Positions 1-64,000 of a stretch of DNA of 64,000 bases are shown piece after piece (position 1 is the stretch's first letter; every line of letters begins with the position of its first letter). The stretch covers positions 1 through 64,000 of the forward strand of contig CAIMUX010000138.1 in the NCBI GenBank assembly GCA_903844735.1, written 5' to 3'. Both the position numbers and the translations under genes were made by a program. This DNA comes from Candidatus Eiseniibacteriota bacterium. GTDB taxonomy: Bacteria; Eisenbacteria; RBG-16-71-46; CAIMUX01. Below the pieces are notes generated by a model that did not search any database, had not been told where the DNA came from, and saw nothing but the letters and a program-made list of their open reading frames with translations.

Positions 1-93
1 CCGCCCGGGTCATCCCATGACGTCGACCGGAACACGATCTCGGACTTGAGAGAGGACACGGGCAGAACTACACTCGAACTGGCCTCGGGGGGT

Positions 94-141
94 GGGTCAT
101 GTTCGTGAGAAACCCCTGGGTCATGTCTGTGAGAAATGACA
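94..141. mobile_element. Probable insertion-sequence terminus (remnant)
   Basis: Two near-identical direct copies, GGGTCATGTTCGTGAGAAA at 94-112 and GGGTCATGTCTGTGAGAAA at 118-136, lie 24 bp apart, and the second continues into ATGACA. Repeated ends whose outer tip reads TGTCAT on the other strand are typical of IS21-type and some DDE integrase-type elements. The element would lie to the left, outside the window. No transposase is visible. The rest of 1-436 shows no gene I can support. Assignment to a family is from memory. Confidence 0.4.
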
Positions 142-436
142 AAGGAAAACCCGGGACGGCCGAAGTGAGGACCGCAGCCCCCGGGACCTTCGATTTTGCG
201 GTTCGGCTTCTGCCGACGTGGGCGGAGTGTCCACGCGGCCGGAAGATACCTCACGCTTGAGCCGGGATGTCCGCGGACCTTCCCCCAAGAGGCGGCACGA
301 CGGGCGAACACCGGATGGTCCCGGTCGCTTCGCGGCCGGGGCGGTGGGCGGGCGAACGCGGCCACAGATTGGATCGACTCACGCCACAAGAGCGGGCCCA
401 TGGTCGAGGATCCCGCAGCCGCGGCGATCGTTTGTC

Positions 437-475
437 TTGCCCTCTTGGGCACCATAAAGGTATGGTATCTATACC
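437..475 (+). promoter_or_regulatory. brnTA promoter with overlapping operator-like palindrome
   Basis: TTGCCC (437-442) and TATGGT (461-466) are separated by 18 bp. The inverted repeat GGTAT (459-463) / ATACC (471-475) overlaps the -10 box. BrnT-BrnA modules are known to be repressed by the BrnA antitoxin binding the promoter, so this palindrome is a reasonable operator candidate. The operator role is inference. Confidence 0.5.
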
Positions 476-494
476 CGGCAGGTTGGAGGTTCTC

Positions 495-755
495 GTGGAG
501 TTCGAGTTCGATGAGAACAAGAGCAAATCGAACAAGGCCAAGCACGGCATTGACTTCGTCGAGGCGCAGGCTCTCTGGCTGGACGAGTTGCGAGTGGAAG
601 TCCCGGCTCGCACAGAGGACGAGCCCCGCTCCGTTGTCGTGGGCAGGATCTCGGACAAGCACTGGTCCGCAGTTGTCGGCTACCGGGACGGCCGGGTCCG
701 GCTGATCTCTGTTCGGCGGTCGCGCGCGGAGGAGGTCGCGATCTATGAAGGCTAG
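495..755 (+). CDS. brnT: BrnT family type II toxin
   Basis: The 86-residue product begins MEFEFDENKSKSNKAKHGID, the hallmark opening of BrnT toxins, RelE/barnase-fold ribonucleases that inhibit translation. The conserved pattern continues with the central LVxVG-like strand (RSVVVGRISDKHW) and the C-terminal RLISVRRSRAEEVAIYE motif (R-I-I-S-x-R-x-A-x-x-x-E in the family). Start: GTG at 495 has GGAGG at 485-489 with 5 bp spacing. An upstream in-frame ATG at 462 lies inside the promoter/operator and is unlikely. It overlaps the antitoxin gene by 11 bp, the usual toxin-first brnTA order. Confidence 0.9.
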   Translation: MEFEFDENKSKSNKAKHGIDFVEAQALWLDELRVEVPARTEDEPRSVVVGRISDKHWSAVVGYRDGRVRLISVRRSRAEEVAIYEG

Positions 756-972
756 GGAGTTCGACCGCAAGTTCGACGAGGGTGCGGACATCACCGGAGA
801 CCTCGATTTGTCCAAGGCCCGCCGGCCCGGCCAGGAGCAACGCCGCGTCAACGTCGACTTCCCGACCTGGATGATCGAGTCTCTCGATCGTGAAGCGAAG
901 CGATTGGGTGTTACCCGCCAGTCGATCATCAAGGTCTGGATCGCGGATCGGCTGGAGCGAAAGGTGTCGTGA
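745..972 (+). CDS. brnA: BrnA family antitoxin (ribbon-helix-helix)
   Basis: The 75-residue protein has an N-terminal toxin-neutralising segment (MKAREFDRKFDEGADITGDL) and a C-terminal ribbon-helix-helix DNA-binding domain: the RRVNVDFPTWMIESLDREAK strand-helix followed by LGVTRQSIIKVWIADRL. CopG/MetJ-type antitoxins of the BrnA group bind BrnT and the operator. The start lies inside the end of brnT, so the two are translationally coupled; the toxin gene's GGAGGAGG at 728-735 serves as ribosome-binding site. Stop TGA at 970-972. Confidence 0.9.
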   Translation: MKAREFDRKFDEGADITGDLDLSKARRPGQEQRRVNVDFPTWMIESLDREAKRLGVTRQSIIKVWIADRLERKVS

Positions 973-1065
973 TCGCGGGCATGAGTCGTTCATCTATTTC
1001 CGCGGCTGCTACATCGGGTTTCGTGGCGTGAGAACCGGTTCACAAACCCTCGACCCTTTACCACG

Positions 1066-1407
1066 TTGGAACCCACCCGGTTCAGCCTGGCTTCAGACTT
1101 CCTGATCCCGGCCGAAAACGATTCGGCATCTTCGGGCGTTTCCGGCGGGTTCAGAGATCAACCGCGCGTTGGTTTCCGGGTGGACGCACTTCGGCCGTCG
1201 CCGAAGGCCGGGGCCGTCGGGGACATGTTCGTCTTCGCGCAACCCCGCCACCGCGAGCGCCGGGCGGGTCGGGCGCTGCGGAGCCTGTACTACGGGCGCG
1301 ACCGGAAACGAGGGGTGGACCTCGTCGTGGAGTCTGCCGGGTTCCCCCACGGCTACCCGCTCGACAGCAGATTGCGAGTGACGTCCATGGACGAGCCGGG
1401 GAACTAG
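1066..1407 (+). pseudogene. Possible degenerate nucleotidyltransferase-like fragment
   Basis: The open frame has a TTG start and no clear ribosome-binding site. Its middle part (DMFVFAQPRHRERRAGRALR, then RGVDLVVESAGF) faintly recalls the distal half of short MNT-type nucleotidyltransferases, where a charged helix precedes a VDLVVVTPEE strand. The expected N-terminal GSxxxG/DxD catalytic block is absent, so if the resemblance is real this is a decayed remnant. Its position beside a toxin-antitoxin pair fits, because MNT/HEPN modules share such islands. It could equally be a chance open frame. Confidence 0.22.
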
Positions 1408-1835
1408 ATCGTGCCCGGCCGCACCGCATGAGACCGGCCCCCGAATCCCCGTCACCGGCCAGGCGAACTTTTGGCCCGGCGAGAGCAGCGAAGCGGACGC
1501 CGCTCTCGCCAGTCCCCCTCCCGCGTACAGTCGTCCCACGGCCCGGTCCGCTGCTTTGACTCAAAGACCCGCCGTGCACTCTCTCCGGCGATGCCTGTGA
1601 ATGCGGGGAGATCTCGGGTGAGCCGAAAGCTGGATCGTCCCAATGACGGATGGTTTTGCGCGCATGCCGGTACGAACATTCACATTGTGAAATGCGATCG
1701 TGCATGAATGGACACCGAGTCCCCAAAGCCGGCCGGATGGGAACAAGGACCAGTCTGACAATCTGTACCGGTGGGCGCGCCAGTGCAGACGGGTGTTCGA
1801 AAACCTGTCGGGTGATCGCACAAATCGCGCGAACC

Positions 1836-2110
1836 GTTTGGAAATGTCATCCGACCCTCTGTGAATGGCGCGAGCCGGTACGAAGATCCGCCTGAGGTTT
1901 TGCCCGAACGCTTCCGTCGGTACAAAGGGCAGCCGGCGCTCCGCACGAACGCGGCCGTCGGTAGGAAGGGCCGACCGGCCCTCGGCCCGGATGCTTCCCC
2001 CGGTGAGAAAAGGCGCCCGCCCCTCCGCATGACCCCGTCGCCCCTGCGGAAGGTCGCGCGCTCCTCCGCACGATCTCTTCCGTCATTGGGAAACGCCGAC
2101 CGACCCCGCG
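1836..2110. repeat. Degenerate 41-42 bp tandem repeat array (array 1)
   Basis: The gene-free stretch 1408-2264 contains at least seven imperfect units. Taking the T of the GGTxxxAAGG core as anchor, units recur at about 1839, 1879, 1921, 1962, 2004, 2045 and 2086, spacings of 40-42 bp. The core is roughly CCGTCGGTAGGAAGGGC followed by a GC-rich part ending CTCCGCACGA. The unit sequences differ substantially while the spacing is kept. A period of about 42 bp equals four helical turns. No open frame here looks coding. The array lies just upstream of the element end at 2213 and the rmlA promoter. Confidence 0.6.
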
Positions 2111-2212
2111 CACAAGCGCATTTCACTTTTTGCATCTCGACCCGAGCCGGGTCCAGGACGCAACCGGCCATCCTAACGCGCGTACCGGCTGCCGTCAGGC
2201 GGAGCCCTTTCT

Positions 2213-2248
2213 CCTGAAGCCTGAAGCCCGAAGCCCGCTCCGAATCTC
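2213..2248. repeat. Right end of intergenic inverted-repeat element
   Basis: CCTGAAGCCTGAAGCCCGAA heptamer-like repeats run directly into CTCCGAATCTCA (2237-2248). The same sequence pair closes the complete copy at 27561-27781. The motif ends 16 bp before the -35 box of the rmlA promoter. A matching left end was not found upstream. Confidence 0.55.
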
Positions 2249-2264
2249 ACGCGGAGCCTCCGCT

Positions 2265-2294
2265 GTTGGCGTGCATCGTCGCCGGGTGGTACCA
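2265..2294 (+). promoter_or_regulatory. Putative rmlA promoter
   Basis: TTGGCG (2265-2270), 18 bp spacer, TACCAT (2289-2294), about 90 bp before the rmlA start. The boxes are moderate matches; the main support is the CTCCGAATCTCA motif at the same upstream distance as at other promoters in this window. Confidence 0.45.
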
Positions 2295-2383
2295 TCACTG
2301 GCGTCCCCATCCCGGCCGCGGTGGACCGGGACCCGTCGGAACGCCCCCGTTTCGGCCCGCTCATCCCCGGCCCCGGAGGTCAC

Positions 2384-3118
2384 ATGCGAGGCGTCGTTCT
2401 AGCGGGAGGCCTGGGCACCCGCCAGCTTCCCCTGACCAAGATCACAAACAAACACCTGCTCCCGATCTGGGACAAGCCGATGGTCTACTACCCGATCGGA
2501 ACCCTCGTGCGGGCCGGCATCCAGGACATCCTGCTTGTCACGGGCGGCAACAACGCGGGCGACTTCCTGCGGCTCCTCGGGAACGGAAAGGAGTTCGGCC
2601 TTTCCCATATCGACTACGTCTATCAGGAGGGGCAAGGCGGCATCGCCGAGGCGCTCGGCCTCGCTCGCTACTATGCCGAGGGGCAGCGCATGGTGGTCAT
2701 CCTCGGTGACAACATCATCGAGGACGACATCACCCCGTTCGTGCAGGCGTTTCGGAGGCAGGAGCGCGGGGCCCGCATCCTGCTGAAGGAGGTCGACGAC
2801 CCGGAGCGGTTTGGCGTGGCCGAGCTGGCCGGTGATCGCGTCGTCTCTATCGAGGAGAAACCTTCCGCACCCAAGAGCCGCTACGCCGTCACCGGGATCT
2901 ACATGTACGACGCCAGGGTCTTCGAGATCATCTCCAAGCTGCGACCATCGGGCCGAGGCGAGTTGGAAATTACCGACGTCAACAACGCCTACATCGCAGC
3001 CGGCGAGATGCAGTTCGATTATCTCCCCGGGTGGTGGACCGACGCGGGAACCTTCGAAAGCCTCTATCGCGCGAACCGACTCGTTGCGGAGAAGGCACTC
3101 GCCGCGGGGCGGCCGTAG
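2384..3118 (+). CDS. rmlA: Glucose-1-phosphate thymidylyltransferase-like nucleotidyltransferase
   Basis: The 244-residue protein of the short RmlA group transfers a nucleotidyl group from dTTP (or another NTP) to a sugar 1-phosphate, the first step toward dTDP-rhamnose and related surface sugars. Visible are the N-terminal glycine loop GGLGTRQLPLTKITNKHLLP, the LGDNIIEDD metal-binding strand (about 110), the EEKP motif and WWTDAGTFESL near the C-terminus. Long RmlA proteins have ~290 residues; this lacks the extra C-terminal helices. Oddity: Q replaces the usual L in GTRL. Start ATG has GGAGG at 2374-2378. It converges with the flippase gene 10 bp away, a sensible partner in polysaccharide synthesis. 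Sugar specificity cannot be told. Confidence 0.85.
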   Translation: MRGVVLAGGLGTRQLPLTKITNKHLLPIWDKPMVYYPIGTLVRAGIQDILLVTGGNNAGDFLRLLGNGKEFGLSHIDYVYQEGQGGIAEALGLARYYAEGQRMVVILGDNIIEDDITPFVQAFRRQERGARILLKEVDDPERFGVAELAGDRVVSIEEKPSAPKSRYAVTGIYMYDARVFEIISKLRPSGRGELEITDVNNAYIAAGEMQFDYLPGWWTDAGTFESLYRANRLVAEKALAAGRP

Positions 3119-3127
3119 GCGAGGCCC

Positions 3128-4750
3128 TCAAAGGATCCGCAGGATCCACTTTCGGGCCGGAATGCGCGAGCGCTGCAGGAACTCCCGGTCCTGGAGGCGA
3201 AGCACCCGCACCCACCGATAGCACAGGAGCGTGACGACAGCCGCCACCAGAAGCAAGAGACCTGTCCGCGGCAGGTCGGTGGCCCACCGTTTGGCCCAAA
3301 CGAGCCCGAGCAACGGCGACGAGGCCAGGAAGGTGCGCCCGATGAACGCCCACGGGATGCGGATATTATCCAGGTAGCGTCGGGCAATGGCGTAGCGCAC
3401 GAACGGCGTGATCACAGTCACCAGCGAGGTCGGGATGGTGGCTCCCAGCAGGCCGTACCGGGGGATCAAGAGCAGGTCGAGCCCCAGGACGACCACTCCG
3501 TAGGCCACATTCAGGAGCACGTTCACCCAGACTTTTTCGAGAATGTACACGGTCATGCTGAGCGGAGTCCCCAGGAACCCGATGGTGAAAACGAGGAAGA
3601 AGGCCTGGCAGTACGGACCGGCCTGCGCCATGTTTTCGCCGTACATCCGGGCGAGCAGGGTGTCTCCCATGGCGACCCCAAGCAGTGCCAACGGCGTGAC
3701 GATGAAGAAGAGAAGCCGGTAGTAGGTTTCGATGACGGCGGTCATTCGCCCGCGAGCTACCGTGGCTGTCTCGGCGAAACCGGCGAGAACCAACGGGTAG
3801 ATGGCGCTCGGGACGAACTCGAGAACCAGCATCGGCAGCTTGTAGGCGAGATCGAAGAAACCGGCCTCCTCGCGGCTGCGGAAGATCCCTAGAAGGAGGG
3901 TCTCTGACTGCCGCCAGACGACGAAGAGTAGAAGGAAGTTCGGCACCCACGGCAGCGCATAGCCGAGGAACCGCTTCCACGGGACGGCCATCGTGCCGAG
4001 CGCCGTGTCCCACCCGGTCGCCCGGTCCGGTGAAGACCCGGATGCAGCCGAGGCCGCGAATCCGGGTGCTCCACCGCTGCCGACACTCCCGCGCCGCAGC
4101 AGCCATCCCAACGTCACGGTCGTTGCCGCGAATCCCGCCGCCGAAGCGATGAGCACACCCGGCACGCGGGTACCGAGATGCAGCAGCAGAGCCGTCCCGG
4201 CGCCCAGAACCAGAGTGCCCAACCCGGTAGCCAGGGCCATCTCCCGCGTGCGATAGGAAGCGATGGCGTACTGAGTCACCGTGCCCGCCGCCACCTCTGC
4301 CAGCGATAGGAAGACGCCGAGCAGGAGCAGGTCGGCGTAGGTCGGGTACTGGGCTCGCAGGACGCCTCGCAGGAGAAACAGCACGAGGCAGGCGACCACC
4401 CAAAGCGCCGACTGCAGCAGCAGGCACCGATAGAGCAGTCCCCGTCCCTCGTGGCGCCGATCGGTGACTCGCAACTCGGGGATGAACCGGTTGATCGCCT
4501 GTCCCAGGCCGAGCCCTAAGACCACCACGGCGAAGATCAGAAGTGACCGCAGGACGCTGAGTGTCCCGTAGTCGAACTGGCCCAGTTTGCGCACAATCAG
4601 GATGGAGGTTCCCAGGGAGACGACCATCTGGATTACCCGCGGGATGAGGGTCCACGACATGGCACCGGTCACCTTCTCTCCGGTGGAGGCAAGTGGCGCG
4701 GGCGCGATGGTGCCGGGCCCATCCACGTCTGGAGGGGGCGGGCTCACCAC
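3128..4750 (-). CDS. Polysaccharide flippase (Wzx/MATE-like)
   Basis: The 540-residue integral membrane protein has many hydrophobic segments from about residue 45 (MVVSLGTSILIVRKLG) to the C-terminus, consistent with the 12-14 helix oligosaccharide flippase/MOP superfamily that moves lipid-linked sugars across the inner membrane. The opening TGAMSWTLIPRVIQMVVSLG and the phrase LGQFDYGTLSVLRSLLIFAV are typical of family members (LGxxxYG). A proline-rich cytoplasmic tail precedes the first helix. GTG start at 4750; an internal ATG at residue 31 (MSWTL) is an alternative. It is divergent from the barrel gene at 5037 and convergent with rmlA. Confidence 0.8.
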   Translation of the reverse strand: MVSPPPPDVDGPGTIAPAPLASTGEKVTGAMSWTLIPRVIQMVVSLGTSILIVRKLGQFDYGTLSVLRSLLIFAVVVLGLGLGQAINRFIPELRVTDRRHEGRGLLYRCLLLQSALWVVACLVLFLLRGVLRAQYPTYADLLLLGVFLSLAEVAAGTVTQYAIASYRTREMALATGLGTLVLGAGTALLLHLGTRVPGVLIASAAGFAATTVTLGWLLRRGSVGSGGAPGFAASAASGSSPDRATGWDTALGTMAVPWKRFLGYALPWVPNFLLLFVVWRQSETLLLGIFRSREEAGFFDLAYKLPMLVLEFVPSAIYPLVLAGFAETATVARGRMTAVIETYYRLLFFIVTPLALLGVAMGDTLLARMYGENMAQAGPYCQAFFLVFTIGFLGTPLSMTVYILEKVWVNVLLNVAYGVVVLGLDLLLIPRYGLLGATIPTSLVTVITPFVRYAIARRYLDNIRIPWAFIGRTFLASSPLLGLVWAKRWATDLPRTGLLLLVAAVVTLLCYRWVRVLRLQDREFLQRSRIPARKWILRIL

Positions 4751-4887
4751 GCGGGGCGCGATCCCGAGGTCGGGAGAAGGGATGGTGCTGCCGATGGATG
4801 CATGGCGGCACTCTAGGCGGGTCGGCGCTGCCGGTCAACTGCCCGCCGGGTTCCCTTCCCTGGTGCCGTGACCTGGAGATTGCCGGT

Positions 4888-4916
4888 TTGACATAGGAAT
4901 CGCGGAATGGTAGAAT
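4888..4916 (+). promoter_or_regulatory. Strong sigma70-type promoter for the 5037-8548 operon
   Basis: Perfect TTGACA (4888-4893), 17 bp spacer and TAGAAT (4911-4916). Transcription would begin near 4923, giving a ~115 nt leader before the TTG start at 5037. Confidence 0.75.
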
Positions 4917-5036
4917 CACGTTATCGTCACGATCCCTTCTCAGGCCCAGCGAGGAATCTATTTCGACCCCTTGCTATCGTTCGCCGCTTCTACGAAGCGC
5001 TCTAAGACCCGGGGTAGCCGTCGAAGGAGCAATGGG

Positions 5037-7064
5037 TTGCTGTATTTCCAGCCGGGACCGGCCGGACTCAAACGACCGTGGGGGGCGTTCGTTGCCCTGG
5101 CTGCGCTGTGTTTGGTCCTAGCCACACCTTCTCAGGCGCAGGACGATGAAGGGGCGGAAGCGGACAGTTCTACTCGAACCGAGGTTCCCCCCAACGATGG
5201 GTCCGTCTTGGGCCGGCTCGGACTCCGACCGCTCTACAGCAGTCAGGTGGACGTGAACCGCAAGTCATTCCGCTGGGACCAGAGCCTCAAGATGGACCGC
5301 AGGTTCCAGCGCCTGAACCTCATAAATTCCTGGAACATTGGGATCTCGAAGAACTCTGACGTAAACCACTACAAATCGCGCACCGGCAATACGAGGGCGC
5401 GCGGTGAATATGGCATCACCGGACTGGGAGGCTGGTCGACCGGTGCCGACCTCGGCCTCAAGCGGGATTTTTCCGGGGGCGACTACAACCGCACCGTCGA
5501 CAACGGTAGCGAGTTCAGTTGGTTCGCCACTGCGGGCGCGCCCGGCCTCCTCTTGTCGCGCATCTTTGGGCTAGCGGAGGGGGCGCTCAGTTGGGATGTC
5601 ACCGGCTCGGCCGGGGCGACGGAGAATATGGACGTCCGGGAGAACTGGTCCCAAGGAGGGAGCGGTGGGCGCTCCGACTCGACGTACGCGACCGGGAGCA
5701 CCGAGGGGATCGACTCCCGTATCTCGCTGGCGCTGGGGCAGAAGTGGAAGCTCGATGTCACCGGCCGGAGCGATCGGGCGAGCGATCGCTCCCGCACTCG
5801 CCAGCGCAATACATTGGTCAATGGGGCTGCAGACACCACTCTCGTGGCCGAGAACGCCAGCCGCGGGAGCCAAGTCGCGTTCTCTACCTCCTGGACACCG
5901 AGCCCGAAAAACAAGGTCGGCCTCACCGGTCAGTTCAACAGCAACGTGAACCAAGCCTACTCTGCCGAAGTCCGCGCGCAGGACACCAAGACAGGGCTCG
6001 ACCAGCGTGTCGCCTTCGATGTGAAACTGGTGCCGTTCTGGGGAATCAACCTGGACCTGAAGGCGGACAACAGCCGCACCGACATCAGCTACACTCTTTC
6101 ACCCCAGGGCCGCGGCAATACCCGGACGGCCGGAAAAGGAACGTTGAACTTCATCGTTGGCCGTGCAGTCCCGTTACTGCGGGGAACCGAGATGACCTCG
6201 GAAGCGAGCTGGGAGAAGAGCCGGAACACATTCCAGACCTCAACGACCGACTATGGCAACGAGGTCACGACGCTGCGCCAGGTCCTGCGGCGCCCTCTTG
6301 GTTCCCGCGTGGTGGCGGTGACCACCGGCGAAGCCAGCATTAACCGCATGATGTACGACGACGAGAAGCAGGACAAGGACGACCTTCGTTTCCTCTTGGA
6401 CGGGGCTCTCGGGTACCGTCCTCGTAAGGGGTTTGACTGCCGCGTCACCGCTCAGTGGCGGAGCCAGCAGACGGTCTACATCCCGGCCGCAAACTCGCGC
6501 AACAGCGTCACCGGCAAGAGCTATGCTGTGGGTGCGGACGTGGGCTTGCAGGTCACGCCTTCGGTGAAGGTGTCCCAAACATACAAGATGACGGCCGACT
6601 ACTCGTTCTACGACTTCAACGAGGGCAGCAACGTCCTCTCCCGGACCACGGAAGTGCGTACGGGCTTGCAGAGCACCCTCGGTCGCAAGGCGAAGCTCAG
6701 CGTCGATCATAGCTTCCGTTTCAAGGATTCCGGCCGGTATGTCCGCGATGACCCGGGAGCGCCGCGCCTGTACGCCAAGGCGTCGGGCGAGACCTCCCAG
6801 GCGCTTGCCGTGACCACACGATACGAGTTCAGCCCGGAGTTTTCCCTGCGGGCCACGCAGCGGATGGAAGTTCGCGGACTCCGCTACCGGGGCAATCCCG
6901 CCCCAGCGCCGGTTCGGACGAAAACACTGGGGTTCACCGGGGGATTGGACTTGAACCATCGCTTCAGCAAGGATTTCTCGGTGAACGCGCGGGTGGAGAA
7001 GACGCAAAGTTCGGCCGAAAAAGGCTACTGGCGGGTTTCCGGCTCCCTGAGCCAGGTCTTCTAA
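5037..7064 (+). CDS. Putative outer-membrane beta-barrel protein
   Basis: The 675-residue product starts with a signal peptide (hydrophobic core AFVALAALCLVLA, cleavage near SQAQ) followed by alternating polar/hydrophobic beta strands rich in Gly, Ser, Thr and Arg, ending in a terminal phenylalanine (SGSLSQVF), a typical barrel-assembly signal. No sequence-specific family is recognised; the layout resembles large surface barrels of FCB bacteria. Start: the TTG at 5037 has AAGGAG at 5024-5029 with 7 bp spacing; another in-frame TTG at 4971 lacks a site. It leads a three-gene operon with two lipoproteins starting 12 bp downstream, which may act with it at the outer membrane. Confidence 0.7.
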   Translation: MLYFQPGPAGLKRPWGAFVALAALCLVLATPSQAQDDEGAEADSSTRTEVPPNDGSVLGRLGLRPLYSSQVDVNRKSFRWDQSLKMDRRFQRLNLINSWNIGISKNSDVNHYKSRTGNTRARGEYGITGLGGWSTGADLGLKRDFSGGDYNRTVDNGSEFSWFATAGAPGLLLSRIFGLAEGALSWDVTGSAGATENMDVRENWSQGGSGGRSDSTYATGSTEGIDSRISLALGQKWKLDVTGRSDRASDRSRTRQRNTLVNGAADTTLVAENASRGSQVAFSTSWTPSPKNKVGLTGQFNSNVNQAYSAEVRAQDTKTGLDQRVAFDVKLVPFWGINLDLKADNSRTDISYTLSPQGRGNTRTAGKGTLNFIVGRAVPLLRGTEMTSEASWEKSRNTFQTSTTDYGNEVTTLRQVLRRPLGSRVVAVTTGEASINRMMYDDEKQDKDDLRFLLDGALGYRPRKGFDCRVTAQWRSQQTVYIPAANSRNSVTGKSYAVGADVGLQVTPSVKVSQTYKMTADYSFYDFNEGSNVLSRTTEVRTGLQSTLGRKAKLSVDHSFRFKDSGRYVRDDPGAPRLYAKASGETSQALAVTTRYEFSPEFSLRATQRMEVRGLRYRGNPAPAPVRTKTLGFTGGLDLNHRFSKDFSVNARVEKTQSSAEKGYWRVSGSLSQVF

Positions 7065-7076
7065 GGAGAGATGGTG

Positions 7077-7775
7077 ATGACACACGCCCTACGCCCTGTG
7101 TCCGGAAACTCTGAAGATGGGGATTTCGTTCGGCGACCGGCCGGATCTGGCTTGCCGGGTTGCGTGCGGGTCTTCCTGGCTCTTAGTCTCGGTTCGTTCC
7201 TGTTGTTTCCGGTGGCGGGTTGTCTGTTCAGCACCCGAACGCCGGAGCCCCCGTCCGTTAACAATGTGCCCTGGGCAGACCCAGACACTCCAGCCAGGGT
7301 CCTTACCAACGTCCAGGTCACTTTTTCGGCGAAATCGATCGCCAACTACGATCGCAGCCTGGCCGATGACTTCACTTTTGTTCTGGCGGATGGAGACAGG
7401 CCGGAGGTCGCACAAGAGCCGACGTACTTTGATGGCTGGAACAAACAGCGGGAGATCGCCGCCTTCACATCGGTGTTCCAGAACAGTAAAGAGACGGTGG
7501 CATTTAGCTGGGGCCCGCCCATCCCTCCGTTCGAGGACATGGTACTGGATCCCGCCGACACTGGCGGCAAGTACTACGAGAACTTGAAGTACCAGATGGT
7601 GGTCAGGCGCGGCGGGGCGGACACCACGTTTTCGGGACTGGTCGACCTGTACCTTCGCGAGCAACCGGGGGGGTGGAGCATCTATAAGTGGGTCGATCGG
7701 CAGGACGGCCTGGGCCACGCCACCCTCGGGCTGGTACGATGGAAACGGAAGGTTTGGGTGACAAAGGAAAATTGA
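7077..7775 (+). CDS. Lipoprotein with NTF2-like domain (paralogue 1)
   Basis: The 232-residue lipoprotein has a signal sequence ending in the lipobox FPVAGC (Cys about residue 43). The mature part contains a segment (VLTNVQVTFSAKSIANYDRS then DDFTFVL) matching the opening helix-strand of NTF2/SnoaL-like folds, and it parallels the next gene (VLANLQRAYGDRKIDEYKKL, EDFMFVF). Function is unknown; such domains bind small ligands or partners. Start: ATG 7077 lies 8 bp after AAGGAG; ATG 7071 is too close to the site. It follows the barrel gene closely, so co-transcription is likely. Confidence 0.65.
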   Translation: MTHALRPVSGNSEDGDFVRRPAGSGLPGCVRVFLALSLGSFLLFPVAGCLFSTRTPEPPSVNNVPWADPDTPARVLTNVQVTFSAKSIANYDRSLADDFTFVLADGDRPEVAQEPTYFDGWNKQREIAAFTSVFQNSKETVAFSWGPPIPPFEDMVLDPADTGGKYYENLKYQMVVRRGGADTTFSGLVDLYLREQPGGWSIYKWVDRQDGLGHATLGLVRWKRKVWVTKEN

Positions 7776-7852
7776 CCGGGCGGTTGGGACGGGGACAGCC
7801 GGCAGACGGGCACAAGCATCAAAAGAATAGGTCGGAATGGGAGGTCGCTGAC

Positions 7853-8548
7853 ATGAAAAGCAACAAACACCGGGTTCTCTCGATCGGGCACCCGGCCACC
7901 GGCTTCCCGGCCACTGGCATCCCGGCCACTGGCATCCCGGCTACCGGCTTCCTGGTCATCGGCTTGCTGGCTATCGGCTTGCTGGCCGGGTGCCCTTGGT
8001 CACCGGGCAAGAACACCGTGATCCCTCCTCCTCCGTCGAACTACCTTCCGCAGACCTCTCCCCAGAATGTCCTCGCCAATCTGCAGAGGGCATACGGAGA
8101 CCGGAAGATCGACGAGTACAAGAAGCTCTTCACCGAGGACTTCATGTTCGTCTTCAACCCGGCGGACGCCGTCGTCCCGGACCACCCGAGTCCTCCCTTT
8201 TGGAGTCTGATCGACGAGGTGACCGCTACCGAGAACATGTTTGCCGACGAACTGGTGACCAAGATCGAACTCAGCAGTTACAATTTCGGCGTGCCCGAAA
8301 GAGTCGACTCCAGCGATTTTCGCCCTCGGGCATGGAAGGTGAGGGTCGACCAGGCCATGCTTCAGGTCTACACCCGGAAAGAGGACGGTACATTGCTGAC
8401 CTTGCTCGTCGAGGGGGCCACCGAGATGTTCTTCTTCGTCGAGGAACCCAGCAAGCCGTCGCCGGTCGACGGCAGGCCGACCTGGTACATCTTCCGCTGG
8501 GAGGACCAGCCGATCGGGGCCAAGTCGACTCCTACCGTTGCCTCCTGA
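7853..8548 (+). CDS. Lipoprotein with NTF2-like domain (paralogue 2), repeat-built signal peptide
   Basis: The 231-residue lipoprotein is related to the preceding gene product: same VLANLQRAYGDRKIDEYKKL / EDFMFVFNPAD pattern and length. The signal peptide is unusual: residues ~11-45 are a tandem run of GFPAT/GIPAT-like pentapeptides encoded by 15 bp repeats (CCGGCCACTGGCATC, 7892-7980) that merge into the hydrophobic core before the lipobox LLAGC. Start ATG has GGAGG at 7840-7844. The stop codon lies inside the left arm of the inverted-repeat element at 8544. Function unknown; probably acts with the barrel and its paralogue at the outer membrane. Confidence 0.65.
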   Translation: MKSNKHRVLSIGHPATGFPATGIPATGIPATGFLVIGLLAIGLLAGCPWSPGKNTVIPPPPSNYLPQTSPQNVLANLQRAYGDRKIDEYKKLFTEDFMFVFNPADAVVPDHPSPPFWSLIDEVTATENMFADELVTKIELSSYNFGVPERVDSSDFRPRAWKVRVDQAMLQVYTRKEDGTLLTLLVEGATEMFFFVEEPSKPSPVDGRPTWYIFRWEDQPIGAKSTPTVAS

Positions 8549-8607
8549 GATTCGGAGCAGGGAACGAATACGACTGGTCTTGGGCTTCAGCTACTCCGAA
8601 TCTCAGG
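8544..8607. repeat. Complete minimal inverted-repeat element (64 bp)
   Basis: Perfect 14 bp arms CCTGAGATTCGGAG (8544-8557) and CTCCGAATCTCAGG (8594-8607) enclose 36 bp that begin CAGGGAACGAATACGACTGG, also present at the left of the 27561 copy, and include TTGGGCTTCAG. The left arm supplies the TGA stop of the upstream lipoprotein. The right arm ends 15 bp before the secD promoter. As RNA it would fold into a long hairpin. Confidence 0.75.
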
Positions 8608-8622
8608 CGACTGGCTTTTGCG

Positions 8623-8652
8623 TTGACACACGCCTACGCGGTTATCTATGCT
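8623..8652 (+). promoter_or_regulatory. secDF promoter
   Basis: TTGACA (8623-8628), 18 bp spacer, TATGCT (8647-8652), about 45 bp before the secD start. The element arm CTCCGAATCTCA ends 17 bp upstream of the -35 box. Confidence 0.7.
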
Positions 8653-8696
8653 CTGAACCTTGTTTGACTTCTAGGCCGTCGCGGGGGGATCGCTGC

Positions 8697-10283
8697 ATGG
8701 ATAAGAGCTTTCGTTGGAAACTGGTGATTCTTGTCGTCGTCCTGGCGGCGTCCGTCATTGTCACGCTCCCGACCTTCCGCCTGTACGGCATGCCGGAGGC
8801 GGCGCGGAACGCCGACACCAAGGAAGCCAACGACTTGCGGGCCAAGGCGGTCAAGCTGGGGCTCGATCTCCAGGGCGGGATGCACCTCGTTCTCGAGCTG
8901 GACACTTCGAACCTTCGCAAGGATGACGTGCCACGGGCGCTCGACCGCGCCATCCAGATCCTTCGAAACCGTATCGACCGCTTCAATGTGCGGGAACCGC
9001 TCATCCAGAAACAAGGGGACGACCGGATCCTCATGCAGCTTCCCGGTGTGGCGGACAAGACGCGGGCGCTCGACTTAGTCGGTCAGACGGCCCAGCTCGA
9101 GTTCAAGATCGTCAAGGACCAGGCCGCGTCTCGCCAGGTTCTGGAGTCGCTGGACCGAGCCTTTGCCCGCAAGCGGGGCGTCGTCGACGACAGCACCGGC
9201 AACCGCCCGCTTATCGACCTTTTGCACGGCTACCCGGAGTTCCAGATCGGCGGAGCGATGGTCGCTTTGGAGGATGCTCCCGACGTCGAGAAGCTACTCG
9301 CCTCGGTGAAGCTCGACTCGATCTTGCCGGCGGACGCCAGCGTCGTGCTGAGCAAACCCGCGCGGAACAAAGATGCGGAGGAGCGCTTTGCGGACGGCAC
9401 CTCCGGACGGGTTCTCTATGTCCTGAGCCGTCGCGCTGCCATTACGGGTGCTGAGATCAAGACCGCCATCATGCGGATCGGGCTCGACGCCAACCAACCC
9501 AACGCGGCCGGGGTCACCATGACCATGACCAGCAAAGGCGCCAGCCTATTCCGCCGGGTCACGTCGGACAACGTGGGAAAGCAACTGGCCATCGTCCTCG
9601 ATGACAAAGTCATGTCGGCGCCGTCGATCCGCGAGCGGATCCCCGGGGGCGAAGCCCGTATCACCGGCAGCTTCAGCGCCGAAGAGGCCGGCGATCTCGC
9701 GATCGTGTTGCAGGTCGGCGCTCTGCCCGCTCCGATCACGGTCGCCGAGGAGCGGACCGTCGGGCCGTCTCTCGGAAAAGACTCGGTCCGCACCGGTCTG
9801 GGCGCCGCCTGGGTCGGCACGGCGGTGGTCATTCTCTTCATGCTCTTCTTCTACCGGGCGAGCGGGCTGGTCTCGATCTTTGCCCTGGTTCTGAATATCT
9901 TCTTGGTCTTCGCGGGCATGGCGGCGTTGCGGAGCACCCTGACGCTGCCCGGGATTGCGGGGCTGGTGCTGACGGTCGGCATGGCCGTTGACGCCAATGT
10001 GCTCATCTTCGAGCGCATCCGCGAGGAACTGCGCAGTGGCAAGCGCGTGAAGGCGGCCATTGACGCCGGCTATCACCGCGCGTGGACGACCATCCTTGAC
10101 TCCAACCTGACGACCCTGATCAGCGCCGCGGTGCTCTACCAGTTCGGCACCGGGCCCATCAAGGGATTTGCGATCACCCTCGGGCTTGGGATCATCGCCA
10201 ACCTGTATACGGCAGTGCTGGTGTCGAGAATGGTCTTCGACATAGCCCTGGCCAACCGGAATCCGAAGACGCTGTCGATCTAG
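8697..10283 (+). CDS. secD: Protein translocase subunit SecD
   Basis: The 528-residue inner-membrane protein of the SecDF complex uses the proton motive force to help pull secreted proteins out of SecYEG. Signature features: a first membrane segment (LVILVVVLAASVIVTL), the D1 motif KLGLDLQGGMHLVLELD, a large periplasmic P1 domain, and a C-terminal five-helix RND-type block with the D4 motif (GLVLTVGMAVDANVLIFERI) and AIDAGYHRAWTTILDSNLTT. Start ATG 8697 was chosen because it directly precedes the first membrane helix; longer frames run through the promoter. yajC is not adjacent. secF follows 60 bp downstream. Confidence 0.95.
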   Translation: MDKSFRWKLVILVVVLAASVIVTLPTFRLYGMPEAARNADTKEANDLRAKAVKLGLDLQGGMHLVLELDTSNLRKDDVPRALDRAIQILRNRIDRFNVREPLIQKQGDDRILMQLPGVADKTRALDLVGQTAQLEFKIVKDQAASRQVLESLDRAFARKRGVVDDSTGNRPLIDLLHGYPEFQIGGAMVALEDAPDVEKLLASVKLDSILPADASVVLSKPARNKDAEERFADGTSGRVLYVLSRRAAITGAEIKTAIMRIGLDANQPNAAGVTMTMTSKGASLFRRVTSDNVGKQLAIVLDDKVMSAPSIRERIPGGEARITGSFSAEEAGDLAIVLQVGALPAPITVAEERTVGPSLGKDSVRTGLGAAWVGTAVVILFMLFFYRASGLVSIFALVLNIFLVFAGMAALRSTLTLPGIAGLVLTVGMAVDANVLIFERIREELRSGKRVKAAIDAGYHRAWTTILDSNLTTLISAAVLYQFGTGPIKGFAITLGLGIIANLYTAVLVSRMVFDIALANRNPKTLSI

Positions 10284-10343
10284 GACGCGTTGATTAAAGT
10301 CGCGGGCCCCGCCCGGGACGATGAAAAGGAGAGCCACGCCGAT

Positions 10344-11285
10344 ATGTTCCAGATTTTGGTGGGCACGCAGATCCCCTTCATGAAGTACCGCCGCTACATG
10401 TACGGCTTCTCGGTGGCGGTGATGCTGGTCGGCCTGGTCGGGCTTGCCGTTCGGGGTGGGTTCCGGATGGGGGTCGATTTCACCGGCGGCCGTCTCATCG
10501 AGCTCCGTTTCAACCAGCGGATCTCGGCCGAAGAGCTTCGCGCCGGTGTGGACCAGGCGGGCATTCGTGGGGCGGAGGTCCAGGAATCGGGACCTTCCGG
10601 CATGGACTTCATGATCAGGCTTCCCGCCGAGACCGAGAGGAACGCCGCCCAGAAGGGTCCGACGCAAGCGATCCTGGACCGGCTGCAGCAGCAGAAGCCC
10701 GGCCTCACCGGCGAATTGCTGCGTGAAGAGGTCGTGGGCCCCAAGGTCGGGAAGGAGCTGCGCGGGAAGGCTACTCTCGCTGTTCTGCTGGCGTTGGTCG
10801 GCATTTTGCTCTACGTCGCCTATCGGTACGAGTTTGCCTATGCACTGGGAGGCGTGCTCTCCCTGTCGCATGACGTCGTGGTGGCGCTGTTGATGCTCGC
10901 TGTCTTCAACAAAGAGATCACGATCCAGATCATCGCGGCCCTTCTCACCATCGCGGGGTATTCGATCAACGACACGGTGGTGGTCTTCGACCGGATCCGC
11001 GAGCAATCGCGGGTCGGAGGGAAGCGGACACTCGAGGGGACGATGGATACGGCAGTGAACCACACGCTATCCCGGACCCTCATGACCACGGCCACCGTCC
11101 TCATTACCGTGGCTGCGCTCTTCTGGCTCGGAGGCGAGGTGATCCACGATTTTGCCTTCTGCATGTTCGTCGGGGTGGGCTTCGGGACCTACTCCTCGGT
11201 GTATGTCGCCTCGGCCCTCGCCCTGGAGTTGGGGAATAGCCGAGATCGCCGGGCGCGGGTGAAGGCGTCCACTGTCAGGGCCTGA
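10344..11285 (+). CDS. secF: Protein translocase subunit SecF
   Basis: The 313-residue partner of SecD has the opening MFQILVGTQIPFMKYRRYMY typical of SecF, the motif FRMGVDFTGGRLIELRF after the first helix, and the C-terminal membrane block with ALLTIAGYSINDTVVVFDRI and TLSRTLMTTATVLITV. Usual family length is about 300-320. The ATG at 10344 follows AAAGGAG at 10326-10332, a long spacing; an upstream TTG at 10290 is less likely. The stop TGA is embedded in CCTGAGATCCGG (11281-11292), resembling the left arm of the element family. Confidence 0.95.
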   Translation: MFQILVGTQIPFMKYRRYMYGFSVAVMLVGLVGLAVRGGFRMGVDFTGGRLIELRFNQRISAEELRAGVDQAGIRGAEVQESGPSGMDFMIRLPAETERNAAQKGPTQAILDRLQQQKPGLTGELLREEVVGPKVGKELRGKATLAVLLALVGILLYVAYRYEFAYALGGVLSLSHDVVVALLMLAVFNKEITIQIIAALLTIAGYSINDTVVVFDRIREQSRVGGKRTLEGTMDTAVNHTLSRTLMTTATVLITVAALFWLGGEVIHDFAFCMFVGVGFGTYSSVYVASALALELGNSRDRRARVKASTVRA

Positions 11286-11324
11286 GATCCGGCGGCGCAT
11301 TCGGCGGTAAGCCAGGACGAGTCG

Positions 11325-11350
11325 GCGCCCGTCCCTCTTGGGGCGGGCGT
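11325..11350 (+). terminator. Intrinsic terminator after secF
   Basis: GCCCGTCCC (11327-11335), loop TCTT, GGGGCGGGC (11340-11348), followed by GTTCTGTCGTCTT. Strong stem, only moderately T-rich tail. Confidence 0.55.
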
Positions 11351-11519
11351 TCTGTCGTCTTGGCTTTCCGTCAGGCACGGTCGCCCTTTCCGGGGGTGAG
11401 CGCGGGTCCGTCGATGCTAGACTCGCTCTATCAGGCGTGGCGGGATCCGGGGCCGGCTGGCGGCACCGGGAACCGGTTGCGGTAGATCGGGTTTCTTCCA
11501 CCTGTGGGATCCATGTCCG

Positions 11520-11682
11520 GGGTTCTCCTGGGTTCTCCTGGGTTCTCCGGGGCGCGCCGGTGTCACGCGGGCTCGTCGAGGGGCGTCCTCACTCTGATTC
11601 CTGAATTCTGGCTTCTGGCTTCCGGCTTCCGGCGACTGGCTTTCGGTTCCCGGCTTCTGGCTTCCGGCTACCGGCTACGGGA
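11520..11682. repeat. Heptamer-repeat intergenic element with leader shared with 24190-24275
   Basis: Three copies of GGTTCTCCTG open the region. A ~35 bp stretch from CGTCGAGGGGCGTCCTCACT (from 11573) follows; it recurs inverted near 24205-24260. About ten 7 bp units of the form CYGGCTT then run from 11608 to 11682. This fills most of the gap between secF and the DUF4159 gene. No gene is seen here. Confidence 0.6.
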
Positions 11683-11732
11683 GTAGTTACGTCTCTTCAA
11701 GGCCACGCACATGTGCAGCTCGGAGGTTTCCG

Positions 11733-12419
11733 TTGCGTCTCTCTGCTTTCGTCATCCCGACCGTCCTCGCGGCGATCCTCCTCGGTCCGGTGGCGCTCGC
11801 GGCCGACCCTGCGGCTTCCGCGGACGGATTCACGATCGCACGGCTCAAGTACGACGGCGGCGGCGATTGGTACGGGAACCCTTCCTCTCTCCCGAACCTG
11901 GCGCGGGCCCTGCGGGACCGGACCACGGTGCCGGTGGACCGGGATGACGACGTGCGCGTCTCGATTCTCGATCCCGATTTCTTCAACTATCCGTTCGTCT
12001 ACATGAACGGCCACGGGACTGCGCGTTTCTCCGACGCCGAAGCCGCGCGGTTGCGGCAGTACCTTCTCGCCGGGGGTTTCCTCTTCGCCGACGACAACTA
12101 CGGCCTGGACGAGTCGTTCCGGCGTGAGGTGGCGCGGGTCTTTCCGGATCGGCCCTTGGTCGAAGTCTCGTTTCGCCACCCGATCTATCACTCGTTTTAC
12201 GATCTGCCCGCCGGTCCGCCGAAGGTGCATGAGCACGACGGAAAGCCTGCGCAGGGGTTCGGGATATTCGATGGCGACCGGCTGGTCGTCTTCTATACCT
12301 ACCAGTCCGATGTCGGCGATGGTCTTGAGGATCCCGAGGTGCACAAGGATCCGCCCGAAATCCGTGAGCAGGCGATGCAGATGGCGATCAACACCGTGGT
12401 CTACGCCCTCGGCCGCTGA
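11733..12419 (+). CDS. DUF4159 family exported protein
   Basis: The 228-residue product has a signal peptide (FVIPTVLAAILLGPVALAA) and a single DUF4159 domain, a glutamine-amidotransferase-like fold of unknown role. Recognisable pieces are FTIARLKYDGGGDWYGNPS, the FVYMNGHGTARFSDAEAARL block, LLAGGFLFADDNYG and HPIYHSFYDLP. In other bacteria such proteins occur in MoxR/Bat loci with DUF4175 and TPR proteins, as here, though no MoxR or vWA gene is present in this window. TTG start 11733 has CGGAGG at 11721-11726. The DUF4175 gene begins 19 bp after the stop. Confidence 0.8.
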   Translation: MRLSAFVIPTVLAAILLGPVALAADPAASADGFTIARLKYDGGGDWYGNPSSLPNLARALRDRTTVPVDRDDDVRVSILDPDFFNYPFVYMNGHGTARFSDAEAARLRQYLLAGGFLFADDNYGLDESFRREVARVFPDRPLVEVSFRHPIYHSFYDLPAGPPKVHEHDGKPAQGFGIFDGDRLVVFYTYQSDVGDGLEDPEVHKDPPEIREQAMQMAINTVVYALGR

Positions 12420-12438
12420 CCACAGGGGAGGTCTGAGA

Positions 12439-15400
12439 GTGAATCGGGAACGATCCTTCCGCGACCTGGCCGCCGCCGGGCTTCGTACGTTCCGCGATCG
12501 GCGGCTCATCGAGGCCGCCCTGTGGGGCCTGGCGTGGTTCCTGCCCTTGCTCGCGGCGGGGTTGGTTCTCGGGATCTGGCTCCGCTACCAGCCGCTCGGC
12601 GGATGGCTGATGCCCGCATGCACGTTCGCCGGCGTCCTGCTTGGCGTGATGACAGCCGTCCGCTTCGGCCTGCGTCATCACCTGGGACGGGTCGAGTTCC
12701 TGCGGCTCTTAGAGCGTCGCCTTGCGTTGGCGGAAAACGAACTCGTGGTGGCCGACGAGATGGAATCAGGCCGCGAGCGGCTCGACGACCCCTTGGCGCG
12801 CGGGCTGGCCGAGCTCGCCATCGACCGTGGGGTGAGAGCGCTGGCGACAGCGCGCGTGCGGGCGCTCGCTCCAGCGATCTCGCTTCTGGGGCCGGCATGG
12901 CGAGCGGGGGCGGGGTTCGTCGTGGTCATCCTGCTTTACTTCGCGGCACCCTCGGCTTGGTTGGGCGCGGTCTCGCGCCTGGCCCGACCCGGTAGCCACG
13001 AGCCGCCGCCCGCGCTGGCCATCCGCGTGGATCCGGGGGACGCCACGGTCGAGCGCGGCACCCGTGTCATGGTGCGCGCCGGGTTCGGCGGCAGTCCGGT
13101 CGGCACGCCGCTCCTGTTGCAGCGCGCTCCGGGTGGAGCGTGGAAGAGCGTGCCCATGGTGTCCGATTCCGCGGCCGGCCCCGGGTTGTTTAGGGCCGAG
13201 ATGCCCCCTGCTTTGGAGGCGATCGAGTATGCGGTGGCCGCGGGCCGCGCCCGCAGCGACCTCTATCATCTCCGGGTGATCGAGGCGTTGCGCGCCACCG
13301 GCTACCGCAAGCGGCTCGAGTTTCCTCCCTACACGCGACTCGCCCCGGTCCAGGAATTGGGGGCGGACGGTTCTGTTTCGGGCCTGGAAGGAGCGCGCGT
13401 GACTCTGACTGTATTTCCCAGCCGCTCCGGGGCGCGCGGGCGCTTGCTTCCCGTGGACGGTCCGCCGATTCCGCTGCAGGCGGCCGGAGGCGGGGAGCTG
13501 GTCGGGAGCTTCCTCCTTCGCCGATCGCTTTCGTACCGGGTCGAGCTGGAGTCCGACGCCCCGAGTCGCGCGCGCTGGGTTTCGGATCTGTTCGCTGCTG
13601 AGGCCGTGCCGGATCGCCCGCCCGTTCTCTTCCAGCTCTCGCCCGAGCGGAACACCATCATGCCCCCCGATCAGGCGGTCGTCCTGGAGCTTGATTGTGC
13701 CGACGACTTCGGACTGACGAAGTGCGAACTGGTGTATCGACGCGGGGACGATCCGCCGCGGCGCGCGCGGGTGGCCGCCTGGAGAGAAACCCGCGAGGCG
13801 CGCGTTTCCTTCCCGTGGAACATGACGGATCTGTCGCTCGTGCCCGGCGATCGGGTGCGCTACCACCTCGAGCTGACCGACAACGATGCCTTCGATGGGC
13901 CGAATACCACCGTGAGTCCCGAGGGGGAGATTCGCTTCCCTTCGCTCGACGAGATGTATACGGCGCTGGACGAGGAGCGTACGGACCAAGTGCAGCAGGT
14001 GAAGGAGGCGATGGAGAAGCAGAAGGACGTCTCCCGCGACCTCGATAAAGTTCGTTCCGAGATGCGCCAGAACAAAGACTTCCGCTGGGAGAACCAGGAA
14101 CAAGTGAAGGATCTCGCCGATCGGCAGGCCAAGGTGGCCCAGCAGGTGGAAGACTTGGCCCGCTCGATGGAGCAATCCCTCGACCGGATGGAGCAAGGGA
14201 GCCTCTTCACGCCCGAATTGGTGCAGAAAGTGCAGCAGATCAACGAGCTGGTGCAGCAGATCCAAAGCCCGGAGTTCCGCGAGCGCATGGAGCAGTTGCA
14301 GCAGGCGATGCAGAAGCTCGATCGCAGCGCCGTCCAGCGCGCTCTCGAGCAGATGCAGGTCACCCAAGAAGATCTGGCCCGCAGCCTCGATCGGACCCTC
14401 GAAATGCTCAAACAGATCCAGCGCGAGGAAAACCTCGACCGGATGATCAAGCAGGCGGAGAACCTCGTGAAGGAGCAGCAGCAGATCAACGAACAACTTC
14501 AGGGGGAGAAGAAGCCGGGCGAGCAGGAGTCGGGTGAGAAGAAGCCGGGTGAGCAGGACCAGGGGGAGAGGAAGGACGGTCAGCCCAGTGATTCCACCGG
14601 TGCGGGCGAGGAGAAGCCGGAAGAGGCGGGTGCGCAACCGCTGACCCCCGAGCAGGCGCAGAAACTGCAGGAGCGGCAGCAGGCGCTCAAACAGGAGCTG
14701 GAGAAGCTGCGTTCGGAGATGGAGAAGCTCGCTTCTGACGCGCAGAAGAACTGGCCGGACCTCCAGAAGCAGATGGAAGAAAAGCAGTCGCCGCAGGAAC
14801 TGACGGCGGCCTCGAAGAGCATGGAGCAGGCCTCGAAATCGATGGGAAGCTGCCAGAAGAAAAACAGCCTGAAGTTCGGTCGCGAGGCGAAGAAGAGTCT
14901 GCAGAACTTCGCTGAGGGAATGCGCTCTGCGCAACAGCAGCTCTCCCGGAAGGATCAAGAAGAGGTGGCGCGCAGGCTGTACGCCATCTCCGGTCGGTTG
15001 GTCGGACTGAGCCGTGATCAGGAAGAGCTCTTGCGCACCGGTCCCGCGCGTTCAACGCGCGAACTCGCTCGCGATCAGCAGGTGCTCACGGAGGGCGCAC
15101 GCCGCAGCCTCGACCAGCTCTATGAACTGGGGCGCAAGAGCCGTTTCATCACACCCCAACTGGGGCAGATCATGGGCGAGGCGGTGCGAAACCTTGACGA
15201 AGCGCGGCAGGAGTTCATGGACGGCACTCGTCCGAGAGGGATGCAGGCCGGCGCCCAGGCGGGCCACGCACTGGACGGCACGGTCATGGCACTTCTTGCC
15301 GCCAACGAGTCGATGTGCAACGGCAGTTGCAGTTCGAGTTCCAGCAATCCGCTGGCCCGGATGCGCAGCCTGAGTGGCCAACAGGAAAGCCTCAACAACG

Positions 15401-15924
15401 ATATGCAGCAGTCGTTCGGCCAGGGCCAGGGCCAGGGCCAGGGTCAGGGTCAGGGCCAGGGTGGCCAGCGCCTCTCTTCCGGTGCCTCCGGCCAAGACCA
15501 GCTCGCGTCCATGGCGGCGCGGCAGGCGATGATCCGGCAGGGATTGCAAGAGGTGCAGCAGTCGTTGGGAGACCAATCCGGCGTATTGGGCCGGCTGGGA
15601 GATATCGGTAAGGAGATGGAGGAGCTGGTCCAGGAGATGCGCCACCGCGGCGTCGATGATCGGGTCCTGCGTCGCCAGGAACGGATTCTTTCACGGCTTC
15701 TCACGGCGCAGAAGTCGCTCCGGCAGGAAGGGCAGAAAGAAGAGCGTGTCTCGCGCACCGGTCAGCCCACGGACGGGCGTCTCAGTCCGGCCGATTACTC
15801 CAGCGGACCGGACCCCGCCGAGGCGCTGCGGCGGGGCATCCTTCGGGGGGGGCGCGACCCGGTGCCCGGGGAGTTCCGCCGGCTTGTCGAGACCTATTTC
15901 CGTTCGCTGGGAGCCCCGCGATGA
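12439..15924 (+). CDS. DUF4175-like large membrane protein with long coiled coil
   Basis: The 1161-residue protein has two early membrane helices (LWGLAWFLPLLAAGLVLGIW; VLLGVMTAVRFGL) and a third near residue 155, then an extracytoplasmic region with Ig-like segments (about 190-500). A very long Gln/Glu/Lys-rich coiled coil follows (about 510-830, with EKKPGEQ repeats). The C-terminal part contains a Ser cluster and a GQ dipeptide run encoded at 15418-15465. This is the DUF4175 arrangement, of unknown function. GTG start 12439 follows GGGGAGG by 7 bp. It sits between DUF4159 and a TPR gene, overlapping the latter by 4 bp, so the three are translationally linked. Confidence 0.75.
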   Translation: MNRERSFRDLAAAGLRTFRDRRLIEAALWGLAWFLPLLAAGLVLGIWLRYQPLGGWLMPACTFAGVLLGVMTAVRFGLRHHLGRVEFLRLLERRLALAENELVVADEMESGRERLDDPLARGLAELAIDRGVRALATARVRALAPAISLLGPAWRAGAGFVVVILLYFAAPSAWLGAVSRLARPGSHEPPPALAIRVDPGDATVERGTRVMVRAGFGGSPVGTPLLLQRAPGGAWKSVPMVSDSAAGPGLFRAEMPPALEAIEYAVAAGRARSDLYHLRVIEALRATGYRKRLEFPPYTRLAPVQELGADGSVSGLEGARVTLTVFPSRSGARGRLLPVDGPPIPLQAAGGGELVGSFLLRRSLSYRVELESDAPSRARWVSDLFAAEAVPDRPPVLFQLSPERNTIMPPDQAVVLELDCADDFGLTKCELVYRRGDDPPRRARVAAWRETREARVSFPWNMTDLSLVPGDRVRYHLELTDNDAFDGPNTTVSPEGEIRFPSLDEMYTALDEERTDQVQQVKEAMEKQKDVSRDLDKVRSEMRQNKDFRWENQEQVKDLADRQAKVAQQVEDLARSMEQSLDRMEQGSLFTPELVQKVQQINELVQQIQSPEFRERMEQLQQAMQKLDRSAVQRALEQMQVTQEDLARSLDRTLEMLKQIQREENLDRMIKQAENLVKEQQQINEQLQGEKKPGEQESGEKKPGEQDQGERKDGQPSDSTGAGEEKPEEAGAQPLTPEQAQKLQERQQALKQELEKLRSEMEKLASDAQKNWPDLQKQMEEKQSPQELTAASKSMEQASKSMGSCQKKNSLKFGREAKKSLQNFAEGMRSAQQQLSRKDQEEVARRLYAISGRLVGLSRDQEELLRTGPARSTRELARDQQVLTEGARRSLDQLYELGRKSRFITPQLGQIMGEAVRNLDEARQEFMDGTRPRGMQAGAQAGHALDGTVMALLAANESMCNGSCSSSSSNPLARMRSLSGQQESLNNDMQQSFGQGQGQGQGQGQGQGGQRLSSGASGQDQLASMAARQAMIRQGLQEVQQSLGDQSGVLGRLGDIGKEMEELVQEMRHRGVDDRVLRRQERILSRLLTAQKSLRQEGQKEERVSRTGQPTDGRLSPADYSSGPDPAEALRRGILRGGRDPVPGEFRRLVETYFRSLGAPR

Positions 15925-17798
15925 TGCGCCGGGTGTTGCCGTTCTGGCTGTTTCTCGCGGCGTGGGCCGCGGCGCCGGCCCTCGCCCAGGAGACTGACCC
16001 CGTTCCGTCCGCACCGCAGCCGGGGGTCAGAGTCGGACAGGCGCCGGACCGGGGCTCGCCATCCGTGCGGAACGCCGAGCGAAGTTCGCGCCGATCCCAA
16101 ACGCGCGAGACGACCCCGGCCGACGAAGTGGAACGGGGTCTCTCCGAGGCTGCCGGGTTCCTGCGCCAGGGAAGGCTGGATGAGGCAATCCGCCGGCTGC
16201 AGGCCCTGCATGTGGCGAGCCCACAAGACTGGAGAGTCGTGCTGGCCCTTGGACGCACGCTCGACAACGCCGGTCGTCGGGACGAGGCGATGGCGTTGTA
16301 TCGCCAAGTGGTCACCGCTGTCGCGGATGCGGGTCCCGTCCTGATCGAACTGCAGCGCTTGCAGCGCGTCGCGGAGGACTGGGACGGGGCGTTCAACACC
16401 TGCCTGGAGTACCTAGGGCGCTTCGGCGATCAGGACGCCTGGGTGGTCGACGAGGTGGAGTCGCTGGTGCGCACCGATCGGGTCGGGACCCAGGCGATCC
16501 GCGCCCTTGAGAAGGCGTGTGCGGCACGGTCGGATGACCAGCGCCTGCGGGAGCTGCTCATCGTCGCTCGGCTGCACCAGGGTGAGGCGGACAAGGCGAT
16601 CGAAGGGGCCCTAGCCATGGACCGGGAGCGGAAGGCGCACGGCGCCTACCTCTCCCGGTATGCGAATCTGGCCCAAGAGAAGGGTCTTCTCGTGGCGGCG
16701 CTGCAGGGCTTCGACCGCGTCTTACAACTCGACCCCACCGAGTCGGTTCGTGACGCAGCGCTCCTCCGCCGGGCCCGGGTGCTCCGCGACCTGGGCCGTC
16801 TGTCCGAAAGCATCGCCGGATTCGATGCCGCGGCCCGTGACGGAGCCCCCTCCGTGCGGGCTGCCGCCTTGGCTGACAAGGCTGATCTTCTTGCGGTGAA
16901 GATGAAACGTCCGGAGGAGGCACTGACGGCCTACCGGGCGCTTCTCGATGAACTGCGCCGCGGAGGTCAGGCCCAGCGCCGGGCACAGTGTGAGAGTCAG
17001 CGAGAGACCCAGCGTGAAGGTCAGCGTGAGGGTCAGAGCGAGGGTGAGGCCACGCCGGATCGCGTCCGCCTCGCCATGGCTGAGCTGTGCATACGCATGG
17101 AGCAACCGAGTGAGGCGGCCCTTGTCTATCGCGCCCTGGCCGACAGTGCCTCCGACAACGAGGTGCGCGCCGAGGCGCTGTATCACGTCGGAGAGATGCT
17201 CTTTTACCAAGGAAAGCTCCGTGAGGCGCAGGATACCTGGTATGAGGTGACCGACAACTACCCGAAGACCCGCTGGGTCAACGACGCGTTGGCCGGTGTT
17301 CTCATGGTGGGAGAGAACACCGACGATGGCGGGATCCCGCTCACCGCGCTGGCGCAGGCGATCTACCAGCGACGCCTGGGGCGTCCGGAGCGGGGGATGC
17401 AGCTTGTCGACGAGGCGATCGCTCGCTACCCACGGACGCGCGCCGGCGACCGTCTGCGGGAAGCACGGGTGCTCCTGCTCCTCGACCTCGCGCGGGCTGA
17501 GGACGCCCGCGCGGAGGCCGACAGCTTGGCCGTGAAGTATCCTGAGAGCGCGCTCGGACCGAGGGCGTTTCTTGCGGTGGCCGATCGGCTGGCCACCGAC
17601 CCTGCCACCGAGTCTGAGTCTGAGGCGGTCTACCTGGAACTGCTTACGCGATTCCCCGATGCACTGGAGGCATCGCAGGCACGTGCCGCGCTTCAGAAGG
17701 CCCGCGACCGCACTCGCGGGAGCTCTGCCCGCGAACTGGGATCGCTGTCTCCGGGCTGGGCATCCGTCGGATTGTCGTCAACCGAGGACCGTGGCTGA
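15921..17798 (+). CDS. Exported TPR-repeat protein
   Basis: The 625-residue product has a signal peptide (MMRRVLPFWLFLAAWAAAPA, cleavage near LAQE) and a chain of tetratricopeptide repeats, for example GFLRQGRLDEAIRRLQALHV, GRTLDNAGRRDEAMALYRQV and ALYHVGEMLFYQGKLREAQD. TPR arrays are protein-interaction scaffolds; in DUF4159/DUF4175 operons they presumably sit in the periplasm with the DUF4175 protein. A low-complexity insert of repeated SQRETQREGQREGQ is encoded by 12 bp repeats at 16988-17045, suggesting replication slippage. ATG start overlaps the previous stop (ATGA). Specific function unknown. Confidence 0.75.
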   Translation: MMRRVLPFWLFLAAWAAAPALAQETDPVPSAPQPGVRVGQAPDRGSPSVRNAERSSRRSQTRETTPADEVERGLSEAAGFLRQGRLDEAIRRLQALHVASPQDWRVVLALGRTLDNAGRRDEAMALYRQVVTAVADAGPVLIELQRLQRVAEDWDGAFNTCLEYLGRFGDQDAWVVDEVESLVRTDRVGTQAIRALEKACAARSDDQRLRELLIVARLHQGEADKAIEGALAMDRERKAHGAYLSRYANLAQEKGLLVAALQGFDRVLQLDPTESVRDAALLRRARVLRDLGRLSESIAGFDAAARDGAPSVRAAALADKADLLAVKMKRPEEALTAYRALLDELRRGGQAQRRAQCESQRETQREGQREGQSEGEATPDRVRLAMAELCIRMEQPSEAALVYRALADSASDNEVRAEALYHVGEMLFYQGKLREAQDTWYEVTDNYPKTRWVNDALAGVLMVGENTDDGGIPLTALAQAIYQRRLGRPERGMQLVDEAIARYPRTRAGDRLREARVLLLLDLARAEDARAEADSLAVKYPESALGPRAFLAVADRLATDPATESESEAVYLELLTRFPDALEASQARAALQKARDRTRGSSARELGSLSPGWASVGLSSTEDRG

Positions 17799-17840
17799 GG
17801 CTCGGCGCGCGGCGTGGCCGAAGTTGCAGAGGAGTTGCCC

Positions 17841-19181
17841 ATGTTGCACCAGGCTGGACCGATCCCCGGGCGATGCCGGCAGGCTGGGTCCCGGGCCTCG
17901 ACGGCCGCGCCCACCCATGCCGTTGGCTCGGGTTTCTGGCTACTCGTGTTCCTGGTCATCCTGACCACAACGGCTTCGGCCAAGCTCCTCGTTCCGATGG
18001 ATCTCACCCAGGCGGACCACCTCAAGGCCTACGGCGTTGCCTACCACGCCCTCCAGAGGGGGGAAGATGTGGAATGGCTCTTGAACTACCGTGGCGGGTC
18101 GTTTCTCCTCGAGGACACGCCGGAGGGGCAGCGCGACTGCATTGTCTTGGGCGTGACCTCCGAGGCTGCGGGGGGGGCCGCGGCCAGTGCTATCTACGAC
18201 GAGATCGAGCGCGCGAATATGGAGGTGGTGCTGTTGGAGAAGGCCCCCCGCGTCGCCATCTATGCCCCGCCGAATAGCAAGAGTCTGCCCTGGGATGATG
18301 CCGTCAACCTCGCGCTGACCTACGCCGAGATCCCCTTCGATGTCATCTGGGACCCGGAGATCCTCGACGGCAAGATCTTCCAGTACGACTGGGTCCACCT
18401 CCACCACGAGGATTTCACAGGCCAGTACGGGAAGTTCTACGCCAGCTACGGCTCCGCCCCCTGGTACCTCGAAGATCAGAGACTCGCGGAGACAGCGGCC
18501 CGCGCTGCCGGATTCGCCAACGTGTGGCAGCACAAGCACGCCGTGGCCAGGCGCTTGCGCGAGTTCGTGGCTAAGGGCGGATTCCTGTTCGCGATGTGCT
18601 CGGCCACCGACAGCTATGACATCGCCCTGGCGGCCGGCGGAGTCGATGTCGTGGACGTCCCCTACGATGGCACGCCGCCTGATCCGCACGCCGAGGAACG
18701 GCTCGACTTCTCGCAGGGGCTGGCCTTCGAGAACTACCACATGATCATGAATCCGATGATCTACGAGTTCTCCGATATCGATATGACCGAAGAAGCCGCG
18801 AGGCGGGGGCAGGGAACCGATTTTTTCACGCTCTTCGATTTCTCCGCGAAGGAAGACCCGGTCCCGACGATGCTGACGCAGTGTCACGTGAATGTCGTGC
18901 CCGGATTCATGGGGCAGACCACCTCGTTTCGCCGATCGTTGTTGAAGAAAGCGACCGTTGTCCTGGCCGAGACGGAAGGAACGGACGAGGTGAAGTACAT
19001 CCACGGCAATTACGGGCAGGGGACTTTCACCTTCTATGGCGGGCATGACCCTGAGGACTACCAGCACAAGGTGGGAGACCCGCCGACCGACATTTCTCTG
19101 CACAAGAATTCTCCTGGATATCGGCTGATCCTGAACAACATCCTCTTCCCGGCGGCCGAGAAGAAGGAACAGAAGACGTAG
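17841..19181 (+). CDS. Conserved exported protein (family often labelled asparagine synthetase B-like)
   Basis: The 446-residue product has a membrane-spanning signal (FWLLVFLVILTTTASA) and a well conserved body: KLLVPMDLTQADHLKAYGVA, EWLLNYRGGSFLL, PNSKSLPWDDAVNLAL and HGNYGQGTFTFYGGHDPEDY. I recall similar Bacteroidota-type proteins labelled asparagine synthetase B, but no glutaminase Cys or ATP-pyrophosphatase motif is visible, so that name looks unsupported. The GGxxHDPEDY segment and overall layout suggest a glutamine-amidotransferase-like fold akin to DUF4159, to which it may be functionally tied by position. ATG 17841 has AGAGGAG with 6 bp spacing. Confidence 0.6.
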   Translation: MLHQAGPIPGRCRQAGSRASTAAPTHAVGSGFWLLVFLVILTTTASAKLLVPMDLTQADHLKAYGVAYHALQRGEDVEWLLNYRGGSFLLEDTPEGQRDCIVLGVTSEAAGGAAASAIYDEIERANMEVVLLEKAPRVAIYAPPNSKSLPWDDAVNLALTYAEIPFDVIWDPEILDGKIFQYDWVHLHHEDFTGQYGKFYASYGSAPWYLEDQRLAETAARAAGFANVWQHKHAVARRLREFVAKGGFLFAMCSATDSYDIALAAGGVDVVDVPYDGTPPDPHAEERLDFSQGLAFENYHMIMNPMIYEFSDIDMTEEAARRGQGTDFFTLFDFSAKEDPVPTMLTQCHVNVVPGFMGQTTSFRRSLLKKATVVLAETEGTDEVKYIHGNYGQGTFTFYGGHDPEDYQHKVGDPPTDISLHKNSPGYRLILNNILFPAAEKKEQKT

Positions 19182-19361
19182 CTTTGGGCTTCGGGCTCCA
19201 GGAATCGGCTTGACACTTCGCAGGGCGATCCCGGAGCATTACAGACTCGGGAGGGCCCGGGCGCGGCGGTTTTCAGTTGCGGGTCGAATGCGGCCGGTTT
19301 CTTGTGCGGACGGGACGCCCGTGGTCGGGCGTGGATCCCAGGGGATCCGGGGAGGTGGTAG

Positions 19362-19559
19362 GTGGAAGCCAGGGAACAGTTTCCCGAGTGCAAGAAATGC
19401 GGTGGCGGGGTCTTGATTCCTCTTTCCGACTACGGCCGTGACGGCGCTCCCATCGAATTCAAGGCCTGGGTTTGCACCAATCCGTCGTGCGGGTTCAACA
19501 TTCGCATCGACAACGGCGAGATTTCGTACGGCCGGTCGATCAGTCATTCCACCAAGTAG
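19362..19559 (+). CDS. Small zinc-ribbon protein
   Basis: The 65-residue protein has two cysteine pairs, CKKCGG (residues 10-13) and CTNPSCGF, spaced like a rubredoxin-type zinc ribbon. The sequence between is acidic and hydrophobic (VLIPLSDYGRDGAPIEFKAW). GTG start at 19362 follows GGGGAGG. Stop TAG at 19557-19559, 72 bp before the HAD gene. No specific function is known; small ribbons of this kind bind RNA, protein or simply metal. The upstream gap 19182-19361 has no clear promoter, only a lone TTGACA at 19210. Confidence 0.6.
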   Translation: MEAREQFPECKKCGGGVLIPLSDYGRDGAPIEFKAWVCTNPSCGFNIRIDNGEISYGRSISHSTK

Positions 19560-19631
19560 GGGAAGGTCCGGGTCTACCCGCAGGATGCGGGACTCGGGTG
19601 CTGCGACCCGCCGCCGCCGGAAGGTGCCGGG

Positions 19632-20324
19632 ATGATCCGTGCGCTCCTTTTCGACCTCGACAACACCCTCACCGACTTCATGAAAATGAAGAAGGCGGCC
19701 ACCGACGCGGCTGCTGAGGGGATGGTAGACATGGGGCTCCCCTTCTCCAGCGCACAAGCCCGCGACTTGATCAACCGTGTCTACGATCGGGAAGGGATCG
19801 AGTACCAGCGGGTCTTCGACGCCTTTCTCAAAGAATCGCTCGGCGTCGTTCCGCCGGAGATTCTGGCTGCCGGCATCGTCCACTACCGACGCGTGCGGGA
19901 CACCTACCTCGTCCTATATCCGCACGTGCGTGCCACGCTCACCGAGCTTCTGCGCCGCGGTTTCCGCCTGGCCGTTCTCTCCGATGCCCCCGCCCTGCAG
20001 GCCTGGCAACGGCTGCACCATCTCGGGCTCGAGCACTTCTTCCGCCCGGTGGTCACCTTCGATGACACCGGGGAGCGCAAGCCGAGTCCTCGGCCGTTTC
20101 GCCACGCCCTCGAACAGCTCGGCCTTCCGGCCTCGGAAGTCCTCATGGTCGGAGACTGGCCCGACCGGGACATGAAAGGCGCGCGTGCGGTGGGGATGCC
20201 GACGGTTTTTGCCCGGTACGGCGATACCAAGGATACGGTTCAGTCGGGGGCGGACTTCGATATTGACGATATCGCCGCCCTACTCGGTATCCTCGACAGC
20301 CTGAATCAGCCCCGGGAAGGATAG
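19632..20324 (+). CDS. HAD superfamily phosphatase (subfamily IA)
   Basis: The 230-residue protein has all four HAD motifs: DLDNTLTD (nucleophile Asp 9 and acid Asp 11), LSDAP (motif II), the ERKPSPRPF lysine region (motif III) and GDWPDRDMKGA (motif IV). A helical cap occupies residues ~20-90, typical of C1-cap subfamily IA enzymes that hydrolyse small phosphate esters. The arrangement resembles the TIGR02253/YjjG-like group. Substrate cannot be predicted. It is 6 bp upstream of nnr, a metabolite-repair enzyme, so a housekeeping or repair phosphatase is plausible. Confidence 0.85.
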   Translation: MIRALLFDLDNTLTDFMKMKKAATDAAAEGMVDMGLPFSSAQARDLINRVYDREGIEYQRVFDAFLKESLGVVPPEILAAGIVHYRRVRDTYLVLYPHVRATLTELLRRGFRLAVLSDAPALQAWQRLHHLGLEHFFRPVVTFDDTGERKPSPRPFRHALEQLGLPASEVLMVGDWPDRDMKGARAVGMPTVFARYGDTKDTVQSGADFDIDDIAALLGILDSLNQPREG

Positions 20325-20330
20325 GGATCC

Positions 20331-22034
20331 GTGGACCTGGTTACGGGTGACCGGATGCGGGAAATGGACCGCCGGGCCATCGCCGGTGGCATCCCCGGCC
20401 TCCTGTTGATGGAGCGTGCGGGGCGTGGTCTGCTTCGTTCGATTCTGGCTCGTCGACCCGACCTCCACAGACACCGGGTGGCCATCGTCTGCGGCCGGGG
20501 CAACAACGGTGGCGATGGCCTGGTGCTGGCCCGCCTTCTGCGCGAGCGGGGCCTGTGGCCCGATCTGTTGCTCACCGTGTCGCAGGATTCGCTCAAGGGG
20601 GACGCCGCGGACAACGCGCGGCGGGCCGCAGGGTGCGGCTTCGTGTTGCGGATGGCGGGGGAGCGCGAGCGGGCGCGCCTGGCACAGCTTTCGAGGCACG
20701 ACCTGGTGGTCGACGCTCTTCTTGGCACCGGGCTCTCCGGACCCGCGCGCGGAGAGGCCGAAGCATGGATTCAGGCGATGAACGCCGCAGCGGCCCCGGT
20801 CGTGGCTGTAGACATCCCATCCGGCCTTTCGGCCGACACCGGTGCGATGGCGGGCGCGGCTGTGAGTGCGGCGTGGACCGTCACCATGGGGATGCCCAAG
20901 CTCGGGTTTCTCTTCCCGCCGGCACGGGCGCTGGTGGGCGAGGTCGATGTCGTCGATCTGGGTTTCCCTCGATCCGTGATCGACGAGGTGGGAGTTGCGG
21001 CGCACCTGCCCGAGACCGCGATGCTGGCGGACTGGCTGCCCAGGCCGGGAAGCGGATCTCACAAGGGCGATTGGGGAAAGCTTCTCGTGGTCGGAGGCTC
21101 CCCGGGATTGACGGGAGCCGTCGCCCTTGCGGCCACGGCGGCGCTGCGCACCGGGGCCGGCCTGGTCCGGATCGGGCTGCCCCGTTCCCTCCACCCGATT
21201 CTCGCGGCCGGGGTCACCTCGGCGATGACGATTCCTCTGCCCGAGGGCGAGGATGGCCAGCTCCTGCGCACGGCGGCGGACGAGATCCTGGGCCGCTTCG
21301 GCGATTGGGATGCGTTGGTGCTGGGGCCTGGGCTCGGCCGCTTTCCGGAGTGTGAGCGCCTGGTCATGAGCCTTCTCGGTCGCTGGCGCGGGCCGCTGGT
21401 ACTCGACGCTGACGCTCTCAACGCCTTGGCCGCTTGGGGGGGGGATAGCTGGGTGCCGCGCGTCCGCGAGATACGTGCGGCCGGAAGGCCCGGCGGAGCG
21501 GTCGTGACCCCGCATCCGGGCGAGATGTCGCGCCTGACCGGACGAAGCATCGCGGAACTGCGGGCCGATCCGGTGGAGGTCGCGCGCGAGTGGGCCTTGC
21601 GTTGGGGCGCGACCCTGGTTCTGAAAGGTGCTCCCAGCGTTACGGCGGACCCGGACGGACGCGTCTGGGTCAACCCCACCGGCAACTCCGGCCTGGCCAC
21701 CGGCGGTTCCGGCGACGTTCTTTCCGGCGTGATCGGAGCGCTACTGGGCCAGGGCATGCCGGGCCCGGAGGCTGCGGTGCTCGGCTGCTATCTGCACGGC
21801 CTGGCCGCGGACCTCGCCGTGGCGGGGGAAGAGTCGGGAGGTGGCCCGGCCGCCGGAGGTCGCGATAGCCGGTCTGCCCGATCTGCCCGGCTCGCCGGAG
21901 CCGCCGGGTCTGCGCGGCCGTGGGCGCAGCGTTCTCTGCTTCCCGGGGATGTCACGGACTGGCTGCCGTCCGCTCTGGGACTGCTCGAACGCGGAATGGA
22001 TCCCCCGGGCCTGCGCTGGAGAAGAGTTCGATGA
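20331..22034 (+). CDS. nnr: Bifunctional NAD(P)H-hydrate epimerase / ADP-dependent dehydratase
   Basis: The 567-residue fusion repairs hydrated NAD(P)H. The N-terminal YjeF_N domain (1-210) epimerises R and S hydrates and shows MREMDRRAI and VCGRGNNGGDGLVLARLL. The C-terminal kinase-like domain (about 230-510) dehydrates the S form and shows SHKGDWGKLLVVGGSPGLTG, VLGPGLGR, TPHPGEMSRLTG and TGGSGDVLSGVIGALLGQG with the catalytic Asp. An Ala/Arg/Ser-rich low-complexity insert (about 500-530) interrupts the end of the kinase domain. GTG start at 20331. It overlaps the aldolase gene by 4 bp (ATGA). Confidence 0.92.
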   Translation: MDLVTGDRMREMDRRAIAGGIPGLLLMERAGRGLLRSILARRPDLHRHRVAIVCGRGNNGGDGLVLARLLRERGLWPDLLLTVSQDSLKGDAADNARRAAGCGFVLRMAGERERARLAQLSRHDLVVDALLGTGLSGPARGEAEAWIQAMNAAAAPVVAVDIPSGLSADTGAMAGAAVSAAWTVTMGMPKLGFLFPPARALVGEVDVVDLGFPRSVIDEVGVAAHLPETAMLADWLPRPGSGSHKGDWGKLLVVGGSPGLTGAVALAATAALRTGAGLVRIGLPRSLHPILAAGVTSAMTIPLPEGEDGQLLRTAADEILGRFGDWDALVLGPGLGRFPECERLVMSLLGRWRGPLVLDADALNALAAWGGDSWVPRVREIRAAGRPGGAVVTPHPGEMSRLTGRSIAELRADPVEVAREWALRWGATLVLKGAPSVTADPDGRVWVNPTGNSGLATGGSGDVLSGVIGALLGQGMPGPEAAVLGCYLHGLAADLAVAGEESGGGPAAGGRDSRSARSARLAGAAGSARPWAQRSLLPGDVTDWLPSALGLLERGMDPPGLRWRRVR

Positions 22035-22654
22035 CCACGTCCGGGTTGCCGCCCTCAGCCGAGATGCTTGCACTATTTCGCGAAGTCGGATCCCGGCTCG
22101 ACCGCCGGGGATTGATCGCGTCGAACGACGGAAACCTGAGTGTGCGCGAGGCGGACGACACGATTCTGGTGACCGCGTCCGGCAGCCGCAAAGGGTATCT
22201 CCGGGACGAGGAAGTCATCCGGGTCGATCTCGATGGCTGTCTGTGCCACGGCACCCTTCGGCCAAGTTCCGAGGTGGCCATGCACCTAGCCATCTACCGG
22301 CAGCGATGGGATGTCTGCGCCGTCGTCCACGCCCATCCTCCTGCCGCGACGGCATTCGCCGTGGCGCGCTTTCCCCTCGATCATCTCGCGTTGCCGGAAC
22401 TGGTCTTGAGCCTGGGGAAGATCCCCCTGGCTCCCTTTGTCCGTCCCGGCACGGAGCGCCTGGGAGAGCAGGTCGCGGCCTTGATCGGCACACACGACGC
22501 GGTGCTGCTGGCGAACCACGGAGCGGTGACGGTCGGGCCGGATCTGGAGGAAGCATACTTTCGGATGGAGCGCTTGGAGCATGCGGCCCGCATCCTGATC
22601 GAGGCCCGGCATCTGGGCGGTCCACATTGCCTTGATCCGTCGGATGTGGAATAG
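22031..22654 (+). CDS. Class II aldolase/adducin-family protein
   Basis: The 207-residue protein of the zinc-dependent class II aldolase fold includes L-fuculose-phosphate aldolase and methylthioribulose-phosphate dehydratase. Motifs: LIASNDGNLSVRE (substrate phosphate loop), TASGSRKGYL, PSSEVAMHLAIY (glutamate-containing helix), VVHAHPPAATAF (zinc histidines) and LLANHGAVTVG with the third zinc His. Length matches FucA (~215). Substrate is not predictable. The ATG overlaps the nnr stop, so the two are coupled; context suggests general carbon metabolism or repair. Confidence 0.85.
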   Translation: MTTSGLPPSAEMLALFREVGSRLDRRGLIASNDGNLSVREADDTILVTASGSRKGYLRDEEVIRVDLDGCLCHGTLRPSSEVAMHLAIYRQRWDVCAVVHAHPPAATAFAVARFPLDHLALPELVLSLGKIPLAPFVRPGTERLGEQVAALIGTHDAVLLANHGAVTVGPDLEEAYFRMERLEHAARILIEARHLGGPHCLDPSDVE

Positions 22655-22817
22655 TCGCCTGTTCTCATGCACGAGCGACGTCGTGCGGGCCGGGCGGTAG
22701 GCTCCCGGCGATCCCCGGGCCGGGTCTTCAGCGACTAAGGTCTCAGGCGGAGAAGGGTGTCGGGCCGAAGAGGCTCGCAAGCGGGACAGGCTCTTAAGCG
22801 GAAAGGGGTGTGCGCCG

Positions 22818-24152
22818 ATGGCGACCGGCATCACGACCAAGGCCGATCTCATGAAGTTCGTGAAGGAACACGACGTCCGGATCATCCACCTCTGGTTCAC
22901 CGACATCCTCGGGATGCTGAAGTCGTTCGGGATCACCCCCCACCAACTGGAGGAGGCGCTGGACGAGGGACTCGGCTTCGACGGCTCCTCGGTGGAGGGC
23001 TTTGCCCGCATCTACGAGTCCGACCTCATTGCCACTCCGGACATCTCCACCTTCCAGATCTTGCCGTGGAAGATCGACGGGCAGGCGGCGGGGCGGATTA
23101 TCTGCAACATCCTTAACCCGGATCAGACCCCCTACGAAGGCGATCCGCGTTGGGTGCTGCACCGTGCGCTCCGCCGGGTGGAGTCCGAGGGGTACACCTT
23201 CTACGTCGGGCCCGAGCTGGAGTACTTCTACCTCGCGAGTGCTACCGAGCCGGTGCCGATCGACCGCGCCGGGTATTTCGATTTTATCTCCGACGACGTC
23301 GGCAACGAGATCCGGCAGCGGACCATTCAGGCGCTCCACGATATGGACATCGCGGTGGAGGTCGGGCACCACGAGGTGGCGCCGAGTCAACACGAGATAG
23401 ATCTGAAGTACGCGGATGCGCTCAGCATGGCGGACGCCTGTATGACCTATCGCTACGTGGTGAAGGAGATCGCTCGGCAGCACGGGGTCTATGCGACCTT
23501 CATGCCGAAGCCGATCTTCGGCGAGAACGGCAGTGGGATGCACGTGCACCAGTCGCTCTTCCAGGGAAAGCGCAACGCCTTCTACGACGCACATGGCCGC
23601 TTTCATCTTTCCGCTCTCGGCCAGTCGTACATGGCCGGTCTCCTGTCCCATGCCCGCGAGATCTGCGCGGTGACGAACCAGTGGGTAAATTCGTACAAGC
23701 GACTGGTCCCCGGTTACGAGGCGCCTGTATACATCGCGTGGGGCCAGCGCAACCGCTCAGCCCTCATCCGCGTCCCGATGTACAAGCCAGGGAAGGAGAC
23801 GGGGACCCGCATCGAGTTCCGCTGCCCCGACCCGGCTTGCAACCCGTACCTGGCCTTCGGCGTGATGTTGGCCGCGGGACTCGACGGCATCCATCACCAG
23901 CAGGCGCTCGCCGAGCCGGTCGAGGATGACATCTTCCAGATGACCCCGGCGGAGCGGAACCAGCGGGGCATCGACACACTGCCCGACTCGCTCAATCGCG
24001 CCATCGAGCTGGCCGAAGGCTCCTCGTTGCTCCAAGAGACGCTCGGGGCTCATGTTTTCGAGAAATTCATCGAGAACAAGAAGATCGAGTGGGATAAATA
24101 CCGCCTCGCGGTTACCCAATACGAGATCGAGAAGTATCTGCCGATGCTGTGA
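22818..24152 (+). CDS. glnA: Glutamine synthetase, type I (alpha-like)
   Basis: The 444-residue enzyme ligates ammonia to glutamate using ATP, the entry point of nitrogen assimilation. Motifs include GFDGSSVEGF (about 53), GPELEYFY, EVGHHEVAPSQHEI, MPKPIFGENGSGMHVHQS (about 229) and RIEFRCPDPACNPYLAF. The region where beta-type enzymes carry the adenylylated Tyr (NLYDLP) reads RGIDTLPDSL without Tyr, so control by adenylylation is not expected; 444 residues fits GSI-alpha. ATG 22818 is preceded by GGAAAGGGGTG, an imperfect site. The 163 bp gap upstream shows no clear promoter. Confidence 0.95.
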   Translation: MATGITTKADLMKFVKEHDVRIIHLWFTDILGMLKSFGITPHQLEEALDEGLGFDGSSVEGFARIYESDLIATPDISTFQILPWKIDGQAAGRIICNILNPDQTPYEGDPRWVLHRALRRVESEGYTFYVGPELEYFYLASATEPVPIDRAGYFDFISDDVGNEIRQRTIQALHDMDIAVEVGHHEVAPSQHEIDLKYADALSMADACMTYRYVVKEIARQHGVYATFMPKPIFGENGSGMHVHQSLFQGKRNAFYDAHGRFHLSALGQSYMAGLLSHAREICAVTNQWVNSYKRLVPGYEAPVYIAWGQRNRSALIRVPMYKPGKETGTRIEFRCPDPACNPYLAFGVMLAAGLDGIHHQQALAEPVEDDIFQMTPAERNQRGIDTLPDSLNRAIELAEGSSLLQETLGAHVFEKFIENKKIEWDKYRLAVTQYEIEKYLPML

Positions 24153-24189
24153 TCTTGTCTCTGTCGTAACGACTCAGGTAGCCGGAGGT

Positions 24190-24275
24190 CAGAATTCGGG
24201 AGTCAGAATTCAGGAGTCGAAATTCAGGAGTCAGAGTGAGGACGCTCCTCGACGAAGTGTGAGGACTCAGTGGTG
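24190..24275. repeat. 14 bp tandem repeats plus shared intergenic segment
   Basis: Three 14 bp units near CAGAATTCAGGAGT run 24190-24231. They are followed by CAGAGTGAGGACGCTCCTCG, the inverse of the segment at 11573-11605. The 272 bp gap between glnA and the next gene is mainly this element. Confidence 0.6.
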
Positions 24276-24424
24276 TGGCAACAGGCCCACCAGTTTGTGC
24301 TTGGGTCTCCTGTTTGTCTCGGACATTCCCCCTCAAACCCCGCCCCGCGACGGCCGATACTTCCCATGGAGGGCGCGCGCATTTCCGGGAATACCAGCCG
24401 GGACGGCGCCTCGGGGCGGTCGGT

Positions 24425-25228
24425 ATGGAATCCACGATTTTTTTCCGCCTTCTGCGCGGAGCACTTCGCAGTGTCCAGCTCTACCCGCCGGACAGTCCGG
24501 TGGTGCGCCGGGCCGCGGCCGCCTTCCACCGCGCCGTGGCCGAGCTTGCTGTCGGACGATCCGAGGGAGTATCCGTCTGCTTTCTCGAAGACGGATCCTA
24601 TCTTGACGGATGCCCTGCCCCTGCCTTCTCCCCCGGTGATGGCGGCGAGGCCCCCGGGGATTTCTATGCCGCCGGTCTCCGAGAGCTGCGATTCCTCGAC
24701 GAGGTGACCGTGGAGGAGGTGGAAAGCCTTCTGCGTCCGCTCTCCCGGGCGTTGCTGGGCCAGCTTAACCCGGTGGACGAGGACCTCTCCCTCCAACTTT
24801 GGGAGGCAGATCTGCCGCACATCGCCTACCTCTTGTACGAGGGGCCGACGCCAATCGAACCCGAAGTGTCCGAAGAAGTTGCGGTACAGCAACCGGATCC
24901 CGGTATTGAGGCCTTTTTCGCGGAGGGCTCTCCCTTCACGGCGAGCCGCCGAGCGCTTCCGGACTTCGGCTCGCCGAGAACGAACGGATGCGGATTCTTG
25001 CTGCCTTCCGGTGCGAGGAGGAACCCGACCTGCCGTTCAAGTTCGGGAGACTCCTTCTCGAAATCCTCCGCTCCGAGCCTGCGGAGCGCGAGGCCGCGCT
25101 TGCTGCCGAGGCGCTGCGGAATCACCTCCAGGCGCTTCAACGGCAAGGGCGGGTGCTCGTGCTCCGGCGACTACACGAGCGGATCGAGCCCGGCATGGCC
25201 GTGTCTCCGGTCGCATCCCGCGCTCTAG
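24425..25228 (+). CDS. N-terminal part of a frameshifted helical-repeat protein
   Basis: The frame opens MESTIFFRLLRGALRSVQLY and runs coherently (YPPDSPVVRRAAAAFHRAVA, LREL-rich helices, VDEDLSLQLWEADLPHIAYL) to about residue 165. After roughly 24928 its composition becomes Ser/Arg/Pro-rich, while the +2 frame becomes coherent and continues as the gene at 24988. The real protein-coding part therefore probably ends near 24930-24960. The opening resembles N-terminal modules found before HEAT or HD-GYP regions in regulatory proteins. The start is inferred from the first conserved-looking residues; the ribosome-binding site is weak (GGGGCGG). Confidence 0.5.
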   Translation: MESTIFFRLLRGALRSVQLYPPDSPVVRRAAAAFHRAVAELAVGRSEGVSVCFLEDGSYLDGCPAPAFSPGDGGEAPGDFYAAGLRELRFLDEVTVEEVESLLRPLSRALLGQLNPVDEDLSLQLWEADLPHIAYLLYEGPTPIEPEVSEEVAVQQPDPGIEAFFAEGSPFTASRRALPDFGSPRTNGCGFLLPSGARRNPTCRSSSGDSFSKSSAPSLRSARPRLLPRRCGITSRRFNGKGGCSCSGDYTSGSSPAWPCLRSHPAL

Positions 25229-26079
25229 CGGAGATCGAAGCCTTCTTCTGTGACCCCGCCCTGATGGCCGGGTTGCTCACGGCTCGCGGCTACCGGGCAG
25301 AAGACCGCGCGGCGGCTGTTCTGTTGGCCAGGGAGGTACCTGCGGAAACGGCATTGGCACTGCTCGCTCTCCTCGATGACGATCCCGAGGTGCTGGACCC
25401 GGCCGTTGCGGGATCCCTCCGAATGCGTCTGGCCGCAGATCACACCCTGCAACTCCTCGCCCTTGCCGACGGCACGCGACCGGCCCTGCGGCGCGTCGCT
25501 CTGGAACGAATGGTTCCCCGTGAAGAGGATCTGCGCTATCTCCGGGAATTGCAGAAGCACGCCGAGCCGGAGTGGCGGCTCCTCACCGTGGTCGCGATGG
25601 CTCGCGGCGGCGGGACTGGCCCGGTGGCTGGTTTGGCCGATGCCCTTGATGACCCTATGCCCGAGATCCGGATGGCCGCGGCCGAAGCGCTGGGACGACG
25701 CGGCGGTCACAGCGCCCTGGAACCACTGCTACGGCTGGTGGCCTCGCGGGGATTTGACCGGCGATCTGTCGAGGAACGTTGCTGCGTTCTGCTTGCAGCG
25801 GGGCGGGCGGCCCCTCGGGAGGTGTGGCCCGTGCTGGCGCGTCTGGTTGAGCGTCGGCGGCTCCACCTGCCGCGGCGGCGCGTCTGGTCCGAAGAGCCGG
25901 CCCTCGATGCCCTCGCTCGGCTACCGGAACCGGTGCCGACGCTGTTGCGAGACCGTTGGCGAGGTCGCCCGGATCTTCGTGCGGCACTCGATCGCGCGTC
26001 CAGTCAGGCCGATACAGGGTCTTCCGGGGGGGACCGGCATGACGGAACTACGGGCGTTGACCGATCAAGGGCAGCCTGA
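24988..26079 (+). CDS. HEAT-repeat-like protein, C-terminal part after the frameshift
   Basis: The 363-residue frame of amphipathic helix pairs is rich in Ala, Leu and Arg, with a clear HEAT/PBS-lyase-like unit, GLADALDDPMPEIRMAAAEALGRRGGHSALEPLL (about 210-242). In-frame sequence reads meaningfully upstream of the ATG as LRLAENER, so the true protein continues from the preceding frame. HEAT arrays mediate protein contacts. Its 3' end overlaps the HD-GYP gene by 41 bp, suggesting the two are made together and that this protein may be a partner of, or input to, the HD-GYP protein. Confidence 0.6.
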   Translation: MRILAAFRCEEEPDLPFKFGRLLLEILRSEPAEREAALAAEALRNHLQALQRQGRVLVLRRLHERIEPGMAVSPVASRALAEIEAFFCDPALMAGLLTARGYRAEDRAAAVLLAREVPAETALALLALLDDDPEVLDPAVAGSLRMRLAADHTLQLLALADGTRPALRRVALERMVPREEDLRYLRELQKHAEPEWRLLTVVAMARGGGTGPVAGLADALDDPMPEIRMAAAEALGRRGGHSALEPLLRLVASRGFDRRSVEERCCVLLAAGRAAPREVWPVLARLVERRRLHLPRRRVWSEEPALDALARLPEPVPTLLRDRWRGRPDLRAALDRASSQADTGSSGGDRHDGTTGVDRSRAA

Positions 26080-27565
26080 GATGCAGACGGCGCGCATTAC
26101 GTACGGGACAGTTGAGGATCCGGTGCCGATCCTTGTCCGCGACCTCTTTGCGCTGATGCAGTTGCGCCGTCTGCGCGGGCCCGACGACCCACGGGTGCGG
26201 GAACGCGCCGACGGGTGGCTTGGGCAACTCGCTGAGCTCGCGCGGACCAGTGGCGGCCCTGTTCGGATCGTCCGGGCCGGACCCCACATCCGTGTCAACG
26301 GTCTGCGGGTAGCGTCCCATGCAGGCACGCGGCTCGCGCTCAGCTCATTGCGCCTCGACCTCGAACGACTGGGGGCGGGCGGTTTCGAATTCTTTGGCGG
26401 TGTTACCCGAGACGCCTTGGAAGCGTTCCTTGCTATGTGGGGGCGAGGCGGAACCGCCGTGACTTCTGCGATTGCCGAGATCGCCGAACCGGGATCCCGC
26501 GGCGGTGACGTGGCTCCGGGGATCCGCCTCCTGCCGCCGGGCGAGGATGCCGCGGAAGCCGGGAGCGGTTCCGACCTGAGGAACCAGGCCCGCCAGGCCT
26601 TCTTCCATGCCCTCGGGGTGGCCCGTTCGGTGGCGCGGCAGGTAGCGGACCACCGCGTTCCCGAGTTGAGAAAATCCCGGGAGGTCGTCCACGAGATGGT
26701 CGATTCGCTGACCGAGGAGCGGTTCTCTCTCCTCGGTCTGGCCGCCATTCAGGATTTCGACCCGTACACCTATCAGCACTCGGTTCATGTGAGCATCCTG
26801 GCTCTGGCCCTGGGCCAGGAGCTGGGACTGTCGCGACGGGACCTGGCCGACCTCGGTGTCGCCGCGCTTTTCCATGACATGGGCAAGATTCAGATCCCTA
26901 AGGATGTCCTGCAGAAACCGGGCTGCTTCGGTCCGCGCGATTGGGCGCTGATGCACACTCACCCACTGCGCGGCGCCTGCGCCCTGCTGCACTACGGTGG
27001 GCACGGCGATCTCGCGGAGCGCATCATGTTGGTCAGTGCCGAGCACCACATGCGTTTCAACGGCTCCGGCTATCCCCCGCTCGGCAGTGACTGGCAGCAG
27101 GGGCTCTTTTCGCGCCTGGTGAGCCTTGCCGACTGCTTCGACGCCATGACAGCGAGCCGGACCTATATGCGGCGGCCCTTCACGCCGGACGCGGTGGTGC
27201 GCTACATGTGGGAAAGCTCCGGCCGGATGTTCGACCCGGAGCTCCTGCGGCTATTTGTGGCCAAGGTGGGGCTCTGGCCGGTGGGTTCACTGCTGCGGTT
27301 GGAGTCGGGCGAGCTGGCCGTGGTGGTAGAGTCCCCTGCCTCGACCGCGGAGTTGGAGCGGCCTCGGGTGCGAATTCTAGGCCAAGGCCCGCTGGGCCCC
27401 GTGGCGGGGGAGGAGCGGACCCTGGCGGCAGGCCCGGCCGCCGATCCGCGGAGCCGAATTCGCGCGGGGTGCTATCCCCAGGACCATGGTGTGGATGTGG
27501 ACGCGATACTTACGTCCCACCTGCTCCCCGCTGCGGCCTCGGGACGCTCGGTTGTGGCCGCCTGA
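26039..27565 (+). CDS. HD-GYP domain protein (probable c-di-GMP phosphodiesterase)
   Basis: The 508-residue protein has an N-terminal helical region (1-200, no recognised sensor). The HD-GYP domain shows YTYQHSVHVSILALALGQEL, the catalytic ALFHDMGKIQIPKDVL (His-Asp near 279-280), MHTHPLRG, EHHMRFNGSGYPP (GYP near 344) and LADCFDAMTASRTYMRRPF. All metal-ligand motifs appear intact, so hydrolysis of cyclic di-GMP is likely. A ~60-residue tail follows. The start lies within the end of the HEAT-like gene (41 bp overlap). The stop TGA is inside the left arm of the element at 27561. Confidence 0.9.
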   Translation: MTELRALTDQGQPEMQTARITYGTVEDPVPILVRDLFALMQLRRLRGPDDPRVRERADGWLGQLAELARTSGGPVRIVRAGPHIRVNGLRVASHAGTRLALSSLRLDLERLGAGGFEFFGGVTRDALEAFLAMWGRGGTAVTSAIAEIAEPGSRGGDVAPGIRLLPPGEDAAEAGSGSDLRNQARQAFFHALGVARSVARQVADHRVPELRKSREVVHEMVDSLTEERFSLLGLAAIQDFDPYTYQHSVHVSILALALGQELGLSRRDLADLGVAALFHDMGKIQIPKDVLQKPGCFGPRDWALMHTHPLRGACALLHYGGHGDLAERIMLVSAEHHMRFNGSGYPPLGSDWQQGLFSRLVSLADCFDAMTASRTYMRRPFTPDAVVRYMWESSGRMFDPELLRLFVAKVGLWPVGSLLRLESGELAVVVESPASTAELERPRVRILGQGPLGPVAGEERTLAAGPAADPRSRIRAGCYPQDHGVDVDAILTSHLLPAAASGRSVVAA

Positions 27566-27781
27566 GACTCGGAGAAGGGAACGAATACGACCGGCTTCGG
27601 GCTTCGGGTTTCGGGCTGGAGCGCGTCAAGCAGTCTCTGGAGGCCACGAATCAACTCGTCGGACCGGGCCACAAGTTCGGCCTGGTCTTCCGCACGCAGC
27701 GAAGCCGGTGCGCCGGCCCCGGACCGGTCCTTCGCTCGGGGTCTGCCCCCCTGAAGCCCGAAGTCTATTCCGAATCTCAGG
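27561..27781. repeat. Complete inverted-repeat element (221 bp form)
   Basis: Arms CCTGAGACTCGGAG (27561-27574) and TTCCGAATCTCAGG (27768-27781). Inside the left arm is GGGAACGAATACGACCGG and three CTTCGGG-type heptamers; inside the right arm the complementary CCTGAAGCCCGAAG. The ~140 bp body (GTCTCTGGAGGCCACGAATC onward, and GCCGGTGCGCCGGCCCCGGA onward) recurs, split apart, at 35942-37112. The stop codon of the HD-GYP gene is in the left arm. The rest of the gap to 27972 holds a promoter. Confidence 0.75.
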
Positions 27782-27785
27782 GTGC

Positions 27786-27814
27786 TTGACCTCGGCTCTG
27801 TTCGATCCTATAGT
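27786..27814 (+). promoter_or_regulatory. Promoter for the 27972-29956 operon
   Basis: TTGACC (27786-27791), 17 bp spacer, TATAGT (27809-27814). Predicted leader is about 150 nt. The right arm of the element ends 4 bp upstream. Confidence 0.7.
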
Positions 27815-27971
27815 GACGGTTCTTGGGGTCGGTAACAGCCTGCGAAGCGCACGCTTCGCAGGGGTGGAGGCATGGGCCGTGCGGGGCAGGGGTACCGACG
27901 TGATGATCGGAATTGTTCCGAGTCGCCGCGCTTTTCGCATCTTCCCCGAAGCCCGGAATGGGAGACGCCAC

Positions 27972-28448
27972 ATGATCGGTCGGCTTTCGCGCACGCTGGC
28001 GCTGGCCGGGCTGGGCTGCCTGCTGCTCTTCCCGGCCGCCTGCTCGAAGCGTGTGCCGCTGCAGAGCGGCGCGTTCGAAGCGCAACAGAAGGTGATCCTC
28101 ACGATGAAGGACGGTCGCTCGTTGCGCGGGCGCATCGCGCCCGGCCAGCGGGTCGAGTACCGACAGGAAGGCTCGATCTATCGAGCGGATGTTACGGCGG
28201 TCACGGCCGACAGCATTCGCCTGGGTCGGGTTCTCCTTCTCGACGACGGGCGCTACGAGGCGCTCGGTCGGCGACTCGCCGACGGCCAGGTGGTGGTGGC
28301 TCCTCCCATCCCGTTACTTTCCATTTCTCGCGGCGAGATAGCGAAGGTGGAACTGCAGATGTTTGACGGCTCTCGCACGGTGCGGAGCCTCGGTGCCTGG
28401 GTGTACGGGAGCAGCATTCTGGTGATGCTGCTGGGCGAACGGTCCTAG
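27972..28448 (+). CDS. Small lipoprotein of unknown function
   Basis: The 158-residue lipoprotein has a signal GLGCLLLFPAACSK with lipobox FPAAC (Cys about 25). The mature part is a beta-rich domain with VILTMKDGRSLRGRIAPGQR and RADVTAVTADSIRLGRVLLL, resembling small SH3-like barrels that often begin with 'x-L-K-D-G-x-x-x-x-G'. A weak hydrophobic segment lies at the C-terminus (LGAWVYGSSILVMLLG), possibly a second membrane contact. ATG 27972 follows GGGAG by 8 bp. It lies 17 bp upstream of an outer-membrane protein gene and is probably co-transcribed. Confidence 0.65.
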   Translation: MIGRLSRTLALAGLGCLLLFPAACSKRVPLQSGAFEAQQKVILTMKDGRSLRGRIAPGQRVEYRQEGSIYRADVTAVTADSIRLGRVLLLDDGRYEALGRRLADGQVVVAPPIPLLSISRGEIAKVELQMFDGSRTVRSLGAWVYGSSILVMLLGERS

Positions 28449-28465
28449 GAGCGGGAGGCAACTCG

Positions 28466-29956
28466 ATGCGGTGGAACCTGTCCAAGGTCCGGGCGACGGC
28501 TTGTCACGGACCCTTATGCGCTCTCGTCATTCTGCTGGCGGCCGTCGCCGGACCCGCCCTGGCGCAAGAACAAGGGGTCATCTCCCTAGGTCGGATCGGC
28601 CTGCGTGAACTTTCGATCCTTCACCCCTCCTTGGTATACCGGCCGATCGACGCGTTTTCTGTGCGCCCCGGCGGCGACGCCCTTGGTATGGGTGGTGCCT
28701 ATCTCGCCAGTGCGTCCGGAGTCGCCGCTCTGGGATGGAATGTAGGCGGCCTGGCCGACCTGGAGCATCTGTCCTTCACGTTCGACGGATACTCCCGGGC
28801 CGTCGGCGGGAGCGCAGGTGACTTTCCCGATTCACTCGTCCTCGGCGGACGGTCGACCCTCCGCTTCTTGAGCTACCGGCCGAGTCTGAAGGGTGGTTTC
28901 GTCCCGAACTTCATTGCCGCAGGCGTCCCCTTGTGGACGTCGGGGGAGCGCCGCCTTGTGGCCGCCTTCGGTTGGCGTCGCTACGCCGAGATGGCGGTGC
29001 CCGAGCAGGCTGTGAGCGACCTGGTCCCCTCAGGCGCGGGTGCGACGTTCCCGATCGCCTTCTCGATCGACCGATCAGAGAAGGGCGGTCTCGAAGCGTT
29101 TTCCCCGGCCATCGCGTTTCGCTCCGGGCGAACTCTCTCGCTCGGCGCGGTGGTGAACGTGCTGAAGGGGGGGGTGCGCGCCAACACGGATGAGGAATGG
29201 TTCTTGTACCGCGGGACGGCTCGTGCGAACAGCCGGTACTCCGGTTTCTCCCCGGAGTTTGGCGGCCGGGTGAGTTTCGGCCAGAGTGTCTCCCTTGGCC
29301 TCCGCCTGGTTCCAGGGTACACCCTTAAGGTGCGCGACGGCGCATACTCCCGTCGGCAGCAGGGGCTCACTGTGATTACGGCGACCTTGGCCGACTATGA
29401 CCTGACGATCCCTGCCGCATTCGGTGCCGGGGTCGCGTTTCGACCCTCACTGCGTCTGCTGATTGCAGCCGACATGAACACGCAATCCTGGTCCAAGGCA
29501 GAGGTGAAGTACACGAGGACGCCCCCCGATTCGGTGGGACTGCCGCTTGCGGACGTCACCACCTTGCATTTCGGGGCGGAGTACAAGCTCCTCCGGACTG
29601 GCTGGGGCGAGGTGCCGGTCCGCATAGGGTTTCGCACGACCCCTCTGGGGTATCGCGACATCGGTACCGGCGACGTGCGGCTTGACACCCTCGAAACGCC
29701 GCAAGGACGGTGGGTCCAGGCGACCAGCACCGGAATCTACAGTGGCAAGCAGCCGAAGGCGAACGCCTACAGCTTCGGAGCCTCTCTTGTTACCCCCGGC
29801 ATTCGCTATGACGTCGGCTTCGAACGCATTTCCTACGAGCACAGCAAGTGGTTCTTTGACGTTCCCTATGATATGTTGCTGAATCCCGAGAAGGCGACGG
29901 TGAAGGTGAAGCAGAAGGTGAGCAAGATTCGGCTCTCCGCGACCTACACCTTCTAG
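28466..29956 (+). CDS. Outer-membrane protein, PorV/FadL-like
   Basis: The 496-residue product has a signal peptide (LCALVILLAAVAGPALAQE) and a barrel beginning with SVRPGGDALGMGGAYLASAS followed by GVAALGWNVGGLADLEHLSF. This is the PorV/OmpP1-FadL-type pattern in which a plug segment (here RPGGDALGMGGAYLA) precedes strand 1 (N-P-A-G-L in canonical members; here N-V-G-G-L). The protein ends in an aromatic strand (SKIRLSATYTF). Possible roles are transport of hydrophobic molecules or, if PorV-like, docking of type IX secretion substrates. It is downstream of a lipoprotein. Confidence 0.75.
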   Translation: MRWNLSKVRATACHGPLCALVILLAAVAGPALAQEQGVISLGRIGLRELSILHPSLVYRPIDAFSVRPGGDALGMGGAYLASASGVAALGWNVGGLADLEHLSFTFDGYSRAVGGSAGDFPDSLVLGGRSTLRFLSYRPSLKGGFVPNFIAAGVPLWTSGERRLVAAFGWRRYAEMAVPEQAVSDLVPSGAGATFPIAFSIDRSEKGGLEAFSPAIAFRSGRTLSLGAVVNVLKGGVRANTDEEWFLYRGTARANSRYSGFSPEFGGRVSFGQSVSLGLRLVPGYTLKVRDGAYSRRQQGLTVITATLADYDLTIPAAFGAGVAFRPSLRLLIAADMNTQSWSKAEVKYTRTPPDSVGLPLADVTTLHFGAEYKLLRTGWGEVPVRIGFRTTPLGYRDIGTGDVRLDTLETPQGRWVQATSTGIYSGKQPKANAYSFGASLVTPGIRYDVGFERISYEHSKWFFDVPYDMLLNPEKATVKVKQKVSKIRLSATYTF

Positions 29957-30339
29957 GCCTCCCGGTCGCAGGCTGTGCCGGGGTCCGACGAGTCCCCGGC
30001 TCCACCGTGACCGGGGTCGGGCTCTCCTTTGTGCGCCGGGTGTTCGCGCCCTTTGCGCGAGCGGCCCCCTGGGCCGGCTCTGCCGAATCCTAGTGTGACG
30101 CGGCCGCGTCGTTCTCGCCGGTACCGATGTATCCACACGCATTCACGTATGGTCCAATGAGATAGAGACGTTCCGGTTGCGCTCTGGTCCCTCGGGTGTC
30201 GGCGGGCCGGTCAGGCGTGAGATCGCCCGCCTTTCCGTTCCGGTGATTGCACCAGCCAAATCCTTGTCTTCCATGTTGTTGCGATTTCGCTCGCTTCGTC
30301 ATCACCGTTGGCACAGCTCCTGCCAGGGTTATCTCCGAA

Positions 30340-30444
30340 GAGGAAGTCGGGCCGGGTGTGGTCTGTTATCCCAACCCCGGCAGAGAAGCAATCAGGTCCG
30401 ATGGAGATCGGAGCCAAAGGTTGCCACCGCAGCGGCCCGACCTC
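30340..30444 (+). ncRNA. Candidate structured RNA in an 850 bp gene-free region
   Basis: The gap 29957-30807 has no credible gene. A long-range stem, GAGGAAGTCGGGCCG (30340-30354) with CGGCCCGACCTC (30433-30444), encloses 78 nt that contain an exact small hairpin, CCGAT-GGAG-ATCGG (about 30398-30411). A further CCTCC/GGAGG hairpin follows near 30441-30462, and an intrinsic-terminator-like hairpin at 30571. I compared it with SRP RNA, RNase P, tmRNA, 6S and common riboswitch cores from memory; none matched convincingly, although TCAGGTCCGATGGAG is faintly SRP-like. It could be a leader, 3' UTR or independent RNA. Confidence 0.35.
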
Positions 30445-30570
30445 CCTCCTTCAGTGTGGAGGCTGCCAACCAACAGTTGATTCGCGAGTTGCGGTTCACC
30501 TTACGCCACTCGGCATGGTGGGCTTCAACGACCGGACCTGGGGCAAGCGGCCCTTCCCATTCGAGCCCGC

Positions 30571-30610
30571 GACCCCGGTGCGACGACGCCGCGCCGGGGT
30601 CTTCTCTTGT
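30571..30610 (+). terminator. Terminator-like hairpin 1 in the gene-free region
   Basis: GACCCCGG (30571-30578) and CCGGGGTC (30594-30601) form an 8 bp stem with a 15 nt loop, followed by TTCTCTTGTG. Orientation implies plus-strand transcription through the candidate RNA. Confidence 0.45.
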
Positions 30611-30694
30611 GTGCGGAACTTTCGTCTGCTCCGATCGTATGAAAGGTCGTCAGGCGGTTCGCGAACCAGGGAATCGGCCTCTCGCTGCGGGACA

Positions 30695-30750
30695 GGCCCC
30701 GGGATGAAGATCCCGGGGCCTCGTTCTTTGTTCGTTCTTTGTTCTTTGTT
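30695..30750 (+). terminator. Strong intrinsic terminator 2 in the gene-free region
   Basis: A perfect 11 bp stem, GGCCCCGGGAT (30695-30705) and ATCCCGGGGCC (30710-30720), has loop GAAG and is followed by an unusual T-rich tail of TTCTTTG repeats (30722-30750). It ends plus-strand transcription before the convergent speA gene. Confidence 0.7.
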
Positions 30751-30807
30751 CGATACTGCTCAGGTAGACAGGCTTCAGTAGACAGAATTCAGGCGTCGTG
30801 CGCCGCC

Positions 30808-32706
<1,899 letters not shown>

Positions 32707-32828
32707 CCGTTACCTCTCCCGGAGCATGGGAAGGCTTCGCCGGGCCGGGCGACGCACCCATCGGCGACGAGCACCGGGTCGAGCCGTGAGCGCCGCGAGC
32801 CGGTGAGCTTGGACCTTTGCGAGGTCGA

Positions 32829-32857
32829 ACTATAGCGTCCCGGGTCTCGGCCTGCAA
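32829..32857 (-). promoter_or_regulatory. speA promoter
   Basis: On the minus strand TTGCAG (32857-32852), 17 bp spacer, TATAGT (32834-32829). The leader would be ~115 nt. The box borders the 3' end of the PorV-like gene. Confidence 0.6.
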
Positions 32858-32859
32858 GC

Positions 32860-33837
32860 TCACAACGCAACGCCGGCGGTCCAGCGGTGGGTTTCTCCCA
32901 GGTCATGACCGCCGGGCTGCCAACCGTAGTCGACGCGGAAGCCTCCGGCGGTAACGCCGACGCCGCCGCTCGGCTCGCTGCGCCATCCGAGCACATCCCG
33001 CCGTGCGCGGTAGCCGGCGCGCACGGCCAGCGCGCGCACCGGTTTCCACTCCAGGCCCGCGCCGCGCTGCCGCGTGTGAAAGCCGTCGCCCTCCCAGTCG
33101 GCCTGCACTGTGGCGGCGATCCCGCGGAGCGGGGCCTGCCACGCCAGGCCGAGGCTCCAGCGGCGGGCCAGCGGTTCGTCGAGGCCCGTGTAGCGCGTGC
33201 CGTCGGGGCTTCCCGCCCACCGGGTGGTGGAGACGAAATTTGCCGCCTGCAGGCCGAGGGTGAGCGGCCCGAGCGGCCTTTGCACGCCGAGGTCGAGGGC
33301 ATGGCCATCGCAGCCGGTGCCCTTGAAGCCGCTCTGGGCAAAAAGCAGACGATAGGCGAGGCCGGCGCGGGTGCGATCCGTGAGACGCCAGGCGTAGGCC
33401 ACACCGGCCTGCAGTTCGAGATACGTCTCACCGGTGAGGTCGCCGCGCAACGTGGAAACGTCCAGACCCAAGGCGCGCTCCGCGGGCGGTGGCAGAGAGA
33501 CCCGCTCGATACGTCCATTCTGCCATTGCACGTCTCGGCGTGCCCGCGGCCAGCCCAACTGGGCCGAGCCCTGGGTGACCAGACCGAGCCCGAAGAGATC
33601 GGCGTAGGTGAATGCCGCCTCACGCCGCGCGAGCCCGAGAAGCCCCGCCGGGTTGGCGCGAATCGACTCGCAGCCATCGGCCAAGGCAACAAGATTGCCG
33701 CCGAGGGCGGTGGCGCGGGCCCCTGGATCGAGGCGTGGGAAACCACCGGTCAGGGTACCGCCGGCGCGGGCGGACCCCGCCGCCCCCAAAGCCGACGTGA
33801 GCAAGCATGTGATCGCAAGAAACCGCGATCCGCGCAT
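32860..33837 (-). CDS. PorV/UPF0164-like outer-membrane protein
   Basis: The 325-residue product has a signal peptide (FLAITCLLTSALGAAGSARA). The mature start GGFPRLDPGARATALGGNLV continues into ALADGCESIRANPAGLLGLA, the PorV-type plug and N-P-A-G-L motif, then amphipathic strands to the C-terminus. ATG 33837 lies just before the signal sequence; a longer frame to 33915 overlaps the upstream gene. It follows the Cys-repeat protein gene by 17 bp. PorV proteins shuttle type IX substrates to the attachment complex, and the upstream gene encodes a protein with a sorting-like tail; a substrate-carrier pair is an inference. Confidence 0.72.
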   Translation of the reverse strand: MRGSRFLAITCLLTSALGAAGSARAGGTLTGGFPRLDPGARATALGGNLVALADGCESIRANPAGLLGLARREAAFTYADLFGLGLVTQGSAQLGWPRARRDVQWQNGRIERVSLPPPAERALGLDVSTLRGDLTGETYLELQAGVAYAWRLTDRTRAGLAYRLLFAQSGFKGTGCDGHALDLGVQRPLGPLTLGLQAANFVSTTRWAGSPDGTRYTGLDEPLARRWSLGLAWQAPLRGIAATVQADWEGDGFHTRQRGAGLEWKPVRALAVRAGYRARRDVLGWRSEPSGGVGVTAGGFRVDYGWQPGGHDLGETHRWTAGVAL

Positions 33838-33854
33838 GACGAGGATCCCTTCCC

Positions 33855-35864
33855 TCAGTCCCGCAGGAGGAGCCCCTTGGTGATCGAGCGAGCTTTGCCG
33901 GCCGGATCGCGCCACTCGGCACGAACCAGGTAGTACCCCTGGGGAGCACGATCACCGGCACGATTGGTTCCCGCCCAGTGGAAACGGAAGTCCCGCAACT
34001 GTTCGGTCGGGTCCGGGCGTTCCTCCCACAGACAGTCTCCCTCAAGGCTGAAGATCCGCACGACCACCCGGTCCATCGTTTCCGGATTCTTCAGTCCGAT
34101 GTCGTCGGCGGAATCCGTGGACTTGTCCCTTCGGCTGTAGGGGGTGCCGACATCGAGTTGCACTGCTTCGATCCGCGTGACGATGACGGCAAGGGGGCTC
34201 GCCGGATAGGGGAGCGTGCTGTTCCCGGCCGCGTCCTCACCCCGGACCTGGATCTTGTTCTCGCCGAGCAGTAGTTCGAGCATGCCGCTGAAACGACCCG
34301 TGAGGGTATCGGCCTCGACGCGCTCCTGCGGCGTCTTGTTGCGGATGAGCAGGACTACAACGGATTGCGGGGCCTCGCCGCTGACACGCACCGAATCGTC
34401 GGTCGTTACGGCGGGAATCGGGTCGATCCGAATGAGGTCGTCCGGAGGTGGTTCGTTGTCGGTGTTGATCCGCAGGGAGGTAGCCGTGGTTCGCCCGCAA
34501 CCTGTGTCCCGGGCGGTGATAGGGATCAGCTTGTCGGATCCGTCGGGCTGCATCTGAGTCGGGGAGAGAGGCAGGCGGTACCGGATGAGAAAAACTCCGT
34601 CGCCACGGTCGCTTCCCGGCGTCAACACGCTGGAGGTGTCCACGTCCGCAAAGCTGGCCGTGATCTGCAGCGGAAGGTGGCTGATCCAGTGTGTTTCGAT
34701 GACGAGCGAATCCCCGGAGCGGTAGGGCCCATCTTTCTTCCGAACTATCCGACTTGAGTCGGGCCCGAGCACCGGTGGACTATTGGAAAGGCAGACTTCG
34801 ATTCTGCGATCGGTCGTGAATCCGGTCGTGACACTGGCGCTCAGCGGGATCCGGATCCCGGTGCTGTCCCCACGCGACACCGAATCTGACAGCGTGTAGT
34901 ACACCCGGTACCACCCGCCGCCAAGCGGCGGTTCCGGCGTAGCCAGGACTGCATCGTTGCTCGGAACGCCGGGGTCGAGCCGCGAGAAATCGGCCGTCAC
35001 CGTGAGGCTGTCCACGAGCTGGGGTGAATTCGGGACCTCCCAGCGGGTCAGAAGGATCACCGTGTCTTCGCTTGTGAGCGGACGGGGATCGCCGCTGGGT
35101 AGGGTGTCGGGCGACAGGAAATGGTACTCGCTCAGCGTCGGACCTTTTGGGCAGGGGGTCGGAGCGCACACCGTTCCCGTTCCCTGCCAGGTGTCCGGGG
35201 AAAGGCACGCCGGTTGGATCGTAATCGTGCAGGCGCGGAAGGGGGTGCAGCAGGCACCGATGCACGGGTTGGGATCGCAGTCCGTGCCGGCTCCGTGCCA
35301 GATGTCGGGATCCGTACACGCGGCCACCAGGTTCACCGTGCATGCACCCGCCGGCGCGCAGCAGGCACCGACGCACGGGTCGGGATCGCAATCCGTGCCG
35401 GCTCCGTGCCACATGTTAGGATCCGCACACGCGGCCAGCGTGTTCACCGTGCACGCACCCAGCGGCGTGCAGCACGCGCCTGCAGGTGGACACGGATTCG
35501 GCGAGCAGCTTGACGTGCCGTTCCAACTGCTCGGCGCCAGACATGCGGCAATAAAGATCAGGGTGCAGGCGCCTGTGGTCGAATTGCAGCACGCACCCGG
35601 CTGGGGACATTGATTCGACGTGCAGTTCGTCCATGCCGAATGCCAGATGCTCGGACTGACGCACAGGGCCTGGGTGGTGAGCGTGCAGGTCCCCGCCGGG
35701 GCACAGCAAGCGGCGGAAACCTGGGCGCGGGCCGGGTGGGCGAGGACGGCGAGGCAGGCGAGGCAGGCGAGGCCAAGGAGGAACACCGTGCTCGCGACGA
35801 GAAACGACTGACGGCAGCGTGAAACTGCGCCCGGTTCAAAGGTGCGGCTTGGAACGACAGGCAT
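33855..35864 (-). CDS. Secreted Cys-rich repeat protein with FlgD-like C-terminal domain
   Basis: The 669-residue product has a signal/anchor (FLVASTVFLLGLACLACLAV, cleavage near ARAQ). Five tandem ~38-residue repeats (about 50-240) follow, each of the form GACCxPxGACT...ACxxPxxWxGxGTxCxPxPC with six cysteines. The middle holds beta-rich Ig-like segments. The C-terminal domain ends RAPQGYYLVRAEWRDPAGKA and SITKGLLLRD, the FlgD_Ig/type IX-style sorting form. The fourth and third repeats are nearly identical, implying recent duplication. It has its own promoter at 35903-35932 and is followed by a PorV-like gene. Function unknown; likely surface exposed. Confidence 0.75.
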   Translation of the reverse strand: MPVVPSRTFEPGAVSRCRQSFLVASTVFLLGLACLACLAVLAHPARAQVSAACCAPAGTCTLTTQALCVSPSIWHSAWTNCTSNQCPQPGACCNSTTGACTLIFIAACLAPSSWNGTSSCSPNPCPPAGACCTPLGACTVNTLAACADPNMWHGAGTDCDPDPCVGACCAPAGACTVNLVAACTDPDIWHGAGTDCDPNPCIGACCTPFRACTITIQPACLSPDTWQGTGTVCAPTPCPKGPTLSEYHFLSPDTLPSGDPRPLTSEDTVILLTRWEVPNSPQLVDSLTVTADFSRLDPGVPSNDAVLATPEPPLGGGWYRVYYTLSDSVSRGDSTGIRIPLSASVTTGFTTDRRIEVCLSNSPPVLGPDSSRIVRKKDGPYRSGDSLVIETHWISHLPLQITASFADVDTSSVLTPGSDRGDGVFLIRYRLPLSPTQMQPDGSDKLIPITARDTGCGRTTATSLRINTDNEPPPDDLIRIDPIPAVTTDDSVRVSGEAPQSVVVLLIRNKTPQERVEADTLTGRFSGMLELLLGENKIQVRGEDAAGNSTLPYPASPLAVIVTRIEAVQLDVGTPYSRRDKSTDSADDIGLKNPETMDRVVVRIFSLEGDCLWEERPDPTEQLRDFRFHWAGTNRAGDRAPQGYYLVRAEWRDPAGKARSITKGLLLRD

Positions 35865-35902
35865 GGAACGAATGCATCCTCCCTAGGGACCGGCTTAGCC
35901 CG

Positions 35903-35932
35903 ACTATAGAGGCCGGTTGAGAGGCTTGTCAA
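35903..35932 (-). promoter_or_regulatory. Promoter for the Cys-repeat/PorV operon
   Basis: On the minus strand a perfect TTGACA (35932-35927), 18 bp spacer and TATAGT (35908-35903). The leader is about 32 nt and contains GGGAGG near 35880. Confidence 0.75.
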
Positions 35933-35941
35933 ATCGTCCCT

Positions 35942-37112
35942 CCGACGTTATGAGAATCGACTTCGGGCTTCGGGCGTCGGGCGTCGAGAAGTCTCTGGAG
36001 GCCAGGAATCAGCTCGCCGTACCGAGGCACGATTTCGGCGTGGGCCTCCGCGCTCAGCGTGCCGGGCCCAGAGGTCCATCAAGTCATCAGCACTCCCGGC
36101 GGTGCCTTTGCTTCTGCCTCGCTTGACGCTCCCGGATACGGTCGTCAGGAAGGGCGGATCGCACGCGGCGCTCCGGATCCCACCGCGTGGGAGGCCGGAC
36201 CCTTGCGGCCCCCGGGGATCCGATCATGAGAAAGGCCGGATCGCCCGCTGCCTTTCCCAGGTGCCGTGGTGCCACGGCCCGGAAGGTTCCTTCGACTTTG
36301 CCTCTCGCCGCGATCCCCATCGGCCGCCCCCCGTCCCCGTGAGAAAAGGCCGGGTGGGCCGTGAGGGCGGGCGACAGAAACCCACAACTTCTCGTGTACC
36401 TGCCCCGGCACGCTCCAAGAATGTGAAAGTCACTCGTGACCACGGTCGGGTCGGAGTCTGTCCGGGCGAGGTGCAGTCATGCCGGGCCGCGGACAGAATG
36501 CGACCGGGGCGGGAGCAACGCTGCACACGGTCGTACGCAGCCTGTCCAAGGCTCCGCTGCACATCTTTCGGGCGGACAGCATCGTGCCGCCCCGAGCACA
36601 CGGTTACCCGCCGGCCGTCACGATGCTGTCCGCGTTTCAGGCACCGTTTCCCGTGGCACGGCTCGATGCTGACCGGGCCGGGGCACGACTGCTCTCGCCC
36701 GGGACAGATGCTGACCGCTGAGGAGCACGACTGATTTCGTCAGGAACGGAACTGACCCGAGGGGGAGCACGACTGATCTTCACATTCTTGGCCCGAGCCG
36801 CCGGGGGAACACCACTGATTTCCACTTTCCCGCACGAAGCCGCCCGGTGGGCGCGGCTGAAGTCGGGTTTCTTGTTCCTGAGCGAACCACGATCCCGGCG
36901 TTTGGCCCGAGTCTTGATCCTCGTCTGCGCGGGTTCGCGGCGGCCGCCGCCTGCCGTAAGCCCGACGTCGCCGCGGACGCACCGCGCGACGGCGTGGCCG
37001 GGGGACTTTGACGGGGTCGTGATGCCAAGCCGGTGCGCCGACCTCAGACCGGTCCTTAGCTCGGTGTCCGCCCTCCCGAAGCCTGAAGCCCGAAGCCCAC
37101 TTCCGGCGAGAC
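35942..37112. repeat. Expanded (~1.17 kb) form of the inverted-repeat element
   Basis: The left part (35942-36066), with CGACTTCGGGCTTCGGG and GTCTCTGGAGGCCAGGAATC, matches the left half of the 221 bp copy at 27561. The right part (37030-37112), with GCCGGTGCGCCGACC, GACCGGTCCTTAGCTCGG and CCTGAAGCCCGAAGCCC, matches its right half. Between them lie ~960 bp that the short copy lacks, filled with 41-42 bp degenerate repeats. The right arm is decayed to CTTCCGGCGAGACT. No gene I can support lies in this 1.33 kb gap. Confidence 0.65.
36144..36848. repeat. Degenerate 41-42 bp tandem repeats (array 2)
   Basis: GGAAGG-type cores recur at 36153, 36194 and 36235 (41 bp steps), then less regularly. 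A later regular block has GGGCACGACTG-like starts at 36682, 36722, 36764 and 36806 (40, 42, 42 bp), with consensus near GGAGCACGACTGATTTC. The phrase GTGAGAAAAGGC occurs both here (36339-36350) and in array 1 (2003-2014), linking the two arrays. Confidence 0.6.
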
Positions 37113-37198
37113 TGCCGTGGACGCGGAGGGGCGGCCTCCTCTACGATGGCCTGTCCGTGCGTCAATGGGGCGCCCGTGCCGGGCCAAGGGGAGGAAAC

Positions 37199-37666
37199 AT
37201 GGACCAGGATCGACATGGCGCGGAGGACGCGTCCGCGGAACAGCCGTTGCGACCGGTGGAGCCGCTGCCGCCGGCGCTGCCGCGGCCAACGCCGCCGCCG
37301 CCGCCGACAGAACCTCCACCCGAGCCCGAAGAGACGCGCGAGCTGCTCGGCATAGAGGAGTTCCAGCGCTGGGATCTGCGCGTGGCGCGGGTGATCGCGG
37401 CCGAGCCTCATCCCCGTGCCACCCGGCTGCTCAAGCTCCGCGTTGACTTGGGAGGGGGGGATGAGCGACCGCTGGTGGCCGGCATCGCGGGCCAGTACCG
37501 GCCGGAGGATCTGGTGGGGCGATGTATCGTGGTGGTGGCGAATCTGAAGCCGGCGCGGCTTCGTGGCGAGGAGTCGCGAGGCATGCTGCTCGCCGCGTCC
37601 TGTGGCGAGGTGATTTCGCTTCTGGTGCCTGACCGAGAGCTTCCGCCGGGCGCGCCGATACGCTAG
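37199..37666 (+). CDS. tRNA-binding (OB-fold) domain protein, MetG C-terminal/CsaA-like
   Basis: The 155-residue protein has a proline-rich N-terminal tail (PRPTPPPPPTEPPPEP, residues ~27-43) followed by an EMAP-II/MetRS-beta OB-fold: IEEFQRWDLRVARVIAAEPH, LLKLRVDLGG, PLVAGIAGQYRPEDLVGR, VVVANLKPARLRGEESRGML. Such stand-alone domains bind tRNA or act as a MetRS beta subunit; CsaA is a related chaperone-like protein. ATG 37199 follows GGGGAGG by 5 bp. The stop overlaps the stop of the convergent alr gene (CTAG). metG itself is not in the window. Confidence 0.85.
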   Translation: MDQDRHGAEDASAEQPLRPVEPLPPALPRPTPPPPPTEPPPEPEETRELLGIEEFQRWDLRVARVIAAEPHPRATRLLKLRVDLGGGDERPLVAGIAGQYRPEDLVGRCIVVVANLKPARLRGEESRGMLLAASCGEVISLLVPDRELPPGAPIR

Positions 37667-38835
37667 GTGATCTGGTCTACGTTCACCACGATCCGCGGCA
37701 GTTGCGGGGACAGCCGGCTTACGATCTCGTAGGGGATCGTCTGCGCGATGGCGGCCAGGTCGGCGACCCGGATCTCCTCGTCTCCCTGGCGGCCGATGAG
37801 CACCGCCTCGTCTTCCGGTTCCACGCCGGGTATGTCGGTGACGTCGGCCATGAACATGTCCATGCAGACGCGTCCCAGGACCGGGGCCCGACTGCCCCGA
37901 ATCAGGACGTGCGCCAGATTGGAGAAGCGCCGATCGTACCCCTCAAAGTACCCGACCGGGAGCACGGCGATCCGCGAGGCGCGGCTGGTTCGCCGCGTGC
38001 AGCCGTAGCCGACGAACGCCCCCGCCGGGACCGTCTTGACTTGGGCGATGCTTGCCTTCCAGGCCAGGACGGGGCGCAGCCGCAGCAGGTCCTCGCCGCG
38101 GCTCGTGTGCGAGGCCAAGGTCTCGCGCGAGGGCCAGATCCCGTAGGCCCCGATCCCGATGCGCGCGCAGCCGAAGGCTGTCTCGGGCATGACGAGCAGG
38201 GCCGCGGAACAGGCCGCATGCGGCACCGCTGCAGTGAAGCCTGCGGCACGCACCCGGGCCATCAGGGCGCGAAAACAGTCCAACTGCCCGCGAGCGAAGC
38301 CGTGGTCGGTCGTGTCCTCGATGTTGGCGAAATGGGTGGAGACCCCGGCCAGGCGTAGTCCCGGCGACGAGGCGAAAATCCCGAGGAATCGGTCGAGATC
38401 CTCGCCGGGGATTCCCTGCCGGTTGGTGCCGGTCTCCAGCTTGAGGTGGCAGGGTGCGCTCAGTCCGCGGGCCCGCCCGAGCCGATCGAGCGCCCCCAAG
38501 GTTGTAGCGTCGTACACGGTGAACTCGACGCCCAGGTCGAGTCCGTCGGCCAGCCGGGCGTGCGGCGTGTAGCCCAATACCAACACCGGTCCGGTCCAAC
38601 CGGCGGTCCGGACCTCCGCCGCTTCATCGAGCTGATGGACGCCGAGAGCGTCCACTCCCAGCGATGGGGTGAGGCCGGCGATCTCGCGCAACCCGTGGCC
38701 GTAGGCGTTTGCCTTGACCACGAACAGGAGCTTCGCTTCCGTCCCGAGCAAGGAACGGAAGGCGTTCAGGTTGTGCCGGAGTGCGGCGGCATCCACCTCG
38801 CACCACGAGAGAAGTCGGTTGCGCGAGTCGTCCAT
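37663..38835 (-). CDS. alr: Alanine racemase
   Basis: The 390-residue PLP enzyme makes D-alanine for peptidoglycan. Visible are LSWCEVDAAALRHNLNAFRS, the PLP lysine in FVVKANAYGHGLREIA (Lys 41), LKLETGTNRQGIP, STHFANIEDT, RIGIGAYGIWPS and the second-base region VGYGCTRRTSRASRIAVLPV followed by VCMDMFMADVTDIPG. The length is standard (about 370-390). The ATG at 38835 is chosen; a GTG at 38853 is possible and neither has a clear ribosome-binding site. Divergent from the lipoprotein gene at 38871; the 35 bp gap leaves little room for a promoter. Confidence 0.93.
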   Translation of the reverse strand: MDDSRNRLLSWCEVDAAALRHNLNAFRSLLGTEAKLLFVVKANAYGHGLREIAGLTPSLGVDALGVHQLDEAAEVRTAGWTGPVLVLGYTPHARLADGLDLGVEFTVYDATTLGALDRLGRARGLSAPCHLKLETGTNRQGIPGEDLDRFLGIFASSPGLRLAGVSTHFANIEDTTDHGFARGQLDCFRALMARVRAAGFTAAVPHAACSAALLVMPETAFGCARIGIGAYGIWPSRETLASHTSRGEDLLRLRPVLAWKASIAQVKTVPAGAFVGYGCTRRTSRASRIAVLPVGYFEGYDRRFSNLAHVLIRGSRAPVLGRVCMDMFMADVTDIPGVEPEDEAVLIGRQGDEEIRVADLAAIAQTIPYEIVSRLSPQLPRIVVNVDQIT

Positions 38836-38870
38836 GACGCCGGACTCTAGCACACAGGAGGAAACGACGA

Positions 38871-39764
38871 ATGGCGCGTGTCCACAGCGAGGCTGACCGG
38901 ACCGGTCCGAACGCCGCCGGCGCGGGGATCGGGGTTGGGCGTGGTTTGTCCGGACGGGTGGTCGTGTCGGCCGCCGGTCTGGCGTTGCTCACTGCTCTGG
39001 CCTGTACCGGTCGGCGGCCGCCGGCAACGCTGCCCCCGACGGGGGGGGGCGGGCCCGAGTGGGAGCTGCGGCAGACCTGTCCCGTGGCTCTGTCGGCGAG
39101 CCTTCGCATCCGCCTCGAGCCGCAAGACGGACCCGGCGTCACGATAGACGGCACGCTGCGGGCGATCCTCCCGGACACGCTGGCTCTTTCGGCGAGGCTC
39201 GGGATCTTTCGCCCGTCGTTCGCCCTGCGGGCCGATGCCGACTCGGCGGAGCTACTCCTTCACGATGAGCGGCGCTTCTGGGTGACCGCGCGCGGGGACG
39301 AAGACTGGGAAGCCCTCAACCCATCGGCCTGGGCGCGGGCTCTGGCGTGGGCTCTTTGTCCGGCCGATCTCCTTGATCGGCTGGATGGCCTCGAGCCGGT
39401 GGGCGGGGACGACCGGATTCGCCGCGTGCGGGGGCGCCTGCGCGGCTCGCCCTATCTGGCCGAGTTGGGCATCGAGCGACGCACGCCTCGTATGGTTTCC
39501 CTGCGGATTCTGACCGGGGAGATTGTGGTGATGGAGCTGCGGCAGCGGGATTTCCGCCATGTCGGCGATGCCTGGATCCCCGGCCTTGTCGAGATGCGAA
39601 TGCCGCGGCAGCACTTGTCGGCCCGGATCGAGATCATCGGGGGCTCCACCGACCGTCCTGGTCGTCTGCCATCGGTGGAGCGGCTGCGACCGCCTGGCTG
39701 GGCGCCGGTCGGTCCCGGGGAGGTGCTGTCTCCCGTGCCGTCCTCGGCCCACGATCCGGGTTGA
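38871..39764 (+). CDS. LolB/DUF4292-like lipoprotein
   Basis: The 297-residue product has a signal segment (GRVVVSAAGLALLTALACTG) with lipobox LTALAC. The mature domain has the layout of DUF4292/LolA-LolB-like proteins: paired strands ALSASLRIRLEPQDGPGVTI, DGTLRAILPDTLALSARLGI and ELLLHDERRFWVTARGDEDW, then a helical part and a C-terminal ARIEIIGG strand. Such domains carry lipid moieties or lipoproteins at the outer membrane; the match is structural-pattern only. ATG has AGGAGG at 38856-38861. The gene ends in the etf promoter. Confidence 0.6.
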   Translation: MARVHSEADRTGPNAAGAGIGVGRGLSGRVVVSAAGLALLTALACTGRRPPATLPPTGGGGPEWELRQTCPVALSASLRIRLEPQDGPGVTIDGTLRAILPDTLALSARLGIFRPSFALRADADSAELLLHDERRFWVTARGDEDWEALNPSAWARALAWALCPADLLDRLDGLEPVGGDDRIRRVRGRLRGSPYLAELGIERRTPRMVSLRILTGEIVVMELRQRDFRHVGDAWIPGLVEMRMPRQHLSARIEIIGGSTDRPGRLPSVERLRPPGWAPVGPGEVLSPVPSSAHDPG

Positions 39765-39790
39765 TCGGGCCGCTGTATTTCTGCTAGGGT
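39761..39790 (+). promoter_or_regulatory. Promoter of the etfBA operon
   Basis: TTGATC (39761-39766), 18 bp spacer, TAGGGT (39785-39790). The -35 box overlaps the stop of the preceding gene. About 110 nt leader. Confidence 0.5.
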
Positions 39791-39905
39791 AGCGTGCCTG
39801 GTCGTACCGTGCGCGGAACTCCCCGAACCGGGGACCGCGGAGGGGATGTTCTGTTTTTGTCGGCGGGTGTGGCGCGCAGGCCGCGCCTACGTGGAGGAAG
39901 GGCTC

Positions 39906-40694
39906 TTGAAGATCGTGGTTCTTGTCAAGCTGGTCCCAAGTTCGGAGGCCCGCATTCGTATCGCTGCGGACGGTCGTTCGATTGACCCGGCGGATGTGGA
40001 GTTACTCGCCAGCGCCTACGACGAGTACGCCGTGGAGGCGGCCCTCCAACTGAAAGAGAAATTCGGCGGAGAGGTGGTTGCCATCAGTGCGGGGCCGGAC
40101 AAGGCCGCGGAGATGTTGCGGAAGTCCTGCCTCGCTCTTGGCGTCGATCGTGCCGTACTCGTTCGGGACCCGGCTCTCGACCGGACCGATACCCTGGGGA
40201 CCGCCCGGGCCCTGGCCGCCGCCTGCCGCCGCGAGACTCCCGACCTGATTCTCTGCGGAAAGCTCGCCATCGACCAGGAGAACGCCGCGGTTGGACCGCA
40301 GGTGGCGGCACTCCTCGACCTGCCGCACGTTTCGGTGGTGTCCAACCTCGAGCCGAGCAGCGAGTCGGCCTTTGTCGTCCACCGGGAGATCGAGGGGGGG
40401 ATGGAGGAGATCGAGGTTTCGCTCCCGGCTGTCCTCACTGCCAACAAAGGGATGAACGAGCCGCGCTACGCCTCGCTGAAGGGGATCATGACGGCGAAGA
40501 AGAAGCCGCTCGATACCGTAGATTTGGCGGCATTGGGGCTCGACGCGCAGGCGGTGGCTCCCAAGGCCATCCTTGTTTCTCTGAAGACCCCTCCGGTCCG
40601 CGCTGACCAGGGGATCATCATCCAGGGGGAGTCGGCTGCGGCGAAAGTGGCAGAGTTGGTGCGCCTGCTTTTTGAAGAGGCCAAGGCCCTCTAG
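39906..40694 (+). CDS. etfB: Electron transfer flavoprotein beta subunit
   Basis: The 262-residue AMP-binding subunit of ETF pairs with EtfA to carry electrons from acyl-CoA and other dehydrogenases to the quinone pool. Motifs: MKIVVLVKLVPSSEARIRIA, NAAVGPQVAALLDLPHVSVV, the REIEGGMEEIEVSLPAVLTA phrase and NEPRYASLKGIMTAKKKPLD, the ETF-beta signature. TTG start 39906 follows GGAGG by 8 bp; an upstream ATG at 39846 would add a Cys/Arg-rich stretch unlike the family. etfA begins 18 bp downstream. Confidence 0.93.
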   Translation: MKIVVLVKLVPSSEARIRIAADGRSIDPADVELLASAYDEYAVEAALQLKEKFGGEVVAISAGPDKAAEMLRKSCLALGVDRAVLVRDPALDRTDTLGTARALAAACRRETPDLILCGKLAIDQENAAVGPQVAALLDLPHVSVVSNLEPSSESAFVVHREIEGGMEEIEVSLPAVLTANKGMNEPRYASLKGIMTAKKKPLDTVDLAALGLDAQAVAPKAILVSLKTPPVRADQGIIIQGESAAAKVAELVRLLFEEAKAL

Positions 40695-40712
40695 GCGGGG
40701 AGACAAAACGTC

Positions 40713-41678
40713 ATGCCGGGAACGATTCTGGTCTTTGCCGAGCAACGCGAAGGGAAACTCAAGAAGTCGGTTCTGGAGGCCCTGGGTCTGGCCCGGGAGT
40801 TGGCTGCGGGCGCTCAAGTAGTTGCCCTCGTGGTCGGGGATGGGATCGGTTCGATAGCCGGGGACGTGGCCAAGCACGGTGCTGACCGCGTCCTTGCTTG
40901 CGATGACCCGTCACTTGCCCTCGCCTCAGCGGACTACTTAGCACCCGTGATTGCCGCGATGCAGTCGGAGAAGCCCGACCTCGTGATCTTTCCGGCAAGC
41001 GCTCTCGGCCGGGATCTCGCGCCGTCTCTGGCGGCCCGGGGCGGTTATCCTCTGGTCACCGAGTGCCTGGGGCTGGTGAGAGTCGGGGATGGCTTCGAGG
41101 CGACGAAATCGATGTACGGCGGCAAAGTGATTGCGACCTGGCGAACCGCCGCTACTCCCACTGTCGCCACCGTCCGCCCGGGAGTGCACCCGGCGGTCCC
41201 GGCGGGTGACGCCGGCGTTGTCGAGGCGATGACGATGATAGCCGCTTCCACGGGGCGTGTTCGTGTGAAACGGGTGATACAGGCCCCCGGAGAGATGGTG
41301 GACCTTCAGGAAGCCGATGTGGTCGTCGCCGGCGGACGCGGGCTGCAGGAGATGAAGAACTTTGGCCTGATCGAGGACTTGGCGCGCGCCGTGGGCGGTG
41401 CCGTCGGGGCCTCCCGCGCGGCGGTCGATGCGGGCTGGATCGAGCACCACCACCAGGTCGGGCAGACCGGCGCGACCGTGCGGCCCAAGCTCTACATCGC
41501 TGCGGGGATCTCCGGAGCCATTCAGCACCTGGCCGGGATGCGCTCCTCGGGCTGTATCGTGGCGATCAACAAGGATGCCGAGGCGCCGATCTTCAAGACG
41601 GCGCAGTATGGGATCGTGGGCGACCTCTTCGAGGTGTTGCCGCTACTCACTGCCGAGATCCGCCGGGTTCGGGCGTGA
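40713..41678 (+). CDS. etfA: Electron transfer flavoprotein alpha subunit
   Basis: The 321-residue FAD-binding partner of EtfB. The N-terminal half begins ILVFAEQREGKLKKSVLEAL. The C-terminal FAD domain holds ADVVVAGGRGLQEMKNFGLI, GAVGASRAAVDAGWIEHHHQ, VGQTGATVRPKLYIAAGISG, AIQHLAGM and INKDAEAPIFKTAQYGIVGD. Length is normal for the family (310-330). It forms one operon with etfB, and a thioesterase gene follows closely, which fits fatty-acid or acyl-CoA oxidation. No acyl-CoA dehydrogenase is present in the window. Confidence 0.95.
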   Translation: MPGTILVFAEQREGKLKKSVLEALGLARELAAGAQVVALVVGDGIGSIAGDVAKHGADRVLACDDPSLALASADYLAPVIAAMQSEKPDLVIFPASALGRDLAPSLAARGGYPLVTECLGLVRVGDGFEATKSMYGGKVIATWRTAATPTVATVRPGVHPAVPAGDAGVVEAMTMIAASTGRVRVKRVIQAPGEMVDLQEADVVVAGGRGLQEMKNFGLIEDLARAVGGAVGASRAAVDAGWIEHHHQVGQTGATVRPKLYIAAGISGAIQHLAGMRSSGCIVAINKDAEAPIFKTAQYGIVGDLFEVLPLLTAEIRRVRA

Positions 41679-41783
41679 GCGGTGAAGCTGAGCGCGGGGC
41701 CGGGCGGCCGGGTCGGGCCTTCGCGTCGGGCTTTCAGGTTGAGCAGGCGCGTTGAGGCCGTGGGGGCAAGGAGAGCGGAGGGG

Positions 41784-42317
41784 ATGCCGGTGGAGCCACG
41801 TTCTGTCGCGGAGTCCCGGGTTGAGATGGTGGAGTTGGTGCTCCCCAACGATGCCAATCCGCTCGGAAATCTTCTCGGCGGCAAGGTGATGCATCTGGTC
41901 GACATTGCCGCGGCTATCGCCGCTCACCGGCACTGCCGCTGCCCCGTGGTCACGGCATCCGTGGACCGGATCGACTTCCTGCACCCGGTGCGGGTCGGAC
42001 AGATCATCATCCTGCAGGCCTCGGTGAATCACGCCGCCCACACCAGCATGGAGGTCGGAGTCAGGGTTCTTTCCGAGGACCTGGATACCGGCGATCGCCT
42101 GCACACCGCATCGGCCTACGCCACCTTCGTGGCATTGACGCCGAGCGGGCTGCCGGCAACGGTTCCGCCGCTCGTCTTGGAGAGCGATGACGATCGCAGG
42201 CGCTTCCGCGAGGCGGGAGCCCGCCGTGCGGTCAGGCTGCGCGAGCGGGAGGAACGAAGCGAACGGCTCCGGGGCGACGGTCTCGGAGGCAGGTCAGTGA
42301 ACGAGGCAGACCGGTGA
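41784..42317 (+). CDS. Acyl-CoA thioesterase, hotdog fold (YciA/BACH-like)
   Basis: The 177-residue protein has one hotdog domain: ESRVEMVELVLPNDANPLGN, LLGGKVMHLVDIAAAIAAHR (catalytic-type Gly-Gly plus Asp helix), TASVDRIDFLHPVRVGQIII and HTSMEVGVRVLSEDLDTGDR, the classical acyl-CoA hydrolase pattern. It likely hydrolyses fatty acyl-CoA. A charged C-terminal tail (RRAVRLREREERSERL) extends past the fold. The ATG at 41784 sits against GAGCGGAGGGG; a GTG at 41682 would give a longer form with a basic extension. Downstream of etfBA, probably same transcript. Confidence 0.85.
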   Translation: MPVEPRSVAESRVEMVELVLPNDANPLGNLLGGKVMHLVDIAAAIAAHRHCRCPVVTASVDRIDFLHPVRVGQIIILQASVNHAAHTSMEVGVRVLSEDLDTGDRLHTASAYATFVALTPSGLPATVPPLVLESDDDRRRFREAGARRAVRLREREERSERLRGDGLGGRSVNEADR

Positions 42318-42435
42318 ACTAGCAGGCCGGTGGACGTAGACAGGCCGTGGAGCGGGCCAAGCTGGGGAACGAACCAGGTCCGTGACCGCAGACACGCCTG
42401 CCCCCCGTGGGGCGGGTGACGGAGGGAGGACGGAG

Positions 42436-43338
42436 TTGAAGTTCCGTTTGATGAAGAGCGAGCCGCTGCGCACCCTGCGGGACAACCTCGCCTACCTGGA
42501 GCAGAACCGTTACAGTGTTGACGTGCGCCTGACCGATGCGGAGTACAACCGTGAGATCCATCCGCTGGAGTTGGAGAAGCTGGCGGCCGAGCTGAAGGAG
42601 CGGAAGATCAGCGCCTTCTGCCACCTTCCGCATCACGGCCTGCATCTGTCCTGCCCCGATCCTCGGGTCATGGAATACTCCCGCGAGGTGATCCAAGAGG
42701 GGCTGGAGATCGGGACTATCCTCGGTTGCCGGGTGGCGGTTCTCTACAGTGGCTTCTCCAACCATGTCCGGCCCGCCCACATTCCGGAGTGGAGGGAGCG
42801 ACTGGTGGGGAGCCTGCGCGCCCTCGTAACCCAGGCGGAGGAAGAGGAGATCATCCTCGCCCTCGAAAACGCCTACGATCCCGACGCCACCGTCCTGCGC
42901 GAAGTGGTGGACGAAATCGCCTCGCCGTGGCTGCGGTTCAGTGCCGACCTAGGGCGGGCCGCCTGCTTTTCGCGCATGGCTCCCGAGGAGTGGATCCACG
43001 CCTTCAAGGAGCGGATCATCATGATCAGTTGTCACGACAACGAGGGGATGGAGGACGACCACTTGGCCTGCGGGCGCGGCGTGGTCGGCTACGACCAGGT
43101 TTTTGCGGCCATGCAGGAGGCCGATCTCTCGTGCGTCGTCAACCTCGATGTCGCGCAGGAGGACCTGGACGAATCGATCGCGCACCTCGAATCGGTGGGC
43201 TTCACGTTCGAGCGCGGCGAGATCCCGGAGAGCGAGCTCTTCGTGGAAGACGTACCCGCAGTTTCGGCGGCGCCCGTCTCGGACTCGGTTCCGGCGCCGG
43301 CGGGGCCCGCCGGCGATGGCAGTCCCGGGGGAATCTAG
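42436..43338 (+). CDS. Sugar-phosphate isomerase/epimerase-like TIM-barrel protein
   Basis: The 300-residue protein is of the AP-endonuclease-2/xylose-isomerase-like superfamily. Segments include ERKISAFCHLPHHGLHLSCP, LGCRVAVLYSGFSNHV, EEEIILALENAYDPDATVLR (metal-type Glu), PWLRFSADLGRAACFS and ISCHDNEGMEDDHLACGRGV, where His and Asp probably bind metal. Such proteins isomerise sugars or inositol derivatives. An Ala/Pro-rich tail (about 280-300) is dispensable-looking. TTG start 42436 has GGGAGG with 6 bp spacing. Substrate unknown. Confidence 0.75.
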   Translation: MKFRLMKSEPLRTLRDNLAYLEQNRYSVDVRLTDAEYNREIHPLELEKLAAELKERKISAFCHLPHHGLHLSCPDPRVMEYSREVIQEGLEIGTILGCRVAVLYSGFSNHVRPAHIPEWRERLVGSLRALVTQAEEEEIILALENAYDPDATVLREVVDEIASPWLRFSADLGRAACFSRMAPEEWIHAFKERIIMISCHDNEGMEDDHLACGRGVVGYDQVFAAMQEADLSCVVNLDVAQEDLDESIAHLESVGFTFERGEIPESELFVEDVPAVSAAPVSDSVPAPAGPAGDGSPGGI

Positions 43339-43359
43339 ACCTGAGCGGTAACGCCCGAC

Positions 43360-45594
43360 TCAGGATCCTTCGTTCTCCAGCAGGGCCTGTCCGTCCAGTC
43401 CGGCCGGCACCGGCACGGCAAAAAGGTCGAGGAGAGTAGGGAAGATATCCTTTATGTCCGGGATCGTGGTCAGGCCGATCTTGCGATTGCAGAAGAAGAT
43501 CCCGCGAACCAAGTCGGGATCGAGACTGCAATGGTCACCGCTCCACGGCGAGTCGTGCTTTTCGAAGTACTCCGGGGGAGCACCGCCCAGCGACGTCTGC
43601 CAGGAAACGCGGTAGTTCAGACTGTTCGCCGCCCGCAGGTCCGGGATGAGATCGGGGTCGAAATCGCGGTACATCTCGTCCCGTCGATAGACGCGGTGCA
43701 CGGGGTTCTCCCCGGTCTCTGGGTCGGTGAACGCTTCCAGCTTCTGTTTGATCTCGGCACAGACCCGGTCGTACTCGGCGCCCGGTGAGACGATCCCGTC
43801 CCGCTCGCGTCCCAGCACGTTGATATAGATGCAGCCGAGGCCCAGGGCGTACGCCTTCGTCCGGTTCCAGTCCACGTTCTCGAAGAACTGGCCGGAAACG
43901 AACAGATTCTCCAACGTCTTCTGCTCTCCCGCACCCCGCAGGACCATGAATCCGTTGCGCACCAGCCACGTGTTGATGTTGAACGAGCGCCGCCACGAAG
44001 AGAAACCGTGGTCGGAGCAGACGAGGAGCACGCCGTCGGGCGGGAGTGCCGCGCGGGCCTTGCCCACCGCGGCGTCCATGCGTTGGTAGCTCTGACGCAC
44101 GAAGTCGCCCCACACGCGCGCTTGGTCGGGGTCGTAGGCCGGATTCCCCGGATCGAGGAAGCGCCAGAACATGTGTCCGTCTCGATCGGTATAGTAGTAG
44201 ACCTGCACATAAAGGCGGTCCCGGGGATTGCGGATGAAGGCGTCCATCATCGTCTCGAACTTCGTCACGAAGAAGTCCCGATCCTCGGCGTACTGCTTCT
44301 CGGTCGTTACCCCCTCGTCGAGCGCCCACGTGTCCATGGCCCAACCGAGCGTTTTCCAGAGGCCGACCTTTTGGAAGATTTCCTTGGCGAACCCCTCGGG
44401 GTAGGTGATGGGAAAGACCGGATTGAGAGGGTCGAAGTTGATCGCCTGCATGTAGAGCTTGAGCTCAGGACCGAGCTGAAGGAGGCAGAATCGGGTGATC
44501 CCCTTCACCCGGACCACGCGCCGGATCGGAAATTCCAGCCTGATGAAGTCGCTCCACTCCCCTTCCTTCAGGCTCAGTTGTCGGCCGGAGACCTCGATGT
44601 TGACCCGCTTGTTTCCCCAGTCCAACCCGAGCCTCATCGGCAACTGGATCTCCGGTGGCGTATCGAAGAGCTTGTTGAACGGACCGTAGACGGACGTGTC
44701 GACGGAGACGTCCCCCTGCTCCACATCGAGGAGAACGACCTTTCCACCCATCTCGGTGTCGCGTGAGGCGCCGGGCTGGTTCTTGTCGCCGGTTTCGGAT
44801 GTGTAGACGGTGTAGGTGCCGAAGGTCCCGCGGATGTCCGGGACGCCGAGGCCGGAAAGGAGGCGTCCCCCTGGGTTCGCGTCGGGCGGAAACGTGTTGG
44901 GTACCCGGATGACCGTCGAGCGGACGTCGTGCTCGGCCAGAACCTGCCAGAATGTCGCCCCCTTGCGGTTGTTCACCACCGTCGGCTGTTTCACCGGGAT
45001 GTTGGTCCGGACGAAGGAGCGTGCGCCGAAGAAGGCCGGGGCGGCCAGAACGAGGCCCGCGAGAAGGCCGATCCAAGCGCGCCGCGCGGCGAGGCCGAGG
45101 ATGGCGAAGACGAGTAGGAAGGCGAGAAGGCCCGCCGCGGCCCCGATGTAGATGGGGTTCTTTGCCCCGAAGAGGAACGGCTTCACCCCGGGGGACATCA
45201 TGGCGAAGTCCGGCGTGTAGCGGTCGGGATCGCGCTTCAGGAAATCGAAGATCTGGTGCTGTCCCGGGTCCAGTCCGGTGGCAAAGGTCGACCAGGAAAC
45301 CGGGGTCTGCGGTGGGTTGGTCGGCTGGAGAGGAGAGAAGGTTCCCTCGCGGCGCAGACGGTCGAGATTGGGGAGGTATCCCTGATCCATGTACTGCTCG
45401 ACCAGCCGGGCGTCGGCCCCGTCGAAGCCGAGCACGATGACCTTGGAGGGTGCGCCGCCGCCCCGGCCACCTGCGAGGGCACGGCCGGTGGCGGACAGGC
45501 CGGGTGCCAGGATCATCAGGGTAGTCGCGATCAAGGCCGCCGGCAGGCACGGACCCACGCGGGTGGCGAGTCGGTGGGGGGAGCGAAGACGCAT
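43360..45594 (-). CDS. Membrane-anchored type I phosphodiesterase / alkaline-phosphatase superfamily protein
   Basis: The 744-residue protein has a signal (ALIATTLMILAPGLSATGRA) and two further helices (about 145-195). The catalytic domain shows VIVLGFDGADARLVEQYMDQ, the nucleophile region TPVSWSTFATGLDPGQH (Ser/Thr), YYTDRDGHMFWRFLDPGN, CSDHGFSSW and DSPWSGDHCSLDPDLVRGIF, all metal-ligand motifs of the phosphodiesterase/nucleotide pyrophosphatase and sulfatase-like fold. It may act on lipid head groups, glycans or nucleotides in the periplasm. ATG follows GAGAGGAG. It is divergent from the YbbR gene; no promoter is evident. Confidence 0.85.
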   Translation of the reverse strand: MRLRSPHRLATRVGPCLPAALIATTLMILAPGLSATGRALAGGRGGGAPSKVIVLGFDGADARLVEQYMDQGYLPNLDRLRREGTFSPLQPTNPPQTPVSWSTFATGLDPGQHQIFDFLKRDPDRYTPDFAMMSPGVKPFLFGAKNPIYIGAAAGLLAFLLVFAILGLAARRAWIGLLAGLVLAAPAFFGARSFVRTNIPVKQPTVVNNRKGATFWQVLAEHDVRSTVIRVPNTFPPDANPGGRLLSGLGVPDIRGTFGTYTVYTSETGDKNQPGASRDTEMGGKVVLLDVEQGDVSVDTSVYGPFNKLFDTPPEIQLPMRLGLDWGNKRVNIEVSGRQLSLKEGEWSDFIRLEFPIRRVVRVKGITRFCLLQLGPELKLYMQAINFDPLNPVFPITYPEGFAKEIFQKVGLWKTLGWAMDTWALDEGVTTEKQYAEDRDFFVTKFETMMDAFIRNPRDRLYVQVYYYTDRDGHMFWRFLDPGNPAYDPDQARVWGDFVRQSYQRMDAAVGKARAALPPDGVLLVCSDHGFSSWRRSFNINTWLVRNGFMVLRGAGEQKTLENLFVSGQFFENVDWNRTKAYALGLGCIYINVLGRERDGIVSPGAEYDRVCAEIKQKLEAFTDPETGENPVHRVYRRDEMYRDFDPDLIPDLRAANSLNYRVSWQTSLGGAPPEYFEKHDSPWSGDHCSLDPDLVRGIFFCNRKIGLTTIPDIKDIFPTLLDLFAVPVPAGLDGQALLENEGS

Positions 45595-45749
45595 GCCGAG
45601 AACTCCTCTCTAGATCGATCCGGCGCGGACCGGCCCTGAGCGCCGGGGCCCGACCGCCTTCCGGCCGATCGTGCCTTCCCTCGCGGAAGGCGGGGATCGC
45701 GTGTCCCACGGGGAACGGTGAGACTCTAGCATGAAGCTGCCCGGGTGCC

Positions 45750-45850
45750 CCGAGATTCGGATGCTTCGGGCTTCGGCTTCGGGAGGGGAGACCATGAGCA
45801 GCCCGAAGCGGCTGCTCGGCGTCCTCCGGCCCGAGGCCTCCGAATCTCGG
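45750..45850. repeat. Inverted-repeat element (101 bp form)
   Basis: Perfect 12 bp arms CCGAGATTCGGA (45750-45761) and TCCGAATCTCGG (45839-45850) flank CTTCGGGCTTCGG heptamers on the left and a complementary GCCCGAAG further right. The right arm ends 15 bp before the ybbR promoter. It fills most of the 340 bp gap between divergent genes; the remainder 45595-45749 shows nothing further. Confidence 0.7.
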
Positions 45851-45865
45851 ATGCAGCGGGATGCG

Positions 45866-45894
45866 TTGACCCGGCGGAATCGCGTTTCTATACT
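45866..45894 (+). promoter_or_regulatory. Promoter of the ybbR gene
   Basis: TTGACC (45866-45871), 17 bp spacer, TATACT (45889-45894). About 34 nt leader before the TTG start at 45935. Confidence 0.75.
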
Positions 45895-45934
45895 GACCCC
45901 GGTAACGAACCGGCCCCAACCGCGGAGGTCGCCC

Positions 45935-46873
45935 TTGCAGGGGTTGCGCCAGACGCTCCTTCGAAACCTTGGGATCAAGATCACCTCACTGGTCCTCGCC
46001 GTCGCCGTCTATGCCCATGTGTACGCGCGGCAGGAACAGGAGACGGTGCTTCGCGTGCCTCTCGTTCTCGATGGGCTCCCCGCGGGCCTGGCGTACCGCG
46101 GCGACGTCGCCGAGTATCTGCGCGTGCGGGTGCGGGCCAAAGGGTCGGAGCTGATCCGTCTGCGTGCGCAGACGCCGCGGGTGGTGATCCCGCTCGCTCA
46201 GGCCCGGCCCGGTCTTCTGCAGCGCCTGGTGACGACCGGCGATGTCGTGCTCCCGGACAAGGTGGACGCGGCCGTGATCGGGCTGGTCGAGCCGACGGTG
46301 CTGTCGCTCCAGATCGAGCCGATCGTCACCGCGCGCCTACCGGTCGCGGTGGCGTTGCGGGGTACCCCCGCTTCGGCGTCGGCTCGCTACGGGGCCACTC
46401 GCGTCTGGCCCGAGACCTTGACAGTCTCCGGCCCGGCGGGACTGATCAGCGCGCTCGACTCGGTACGCACGGAGGAGCTGGATATCAACGGGCGTGCCGA
46501 AAGCTTCGGTGCGAGCCTGCGCATCGTCTTGCCACCCGGGGTGCATGCGCGCACGGAGCAGGTGGCGGTGCGCGTCCCGATCGTGCCGCTGGGGCGCCAG
46601 ACGTACGGCCCGTTTATCGTAGGTCTGCCTTTGGGACTGCGGGCATCGTGGCGGTCGGTGCCCGAAAGCGTGTCAGTTCGTCTCGGTGGGCCGCGCACGG
46701 TACTCGCGTCTCTGCGGGCTTCGGACCTGCGTCTGCGCGGGGAGCCCTCGGGTCCACCCGAGGATGGGGGGCACGTTCGCCTGGACGCGGTTCTGCCTTC
46801 GTCGATACGAAACCAGGTCCGGGTGGAGTCGTTCGAGCCGGGCACGGTAGTGCTACGCCGCCGTGTTCCGTGA
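45935..46873 (+). CDS. YbbR-domain membrane protein (CdaR-like)
   Basis: The 312-residue protein has a short cytoplasmic start, one membrane helix (IKITSLVLAVAVYAHVYA, about 12-29) and extracytoplasmic YbbR repeats. The first begins ETVLRVPLVLDGLPAGLAYR; others contain VVIPLAQARPGLLQRLV, RLPVAVALRGTPASASARYG, VWPETLTVSGPAGLISALDS and VRVPIVPLGRQTYGPFIVGL. In Firmicutes, CdaR of this type regulates the cyclic-di-AMP synthase CdaA encoded next to it; no such gene adjoins here. TTG 45935 has GGAGG by 6 bp and lies after the promoter, so longer frames are excluded. Confidence 0.82.
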   Translation: MQGLRQTLLRNLGIKITSLVLAVAVYAHVYARQEQETVLRVPLVLDGLPAGLAYRGDVAEYLRVRVRAKGSELIRLRAQTPRVVIPLAQARPGLLQRLVTTGDVVLPDKVDAAVIGLVEPTVLSLQIEPIVTARLPVAVALRGTPASASARYGATRVWPETLTVSGPAGLISALDSVRTEELDINGRAESFGASLRIVLPPGVHARTEQVAVRVPIVPLGRQTYGPFIVGLPLGLRASWRSVPESVSVRLGGPRTVLASLRASDLRLRGEPSGPPEDGGHVRLDAVLPSSIRNQVRVESFEPGTVVLRRRVP

Positions 46874-46920
46874 GATCGTAGTCCGCGTAGCCGAGCCATA
46901 GTTTGCCAGGGAGGCCCGTC

Positions 46921-47154
46921 ATGACCGACAGCACGCCCGAGCCGAGTCCGGCCCTTGCGCCGGCCGAGTACCCCTATTGCCCCATTTCGCGCCAGAAGTG
47001 CCAGGCCGGGAAGGTGTGGGGCGATATCGAGAAACACGAGGATCTCGCTTTCTGCGCCTTCTGGCATCAGAAGGAACACCGCTGCGTCATCCGCATGGTC
47101 GAGTTCGACCTCTTCAACATCGCTCGATGCCTCGACGAACTGCGGAATCGCTGA
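46921..47154 (+). CDS. Small Cys-rich protein of unknown function
   Basis: The 77-residue protein contains C-PISRQK-C (CPISRQKC) and a second CAFWHQKEHRC cluster with an intervening acidic helix and a C-terminal helix (MVEFDLFNIARCLDELRNR). Four cysteines plus His suggest metal binding, perhaps zinc. ATG 46921 follows GGGAGG by 5 bp. It lies 48 bp after ybbR in the same orientation. I do not recognise a named family. Confidence 0.55.
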   Translation: MTDSTPEPSPALAPAEYPYCPISRQKCQAGKVWGDIEKHEDLAFCAFWHQKEHRCVIRMVEFDLFNIARCLDELRNR

Positions 47155-47324
47155 GAGATCCAACGAGCCGGACCGAGAGCCGGTCCGCTGAGGCTGCCCG
47201 CGGTAGATACCCGCTGCGACATGCGGCGGAGCCATCGCTCTGGAGACATCGGCGGGCCCGGGGCGCGCCTCGCGGGAAGATCTTGGGGCTGCGAGGGTTG
47301 GTAACGGGGTCGGTGGCTTTTCCG

Positions 47325-47354
47325 TTGACACGCGCCATAGCGCGATGCTAGCTT
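47325..47354 (+). promoter_or_regulatory. Promoter of the hup-rsmI operon
   Basis: Perfect TTGACA (47325-47330), 18 bp spacer with the palindrome GCGCCATAGCGC, TAGCTT (47349-47354). It lies in the 321 bp gap 47155-47475; a ~115 nt leader precedes the HU start. The first part of the gap shows nothing else. Confidence 0.7.
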
Positions 47355-47475
47355 GCCGTCGCTCTAACTGAGCGATGCTTCATCAGTTCCCAGCCGGGGA
47401 GGTCCCGGTACTCGAACGGGGGGCCGGGCGTCGGTCTCAAGGGGCCGAGCCGAAAGGGCGAACAAGGAGGTGCGG

Positions 47476-47754
47476 ATGACGAAGGCCGACTTAGTGGACG
47501 AAATTGCGACCCGCACGGGTCTGACCAAGAAGGACGTGGCGCAGGCCGTTGATGAGTTCCTAGATGGCGTGAGCCGGGCTCTGATCGAGGGCAAGCATAT
47601 CGAAATCCGCGGGTTCGGAACCTTCAAGGTTAAGGATCGCAAGTCCCGCATCGCGCGCAATCCGCGTACCGGTGAGCAGGTGCCCGTGCCGGAGCGGAAA
47701 GTGCCGGTTTTCAAGGTCTCCAAGGAGTTGAAGGACAAGGTTGCCAACGCCTGA
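47476..47754 (+). CDS. hup: DNA-binding protein HU
   Basis: The 92-residue HU/IHF family protein begins MTKADLVDEIATRTGLTKKD and has the signature GFGTFKVKDRKSRIARNPRT (the DNA-contacting arm with the intercalating Pro of RNPRTGE) and the C-terminal helix. HU bends and coats DNA. ATG 47476 has AAGGAGG with ~5 bp spacing; the GTG at 47470 overlaps that site. It precedes rsmI, whose start overlaps its end by 14 bp. Confidence 0.95.
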   Translation: MTKADLVDEIATRTGLTKKDVAQAVDEFLDGVSRALIEGKHIEIRGFGTFKVKDRKSRIARNPRTGEQVPVPERKVPVFKVSKELKDKVANA

Positions 47755-48559
47755 ATTCCCGGCGGGCATTGGGCACGGGGCGGGAGGAGCACCGTCTGAG
47801 CCCCGGTCCGGTGTTCTCTATCTTGTCCCCACGCCCATCGGTAACCTTGAGGACATCACGCTACGGGCCCTGCGGATTCTTCGTTCCGTCGACTGGGTTG
47901 CGGCCGAGGATACCCGCAGGACCTGCATCCTTCTTCAGGCACACGGCATTCACCGGACGCTGTTCTCGCACCACGCGCACAACGAGCACCAGATGGCGCC
48001 GCGCCTCGTGGAGCGCCTGCGTGGCGGAACATCCGGCGCCCTGGTTACCGATGCCGGAATGCCCGGGATTTCCGATCCTGGATTCCTGCTGGCCCGAGCG
48101 GTCCGCGATGCAGGCCTCACGGTTTGCGTCTTGCCGGGGCCGTCCGCCGTCCCCACCGCTCTCGTGGCGTCGGGCTATCCGACCGAGCCGTTTCTTTTTC
48201 TGGGCTACCTTCCGACGACGAGCGGACGGCGCCGACGCGTGCTTGATTGGCTCCGAGACGAGCCCCGGACTGTCGTGGTCTTCGAGACCCCACACCGATT
48301 GCGACGCGTTCTCGCCGAATTGGTGGAACGGATGCCGCAGCGGCCCCTGGCCATGTGTCGCGAGTTGACGAAACTTCATGAGCAGGTGCTGCGGGGCCGA
48401 CCCGCCGAGTTGTTGGATGCTTTACCGGACCCGCTGCGGGGGGAGATCGTACTCGTGCTGTCCCCGCTGGCACGGCGGGACGGCGGTGCCGGACGGGAGA
48501 ACCGGGTTTCCGGCGGCCACGATCGGGAGATGGACCGAGAAGAGGGGATGGACGAGTGA
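47741..48559 (+). CDS. rsmI: 16S rRNA (cytidine-1402-2'-O)-methyltransferase RsmI
   Basis: The 272-residue tetrapyrrole-methylase-fold enzyme 2'-O-methylates C1402 of 16S rRNA using SAM. Signature pieces: LYLVPTPIGNLEDITLRALR, AAEDTRRTCILLQAHGIH, LVTDAGMPGISDPGFLLARA, VLPGPSAVPTALVASGYPTE and FETPHRLRRVLAELVE. A short charged C-terminal tail follows. The start is uncertain: TTG 47741 overlaps the HU gene, and a GTG nearer the conserved VLYLVP is possible. Its stop overlaps the next gene's GTG (GTGA). Confidence 0.92.
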   Translation: MPTPEFPAGIGHGAGGAPSEPRSGVLYLVPTPIGNLEDITLRALRILRSVDWVAAEDTRRTCILLQAHGIHRTLFSHHAHNEHQMAPRLVERLRGGTSGALVTDAGMPGISDPGFLLARAVRDAGLTVCVLPGPSAVPTALVASGYPTEPFLFLGYLPTTSGRRRRVLDWLRDEPRTVVVFETPHRLRRVLAELVERMPQRPLAMCRELTKLHEQVLRGRPAELLDALPDPLRGEIVLVLSPLARRDGGAGRENRVSGGHDREMDREEGMDE

Positions 48560-49188
48560 AGGCCCGACTGAAACGGCTGGTACGCGGCCTTGCCGCACCC
48601 GTGGGGAACGGTCTCGCGCGGCTCGGCATTTCCGCCGACGCCGTGACCTGGGCGGGGGTCGTCGCGGCTGGGGTGGCGGCGTGGGGGTTCGTTCGCGGGG
48701 ATCGACCCCTGGCCTTCGGGGCATTGCTCGCCAGCGGACTTTGCGATCTGCTCGATGGCGCGGTCGCCCGGGCCGGCGGCCGGAAGGGGACCTTGTTCGG
48801 GGCGGCCCTAGACTCCACCCTGGATCGCTACGGCGAAGGGCTCGTCCTCGGGGCGCTGATCGTGCGGGCGGTCACACAAACGGAGCACCCGGAGCATAGA
48901 GCCCTGTTCGGCACCCTCGCCGTGTTGTCGGGGATCGGCTCGTTTCTGGTCTCCTATGTGCGTGCGCGCAGCGAGGGACTTGGGATCCCGTGTGAAGTGG
49001 GGTTTCTGGAGCGACCCGAGCGCTTGGCGCTCTTGGGCGCTCTGGCCGCCTGGGGCGACGGAGGTTTGCCCTGGATTCTCGGTGCGCTGGCCGTGCTCAC
49101 CCACGTCACGTTCGCTCAGCGGCTTTTCCATGTCCGGCGGGCGTCGCGGCTTCAGGATCGAGTGACCTCTTCGGGCATCGGGAGCTGA
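48556..49188 (+). CDS. CDP-alcohol phosphatidyltransferase
   Basis: The 210-residue inner-membrane protein carries the family motif D-x2-D-G-x2-A-R-x8-G-x3-D-x3-D, seen as CDLLDGAVARAGGRKGTLFG followed by AALDSTLDRYGEGL. These enzymes swap CMP of CDP-diacylglycerol (or CDP-polyol) for an alcohol head group; the length and pattern resemble phosphatidylinositol-phosphate synthases or PgsA. Several hydrophobic helices follow. Start GTG overlaps the rsmI stop; its stop overlaps the tmk start by one base (TGATG). Confidence 0.9.
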   Translation: MKARLKRLVRGLAAPVGNGLARLGISADAVTWAGVVAAGVAAWGFVRGDRPLAFGALLASGLCDLLDGAVARAGGRKGTLFGAALDSTLDRYGEGLVLGALIVRAVTQTEHPEHRALFGTLAVLSGIGSFLVSYVRARSEGLGIPCEVGFLERPERLALLGALAAWGDGGLPWILGALAVLTHVTFAQRLFHVRRASRLQDRVTSSGIGS

Positions 49189-49883
49189 TGGTGCCGCGGG
49201 CGAGGCAGGCTCGGACGACCGGCCCGCCCGGACGCGGTGCCGCCCCGGTTCCCGCCGGTCTCTTCCTTTCGTTCGAGGGGATCGAGGGAGCGGGAAAGTC
49301 GACGCAAGCATCTCTGCTTGCCGAGTGGCTCAAAGGCTGCGGTTACGAGGTGGTGCCGGTTCGCGAGCCGGGCGGCACCGGTCTAGGCGAGGACATTCGC
49401 ACGGCGTTGCTGGCCCATCGCCCAGGGGGGATGGCGCCGTGGTGCGAGCTGTGCCTTTACATGGCGTCTCGTGCACAGCTCGTGCGTGAGGTGATCCGAC
49501 CCGCTTTGGCGCGGGGTGCCGTGGTCATCGCCGACCGCTTTGCCGAATCGTCCGTGGCCTACCAAGGCGGTGGACGGAATCTCGGTGCGCGGCGGGTGCG
49601 CACCCTCTACGGGTGGGTCACGGAGGGACTGCGGCCCAGCCCGATTTTCCTGCTCGACCTCGACCCGGCCGCGGGGATCCGCCGCATCCTTTCGTCTCGG
49701 GGGAGCTCTCCACTTGACCGATTGGAGTCGGAGCCGTTGGTCTTTCATCGCCGCATCCGCTCCACCTATCTGCGGATGGCGCGCCGCGAATCCGACCGCT
49801 TTGTCGTGCTCGACGCTGCGTCGGACCCCCAAGCGACACAGGAGCGGATTCGTGCGCGGGTGACAGCTCTACTCGGTGGGTGA
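49188..49883 (+). CDS. tmk: Thymidylate kinase
   Basis: The 231-residue enzyme phosphorylates dTMP to dTDP. Motifs: P-loop FEGIEGAGKSTQASLL (about 29-44), the EPGGTGLGEDIRTALL dTMP-binding stretch, DRFAESSVAYQGGGRNLG (DR-Y-Q-G) and LDLDPAAGIRRILSSRGS (lid region). An N-terminal Ala/Pro/Arg-rich extension of ~25 residues precedes the P-loop, so the true start may be internal. Translationally coupled to the upstream gene. dNTP supply and lipid genes share this operon with HU and RsmI. Confidence 0.95.
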   Translation: MVPRARQARTTGPPGRGAAPVPAGLFLSFEGIEGAGKSTQASLLAEWLKGCGYEVVPVREPGGTGLGEDIRTALLAHRPGGMAPWCELCLYMASRAQLVREVIRPALARGAVVIADRFAESSVAYQGGGRNLGARRVRTLYGWVTEGLRPSPIFLLDLDPAAGIRRILSSRGSSPLDRLESEPLVFHRRIRSTYLRMARRESDRFVVLDAASDPQATQERIRARVTALLGG

Positions 49884-49937
49884 GGCCGTCTCCCCGGATG
49901 ACGACCGTCGCGACGCCGATGCAACTTGAGAAGAAAC

Positions 49938-49966
49938 TTGACAGACGACGTGTTAACCGGTATTCT
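49938..49966 (+). promoter_or_regulatory. Promoter for the 50426 surface-protein gene
   Basis: Perfect TTGACA (49938-49943), 17 bp spacer, TATTCT (49961-49966). The resulting leader would be ~450 nt, unusually long. Confidence 0.65.
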
Positions 49967-50425
49967 TCCGATTAGAACTGGTCTTCCGGCTGGGCAGGCT
50001 TTGGGGGGTGGACCATTCGCCTCGGGGAACTTCGGGGAATTCGCGCGTCGTCGCCGGGTCCATCCCGGCGTATGCGATCAGCCCCCGGTCTCTTGCCCCC
50101 ACGACTTGATCAACCTGCTCAACCGGAGCAACTGGAATTTGCGTGGTCGGCCCGAACCGGGATCATCGGTCTTGCCTGGGGGGCGGACGCTGGCGGATCC
50201 GAAAGTCTGGAGGTGATGCGCTCGAAGATCGGCAGGGGTTGGTAGCGTCTGTATCCGACGGCTCTCAGGATCTCGGCTCTCAGGATCTCGGCTCTCGGGA
50301 TCCGGTGGTCTGCACTGGAGGGGTCGTCGCGGCAACGGATTTATGAGTCACGCGGGTCCCTAAGGCCTGTCCCGCAGCGAGAGGCGACGGTCCCGCACGA
50401 ACACAGGAAGAATCGGAGGCAGAAG
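49967..50425 (+). other. Long 5' leader region with 15 bp tandem repeats
   Basis: The ~459 nt between promoter and start show no open frame I would support. A tandem repeat of GGCTCTCAGGATCTC occurs three times (50260-50303, last copy shortened). A 22 bp stretch at 50364-50385 (GGCCTGTCCCGCAGCG onward) is an exact reverse complement of 30677-30698. GGAGG at 50416-50420 serves the gene. A regulatory leader is possible but unproven. Confidence 0.4.
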
Positions 50426-53400
50426 ATGAGGAAGTTCTTGGCGTTAATGGCAGTGGTGCTGCTCGTGTCCTCCACGAGCATCGCTTTTGCCGTACCGACT
50501 GTCGATTCGCCGACGTTGCACAAGGTTAACAGGGGCCCGCAGCCGGGCTCGCTTTACGACGACGCCTCGGCGGGTCTCCAGGGCGCCGCGAAGGTCGACA
50601 CAATTCGTTGGGGCTGGTACGAGGACAGGTATGCCGGCACCGACAGCGCTGGCCAGTACGCTAGGCTCAATGAAGAATGGACGTTCGATCACGGCTCGGC
50701 TGATCCCCTGGAGGGCTGGACCTCCCAGGACATGACCGAGAACCCGGCGGTGTACTGGCGTGCGTTGAACTCGGCGGCGTGGACCGCTGAGGCCAACGGG
50801 ACTGCCCTTTGGCCGGCGATGGTTGGCGATGGAATGCTTCTCTGTGGCGCGACCCTGGCACAGGCCAACCTTCTGAGCTATCTCAACGGTGTCGGCTACG
50901 GCGCCAACTGGGGCCAGCAGGTCGTCAGCCCAACCCTGCAATACGACGGTTCTGGGGACGTCACTCTGGCCATGAAATACTTCGGCGAGGCTGAGGTCGG
51001 CTACGACTACATGAAGGTCTACCTTGAGGTGGACGAGCCTACCACCCCCTTCTACAAGAAACTCCTGCTCAACGGCCCTAACGGGTGGGACACCGCGGGA
51101 ACGATCGTCGATGGCGTGATCACCCCGGTGGACTTCTCCCTCCCCATCACGAACCTGATGTTCGGTAATAATGCCGTGGCCAGCCACTTCCGGATCATTA
51201 TCGAGTTCACGTCCGACGGTGGAGTTTCCGATGAAGACGGCCCGCTGGACGCCATCTATGGCGCGTGCGGCGTGGATGAAATCACTCTTACGAGCAACCT
51301 CGCCCTGAAAGCCAACGTCGCCTACACCTTTGACGACGGCACGCTGCAGGGCTGGTCGGCCGAGACGATCCCGGGCGTCGGCGCCTTCTTGGGCCTCGCC
51401 AACCGCGAAGCCGACTACATCGTCGGCGATCCCTGCGCCTGCGCGCTCACCGGCGGCGTCTTGGAGATGCACAGCGACGATACGGACGGCAGGCACCCGA
51501 ACGGGCAAAATGAAGCGCTCTCCTCGCCGATCGTCAGCCGGAAGGTCGACATCGGGGCCGGTTACCTGGCCTACAATCGGATTTTGGCCGAGTGGGATCA
51601 GTATGCCGACATGCCCCAGGCCAACGGCGTTTTCTATCGGCCAGGCTGGAAGCACTATCCGTATTCCCCCCCGGCTCTCCCGGAACTCAAGATCTGGTCT
51701 CCGCGCATCGGGCAGGATACGTGGCACTACGTGGGTGACGTCCCGACCTGCTACGGGACCAGGGCTATCGGGACCGACTGGGGACTTCCGACGAATGCCG
51801 AGAAGGTCAAGTTCGTTTACGAGATCAACTCGAATTGCGACTCCTTCGGGATCACGAACTGCACGAACATCACGAACTTCTCCCCGATCATCGACAACAT
51901 GACGGTTCGGACCGTCGGTTATGTGGACGCGCCCGTGGCCCTTTTCGAGCCGGGCACGCAATTTCATGACGGTTTCGGTATGGGCACGCTCGGCGTGCTG
52001 AGCACCACCGACGCGGGTAACGCCGACATCGTCTACAACCTCCGCATGGGGGCGGACGCCGGGACGCCCACGAGACTGGGCGACTCTCTGATGATCTCCG
52101 GTCCTCTGCCGACCACGGTCGCCACCAAGTGGGAGGCGAAAATGTGGTTCCGTCTGCGCCGCGAGGGCCCGGGCCAGACCGCGAATGCCACGTTCAACAC
52201 CTGGAAGGCCGCGATGGGCTCCCAGGTGAACTATCCGACCTTTGCCTGGGGCTACATGGACTCGGTGGAGATCGGGATGCCCCAGCGGAACAAGTTCTGC
52301 TCCTATTTCCGTGAGTTGGTGCCTGCTGGGGGTCTGACTCCCGAGCCGAAGTTCAGTTGGGGACCTGACACCGGCGACAAGGATCCGGGGAACGAGATCT
52401 TTCCGGACGGTGCGTTCACCCCCGGCACCAAGATTGAGTACTTCATAACGACCAACTGGATCGGCACTCCCACCTCCTACTACTACTATCCGGACACCGT
52501 CGGAAGCGCCTTCCGTGAGTTCGAGATCCTGCCGAGCTTCCGCAACGTGGGCGGCGCCGATAAGTTCCCGTGCTTCCTCTTCGTCGACGCGGTCGATAAC
52601 GCCTCCTGGGCCCCCAGTCATTACCTCATCGAGAGAACCCTGAACGAGGTGCTGAACAACAACAGTCCCGTCATCCCCGCAGAGCCGACGAGCTGGGATC
52701 GTCTCGACTACATGGACGTGACCTCGAACTGGAAGGGGACGTCCTACCGTGAGCCGGGCGGCAACAGCGGGGCTACCATATGCCAGCTCCTGGGCTACAA
52801 GACCATCTTGGTCAGCCTCGGGGATGCGAGCGGAGGCGCCATGTGGCCCCGCTGCTGGCAGGGCTTCGATGAGTGGCTGAAGGCCACGGCCGGTGACGGC
52901 AATGTGAACCGCCAGGGCTTCATCGTGGACGGAACGGCCGCCGGGTACATCGTGCCCGAGGTGATGCTCAACGGCACCATGGGCGCCACTAGGACTGCCA
53001 TCGCGTACAATGCTGTCAATCCTACCGCGAACGAAGTCAACACCATGGGCATTGAGCCGGTGGGCAGCACCTTTGGCGTAGGCATCCCGACCAACGCGTA
53101 CGGCAACTGGTGTCCGGAAAAGGAGCGCTTCAGCGTGCTCGGCACCACGGGCTCCGGGGTCGGCAACAAGCAGTTCAAGAATGGCACCACCTTGACGTCG
53201 TTTGCGCAGGTTATCAACGACAAGGGTGGCCTGCCCTACAACTACCGCTCCGTCATCGATTGCTTCTCCTATATGCGGCTCTACCCGACCGCCGTCCCCA
53301 CTCCGATTCCTCCTACCGAGGCGAATATCGTGCTGGCGGCCAAGGCGGAGCTGAAGAACGCGATCAACTGGACGATGGGCTGGACCGATCCGGTCACGCA

Positions 53401-53746
53401 GATCGGCCTGTGCATTAACACATGCACCGACATGACGGACGTTCCGGACGAGACGGGAGCGGGTGCCCTCGTGACGCGCCTGTACCAGAACCATCCGAAC
53501 CCGTTCAACCCGCGTACGGCGATCAAGTTCTCGCTGGCCGCGGACGGCCCGGCGAAGCTCATCATCTACGACGTCAACGGGCGTCGCATCCGCACCCTGG
53601 TCAACGAGATCCAGAAGGCTGGTCCGCATGAGGCGGTTTGGGACGGCACGGATGATGCCGGCCGGACCGTCACCTCGGGCGTCTACTGGAGTCAACTGCA
53701 GGCGGGTGACTATTCTTCGAACAAGAAGATGGTTGTCCTGAAGTAG
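50426..53746 (+). CDS. Large secreted protein with type IX-style C-terminal sorting domain
   Basis: The 1106-residue product has a signal peptide (MRKFLALMAVVLLVSSTSIA, cleavage near AFA). Long beta-rich modules follow, with WTFDHGSADPLEGWTSQDMT and ANVAYTFDDGTLQGWSAETI, suggesting paired jelly-roll/laminin-like units. The C-terminal domain is the canonical NHPNPFNPRTAIKFSLAADG, LIIYDVNGRRIRTLVNEIQ, VWDGTDDAGRTVTSGVYWSQ and MVVLK motif set used as a sorting domain in FCB bacteria. The middle (about 730-980) contains a caspase/gingipain-like order of strands, but I see no clear catalytic His-Cys pair. Ends with a strong terminator. Confidence 0.8.
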   Translation: MRKFLALMAVVLLVSSTSIAFAVPTVDSPTLHKVNRGPQPGSLYDDASAGLQGAAKVDTIRWGWYEDRYAGTDSAGQYARLNEEWTFDHGSADPLEGWTSQDMTENPAVYWRALNSAAWTAEANGTALWPAMVGDGMLLCGATLAQANLLSYLNGVGYGANWGQQVVSPTLQYDGSGDVTLAMKYFGEAEVGYDYMKVYLEVDEPTTPFYKKLLLNGPNGWDTAGTIVDGVITPVDFSLPITNLMFGNNAVASHFRIIIEFTSDGGVSDEDGPLDAIYGACGVDEITLTSNLALKANVAYTFDDGTLQGWSAETIPGVGAFLGLANREADYIVGDPCACALTGGVLEMHSDDTDGRHPNGQNEALSSPIVSRKVDIGAGYLAYNRILAEWDQYADMPQANGVFYRPGWKHYPYSPPALPELKIWSPRIGQDTWHYVGDVPTCYGTRAIGTDWGLPTNAEKVKFVYEINSNCDSFGITNCTNITNFSPIIDNMTVRTVGYVDAPVALFEPGTQFHDGFGMGTLGVLSTTDAGNADIVYNLRMGADAGTPTRLGDSLMISGPLPTTVATKWEAKMWFRLRREGPGQTANATFNTWKAAMGSQVNYPTFAWGYMDSVEIGMPQRNKFCSYFRELVPAGGLTPEPKFSWGPDTGDKDPGNEIFPDGAFTPGTKIEYFITTNWIGTPTSYYYYPDTVGSAFREFEILPSFRNVGGADKFPCFLFVDAVDNASWAPSHYLIERTLNEVLNNNSPVIPAEPTSWDRLDYMDVTSNWKGTSYREPGGNSGATICQLLGYKTILVSLGDASGGAMWPRCWQGFDEWLKATAGDGNVNRQGFIVDGTAAGYIVPEVMLNGTMGATRTAIAYNAVNPTANEVNTMGIEPVGSTFGVGIPTNAYGNWCPEKERFSVLGTTGSGVGNKQFKNGTTLTSFAQVINDKGGLPYNYRSVIDCFSYMRLYPTAVPTPIPPTEANIVLAAKAELKNAINWTMGWTDPVTQIGLCINTCTDMTDVPDETGAGALVTRLYQNHPNPFNPRTAIKFSLAADGPAKLIIYDVNGRRIRTLVNEIQKAGPHEAVWDGTDDAGRTVTSGVYWSQLQAGDYSSNKKMVVLK

Positions 53747-53773
53747 CCGGTTTTCCGGTTTCTTTGCCTCGAT

Positions 53774-53809
53774 GGGGGCCCGGGCTTCACGGCTCGGGTC
53801 CCCTTTTTT
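53774..53809 (+). terminator. Intrinsic terminator after the secreted protein gene
   Basis: GGGGGCCCGGGC (53774-53785), loop TTCACG, GCTCGGGTCCCC (53792-53803), then TTTTTT (53804-53809). Confidence 0.85.
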
Positions 53810-53861
53810 CGGCTCCGAGATCCGGTTGACGGCACCGTGCCCTTCGGGTTCCAATGCCCGA

Positions 53862-55871
53862 ATGGGCGGACCGGGACAGGACATCGACACGGGCGGCCGG
53901 CGTCGGGGCGGCTCCTCCTGGACGATGACGGCGGGCGTGGCGGCGGTAGCTCTGGTGCCGCGGTTGTGGCATCTGGCGGAGTTTGCACGTCTTCCGTGGT
54001 TTCGTGTCTTGCAGATGGACGCCAAGTTTCACGCCGAATGGGCGCGACAACTCCTGGACGGACACTGGAACGACCCTCAGGTGTACTTCCGCGCTCCCGT
54101 GTACCCGTATTTCCTCGCTCTCCTGCAATCGATCACCGGCGAGATCCTATGGAGCGCACGGGCTGTGCAGATCGTCCTGGGGATCGCGACCGTGGTGTTC
54201 GTGCACCGGATTGCGCTGCGTGTGCTGCCGGGACGCTGGGGCCTTGCCGCCGGGCTTCTCGCGGCCTTGGCCTGGGTCCCGATCCAGTACGAAACCGAGT
54301 TGCTTCTGGAGCCGCTGGTCACCTTTCTGACCACGCTGGTATTGTTCCTCGCCGTGCGCGCCGAGCGGCAGCCCGGAATCCCGGCCCTGCTTTGCTGGGG
54401 GGGGCTTGTGGGACTCGCCTCGGCCACGCGTCCGAATGCGCTCGTGTTGCTCCCGCTGTTGCCCGTCTATGCCGTGGCCCTAGCCGTGGCCGCGCCGGGA
54501 ATCGCTCGCGGCGGGACGGGAGAACCTCAGCGTCGCGGCAGAGCGGCGGCGGGGGCGCTGGCTGGGGGCGGGGCGAGTGGGCCCGCAGGCCGGGGCACCC
54601 GCGCGATTCGTGCCTCATGGGTGTCTGCTTTGCCGAGGCCGATTGTGTTCGTCCTCCTCGGCTTCCTCGTACCGACGCTTCCGGTATGGATTCACAATGC
54701 CCGGCAGGGGGATCCCGCCACCCTCCTAGCCTGGCAAGGTGGGATTAATCTCTACCTCGGCAACAATCCTGATGCCAACGGTTGGTCCGCCATCGGTCCC
54801 GGCATGCGCACGGATTGGCGGGGCGGCTTTGATGACGCTGTTCGCATCGCGGTCGAGCGCAGCGGGGGACGTACGCTGCGCCCTTCCGGAATTTCGGACT
54901 TCTGGGTTCGCGAGGCGGGGCGGTTTTGGCAGCGGGAGCCCGGGCGGGCACTGCGCCTCACCGCCACGAAGATGCTCCTCTTCTGGGGAAACGCCGAGAT
55001 CAAGAACAACGAGGACCCACGGTTTCTGCGAATGACGATGGCGAGCCTGCGTTGGCTCCCGGTCTCCTTCGGGCTTCTCGCCCCCTTCGCCCTCGTCGGG
55101 CTTTTCCTTGCGCGCCGCGCGGGGCCCCGCTTCGGGCTCCTCGCCGCGTTCACGGTTGCCTGGTTCCTCTCCATCGTGCCGTTCTTCGTTTGCGCGCGAT
55201 ACCGATTGCCGGTGACGCCCCTTCTGCCGCTCTTCGCACTTCTCACCGTGCGCACGGGAGTGGGGTGGTGGCGGGAGCGCCGTTGGGCGGCTCTGCTTCC
55301 GGCCGGCGCGGTCGTGCTCGGGCTGTTCCCGCTTCTCCACGCGCCCCGAGCGGGTGTTGATTCCGGGGGCTTCTTCCAGGCATGGAGGAATCTGGGCGAC
55401 GCCTACAGCGAGCTGCGGGACTGGAGCGCCGCCGCCGACGCCTTCCGGCAATCCCTCGCGCTCAACCCCCGATACGTGGCTAGTTGGAACAACTTGGGCC
55501 TCGCTCTCCAGGAGCTCGGACGCCTGGACGAGGCGGAACGGGCTTTCCGTGGCGGCCTAGCCATTGAACCGGAGCACCCTACGCTGCGGCAGAACCTCGG
55601 CATCGTCCTCACGGCCGAGGGAAGAAACGCGCAGGCTGAGGAGGTCTATCGAGGGATCCTTCGCGACTACCCCCAAGGCTGGGATACCGGCCTCCTCCTC
55701 GCGGGTGTCCTCGAGGCGCAAGGGAGACGGGAAGAGGCCGCTGCAACCTGCCGGATGTCGCTTGCCCGGGATCCGCGACTTGCCCCGGTGCGCGCACGGC
55801 TCGTGGCGCTGCTGCTGGCGCTGGGACGGCCGGCGGAAGCCGATTCGATTCTGCGGGACGGCAAACCATGA
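53862..55871 (+). CDS. GT39-type membrane glycosyltransferase with C-terminal TPR repeats
   Basis: The 669-residue protein has 10-12 hydrophobic helices. Early in the chain comes MDAKFHAEWARQLLDGHWND then FRAPVYPYFLALLQSITGEI, the PMT/ArnT-like Asp-containing first loop and R-A-P-x-Y-P motif of GT-C enzymes that transfer sugars from polyprenyl carriers. A TPR tail (about 500-665) has NLGDAYSELRDWSAAADAFR and NLGLALQELGRLDEAERAFR. Such TMTC-like fusions glycosylate proteins. The ATG at 53862 starts just after the terminator region. Neighbouring secreted proteins are plausible substrates. Confidence 0.82.
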   Translation: MGGPGQDIDTGGRRRGGSSWTMTAGVAAVALVPRLWHLAEFARLPWFRVLQMDAKFHAEWARQLLDGHWNDPQVYFRAPVYPYFLALLQSITGEILWSARAVQIVLGIATVVFVHRIALRVLPGRWGLAAGLLAALAWVPIQYETELLLEPLVTFLTTLVLFLAVRAERQPGIPALLCWGGLVGLASATRPNALVLLPLLPVYAVALAVAAPGIARGGTGEPQRRGRAAAGALAGGGASGPAGRGTRAIRASWVSALPRPIVFVLLGFLVPTLPVWIHNARQGDPATLLAWQGGINLYLGNNPDANGWSAIGPGMRTDWRGGFDDAVRIAVERSGGRTLRPSGISDFWVREAGRFWQREPGRALRLTATKMLLFWGNAEIKNNEDPRFLRMTMASLRWLPVSFGLLAPFALVGLFLARRAGPRFGLLAAFTVAWFLSIVPFFVCARYRLPVTPLLPLFALLTVRTGVGWWRERRWAALLPAGAVVLGLFPLLHAPRAGVDSGGFFQAWRNLGDAYSELRDWSAAADAFRQSLALNPRYVASWNNLGLALQELGRLDEAERAFRGGLAIEPEHPTLRQNLGIVLTAEGRNAQAEEVYRGILRDYPQGWDTGLLLAGVLEAQGRREEAAATCRMSLARDPRLAPVRARLVALLLALGRPAEADSILRDGKP

Positions 55872-55966
55872 GCAAAATCTCAGGCCTCAGGCCTCAGGCC
55901 TCGGGCTTCGGGCTTCGGGAGAACAGTCCGTTAGCGCCGAGGACCACGTCGAACTCCGAATCTCAG
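55872..55966. repeat. Inverted-repeat family copy, right end intact
   Basis: CTCAGGC and CTTCGGG heptamers (55888-55920) precede CTCCGAATCTCAG (55954-55966). The left arm is decayed; the region starts at the stop of the glycosyltransferase gene. The motif ends 17 bp before the -35 box of the next promoter. Confidence 0.6.
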
Positions 55967-55982
55967 CGGGGGAATCGGGGAA

Positions 55983-56012
55983 TTGACACATCGCAAGAAG
56001 GGGTGGTAGATT
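55983..56012 (+). promoter_or_regulatory. Promoter of the 56058-61952 operon
   Basis: TTGACA (55983-55988), 18 bp spacer, TAGATT (56007-56012), about 39 nt before the first start. Confidence 0.75.
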
Positions 56013-56057
56013 GCTCGCAGACCGGGGGTTTGGGCAGACGGGTTCGGGGGGGGTAGC

Positions 56058-57755
56058 ATGGATCCTCAGTGGTCTCGCCGTCGTTTTGCGGGGAAACTTT
56101 TTTCCATCGGGTCGGTTCTGCTTTTCCTTGGCGTCCTTGCGGGCGGCCTTCTCGGGCCGGGGTGCCGGGACAATTTGGCCACACCGGTCGACCGCAACCG
56201 TCCTCCTGTGACGGTCTTGACTGGGGTACCGGGCGATAGCACAACGAATTTCTATCGGCTCCATCTCTATTGGAACGGCTACGACCCGGACGGGGAGGTC
56301 GTGGGCTATGAGTGGGCGGTCACTGACTCTCTCCCGCCGTTGACGGACGTCGAGTATCTATTCACGACCCGGACCGACTCGATCTTCCGCTTCAACGTTG
56401 AAGAAGTCCGGGAGGTCCTCGGCCATCGCTTCTACCTCCGGGCCGTGGACAACGAGGGGAAGAGGGATCCGGTCCCGAAGTGGACCTTTTTTACCGTGCG
56501 GAATAACTGTGTTCCCACCAGCAGGTTTCTTTTGGCCGAGGCGTCCGGGCGGACCGCGGACGACAGGGACACGGTGTTCACCGTCACGTCGACCGATCCG
56601 TTCGCACCGACCGACACTATACCCGCCGGGTGGGGGCTTCGCTTCTCCTGGGTCGGGTCCGACTGCGACCGCGCCATCAGTCCCGATGGACAGATCGAGA
56701 TCGTCGGACGGGTGGTGGGGTATGATCACAAGCTCGTGCCGCTCGAGATGACCTGGGTCCGAGGAACGGTGACCCAGACCTCCGCTGTCTACGCTGCGGC
56801 GGATCTGAGAAGTGATACGTACGAGATGCGTGTTCGATCTGTCGACGATGGCGGCCTTGCCGGATCGGATCCGGAGCTGAGAAGCTTCGTTTGGAACAAG
56901 GATCCTGTCACCTCGTTCGAGCGTGGACTCGTGCCGGGCCGTTCCGACTCAGTGCAGGTGTTCAGGGCCAGCATCACCGGCGGCACAGATGTGGTTGATT
57001 ATCAGCCTTATACGGACGGGGACACGCTGCCACTCGTCAACTCCGGGGTGACAATTCGCGCGGTCGTGCGCGCGTTCGACCCCGACATGCCTCATCGTAT
57101 TGTTGCCGCGCAGGCCCGCCTCGTGAGAGATGTCGACTTCTGGACTGACCTGGCGGAGTCGGGATCGAGGTATGAGTTTGATGACCGCAACCGCCCGAAC
57201 TTCAGCGGGAACTACCGTCTGATGGCCCGGTCGCTCGACGGGCTGGGCCGTTGGGACGGCACACCGGCGGAGATTCGGTTCAGCATCAACAAGAAGGCTC
57301 GATTCCTGGACACATGGACGGTGGACTCCGGGCCGATCAACCAGCGGCCGGTTGAAGGAGGGCGCTACCCTGCGAGCCGTCGGGACACGATGATGGTGCG
57401 TTTCGCCGCCTACGATCCCGACTACTCGTCGGCGGTCAATTCCGCCGGGTTGGAGTTCACCTTTCGATGGGAGTCCTACCCGCTGCCCTCGGGCGGACAG
57501 GGATCCGAGATCTTCTTCCCTTCGAGCTGGAGGCCATCTCTCGGCGTCCTCGGCGCGGACGGCGCATTCCGTTTGCACGATGACATGAGTGCGTTCGGCC
57601 TACCCGACCCGGCACCGAGCGACCCCCAATCGGTTTTCATCCCGGGGGAGTACATACTGGTCGTTCGAGCCCGCGAGGCCTTTGAAAGGCCGTCGGATCG
57701 TGATCGTTATGGATATAGGACGGCAGACCGGGAGATCCATTTCCGCCTGGAGTAG
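56058..57755 (+). CDS. Surface lipoprotein with Ig-like modules
   Basis: The 565-residue lipoprotein has lipobox LLGPGC (Cys about 36). The first module begins RPPVTVLTGVPGDST and LYWNGYDPDGEVVGYEWAVT, a PKD/fibronectin-like fold; similar units recur, giving a beta-sandwich string. The next gene begins the same way (FRPAVRITGG, FFWSGSDADGVVDYYQWAVD), so the two are paralogues at the N-terminus. ATG 56058 is preceded by GGGGGGGG. Function unknown, presumably surface exposed. Confidence 0.7.
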   Translation: MDPQWSRRRFAGKLFSIGSVLLFLGVLAGGLLGPGCRDNLATPVDRNRPPVTVLTGVPGDSTTNFYRLHLYWNGYDPDGEVVGYEWAVTDSLPPLTDVEYLFTTRTDSIFRFNVEEVREVLGHRFYLRAVDNEGKRDPVPKWTFFTVRNNCVPTSRFLLAEASGRTADDRDTVFTVTSTDPFAPTDTIPAGWGLRFSWVGSDCDRAISPDGQIEIVGRVVGYDHKLVPLEMTWVRGTVTQTSAVYAAADLRSDTYEMRVRSVDDGGLAGSDPELRSFVWNKDPVTSFERGLVPGRSDSVQVFRASITGGTDVVDYQPYTDGDTLPLVNSGVTIRAVVRAFDPDMPHRIVAAQARLVRDVDFWTDLAESGSRYEFDDRNRPNFSGNYRLMARSLDGLGRWDGTPAEIRFSINKKARFLDTWTVDSGPINQRPVEGGRYPASRRDTMMVRFAAYDPDYSSAVNSAGLEFTFRWESYPLPSGGQGSEIFFPSSWRPSLGVLGADGAFRLHDDMSAFGLPDPAPSDPQSVFIPGEYILVVRAREAFERPSDRDRYGYRTADREIHFRLE

Positions 57756-57823
57756 TAGTCACCCCCACGAAGAGCATGACGGGCACGGGTGACGCGTCGG
57801 CCCGCCGGCCAGGGAGACAAGAA

Positions 57824-59950
57824 ATGAACAGGGTGCACATGTCTCGCTTCCTCGTCCTGACCTTTATCGGTGTTCTTCTGGTTCAGGCCGGGTGTCTTCT
57901 CATCCCGAACGACAAGGTGACGGGCGAGCGGGTGGCCAATTTCCGTCCCGCGGTTCGCATCACCGGCGGGGCCGCCACCCCCGACCCGGTCGGGGTCGAC
58001 TATAAGGTTCAGTTTTTCTGGAGCGGCAGCGATGCCGACGGCGTGGTCGATTACTACCAATGGGCCGTGGATGACACTGTCACCGAAGACGCCTGGCACG
58101 ATACCACCGGGTTCGCAGCGCGCTATAACTTCAAGGCGACTCGGCAGGTGGCGGGGAGCAGCTCGGTCTTCACCGACTGGCATACCTTCTACATCCGGGC
58201 GATCGACGACGAGTTCTCGTTCTCTAAGCCGGACAAGCGCTACTTCAACGCCCGCACTATTGCGCCGACTTCGCGGATCACCTTTCCGATCGCGGAGACC
58301 ATGGGAGATGTGGCGCAGCTGCAGCGCACTGTCGTGGTCAAATGGGAGGGGGAGGACATGGACTCCTCCCGCCCGGACGGCAAGCCGGAGGCCTACGAGT
58401 ACAAGCTGGTGCGGGTGAAAAGTATGCCGGACTTTGATTACGCCTATATCGATTCCCTGCGGAACGGGCAAAACCTGTTGGACAGCCTGGGTATCGGATC
58501 CAAGACCAAGTGGATCCGCGTGCCCCGCACGACCAAGCAGCTTACCCTGTTCGACCTCCCTGTGGGCGCGATGGTCGCCTTCGCTGTGCGAGCGGTGGAC
58601 GAGGCCGGTGCCATCGAGCCATCGCTGGAGAATCGGCGCAATTTCATCGTCTTCGCCGTCACCTCCGGCGCGTCCATGCCCACCGTCGTGGTCAGCGAAG
58701 TGTCGCTGGGGACCCACCGGTTTCCGAGCGACGGCGACGTGTGGGAGATCGGCGTGCCGCCGGGGGTTCCCATCCGCTTTCGCTGGATAGGCGACGCCTC
58801 CACCTACGGTTCCACGCCCGGAAACGTCAACTACGCGCTCGACATTCCCGATCCGGCGAACGAGTCGCTTCGTGACCCGAAGGGGATCGGCGGGTGGATC
58901 GGCTGGGGCGGTTGGAAGGCCAATCAGTCATCTTTCACCTTCGCCCTGGAGGATGGGCCTACCCACTACCTTTACATCCTGATGCGGGACGTCAGCGACA
59001 ACCGCTCGTCCACCCGGCAGTGTGTCATCAAGATGAATGTGGTGCCGTTTACCTTTTCCAAAACCGCCCTCGTCGTCGACGACGCACGCTTCGACTCTCC
59101 TCGCCAAAGCGACGCTTTGCACGACGCCTTCCTCAACCGGACTATCTTGGCCCGGCTGCGCGCCCTCGGTCAGGTGGACGACTTCAAGATCTGGCCTGGG
59201 TATAATGAAGGCGGGCGAACTCCGGTCATTCTGCGACTGGAGGATGTGGCGGATTATCAAACCATCGCCTGGAGCCTCAACAACGTCGGGGCCATAGACA
59301 GCGGCATCGGAAGCTCGGAGAATGAGGCGGTGCTTTCGGTCTTTCTGAAGGCCGGCGGTCGGCTGCTCATATTCGGGCCGAAGATCGTGGGGATGAGCCT
59401 CCGGCAGCTCAGGTACCCGGTGGATCCGCCGGTCTTGAGCGAAGACAAAGAGAGACTTTATTTCAAGTTCCTGTATATGCAGAACTCGATCGTGTCCACG
59501 ACCCCACGCGATCCCGATCCCTGTTTCGTCGCGAAGAGCGGTCTCTTTGTCGCGCGCTCCGCGAATCCTGCTTACCCGGACCTCTTTCTCGATACGGTGA
59601 AGTGGGATCCTTTTCGTATGGGTACCGCTGAGTACTTCGGCGGGATCGGCTGGGAAGGGAATATGGTCGGTATGAACCAGTTGCCGGTGCAGTCAGAAGG
59701 GCTCGATACCTTGTACACGGTCGAGACGTGGAACAAGTCGGCCGTGGCGCGATGCGGCGTCTCTGCCTCGACTGTCCAGGGTGCCATCATCGGGGCGCGT
59801 TACCAGTCCACAAGGGCTGACACGCTGGAAGGGCGGCAGCACGGGCGGGTTGTCTGGTTCGATTTTCAGCCTTGGTGGTTCCAGGAGGATCGCATAATGG
59901 ACGCAGGGACTGCCGCGGTGAATTGGCTGTTTACCGGGCGGGAGCAGTAG
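57824..59950 (+). CDS. Surface lipoprotein, paralogous N-terminus, large C-terminal domain
   Basis: The 708-residue lipoprotein has lipobox LLVQAGC (Cys about 22). Ig-like modules follow (NFRPAVRITGG opening), then a C-terminal region of about 270 residues containing ALVVDDARFDSPRQSDALHD, VLSVFLKAGGRLLIFGPKIV and VVWFDFQPWWFQEDRIMDAG. The latter pieces resemble a Rossmann/flavodoxin-like or glutamine-amidotransferase-like fold (as in DUF4159-type proteins) rather than Ig units. ATG 57824 follows GGGAG. The next gene starts almost immediately. Function unknown. Confidence 0.7.
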   Translation: MNRVHMSRFLVLTFIGVLLVQAGCLLIPNDKVTGERVANFRPAVRITGGAATPDPVGVDYKVQFFWSGSDADGVVDYYQWAVDDTVTEDAWHDTTGFAARYNFKATRQVAGSSSVFTDWHTFYIRAIDDEFSFSKPDKRYFNARTIAPTSRITFPIAETMGDVAQLQRTVVVKWEGEDMDSSRPDGKPEAYEYKLVRVKSMPDFDYAYIDSLRNGQNLLDSLGIGSKTKWIRVPRTTKQLTLFDLPVGAMVAFAVRAVDEAGAIEPSLENRRNFIVFAVTSGASMPTVVVSEVSLGTHRFPSDGDVWEIGVPPGVPIRFRWIGDASTYGSTPGNVNYALDIPDPANESLRDPKGIGGWIGWGGWKANQSSFTFALEDGPTHYLYILMRDVSDNRSSTRQCVIKMNVVPFTFSKTALVVDDARFDSPRQSDALHDAFLNRTILARLRALGQVDDFKIWPGYNEGGRTPVILRLEDVADYQTIAWSLNNVGAIDSGIGSSENEAVLSVFLKAGGRLLIFGPKIVGMSLRQLRYPVDPPVLSEDKERLYFKFLYMQNSIVSTTPRDPDPCFVAKSGLFVARSANPAYPDLFLDTVKWDPFRMGTAEYFGGIGWEGNMVGMNQLPVQSEGLDTLYTVETWNKSAVARCGVSASTVQGAIIGARYQSTRADTLEGRQHGRVVWFDFQPWWFQEDRIMDAGTAAVNWLFTGREQ

Positions 59951-60041
59951 CGTGAGACGGCGGGGTTCTTCGGCGACAGGCCGGAATAGCTCGCGTGGGA
60001 GGATGGCACCGGTGCGGACGGGTGTGCTTGGAGGTGGGATG

Positions 60042-61952
60042 ATGCCTCGGGTTGCTCACGGGGGGCGGCGGGAATGGGTGGGGAGGATGGCCCGGTGGGC
60101 GCCCCTTGGGTCGATCCTGCTTGCCGGGTGGGTCGGGTCGGTTGCGGCCGCGGTCTTCAACACGCCGCCGATGCTTGGTGATCGTCGGGTGGAATTGACA
60201 TGGCAACCGGATGCGGACGACCCTGTGTACAATGGTAATGTCGTGGTGCGGGTCGACACATTGTACGCCGCGATTCACCCTGCGGCGCGAGCGGTGCGGC
60301 TGCTGATGTCTAGCAGCGATGGCTCCATGGTCTACTCGGCCGCTGAGGGGGAAAGTGTGATCCGCGGATGGGCCATCACCGACGGACGCGTCGAAGTCGA
60401 TCTGCCCCTGGGACAGGCGGGCGAGCCGGCGGCGGAAATGCCCGTGGTTCTGACCATGCATGCCTCCGATCAACGGATTCTCGGTGCGCTGCGCAACGGG
60501 GATTTCCGCCTGTGGCGCCTCGACCGGTCGGGTCCGCCCGAGTCGATTGTGGGTCAAACGGGTGTCAGAGCTCTGGTCTTCTACCCGGCCGTAAGCGACA
60601 CGGCGGATCTGCGCTTCGTGTCGGCGGGGACGGACGACACGCTTCGTGTGTGGCTCCGGCCCGGAGAGCTGTTGGGTCCCGGCTACGCCATCGCGGTCCC
60701 CGGCGGCGCCACCGGCGCCCTCGACATGACCTCGGACCGCAAACTGGTCGCGGTCGGGACGCGCGACGGGACGATCCGAATCTATGACATCGAGAGCCCA
60801 CCGAGTTCGCCACTCCTGATACTCGGCCAGGGTAGCGAGCGGCATAACGGACCGGTGACCGGCCTGACTTTCACAAAAGGACGCCGCAAGTTGGCCTCTG
60901 TCGATTCCACCGGCCAGGTGCGCATCTGGCGAATCCCGGAAGGTACACTGCTGACCGCCATGGAGACGGGTGCTGTCGCTCCGTTCGTCGCCCTCTCTTC
61001 CCCGGACGGAGCGCTTCTTTCCGTGGTCACGTCGGAGGGAAGACTTGAGGTGCGTAGTGGCGACAGCGGAGCGATCTACCGATCGGAGTCCGTGTTTCAG
61101 ACGACGGGGGCGTTCCTGGTTACGAAGTCGATCTTGACGACCGATGGCGCCCGCATGGTGATCGGCGACGATGACGGAAGAATCACCGTCATACGGGCCA
61201 GGCCGTGCCGGCCCGGCGCCGACGAGCCCGGCTGCTTCGGCGGCTATATGATCTGGCGCAGTCGAACCCCGAACATCGAGGACCGGAAGCTCCTGCGCAT
61301 CTACAACTACGCCGACTCGACCTGGACGTTCCGAGATTCCGTGCGGACGTTCTCGGATCCGGACTCGATCATCCGACGGAAGAACCCGTATGTGCGAAAC
61401 GAGCCGGAGATGGAGGACTTCGAAGTCGCGGGCCCGTTCAACGGCATCCCCTATTTTTACAGCATCACCAGGTTCGATTCGCGCTATCTGGAGGGCGGGG
61501 TGTTTCCGGTTTTCCCCGACGGCGCGCAGGCGGTCTGGAACGGCTTCTACCGCGACATCAGCGGCGGTCCGCCCACGCCGCTGACGGCCGAGGCGCCCCC
61601 GGACTCCGTAGCGCCGCTTCTCGGGCAGGTCATCGTGGTCCCGAACCCGTTTGACATCCGTGAGTTTGAAAGGCTGACCCCCGGAGGGTCACCGCAGGAG
61701 CCGCAAGTCGAGTTCCGCCATCTCCCGGAAGCAGCGACCATCCGCATCTACACGCTGGGCGGAGATCTCGTGCGGCTGATCGAGCACGGGCGAAGTCGGT
61801 ACGGGGTCGCGGGCGATGCCTCGGCCTGGGACTTCAAGAATTCCTCGGGGAAGCTTGTGGTGTCCGGTGTTTACATCTACCAAGTAGTGACGCCGGCGGG
61901 AAATCACCTGCCTGGCGAAGTAACGCAGGGGCGCTTCACGGTCGTGTTCTGA
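60042..61952 (+). CDS. Secreted beta-propeller (WD40-like) protein with sorting-like tail
   Basis: The 636-residue product has a signal peptide (APLGSILLAGWVGSVAAAVF). Seven or so blade-like repeats span about 120-400, for example ADLRFVSAGTDDTLRVWLRP, KLVAVGTRDGTIRIYDIESP and KLASVDSTGQVRIWRIPEG. The C-terminal domain has VIVVPNPFDIREFERLTPGG, ATIRIYTLGGDLVRLIEHGR and SSGKLVVSGVYIYQVVTPAG, the FCB sorting form. Start: ATG 60042 has GGAGG with 7 bp spacing; a longer frame to a GTG at 59952 is possible. Ends in a strong terminator. Probably a surface or secreted protein of this operon. Confidence 0.8.
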   Translation: MPRVAHGGRREWVGRMARWAPLGSILLAGWVGSVAAAVFNTPPMLGDRRVELTWQPDADDPVYNGNVVVRVDTLYAAIHPAARAVRLLMSSSDGSMVYSAAEGESVIRGWAITDGRVEVDLPLGQAGEPAAEMPVVLTMHASDQRILGALRNGDFRLWRLDRSGPPESIVGQTGVRALVFYPAVSDTADLRFVSAGTDDTLRVWLRPGELLGPGYAIAVPGGATGALDMTSDRKLVAVGTRDGTIRIYDIESPPSSPLLILGQGSERHNGPVTGLTFTKGRRKLASVDSTGQVRIWRIPEGTLLTAMETGAVAPFVALSSPDGALLSVVTSEGRLEVRSGDSGAIYRSESVFQTTGAFLVTKSILTTDGARMVIGDDDGRITVIRARPCRPGADEPGCFGGYMIWRSRTPNIEDRKLLRIYNYADSTWTFRDSVRTFSDPDSIIRRKNPYVRNEPEMEDFEVAGPFNGIPYFYSITRFDSRYLEGGVFPVFPDGAQAVWNGFYRDISGGPPTPLTAEAPPDSVAPLLGQVIVVPNPFDIREFERLTPGGSPQEPQVEFRHLPEAATIRIYTLGGDLVRLIEHGRSRYGVAGDASAWDFKNSSGKLVVSGVYIYQVVTPAGNHLPGEVTQGRFTVVF

Positions 61953-61976
61953 TCCGGGAGGTCCGTACGGGCTTCC

Positions 61977-62021
61977 GGCGGGAGACGGCCTCGGCCGCTC
62001 CCGCCGTCGACTGTTTTTGTT
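61977..62021 (+). terminator. Intrinsic terminator of the surface operon
   Basis: GGCGGGAG (61977-61984) and CTCCCGCC (61998-62005) form the stem, with CGGCCTCGGCCG inside the loop, followed by GTCGACTGTTTTTGTT. Confidence 0.75.
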
Positions 62022-62121
62022 ACAGCGTCGTCGTCTTGGACGACGAGATGGAACGGTATGCTACGCCTTCGGGTCGAAGGCGGGATTCGGGCGAGAGCTG
62101 GAAAGCAGGGGGAAAGAAGAG

Positions 62122-64000
62122 ATGAGTGCGAAGTACGTATACTTCTTCGGCGATGGCAAGGCTGAAGGCACCGGCACCATGCGCGACCTCCTCGGCGGCA
62201 AGGGGGCCGGTCTCGCTGAGATGACGAATGCGGGTGTGCCCGTGCCCCCGGGGTTCACCGTCACGACCGATACGTGCAGCCTGTATTCCGCCTCCGGGGG
62301 GAAGGTTCCGACCGAAGCGGCCGAGCAGCAGGCCGAGGCGGTTCGACGGCTGGAGGAACTCTTAGGCCGGAAGCTGGGCGACCCGGCCGATCCGCTTCTG
62401 GTCTCCGTGCGCTCCGGTGCCAAATTCTCCATGCCGGGCATGATGGACACCATCCTCAATCTCGGCCTCAATGACAGGACGGTTCGCGGTCTCGCCGAGC
62501 GGACCGGCAATCCCCGCTTCGCCTGGGACTCCTACCGGCGCTTTCTTTCCATGTTCGGCAACGTCGTGCTCAACATCGCCAAGGACGAGTTCGAGGACGA
62601 GATCCGCGGGCTCAAGCGCAAGCGGGGGACCGACTCCGACCTCGATCTCACGGCGGATGACCTTGAGGAACTGTCCGGTGCCTTCCAGCGGATCATTCAC
62701 GAGCGGACCGGGAGCGACTTTCCGCAGGACGCGCGGGTGCAACTCGACATGGCGCGCGACGCCGTCTTTCGCTCGTGGAACAATGACCGGGCGATCTTCT
62801 ATCGCAAGCAGCACAACATCTCGGAAAGCCTCGGAACCGCCGTCAACGTGCAGGCGATGGTTTTCGGCAACAAGGGGAAGACCTCCGGCACCGGCGTCGG
62901 ATTCACGCGCAACCCGGCCACGGGAGCAGGGGAGTTCTACGGTGAGTATCTGTTGAACGCCCAGGGCGAGGACGTCGTGGCCGGCATCCGCACGCCCAAG
63001 CCGATCGCGGAGCTGAAGGATGAGATGCCAAAGGTCTATGCGCAGCTCCGCGAGATAACCGGCCGACTGGAGAAACACTATCGGGACGTGCAGGATTTCG
63101 AGTTCACCATCGAGGATAACGTGCTGTACATGCTGCAGACGCGCAGCGGCAAACGCACGACGCAGGCAGCGGTCCGCATCGCCGTCGAAATGGTCAGCGA
63201 GGGATTGATCACGAAGGAGGAGGCTCTTTTGCGAGTGGAGCCGACCCAACTCGATCAGTTGCTTCACCCGCGCATTGACCCCGATGCCGCCGTCACCGTG
63301 CTGGCGAAGGGGCTGGCCGCCTCGCCCGGTGCGGCGGTGGGTGAGGTGGTGTTTGATCCGGACGAGGCGGTGGAGATGAAGGCGGCGGGGCGCCAGGTGG
63401 TCTTGGTGCGAAACGAGACCAATCCGGATGACATCCATGGCATGGATGCCGCGCAAGGGATCCTCACCGCCACGGGCGGGATGACGTCCCACGCCGCGGT
63501 GGTGGCGCGCGGTATGGGCAAGTGCTGTGTGGCCGGCTGTTCCGGGTTGCGCATCCACGAGACCGAAGGGTACTTCGAGGTCGGCGAGCACGTGGTGAAG
63601 AAGGGGGAGCTCCTCACCCTCAACGGGTCGACCGGCGAGGTGCTTCTGGGCCGGGTGCCGACCATCGATCCGGAGGAGAGCGGGGAGTTCCGCACGTTCA
63701 TGGGCTGGGCCGATTCGGTGCGTGGATTGCGCGTGCGCGCCAACGCCGATATCCCCCGCGACGCCATTGCGGCGCGCAACTTCGGAGCACAGGGGATCGG
63801 CCTGTGCCGCACGGAGCACATGTTCTTCGCTGAGGATCGGCTTCCTTGGGTGCAGCAGATGATCATCTACGCGCCCATGGCCAAGCGGCACCGGGCCCGC
63901 GTGGAGCGGCTGCACAGGGATCTGCTGGACGCGGTCGGCGACAAGAAGTCCAGGCTTGAGTCCGATGTGGCGGCGGCGGAGAAAGATCTGGCCGGACCAC
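62122..64000 (+). CDS. ppdK: Pyruvate, phosphate dikinase (5' part)
   Basis: The open frame runs off the window end, so only 626 of ~900 residues are visible. The enzyme interconverts pyruvate plus ATP plus phosphate and PEP plus AMP plus PPi. The ATP-grasp N-terminal domain shows TMRDLLGGKGAGLAEMTNAG, VSVRSGAKFSMPGMMDTILN and TRNPATGAGEFYGEYLLNAQ; the phosphohistidine domain has ATGGMTSHAAVVARGMGKCC (His about 457). Then GIGLCRTEHMFFAEDR begins the PEP domain, followed by a Lys/Arg-rich, helix-prone stretch that looks like an insertion. ATG 62122 follows GGGGGAAAG. A weak promoter (TTGGAC, 15 bp, TATGCT) lies at 62036-62062. Confidence 0.95.
   Translation, partial: MSAKYVYFFGDGKAEGTGTMRDLLGGKGAGLAEMTNAGVPVPPGFTVTTDTCSLYSASGGKVPTEAAEQQAEAVRRLEELLGRKLGDPADPLLVSVRSGAKFSMPGMMDTILNLGLNDRTVRGLAERTGNPRFAWDSYRRFLSMFGNVVLNIAKDEFEDEIRGLKRKRGTDSDLDLTADDLEELSGAFQRIIHERTGSDFPQDARVQLDMARDAVFRSWNNDRAIFYRKQHNISESLGTAVNVQAMVFGNKGKTSGTGVGFTRNPATGAGEFYGEYLLNAQGEDVVAGIRTPKPIAELKDEMPKVYAQLREITGRLEKHYRDVQDFEFTIEDNVLYMLQTRSGKRTTQAAVRIAVEMVSEGLITKEEALLRVEPTQLDQLLHPRIDPDAAVTVLAKGLAASPGAAVGEVVFDPDEAVEMKAAGRQVVLVRNETNPDDIHGMDAAQGILTATGGMTSHAAVVARGMGKCCVAGCSGLRIHETEGYFEVGEHVVKKGELLTLNGSTGEVLLGRVPTIDPEESGEFRTFMGWADSVRGLRVRANADIPRDAIAARNFGAQGIGLCRTEHMFFAEDRLPWVQQMIIYAPMAKRHRARVERLHRDLLDAVGDKKSRLESDVAAAEKDLAGP

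What the first reader, a model, noticed from the sequence alone, without database searches (positions are those of the whole stretch)
27561..37112. Nested length forms of one element: 64 bp, 221 bp and 1.17 kb
The 64 bp copy (8544-8607) equals the two ends of the 221 bp copy (27561-27781) joined. The halves of the 221 bp body reappear at 35942-36066 and 37030-37112, separated by ~960 bp that hold 41-42 bp repeats. This looks like growth or loss of a core between conserved ends, unlike a simple MITE.
Basis: seen in the sequence. Interest (0 to 1): 0.68.

Follow-up and report, generated by a model that had tools for sequence, protein, structure and literature searches.

The report
Promoter-hugging miniature transposon with shrunken cores
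The three "lengths" belong to one small non-coding mobile element present at about 54 places in this genome, which repeatedly landed a fixed ~16 bases upstream of gene promoters; it got shorter by losing its core, and the long form is simply a copy split by another repeat.

Summary
The 64-bp copy is the 221-bp copy's two ends joined, and the halves at ~35947-36063 and 37022-37105, rejoined, match it at 80%. But the ~960 bp between them is not a core. It is a second non-coding repeat family (B, about ten other copies, none inside a recognisable copy of this element) inserted once, with a TGCC duplication.

The element (A) is a MITE-like family at about 54 places, found only in this genome. It has ~17-bp inverted ends (CTGAGATTCGGAGTAGG), inverted 7-bp arrays (GGCTTCG/CGAAGCC) and a core resembling the last ~35 codons of an S23 (four-helix-bundle) gene with no coding constraint left. 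Length forms are internal deletions, one amplified in at least nine copies.

[quoted passage not shown] A -35 box starts 17 or 18 nt after GAATCTC at 15 of 47 ends; other offsets give 0-2. Relatives carry the secD promoter without the element. This matches the target rule of Mutator-type TnGBS/ISLre2 transposases (15-17 bp upstream of -35). Two copies keep 8-of-9-bp target duplications. The transposase was not found.

Verdict: ordinary as a "growing core"; interesting as a promoter-targeting MITE built on S23 remnants.

The parts
27561..27781 (-). A element, ~220-bp form (coding sense of the S23-like core is on the - strand): TIRs, heptamer arrays, core
   Evidence: TIRs 27562-27573 and 27769-27780
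27786..27814 (+). promoter-like site (TTGACC, 17 nt, TATAGT) next to the 27561 copy; offset 7, off the usual 17-18. Same-family genome G001 has TTGACG..TATAGT at the matching place without the element
8544..8607 (-). A element, 64-bp form: the two ends joined, core lost
8623..8652 (+). secD promoter (TTGACA, 18 nt, TATGCT), 18 nt after GAATCTC; promoter kept without element in order relatives
35942..36063 (-). left half of an A copy interrupted by B (T3 end decayed)
35903..35932 (-). promoter (TTGACA, 18 nt, TATAGT) of the leftward gene, offset 19 from the A end
36064..37023 (.). B: separate ~950-bp non-coding repeat inserted into the A copy; TGCC on both sides; CCAAGAATGTGAA/TTCACATTCTTGG inverted repeat inside
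37024..37105 (-). right half of the same A copy, end decayed
45750..45850 (+). A element, ~101-bp form, both TIRs; TTGACC (45866-45871) N17 TATACT (45889-45894), offset 17
55878..55966 (+). A element copy, right TIR 55955-55966; TTGACA (55983-55988) N18 TAGATT (56007-56012), offset 18
   Evidence: offset read by eye
2213..2249 (+). A right-end fragment (T5 end in sense orientation) abutting repeat family C; TTGGCG..TACCAT at offset 17
1277..2212 (.). C: third non-coding repeat family with ~42-bp units, at least seven copies

Best explanation
A is a non-autonomous, TIR-bounded DNA element (MITE-like) that spread through this genome by insertion at a fixed distance (15-16 bp between the end of the inverted repeat and the -35 box) upstream of existing sigma-70-type promoters. 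The target rule and the 7-9-bp target duplications in two copies point to a Mutator-superfamily (p-MULT, TnGBS/ISLre2/ISKra4-like) transposase supplied in trans [inferred; enzyme not found]. Near-symmetric ends allowed insertion in both orientations. The core descends from an S23/four-helix-bundle gene bracketed by inverted heptamer arrays [supported by sequence]. Internal deletion, sometimes between short repeats, gave the 240-, 140-, 100- and 64-bp forms, and at least one deleted form then multiplied [shown by the shared junction]. The 1.17-kb form is an A copy split by repeat B [shown]. The copies now decay neutrally [shown].
For: About 54 places. TIRs and duplications: L002 GTCGCAGTT/ATCGCAGTT, L004 GATCGATCT/GATCGATAT, 8 of 9 each at one register. 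Promoter spacing: TTGACA with at most 1 mismatch at offset 17 (7 ends) and 18 (8 ends), 0-2 elsewhere, 47 ends in 34 copies; promoters at offsets 16-19 in 12 of 34 copies, shuffles mean 0.3, max 3. The promoter was there first: secD promoter in four order relatives (G003, G004, G005, G007) and the promoter after the HD gene in G001, all without A. Published target rule 15-17 bp upstream of -35, both orientations when IRs are near-identical (PMC3942029). S23 origin: peptide GPAHRLGMLSAEDHAELVARYGELIRGLQRRLDALRPEA aligns to the C-terminus of an S23 profile at 9.9 bits, above all 2000 shuffles (max 4.3), only in the sense frame; heptamer arrays flank 29 of 52 S23 genes from other genomes. No coding constraint: change rates 0.104/0.139/0.114 by codon position, frameshifts common. 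B is independent.
Against: Most two-ended copies show no target duplication; with ~20% divergence more traces would be expected. No matching transposase: PF06782 gave nothing (its control also did not ring), and the only PF00872 fragment lacks A ends; the assembly is 142 contigs, 96% complete. The 27561 copy has its -35 at offset 7. S23 similarity is 9.9 bits only; Pfam and NCBIfam do not report it. Promoters are predicted by sequence, not measured.
Confidence: 0.72

Rival explanations
1. One reading: one element that grows or loses a core between conserved ends, the 960 bp being a large core.
For: Ends are conserved and core lengths vary; halves flank the 960 bp.
Against: The 960 bp recurs at about ten places, none inside a recognisable A copy, and has TGCC on both sides as an insert would.
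Confidence: 0.04
2. A is not mobile by transposase but a regulatory or insulating hairpin kept upstream of promoters by selection, spread by recombination.
For: Fixed spacing to promoters; strong fold of the 221-nt copy, z = -4.3; most copies lack target duplications.
Against: Relatives run the same promoters without it; copies decay, many are truncated or split, lengths vary widely; the fold follows from the inverted arrays; two copies have duplications.
Confidence: 0.12
3. A moved as an S23/IVS-type element by its own unknown route (RNA or S23-protein mediated), and promoter spacing is a by-product.
For: S23-like core and heptamer arrays as around other S23 genes; published heptameric repeats before the Coxiella IVS S23 ORF (PMC4990558).
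Against: 53 heptamer-array edges of S23 loci elsewhere show no fixed promoter distance; no S23 gene detected in this genome; A has TIRs outside the arrays.
Confidence: 0.1

Closest known systems
Mutator-superfamily prokaryotic transposons p-MULT 3/4: TnGBS, ISLre2, ISKra4 group (PMC3942029)
   Same: insertion ~15-17 bp upstream of -35 boxes; both orientations when the inverted repeats are near-identical
   Different: those encode a transposase; A encodes nothing and no partner was found
Bacterial MITEs
   Same: short, TIRs, target duplications in two copies, many intergenic copies, amplified internal-deletion forms
   Different: no parent IS identified; heptamer arrays and S23-like core; strict promoter spacing (a search for MITEs with this target rule found no clear precedent)
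23S rRNA intervening sequences with S23 ORF (Coxiella, PMC4990558)
   Same: S23-type reading frame next to tandem heptamers inside an inverted structure
   Different: A is intergenic, not in rRNA, and its reading frame is reduced to a decayed C-terminal piece

Membership tests
MITE | short, non-coding, terminal inverted repeats, many dispersed copies | tested here: met
MITE | target site duplication | tested here: inconclusive
   8 of 9 bp in two copies, absent in most
MITE | ends shared with an autonomous element | tested here: inconclusive
   no transposase-bearing copy found, but the assembly is fragmented and only two transposase families were searched
p-MULT 3/4 promoter-targeting transposons | fixed insertion 15-17 bp upstream of sigma-A promoters | tested here: met
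   15-16 bp after the TIR end against PMC3942029
p-MULT 3/4 promoter-targeting transposons | encodes or is moved by a Mutator-type DDE transposase | not testable with these tools
   A encodes none; no candidate with A ends; all 12 genome searches used
S23 / 23S rRNA IVS element | encodes an S23 four-helix-bundle protein | tested here: not met
   PF05635 and TIGR02436 give no match in own genome; only a C-terminal remnant
S23 / 23S rRNA IVS element | located in 23S rRNA helix 25 or 45 | tested here: not met
   window copies lie between protein genes; no rRNA match in the window

The most novel reading that the evidence does not exclude
S23/four-helix-bundle genes with inverted heptamer arrays are a widespread, largely undescribed class of mobile element, and in this lineage one was captured between promoter-targeting transposon ends, giving a MITE that colonises promoters at a fixed safe distance.
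Probability: 0.35. Interest if true: 0.78.

Novelty: new variant of a known kind. Interest (0 to 1): 0.6.

Why it matters
Promoter-distance targeting in bacteria was described for transposase-bearing elements; a short non-coding family with the same rule marks promoters directly in the sequence of an uncultured organism and offers many natural sites for asking how the target is recognised. The link between S23 genes and inverted heptamer arrays (29 of 52 loci) makes the old question of what the S23 intervening-sequence protein does testable as a mobile-element question.

Tried and rejected
hmmscan of the core peptide against Pfam, NCBIfam and PDB sequences: nothing relevant. Micropeptide idea (a 31-codon frame behind GGAGGGCAGACC-ATG): rejected, no codon-position bias and many frameshifts. 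Retroposition by 5' truncation: one-ended copies are commoner at the T3 end, but that end is longer and easier to detect, so not pursued. Exact-pattern scans of GTDB genomes and viral contigs and a plasmid blastn: no match. Naming the organism by SecD relatives was not decisive. Fixed promoter distance around other S23 elements: not seen. IS256-like fragment as partner: no A ends.

Full report
Observation. The 64-bp copy at 8544-8607 is the two ends of the 221-bp copy at 27561-27781 joined. The halves near 35947-36063 and 37022-37105, joined with one TGCC kept, align to the 221-bp copy at 153/192 positions. The similarity extends through the core (79 nt at 81% and 65 nt at 85%), so it is not limited to the heptamers.

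The 960 bp. Searched against the same genome, window 36050-37035 finds about ten other places at 65-90% identity, with end-to-end pieces and one short form that joins 36069-36135 to 36930-37015. None coincides with an A place, although L032 has two heptamer-like units beside it. In the window, B starts after ..GTGCC and ends before ..ATGCCAAGCC: a 4-bp repeat as an insertion would leave. B was not found in 49 relatives beyond short matches of 34-52 bp. So the 1.17-kb form is a nested insertion.

The family. The 221-bp query gives 66 blastn matches in the genome; with the core query they merge to about 54 places on 31 contigs. Among 118 relatives no convincing copy was found. In coding sense the consensus is: inverted repeat CTGAGATTCGGAGTAGG, heptamers GGCTTCG, GGAGGGCAGACCATGAGC, a core, heptamers CGAAGCC/TGAAGCC, CAGTCGTATTCGTTCC, and the other inverted repeat CCTACTCCGAATCTCAG. 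Segment typing of 45 copies shows full cores, cores without the N segment, cores starting at ATTCGTGGCC, and ends only. The ATTCGTGG junction is shared by at least nine copies at unrelated sites, so a deleted form multiplied; the loss of the N segment joins two TGAGCG repeats.

What the core was. Its sense frame reads ..AHRLGMLSAEDHAELVARYGELIRGLQRRLDALRPEA, with the stop codon often supplied by the heptamer array. Against a profile built from 50 S23 proteins it scores 9.9 bits at the C-terminal end; 2000 shuffles reach at most 4.3, and the other frames score below zero or nothing. This is modest on its own; curated libraries do not report it. It is strengthened by architecture: among 52 S23 genes from other genomes, 29 have a period-7 array beside them (score at least 20 of 28; shuffles 0.2% per side), period 7 far above other periods, commonly inverted on the other side, and heptamers precede the S23 frame in the Coxiella intervening sequence (PMC4990558). 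No S23 gene was detected in this genome (the PF05635 control did not ring, but TIGR02436 rang in 28 relatives). Changes across copies are even over codon positions and frameshifts are common: the frame is dead.

Where it inserts. For 47 ends with a good inverted repeat (34 copies), a -35 box (TTGACA, at most one mismatch) starts 17 nt after GAATCTC at 7 ends and 18 nt after it at 8 ends; every other offset has 0-2. -10 boxes follow at normal spacing; 12 of 34 copies have a whole promoter at offsets 16-19, against a shuffle mean of 0.3 and maximum of 3. Both element ends are used. In the window this holds for the 8544 (secD), 45750, ~55878 and 2213 copies and, at 19, for the 35942 copy; the 27561 copy has TTGACC at 7. 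The secD promoter is present without the element in four genomes of the same order, and the promoter beyond the HD gene is present without it in G001: promoters came first.

Mechanism. TnGBS and ISLre2-type transposases insert 15-17 bp upstream of -35 boxes, and near-symmetric ends give both orientations (PMC3942029). A, counted from the end of its inverted repeat, sits at 15-16 bp. Two copies keep 8-of-9-bp duplications; most do not, which is the main weakness together with the missing transposase. I therefore commit to trans-mobilisation by a Mutator-type transposase at roughly even odds within a better-supported frame: MITE-like, promoter-adjacent, deletion-derived, nested by B. The stated confidence of 0.72 is for that frame with a transposase as mover, not for the exact transposase family.

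Limits. Promoters are inferred from sequence. The assembly is fragmented. Offsets for the ~55878 copy were read by eye. The offset window was seen first and then tabulated over all offsets, so the profile over all offsets, not the 16-19 count, is the cleaner test.

Noticed in passing
1277-2212: Third non-coding repeat family (C) with a variable number of ~42-bp units, at least seven copies in the genome; it abuts an A right-end fragment.
   Followed up: partly
L063-L074, L123-L162: S23 four-helix-bundle genes in diverse genomes are bracketed by inverted heptamer arrays whose sequence differs from genome to genome; several sit between tRNA genes or close to start codons.
   Followed up: partly
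8546-8548 and 27563-27565: In both copies the upstream reading frame (7688-8548, 25376-27565) takes its stop codon TGA from the element's CTGAGA end.
   Followed up: no
11573-11681 and 24177-24255: Inverted pair of other heptamer-like arrays (GGCTTCTGGCTTCCGG / GTCAGAATTCAGGA), possibly a second array family.
   Followed up: no
36416-36793: Inside B, an inverted repeat CCAAGAATGTGAA / TTCACATTCTTGG encloses ~380 bp; B also has its own short form (L046).
   Followed up: no
35226-35474: 111-bp tandem repeat inside the leftward ORF 33855-35864.
   Followed up: no
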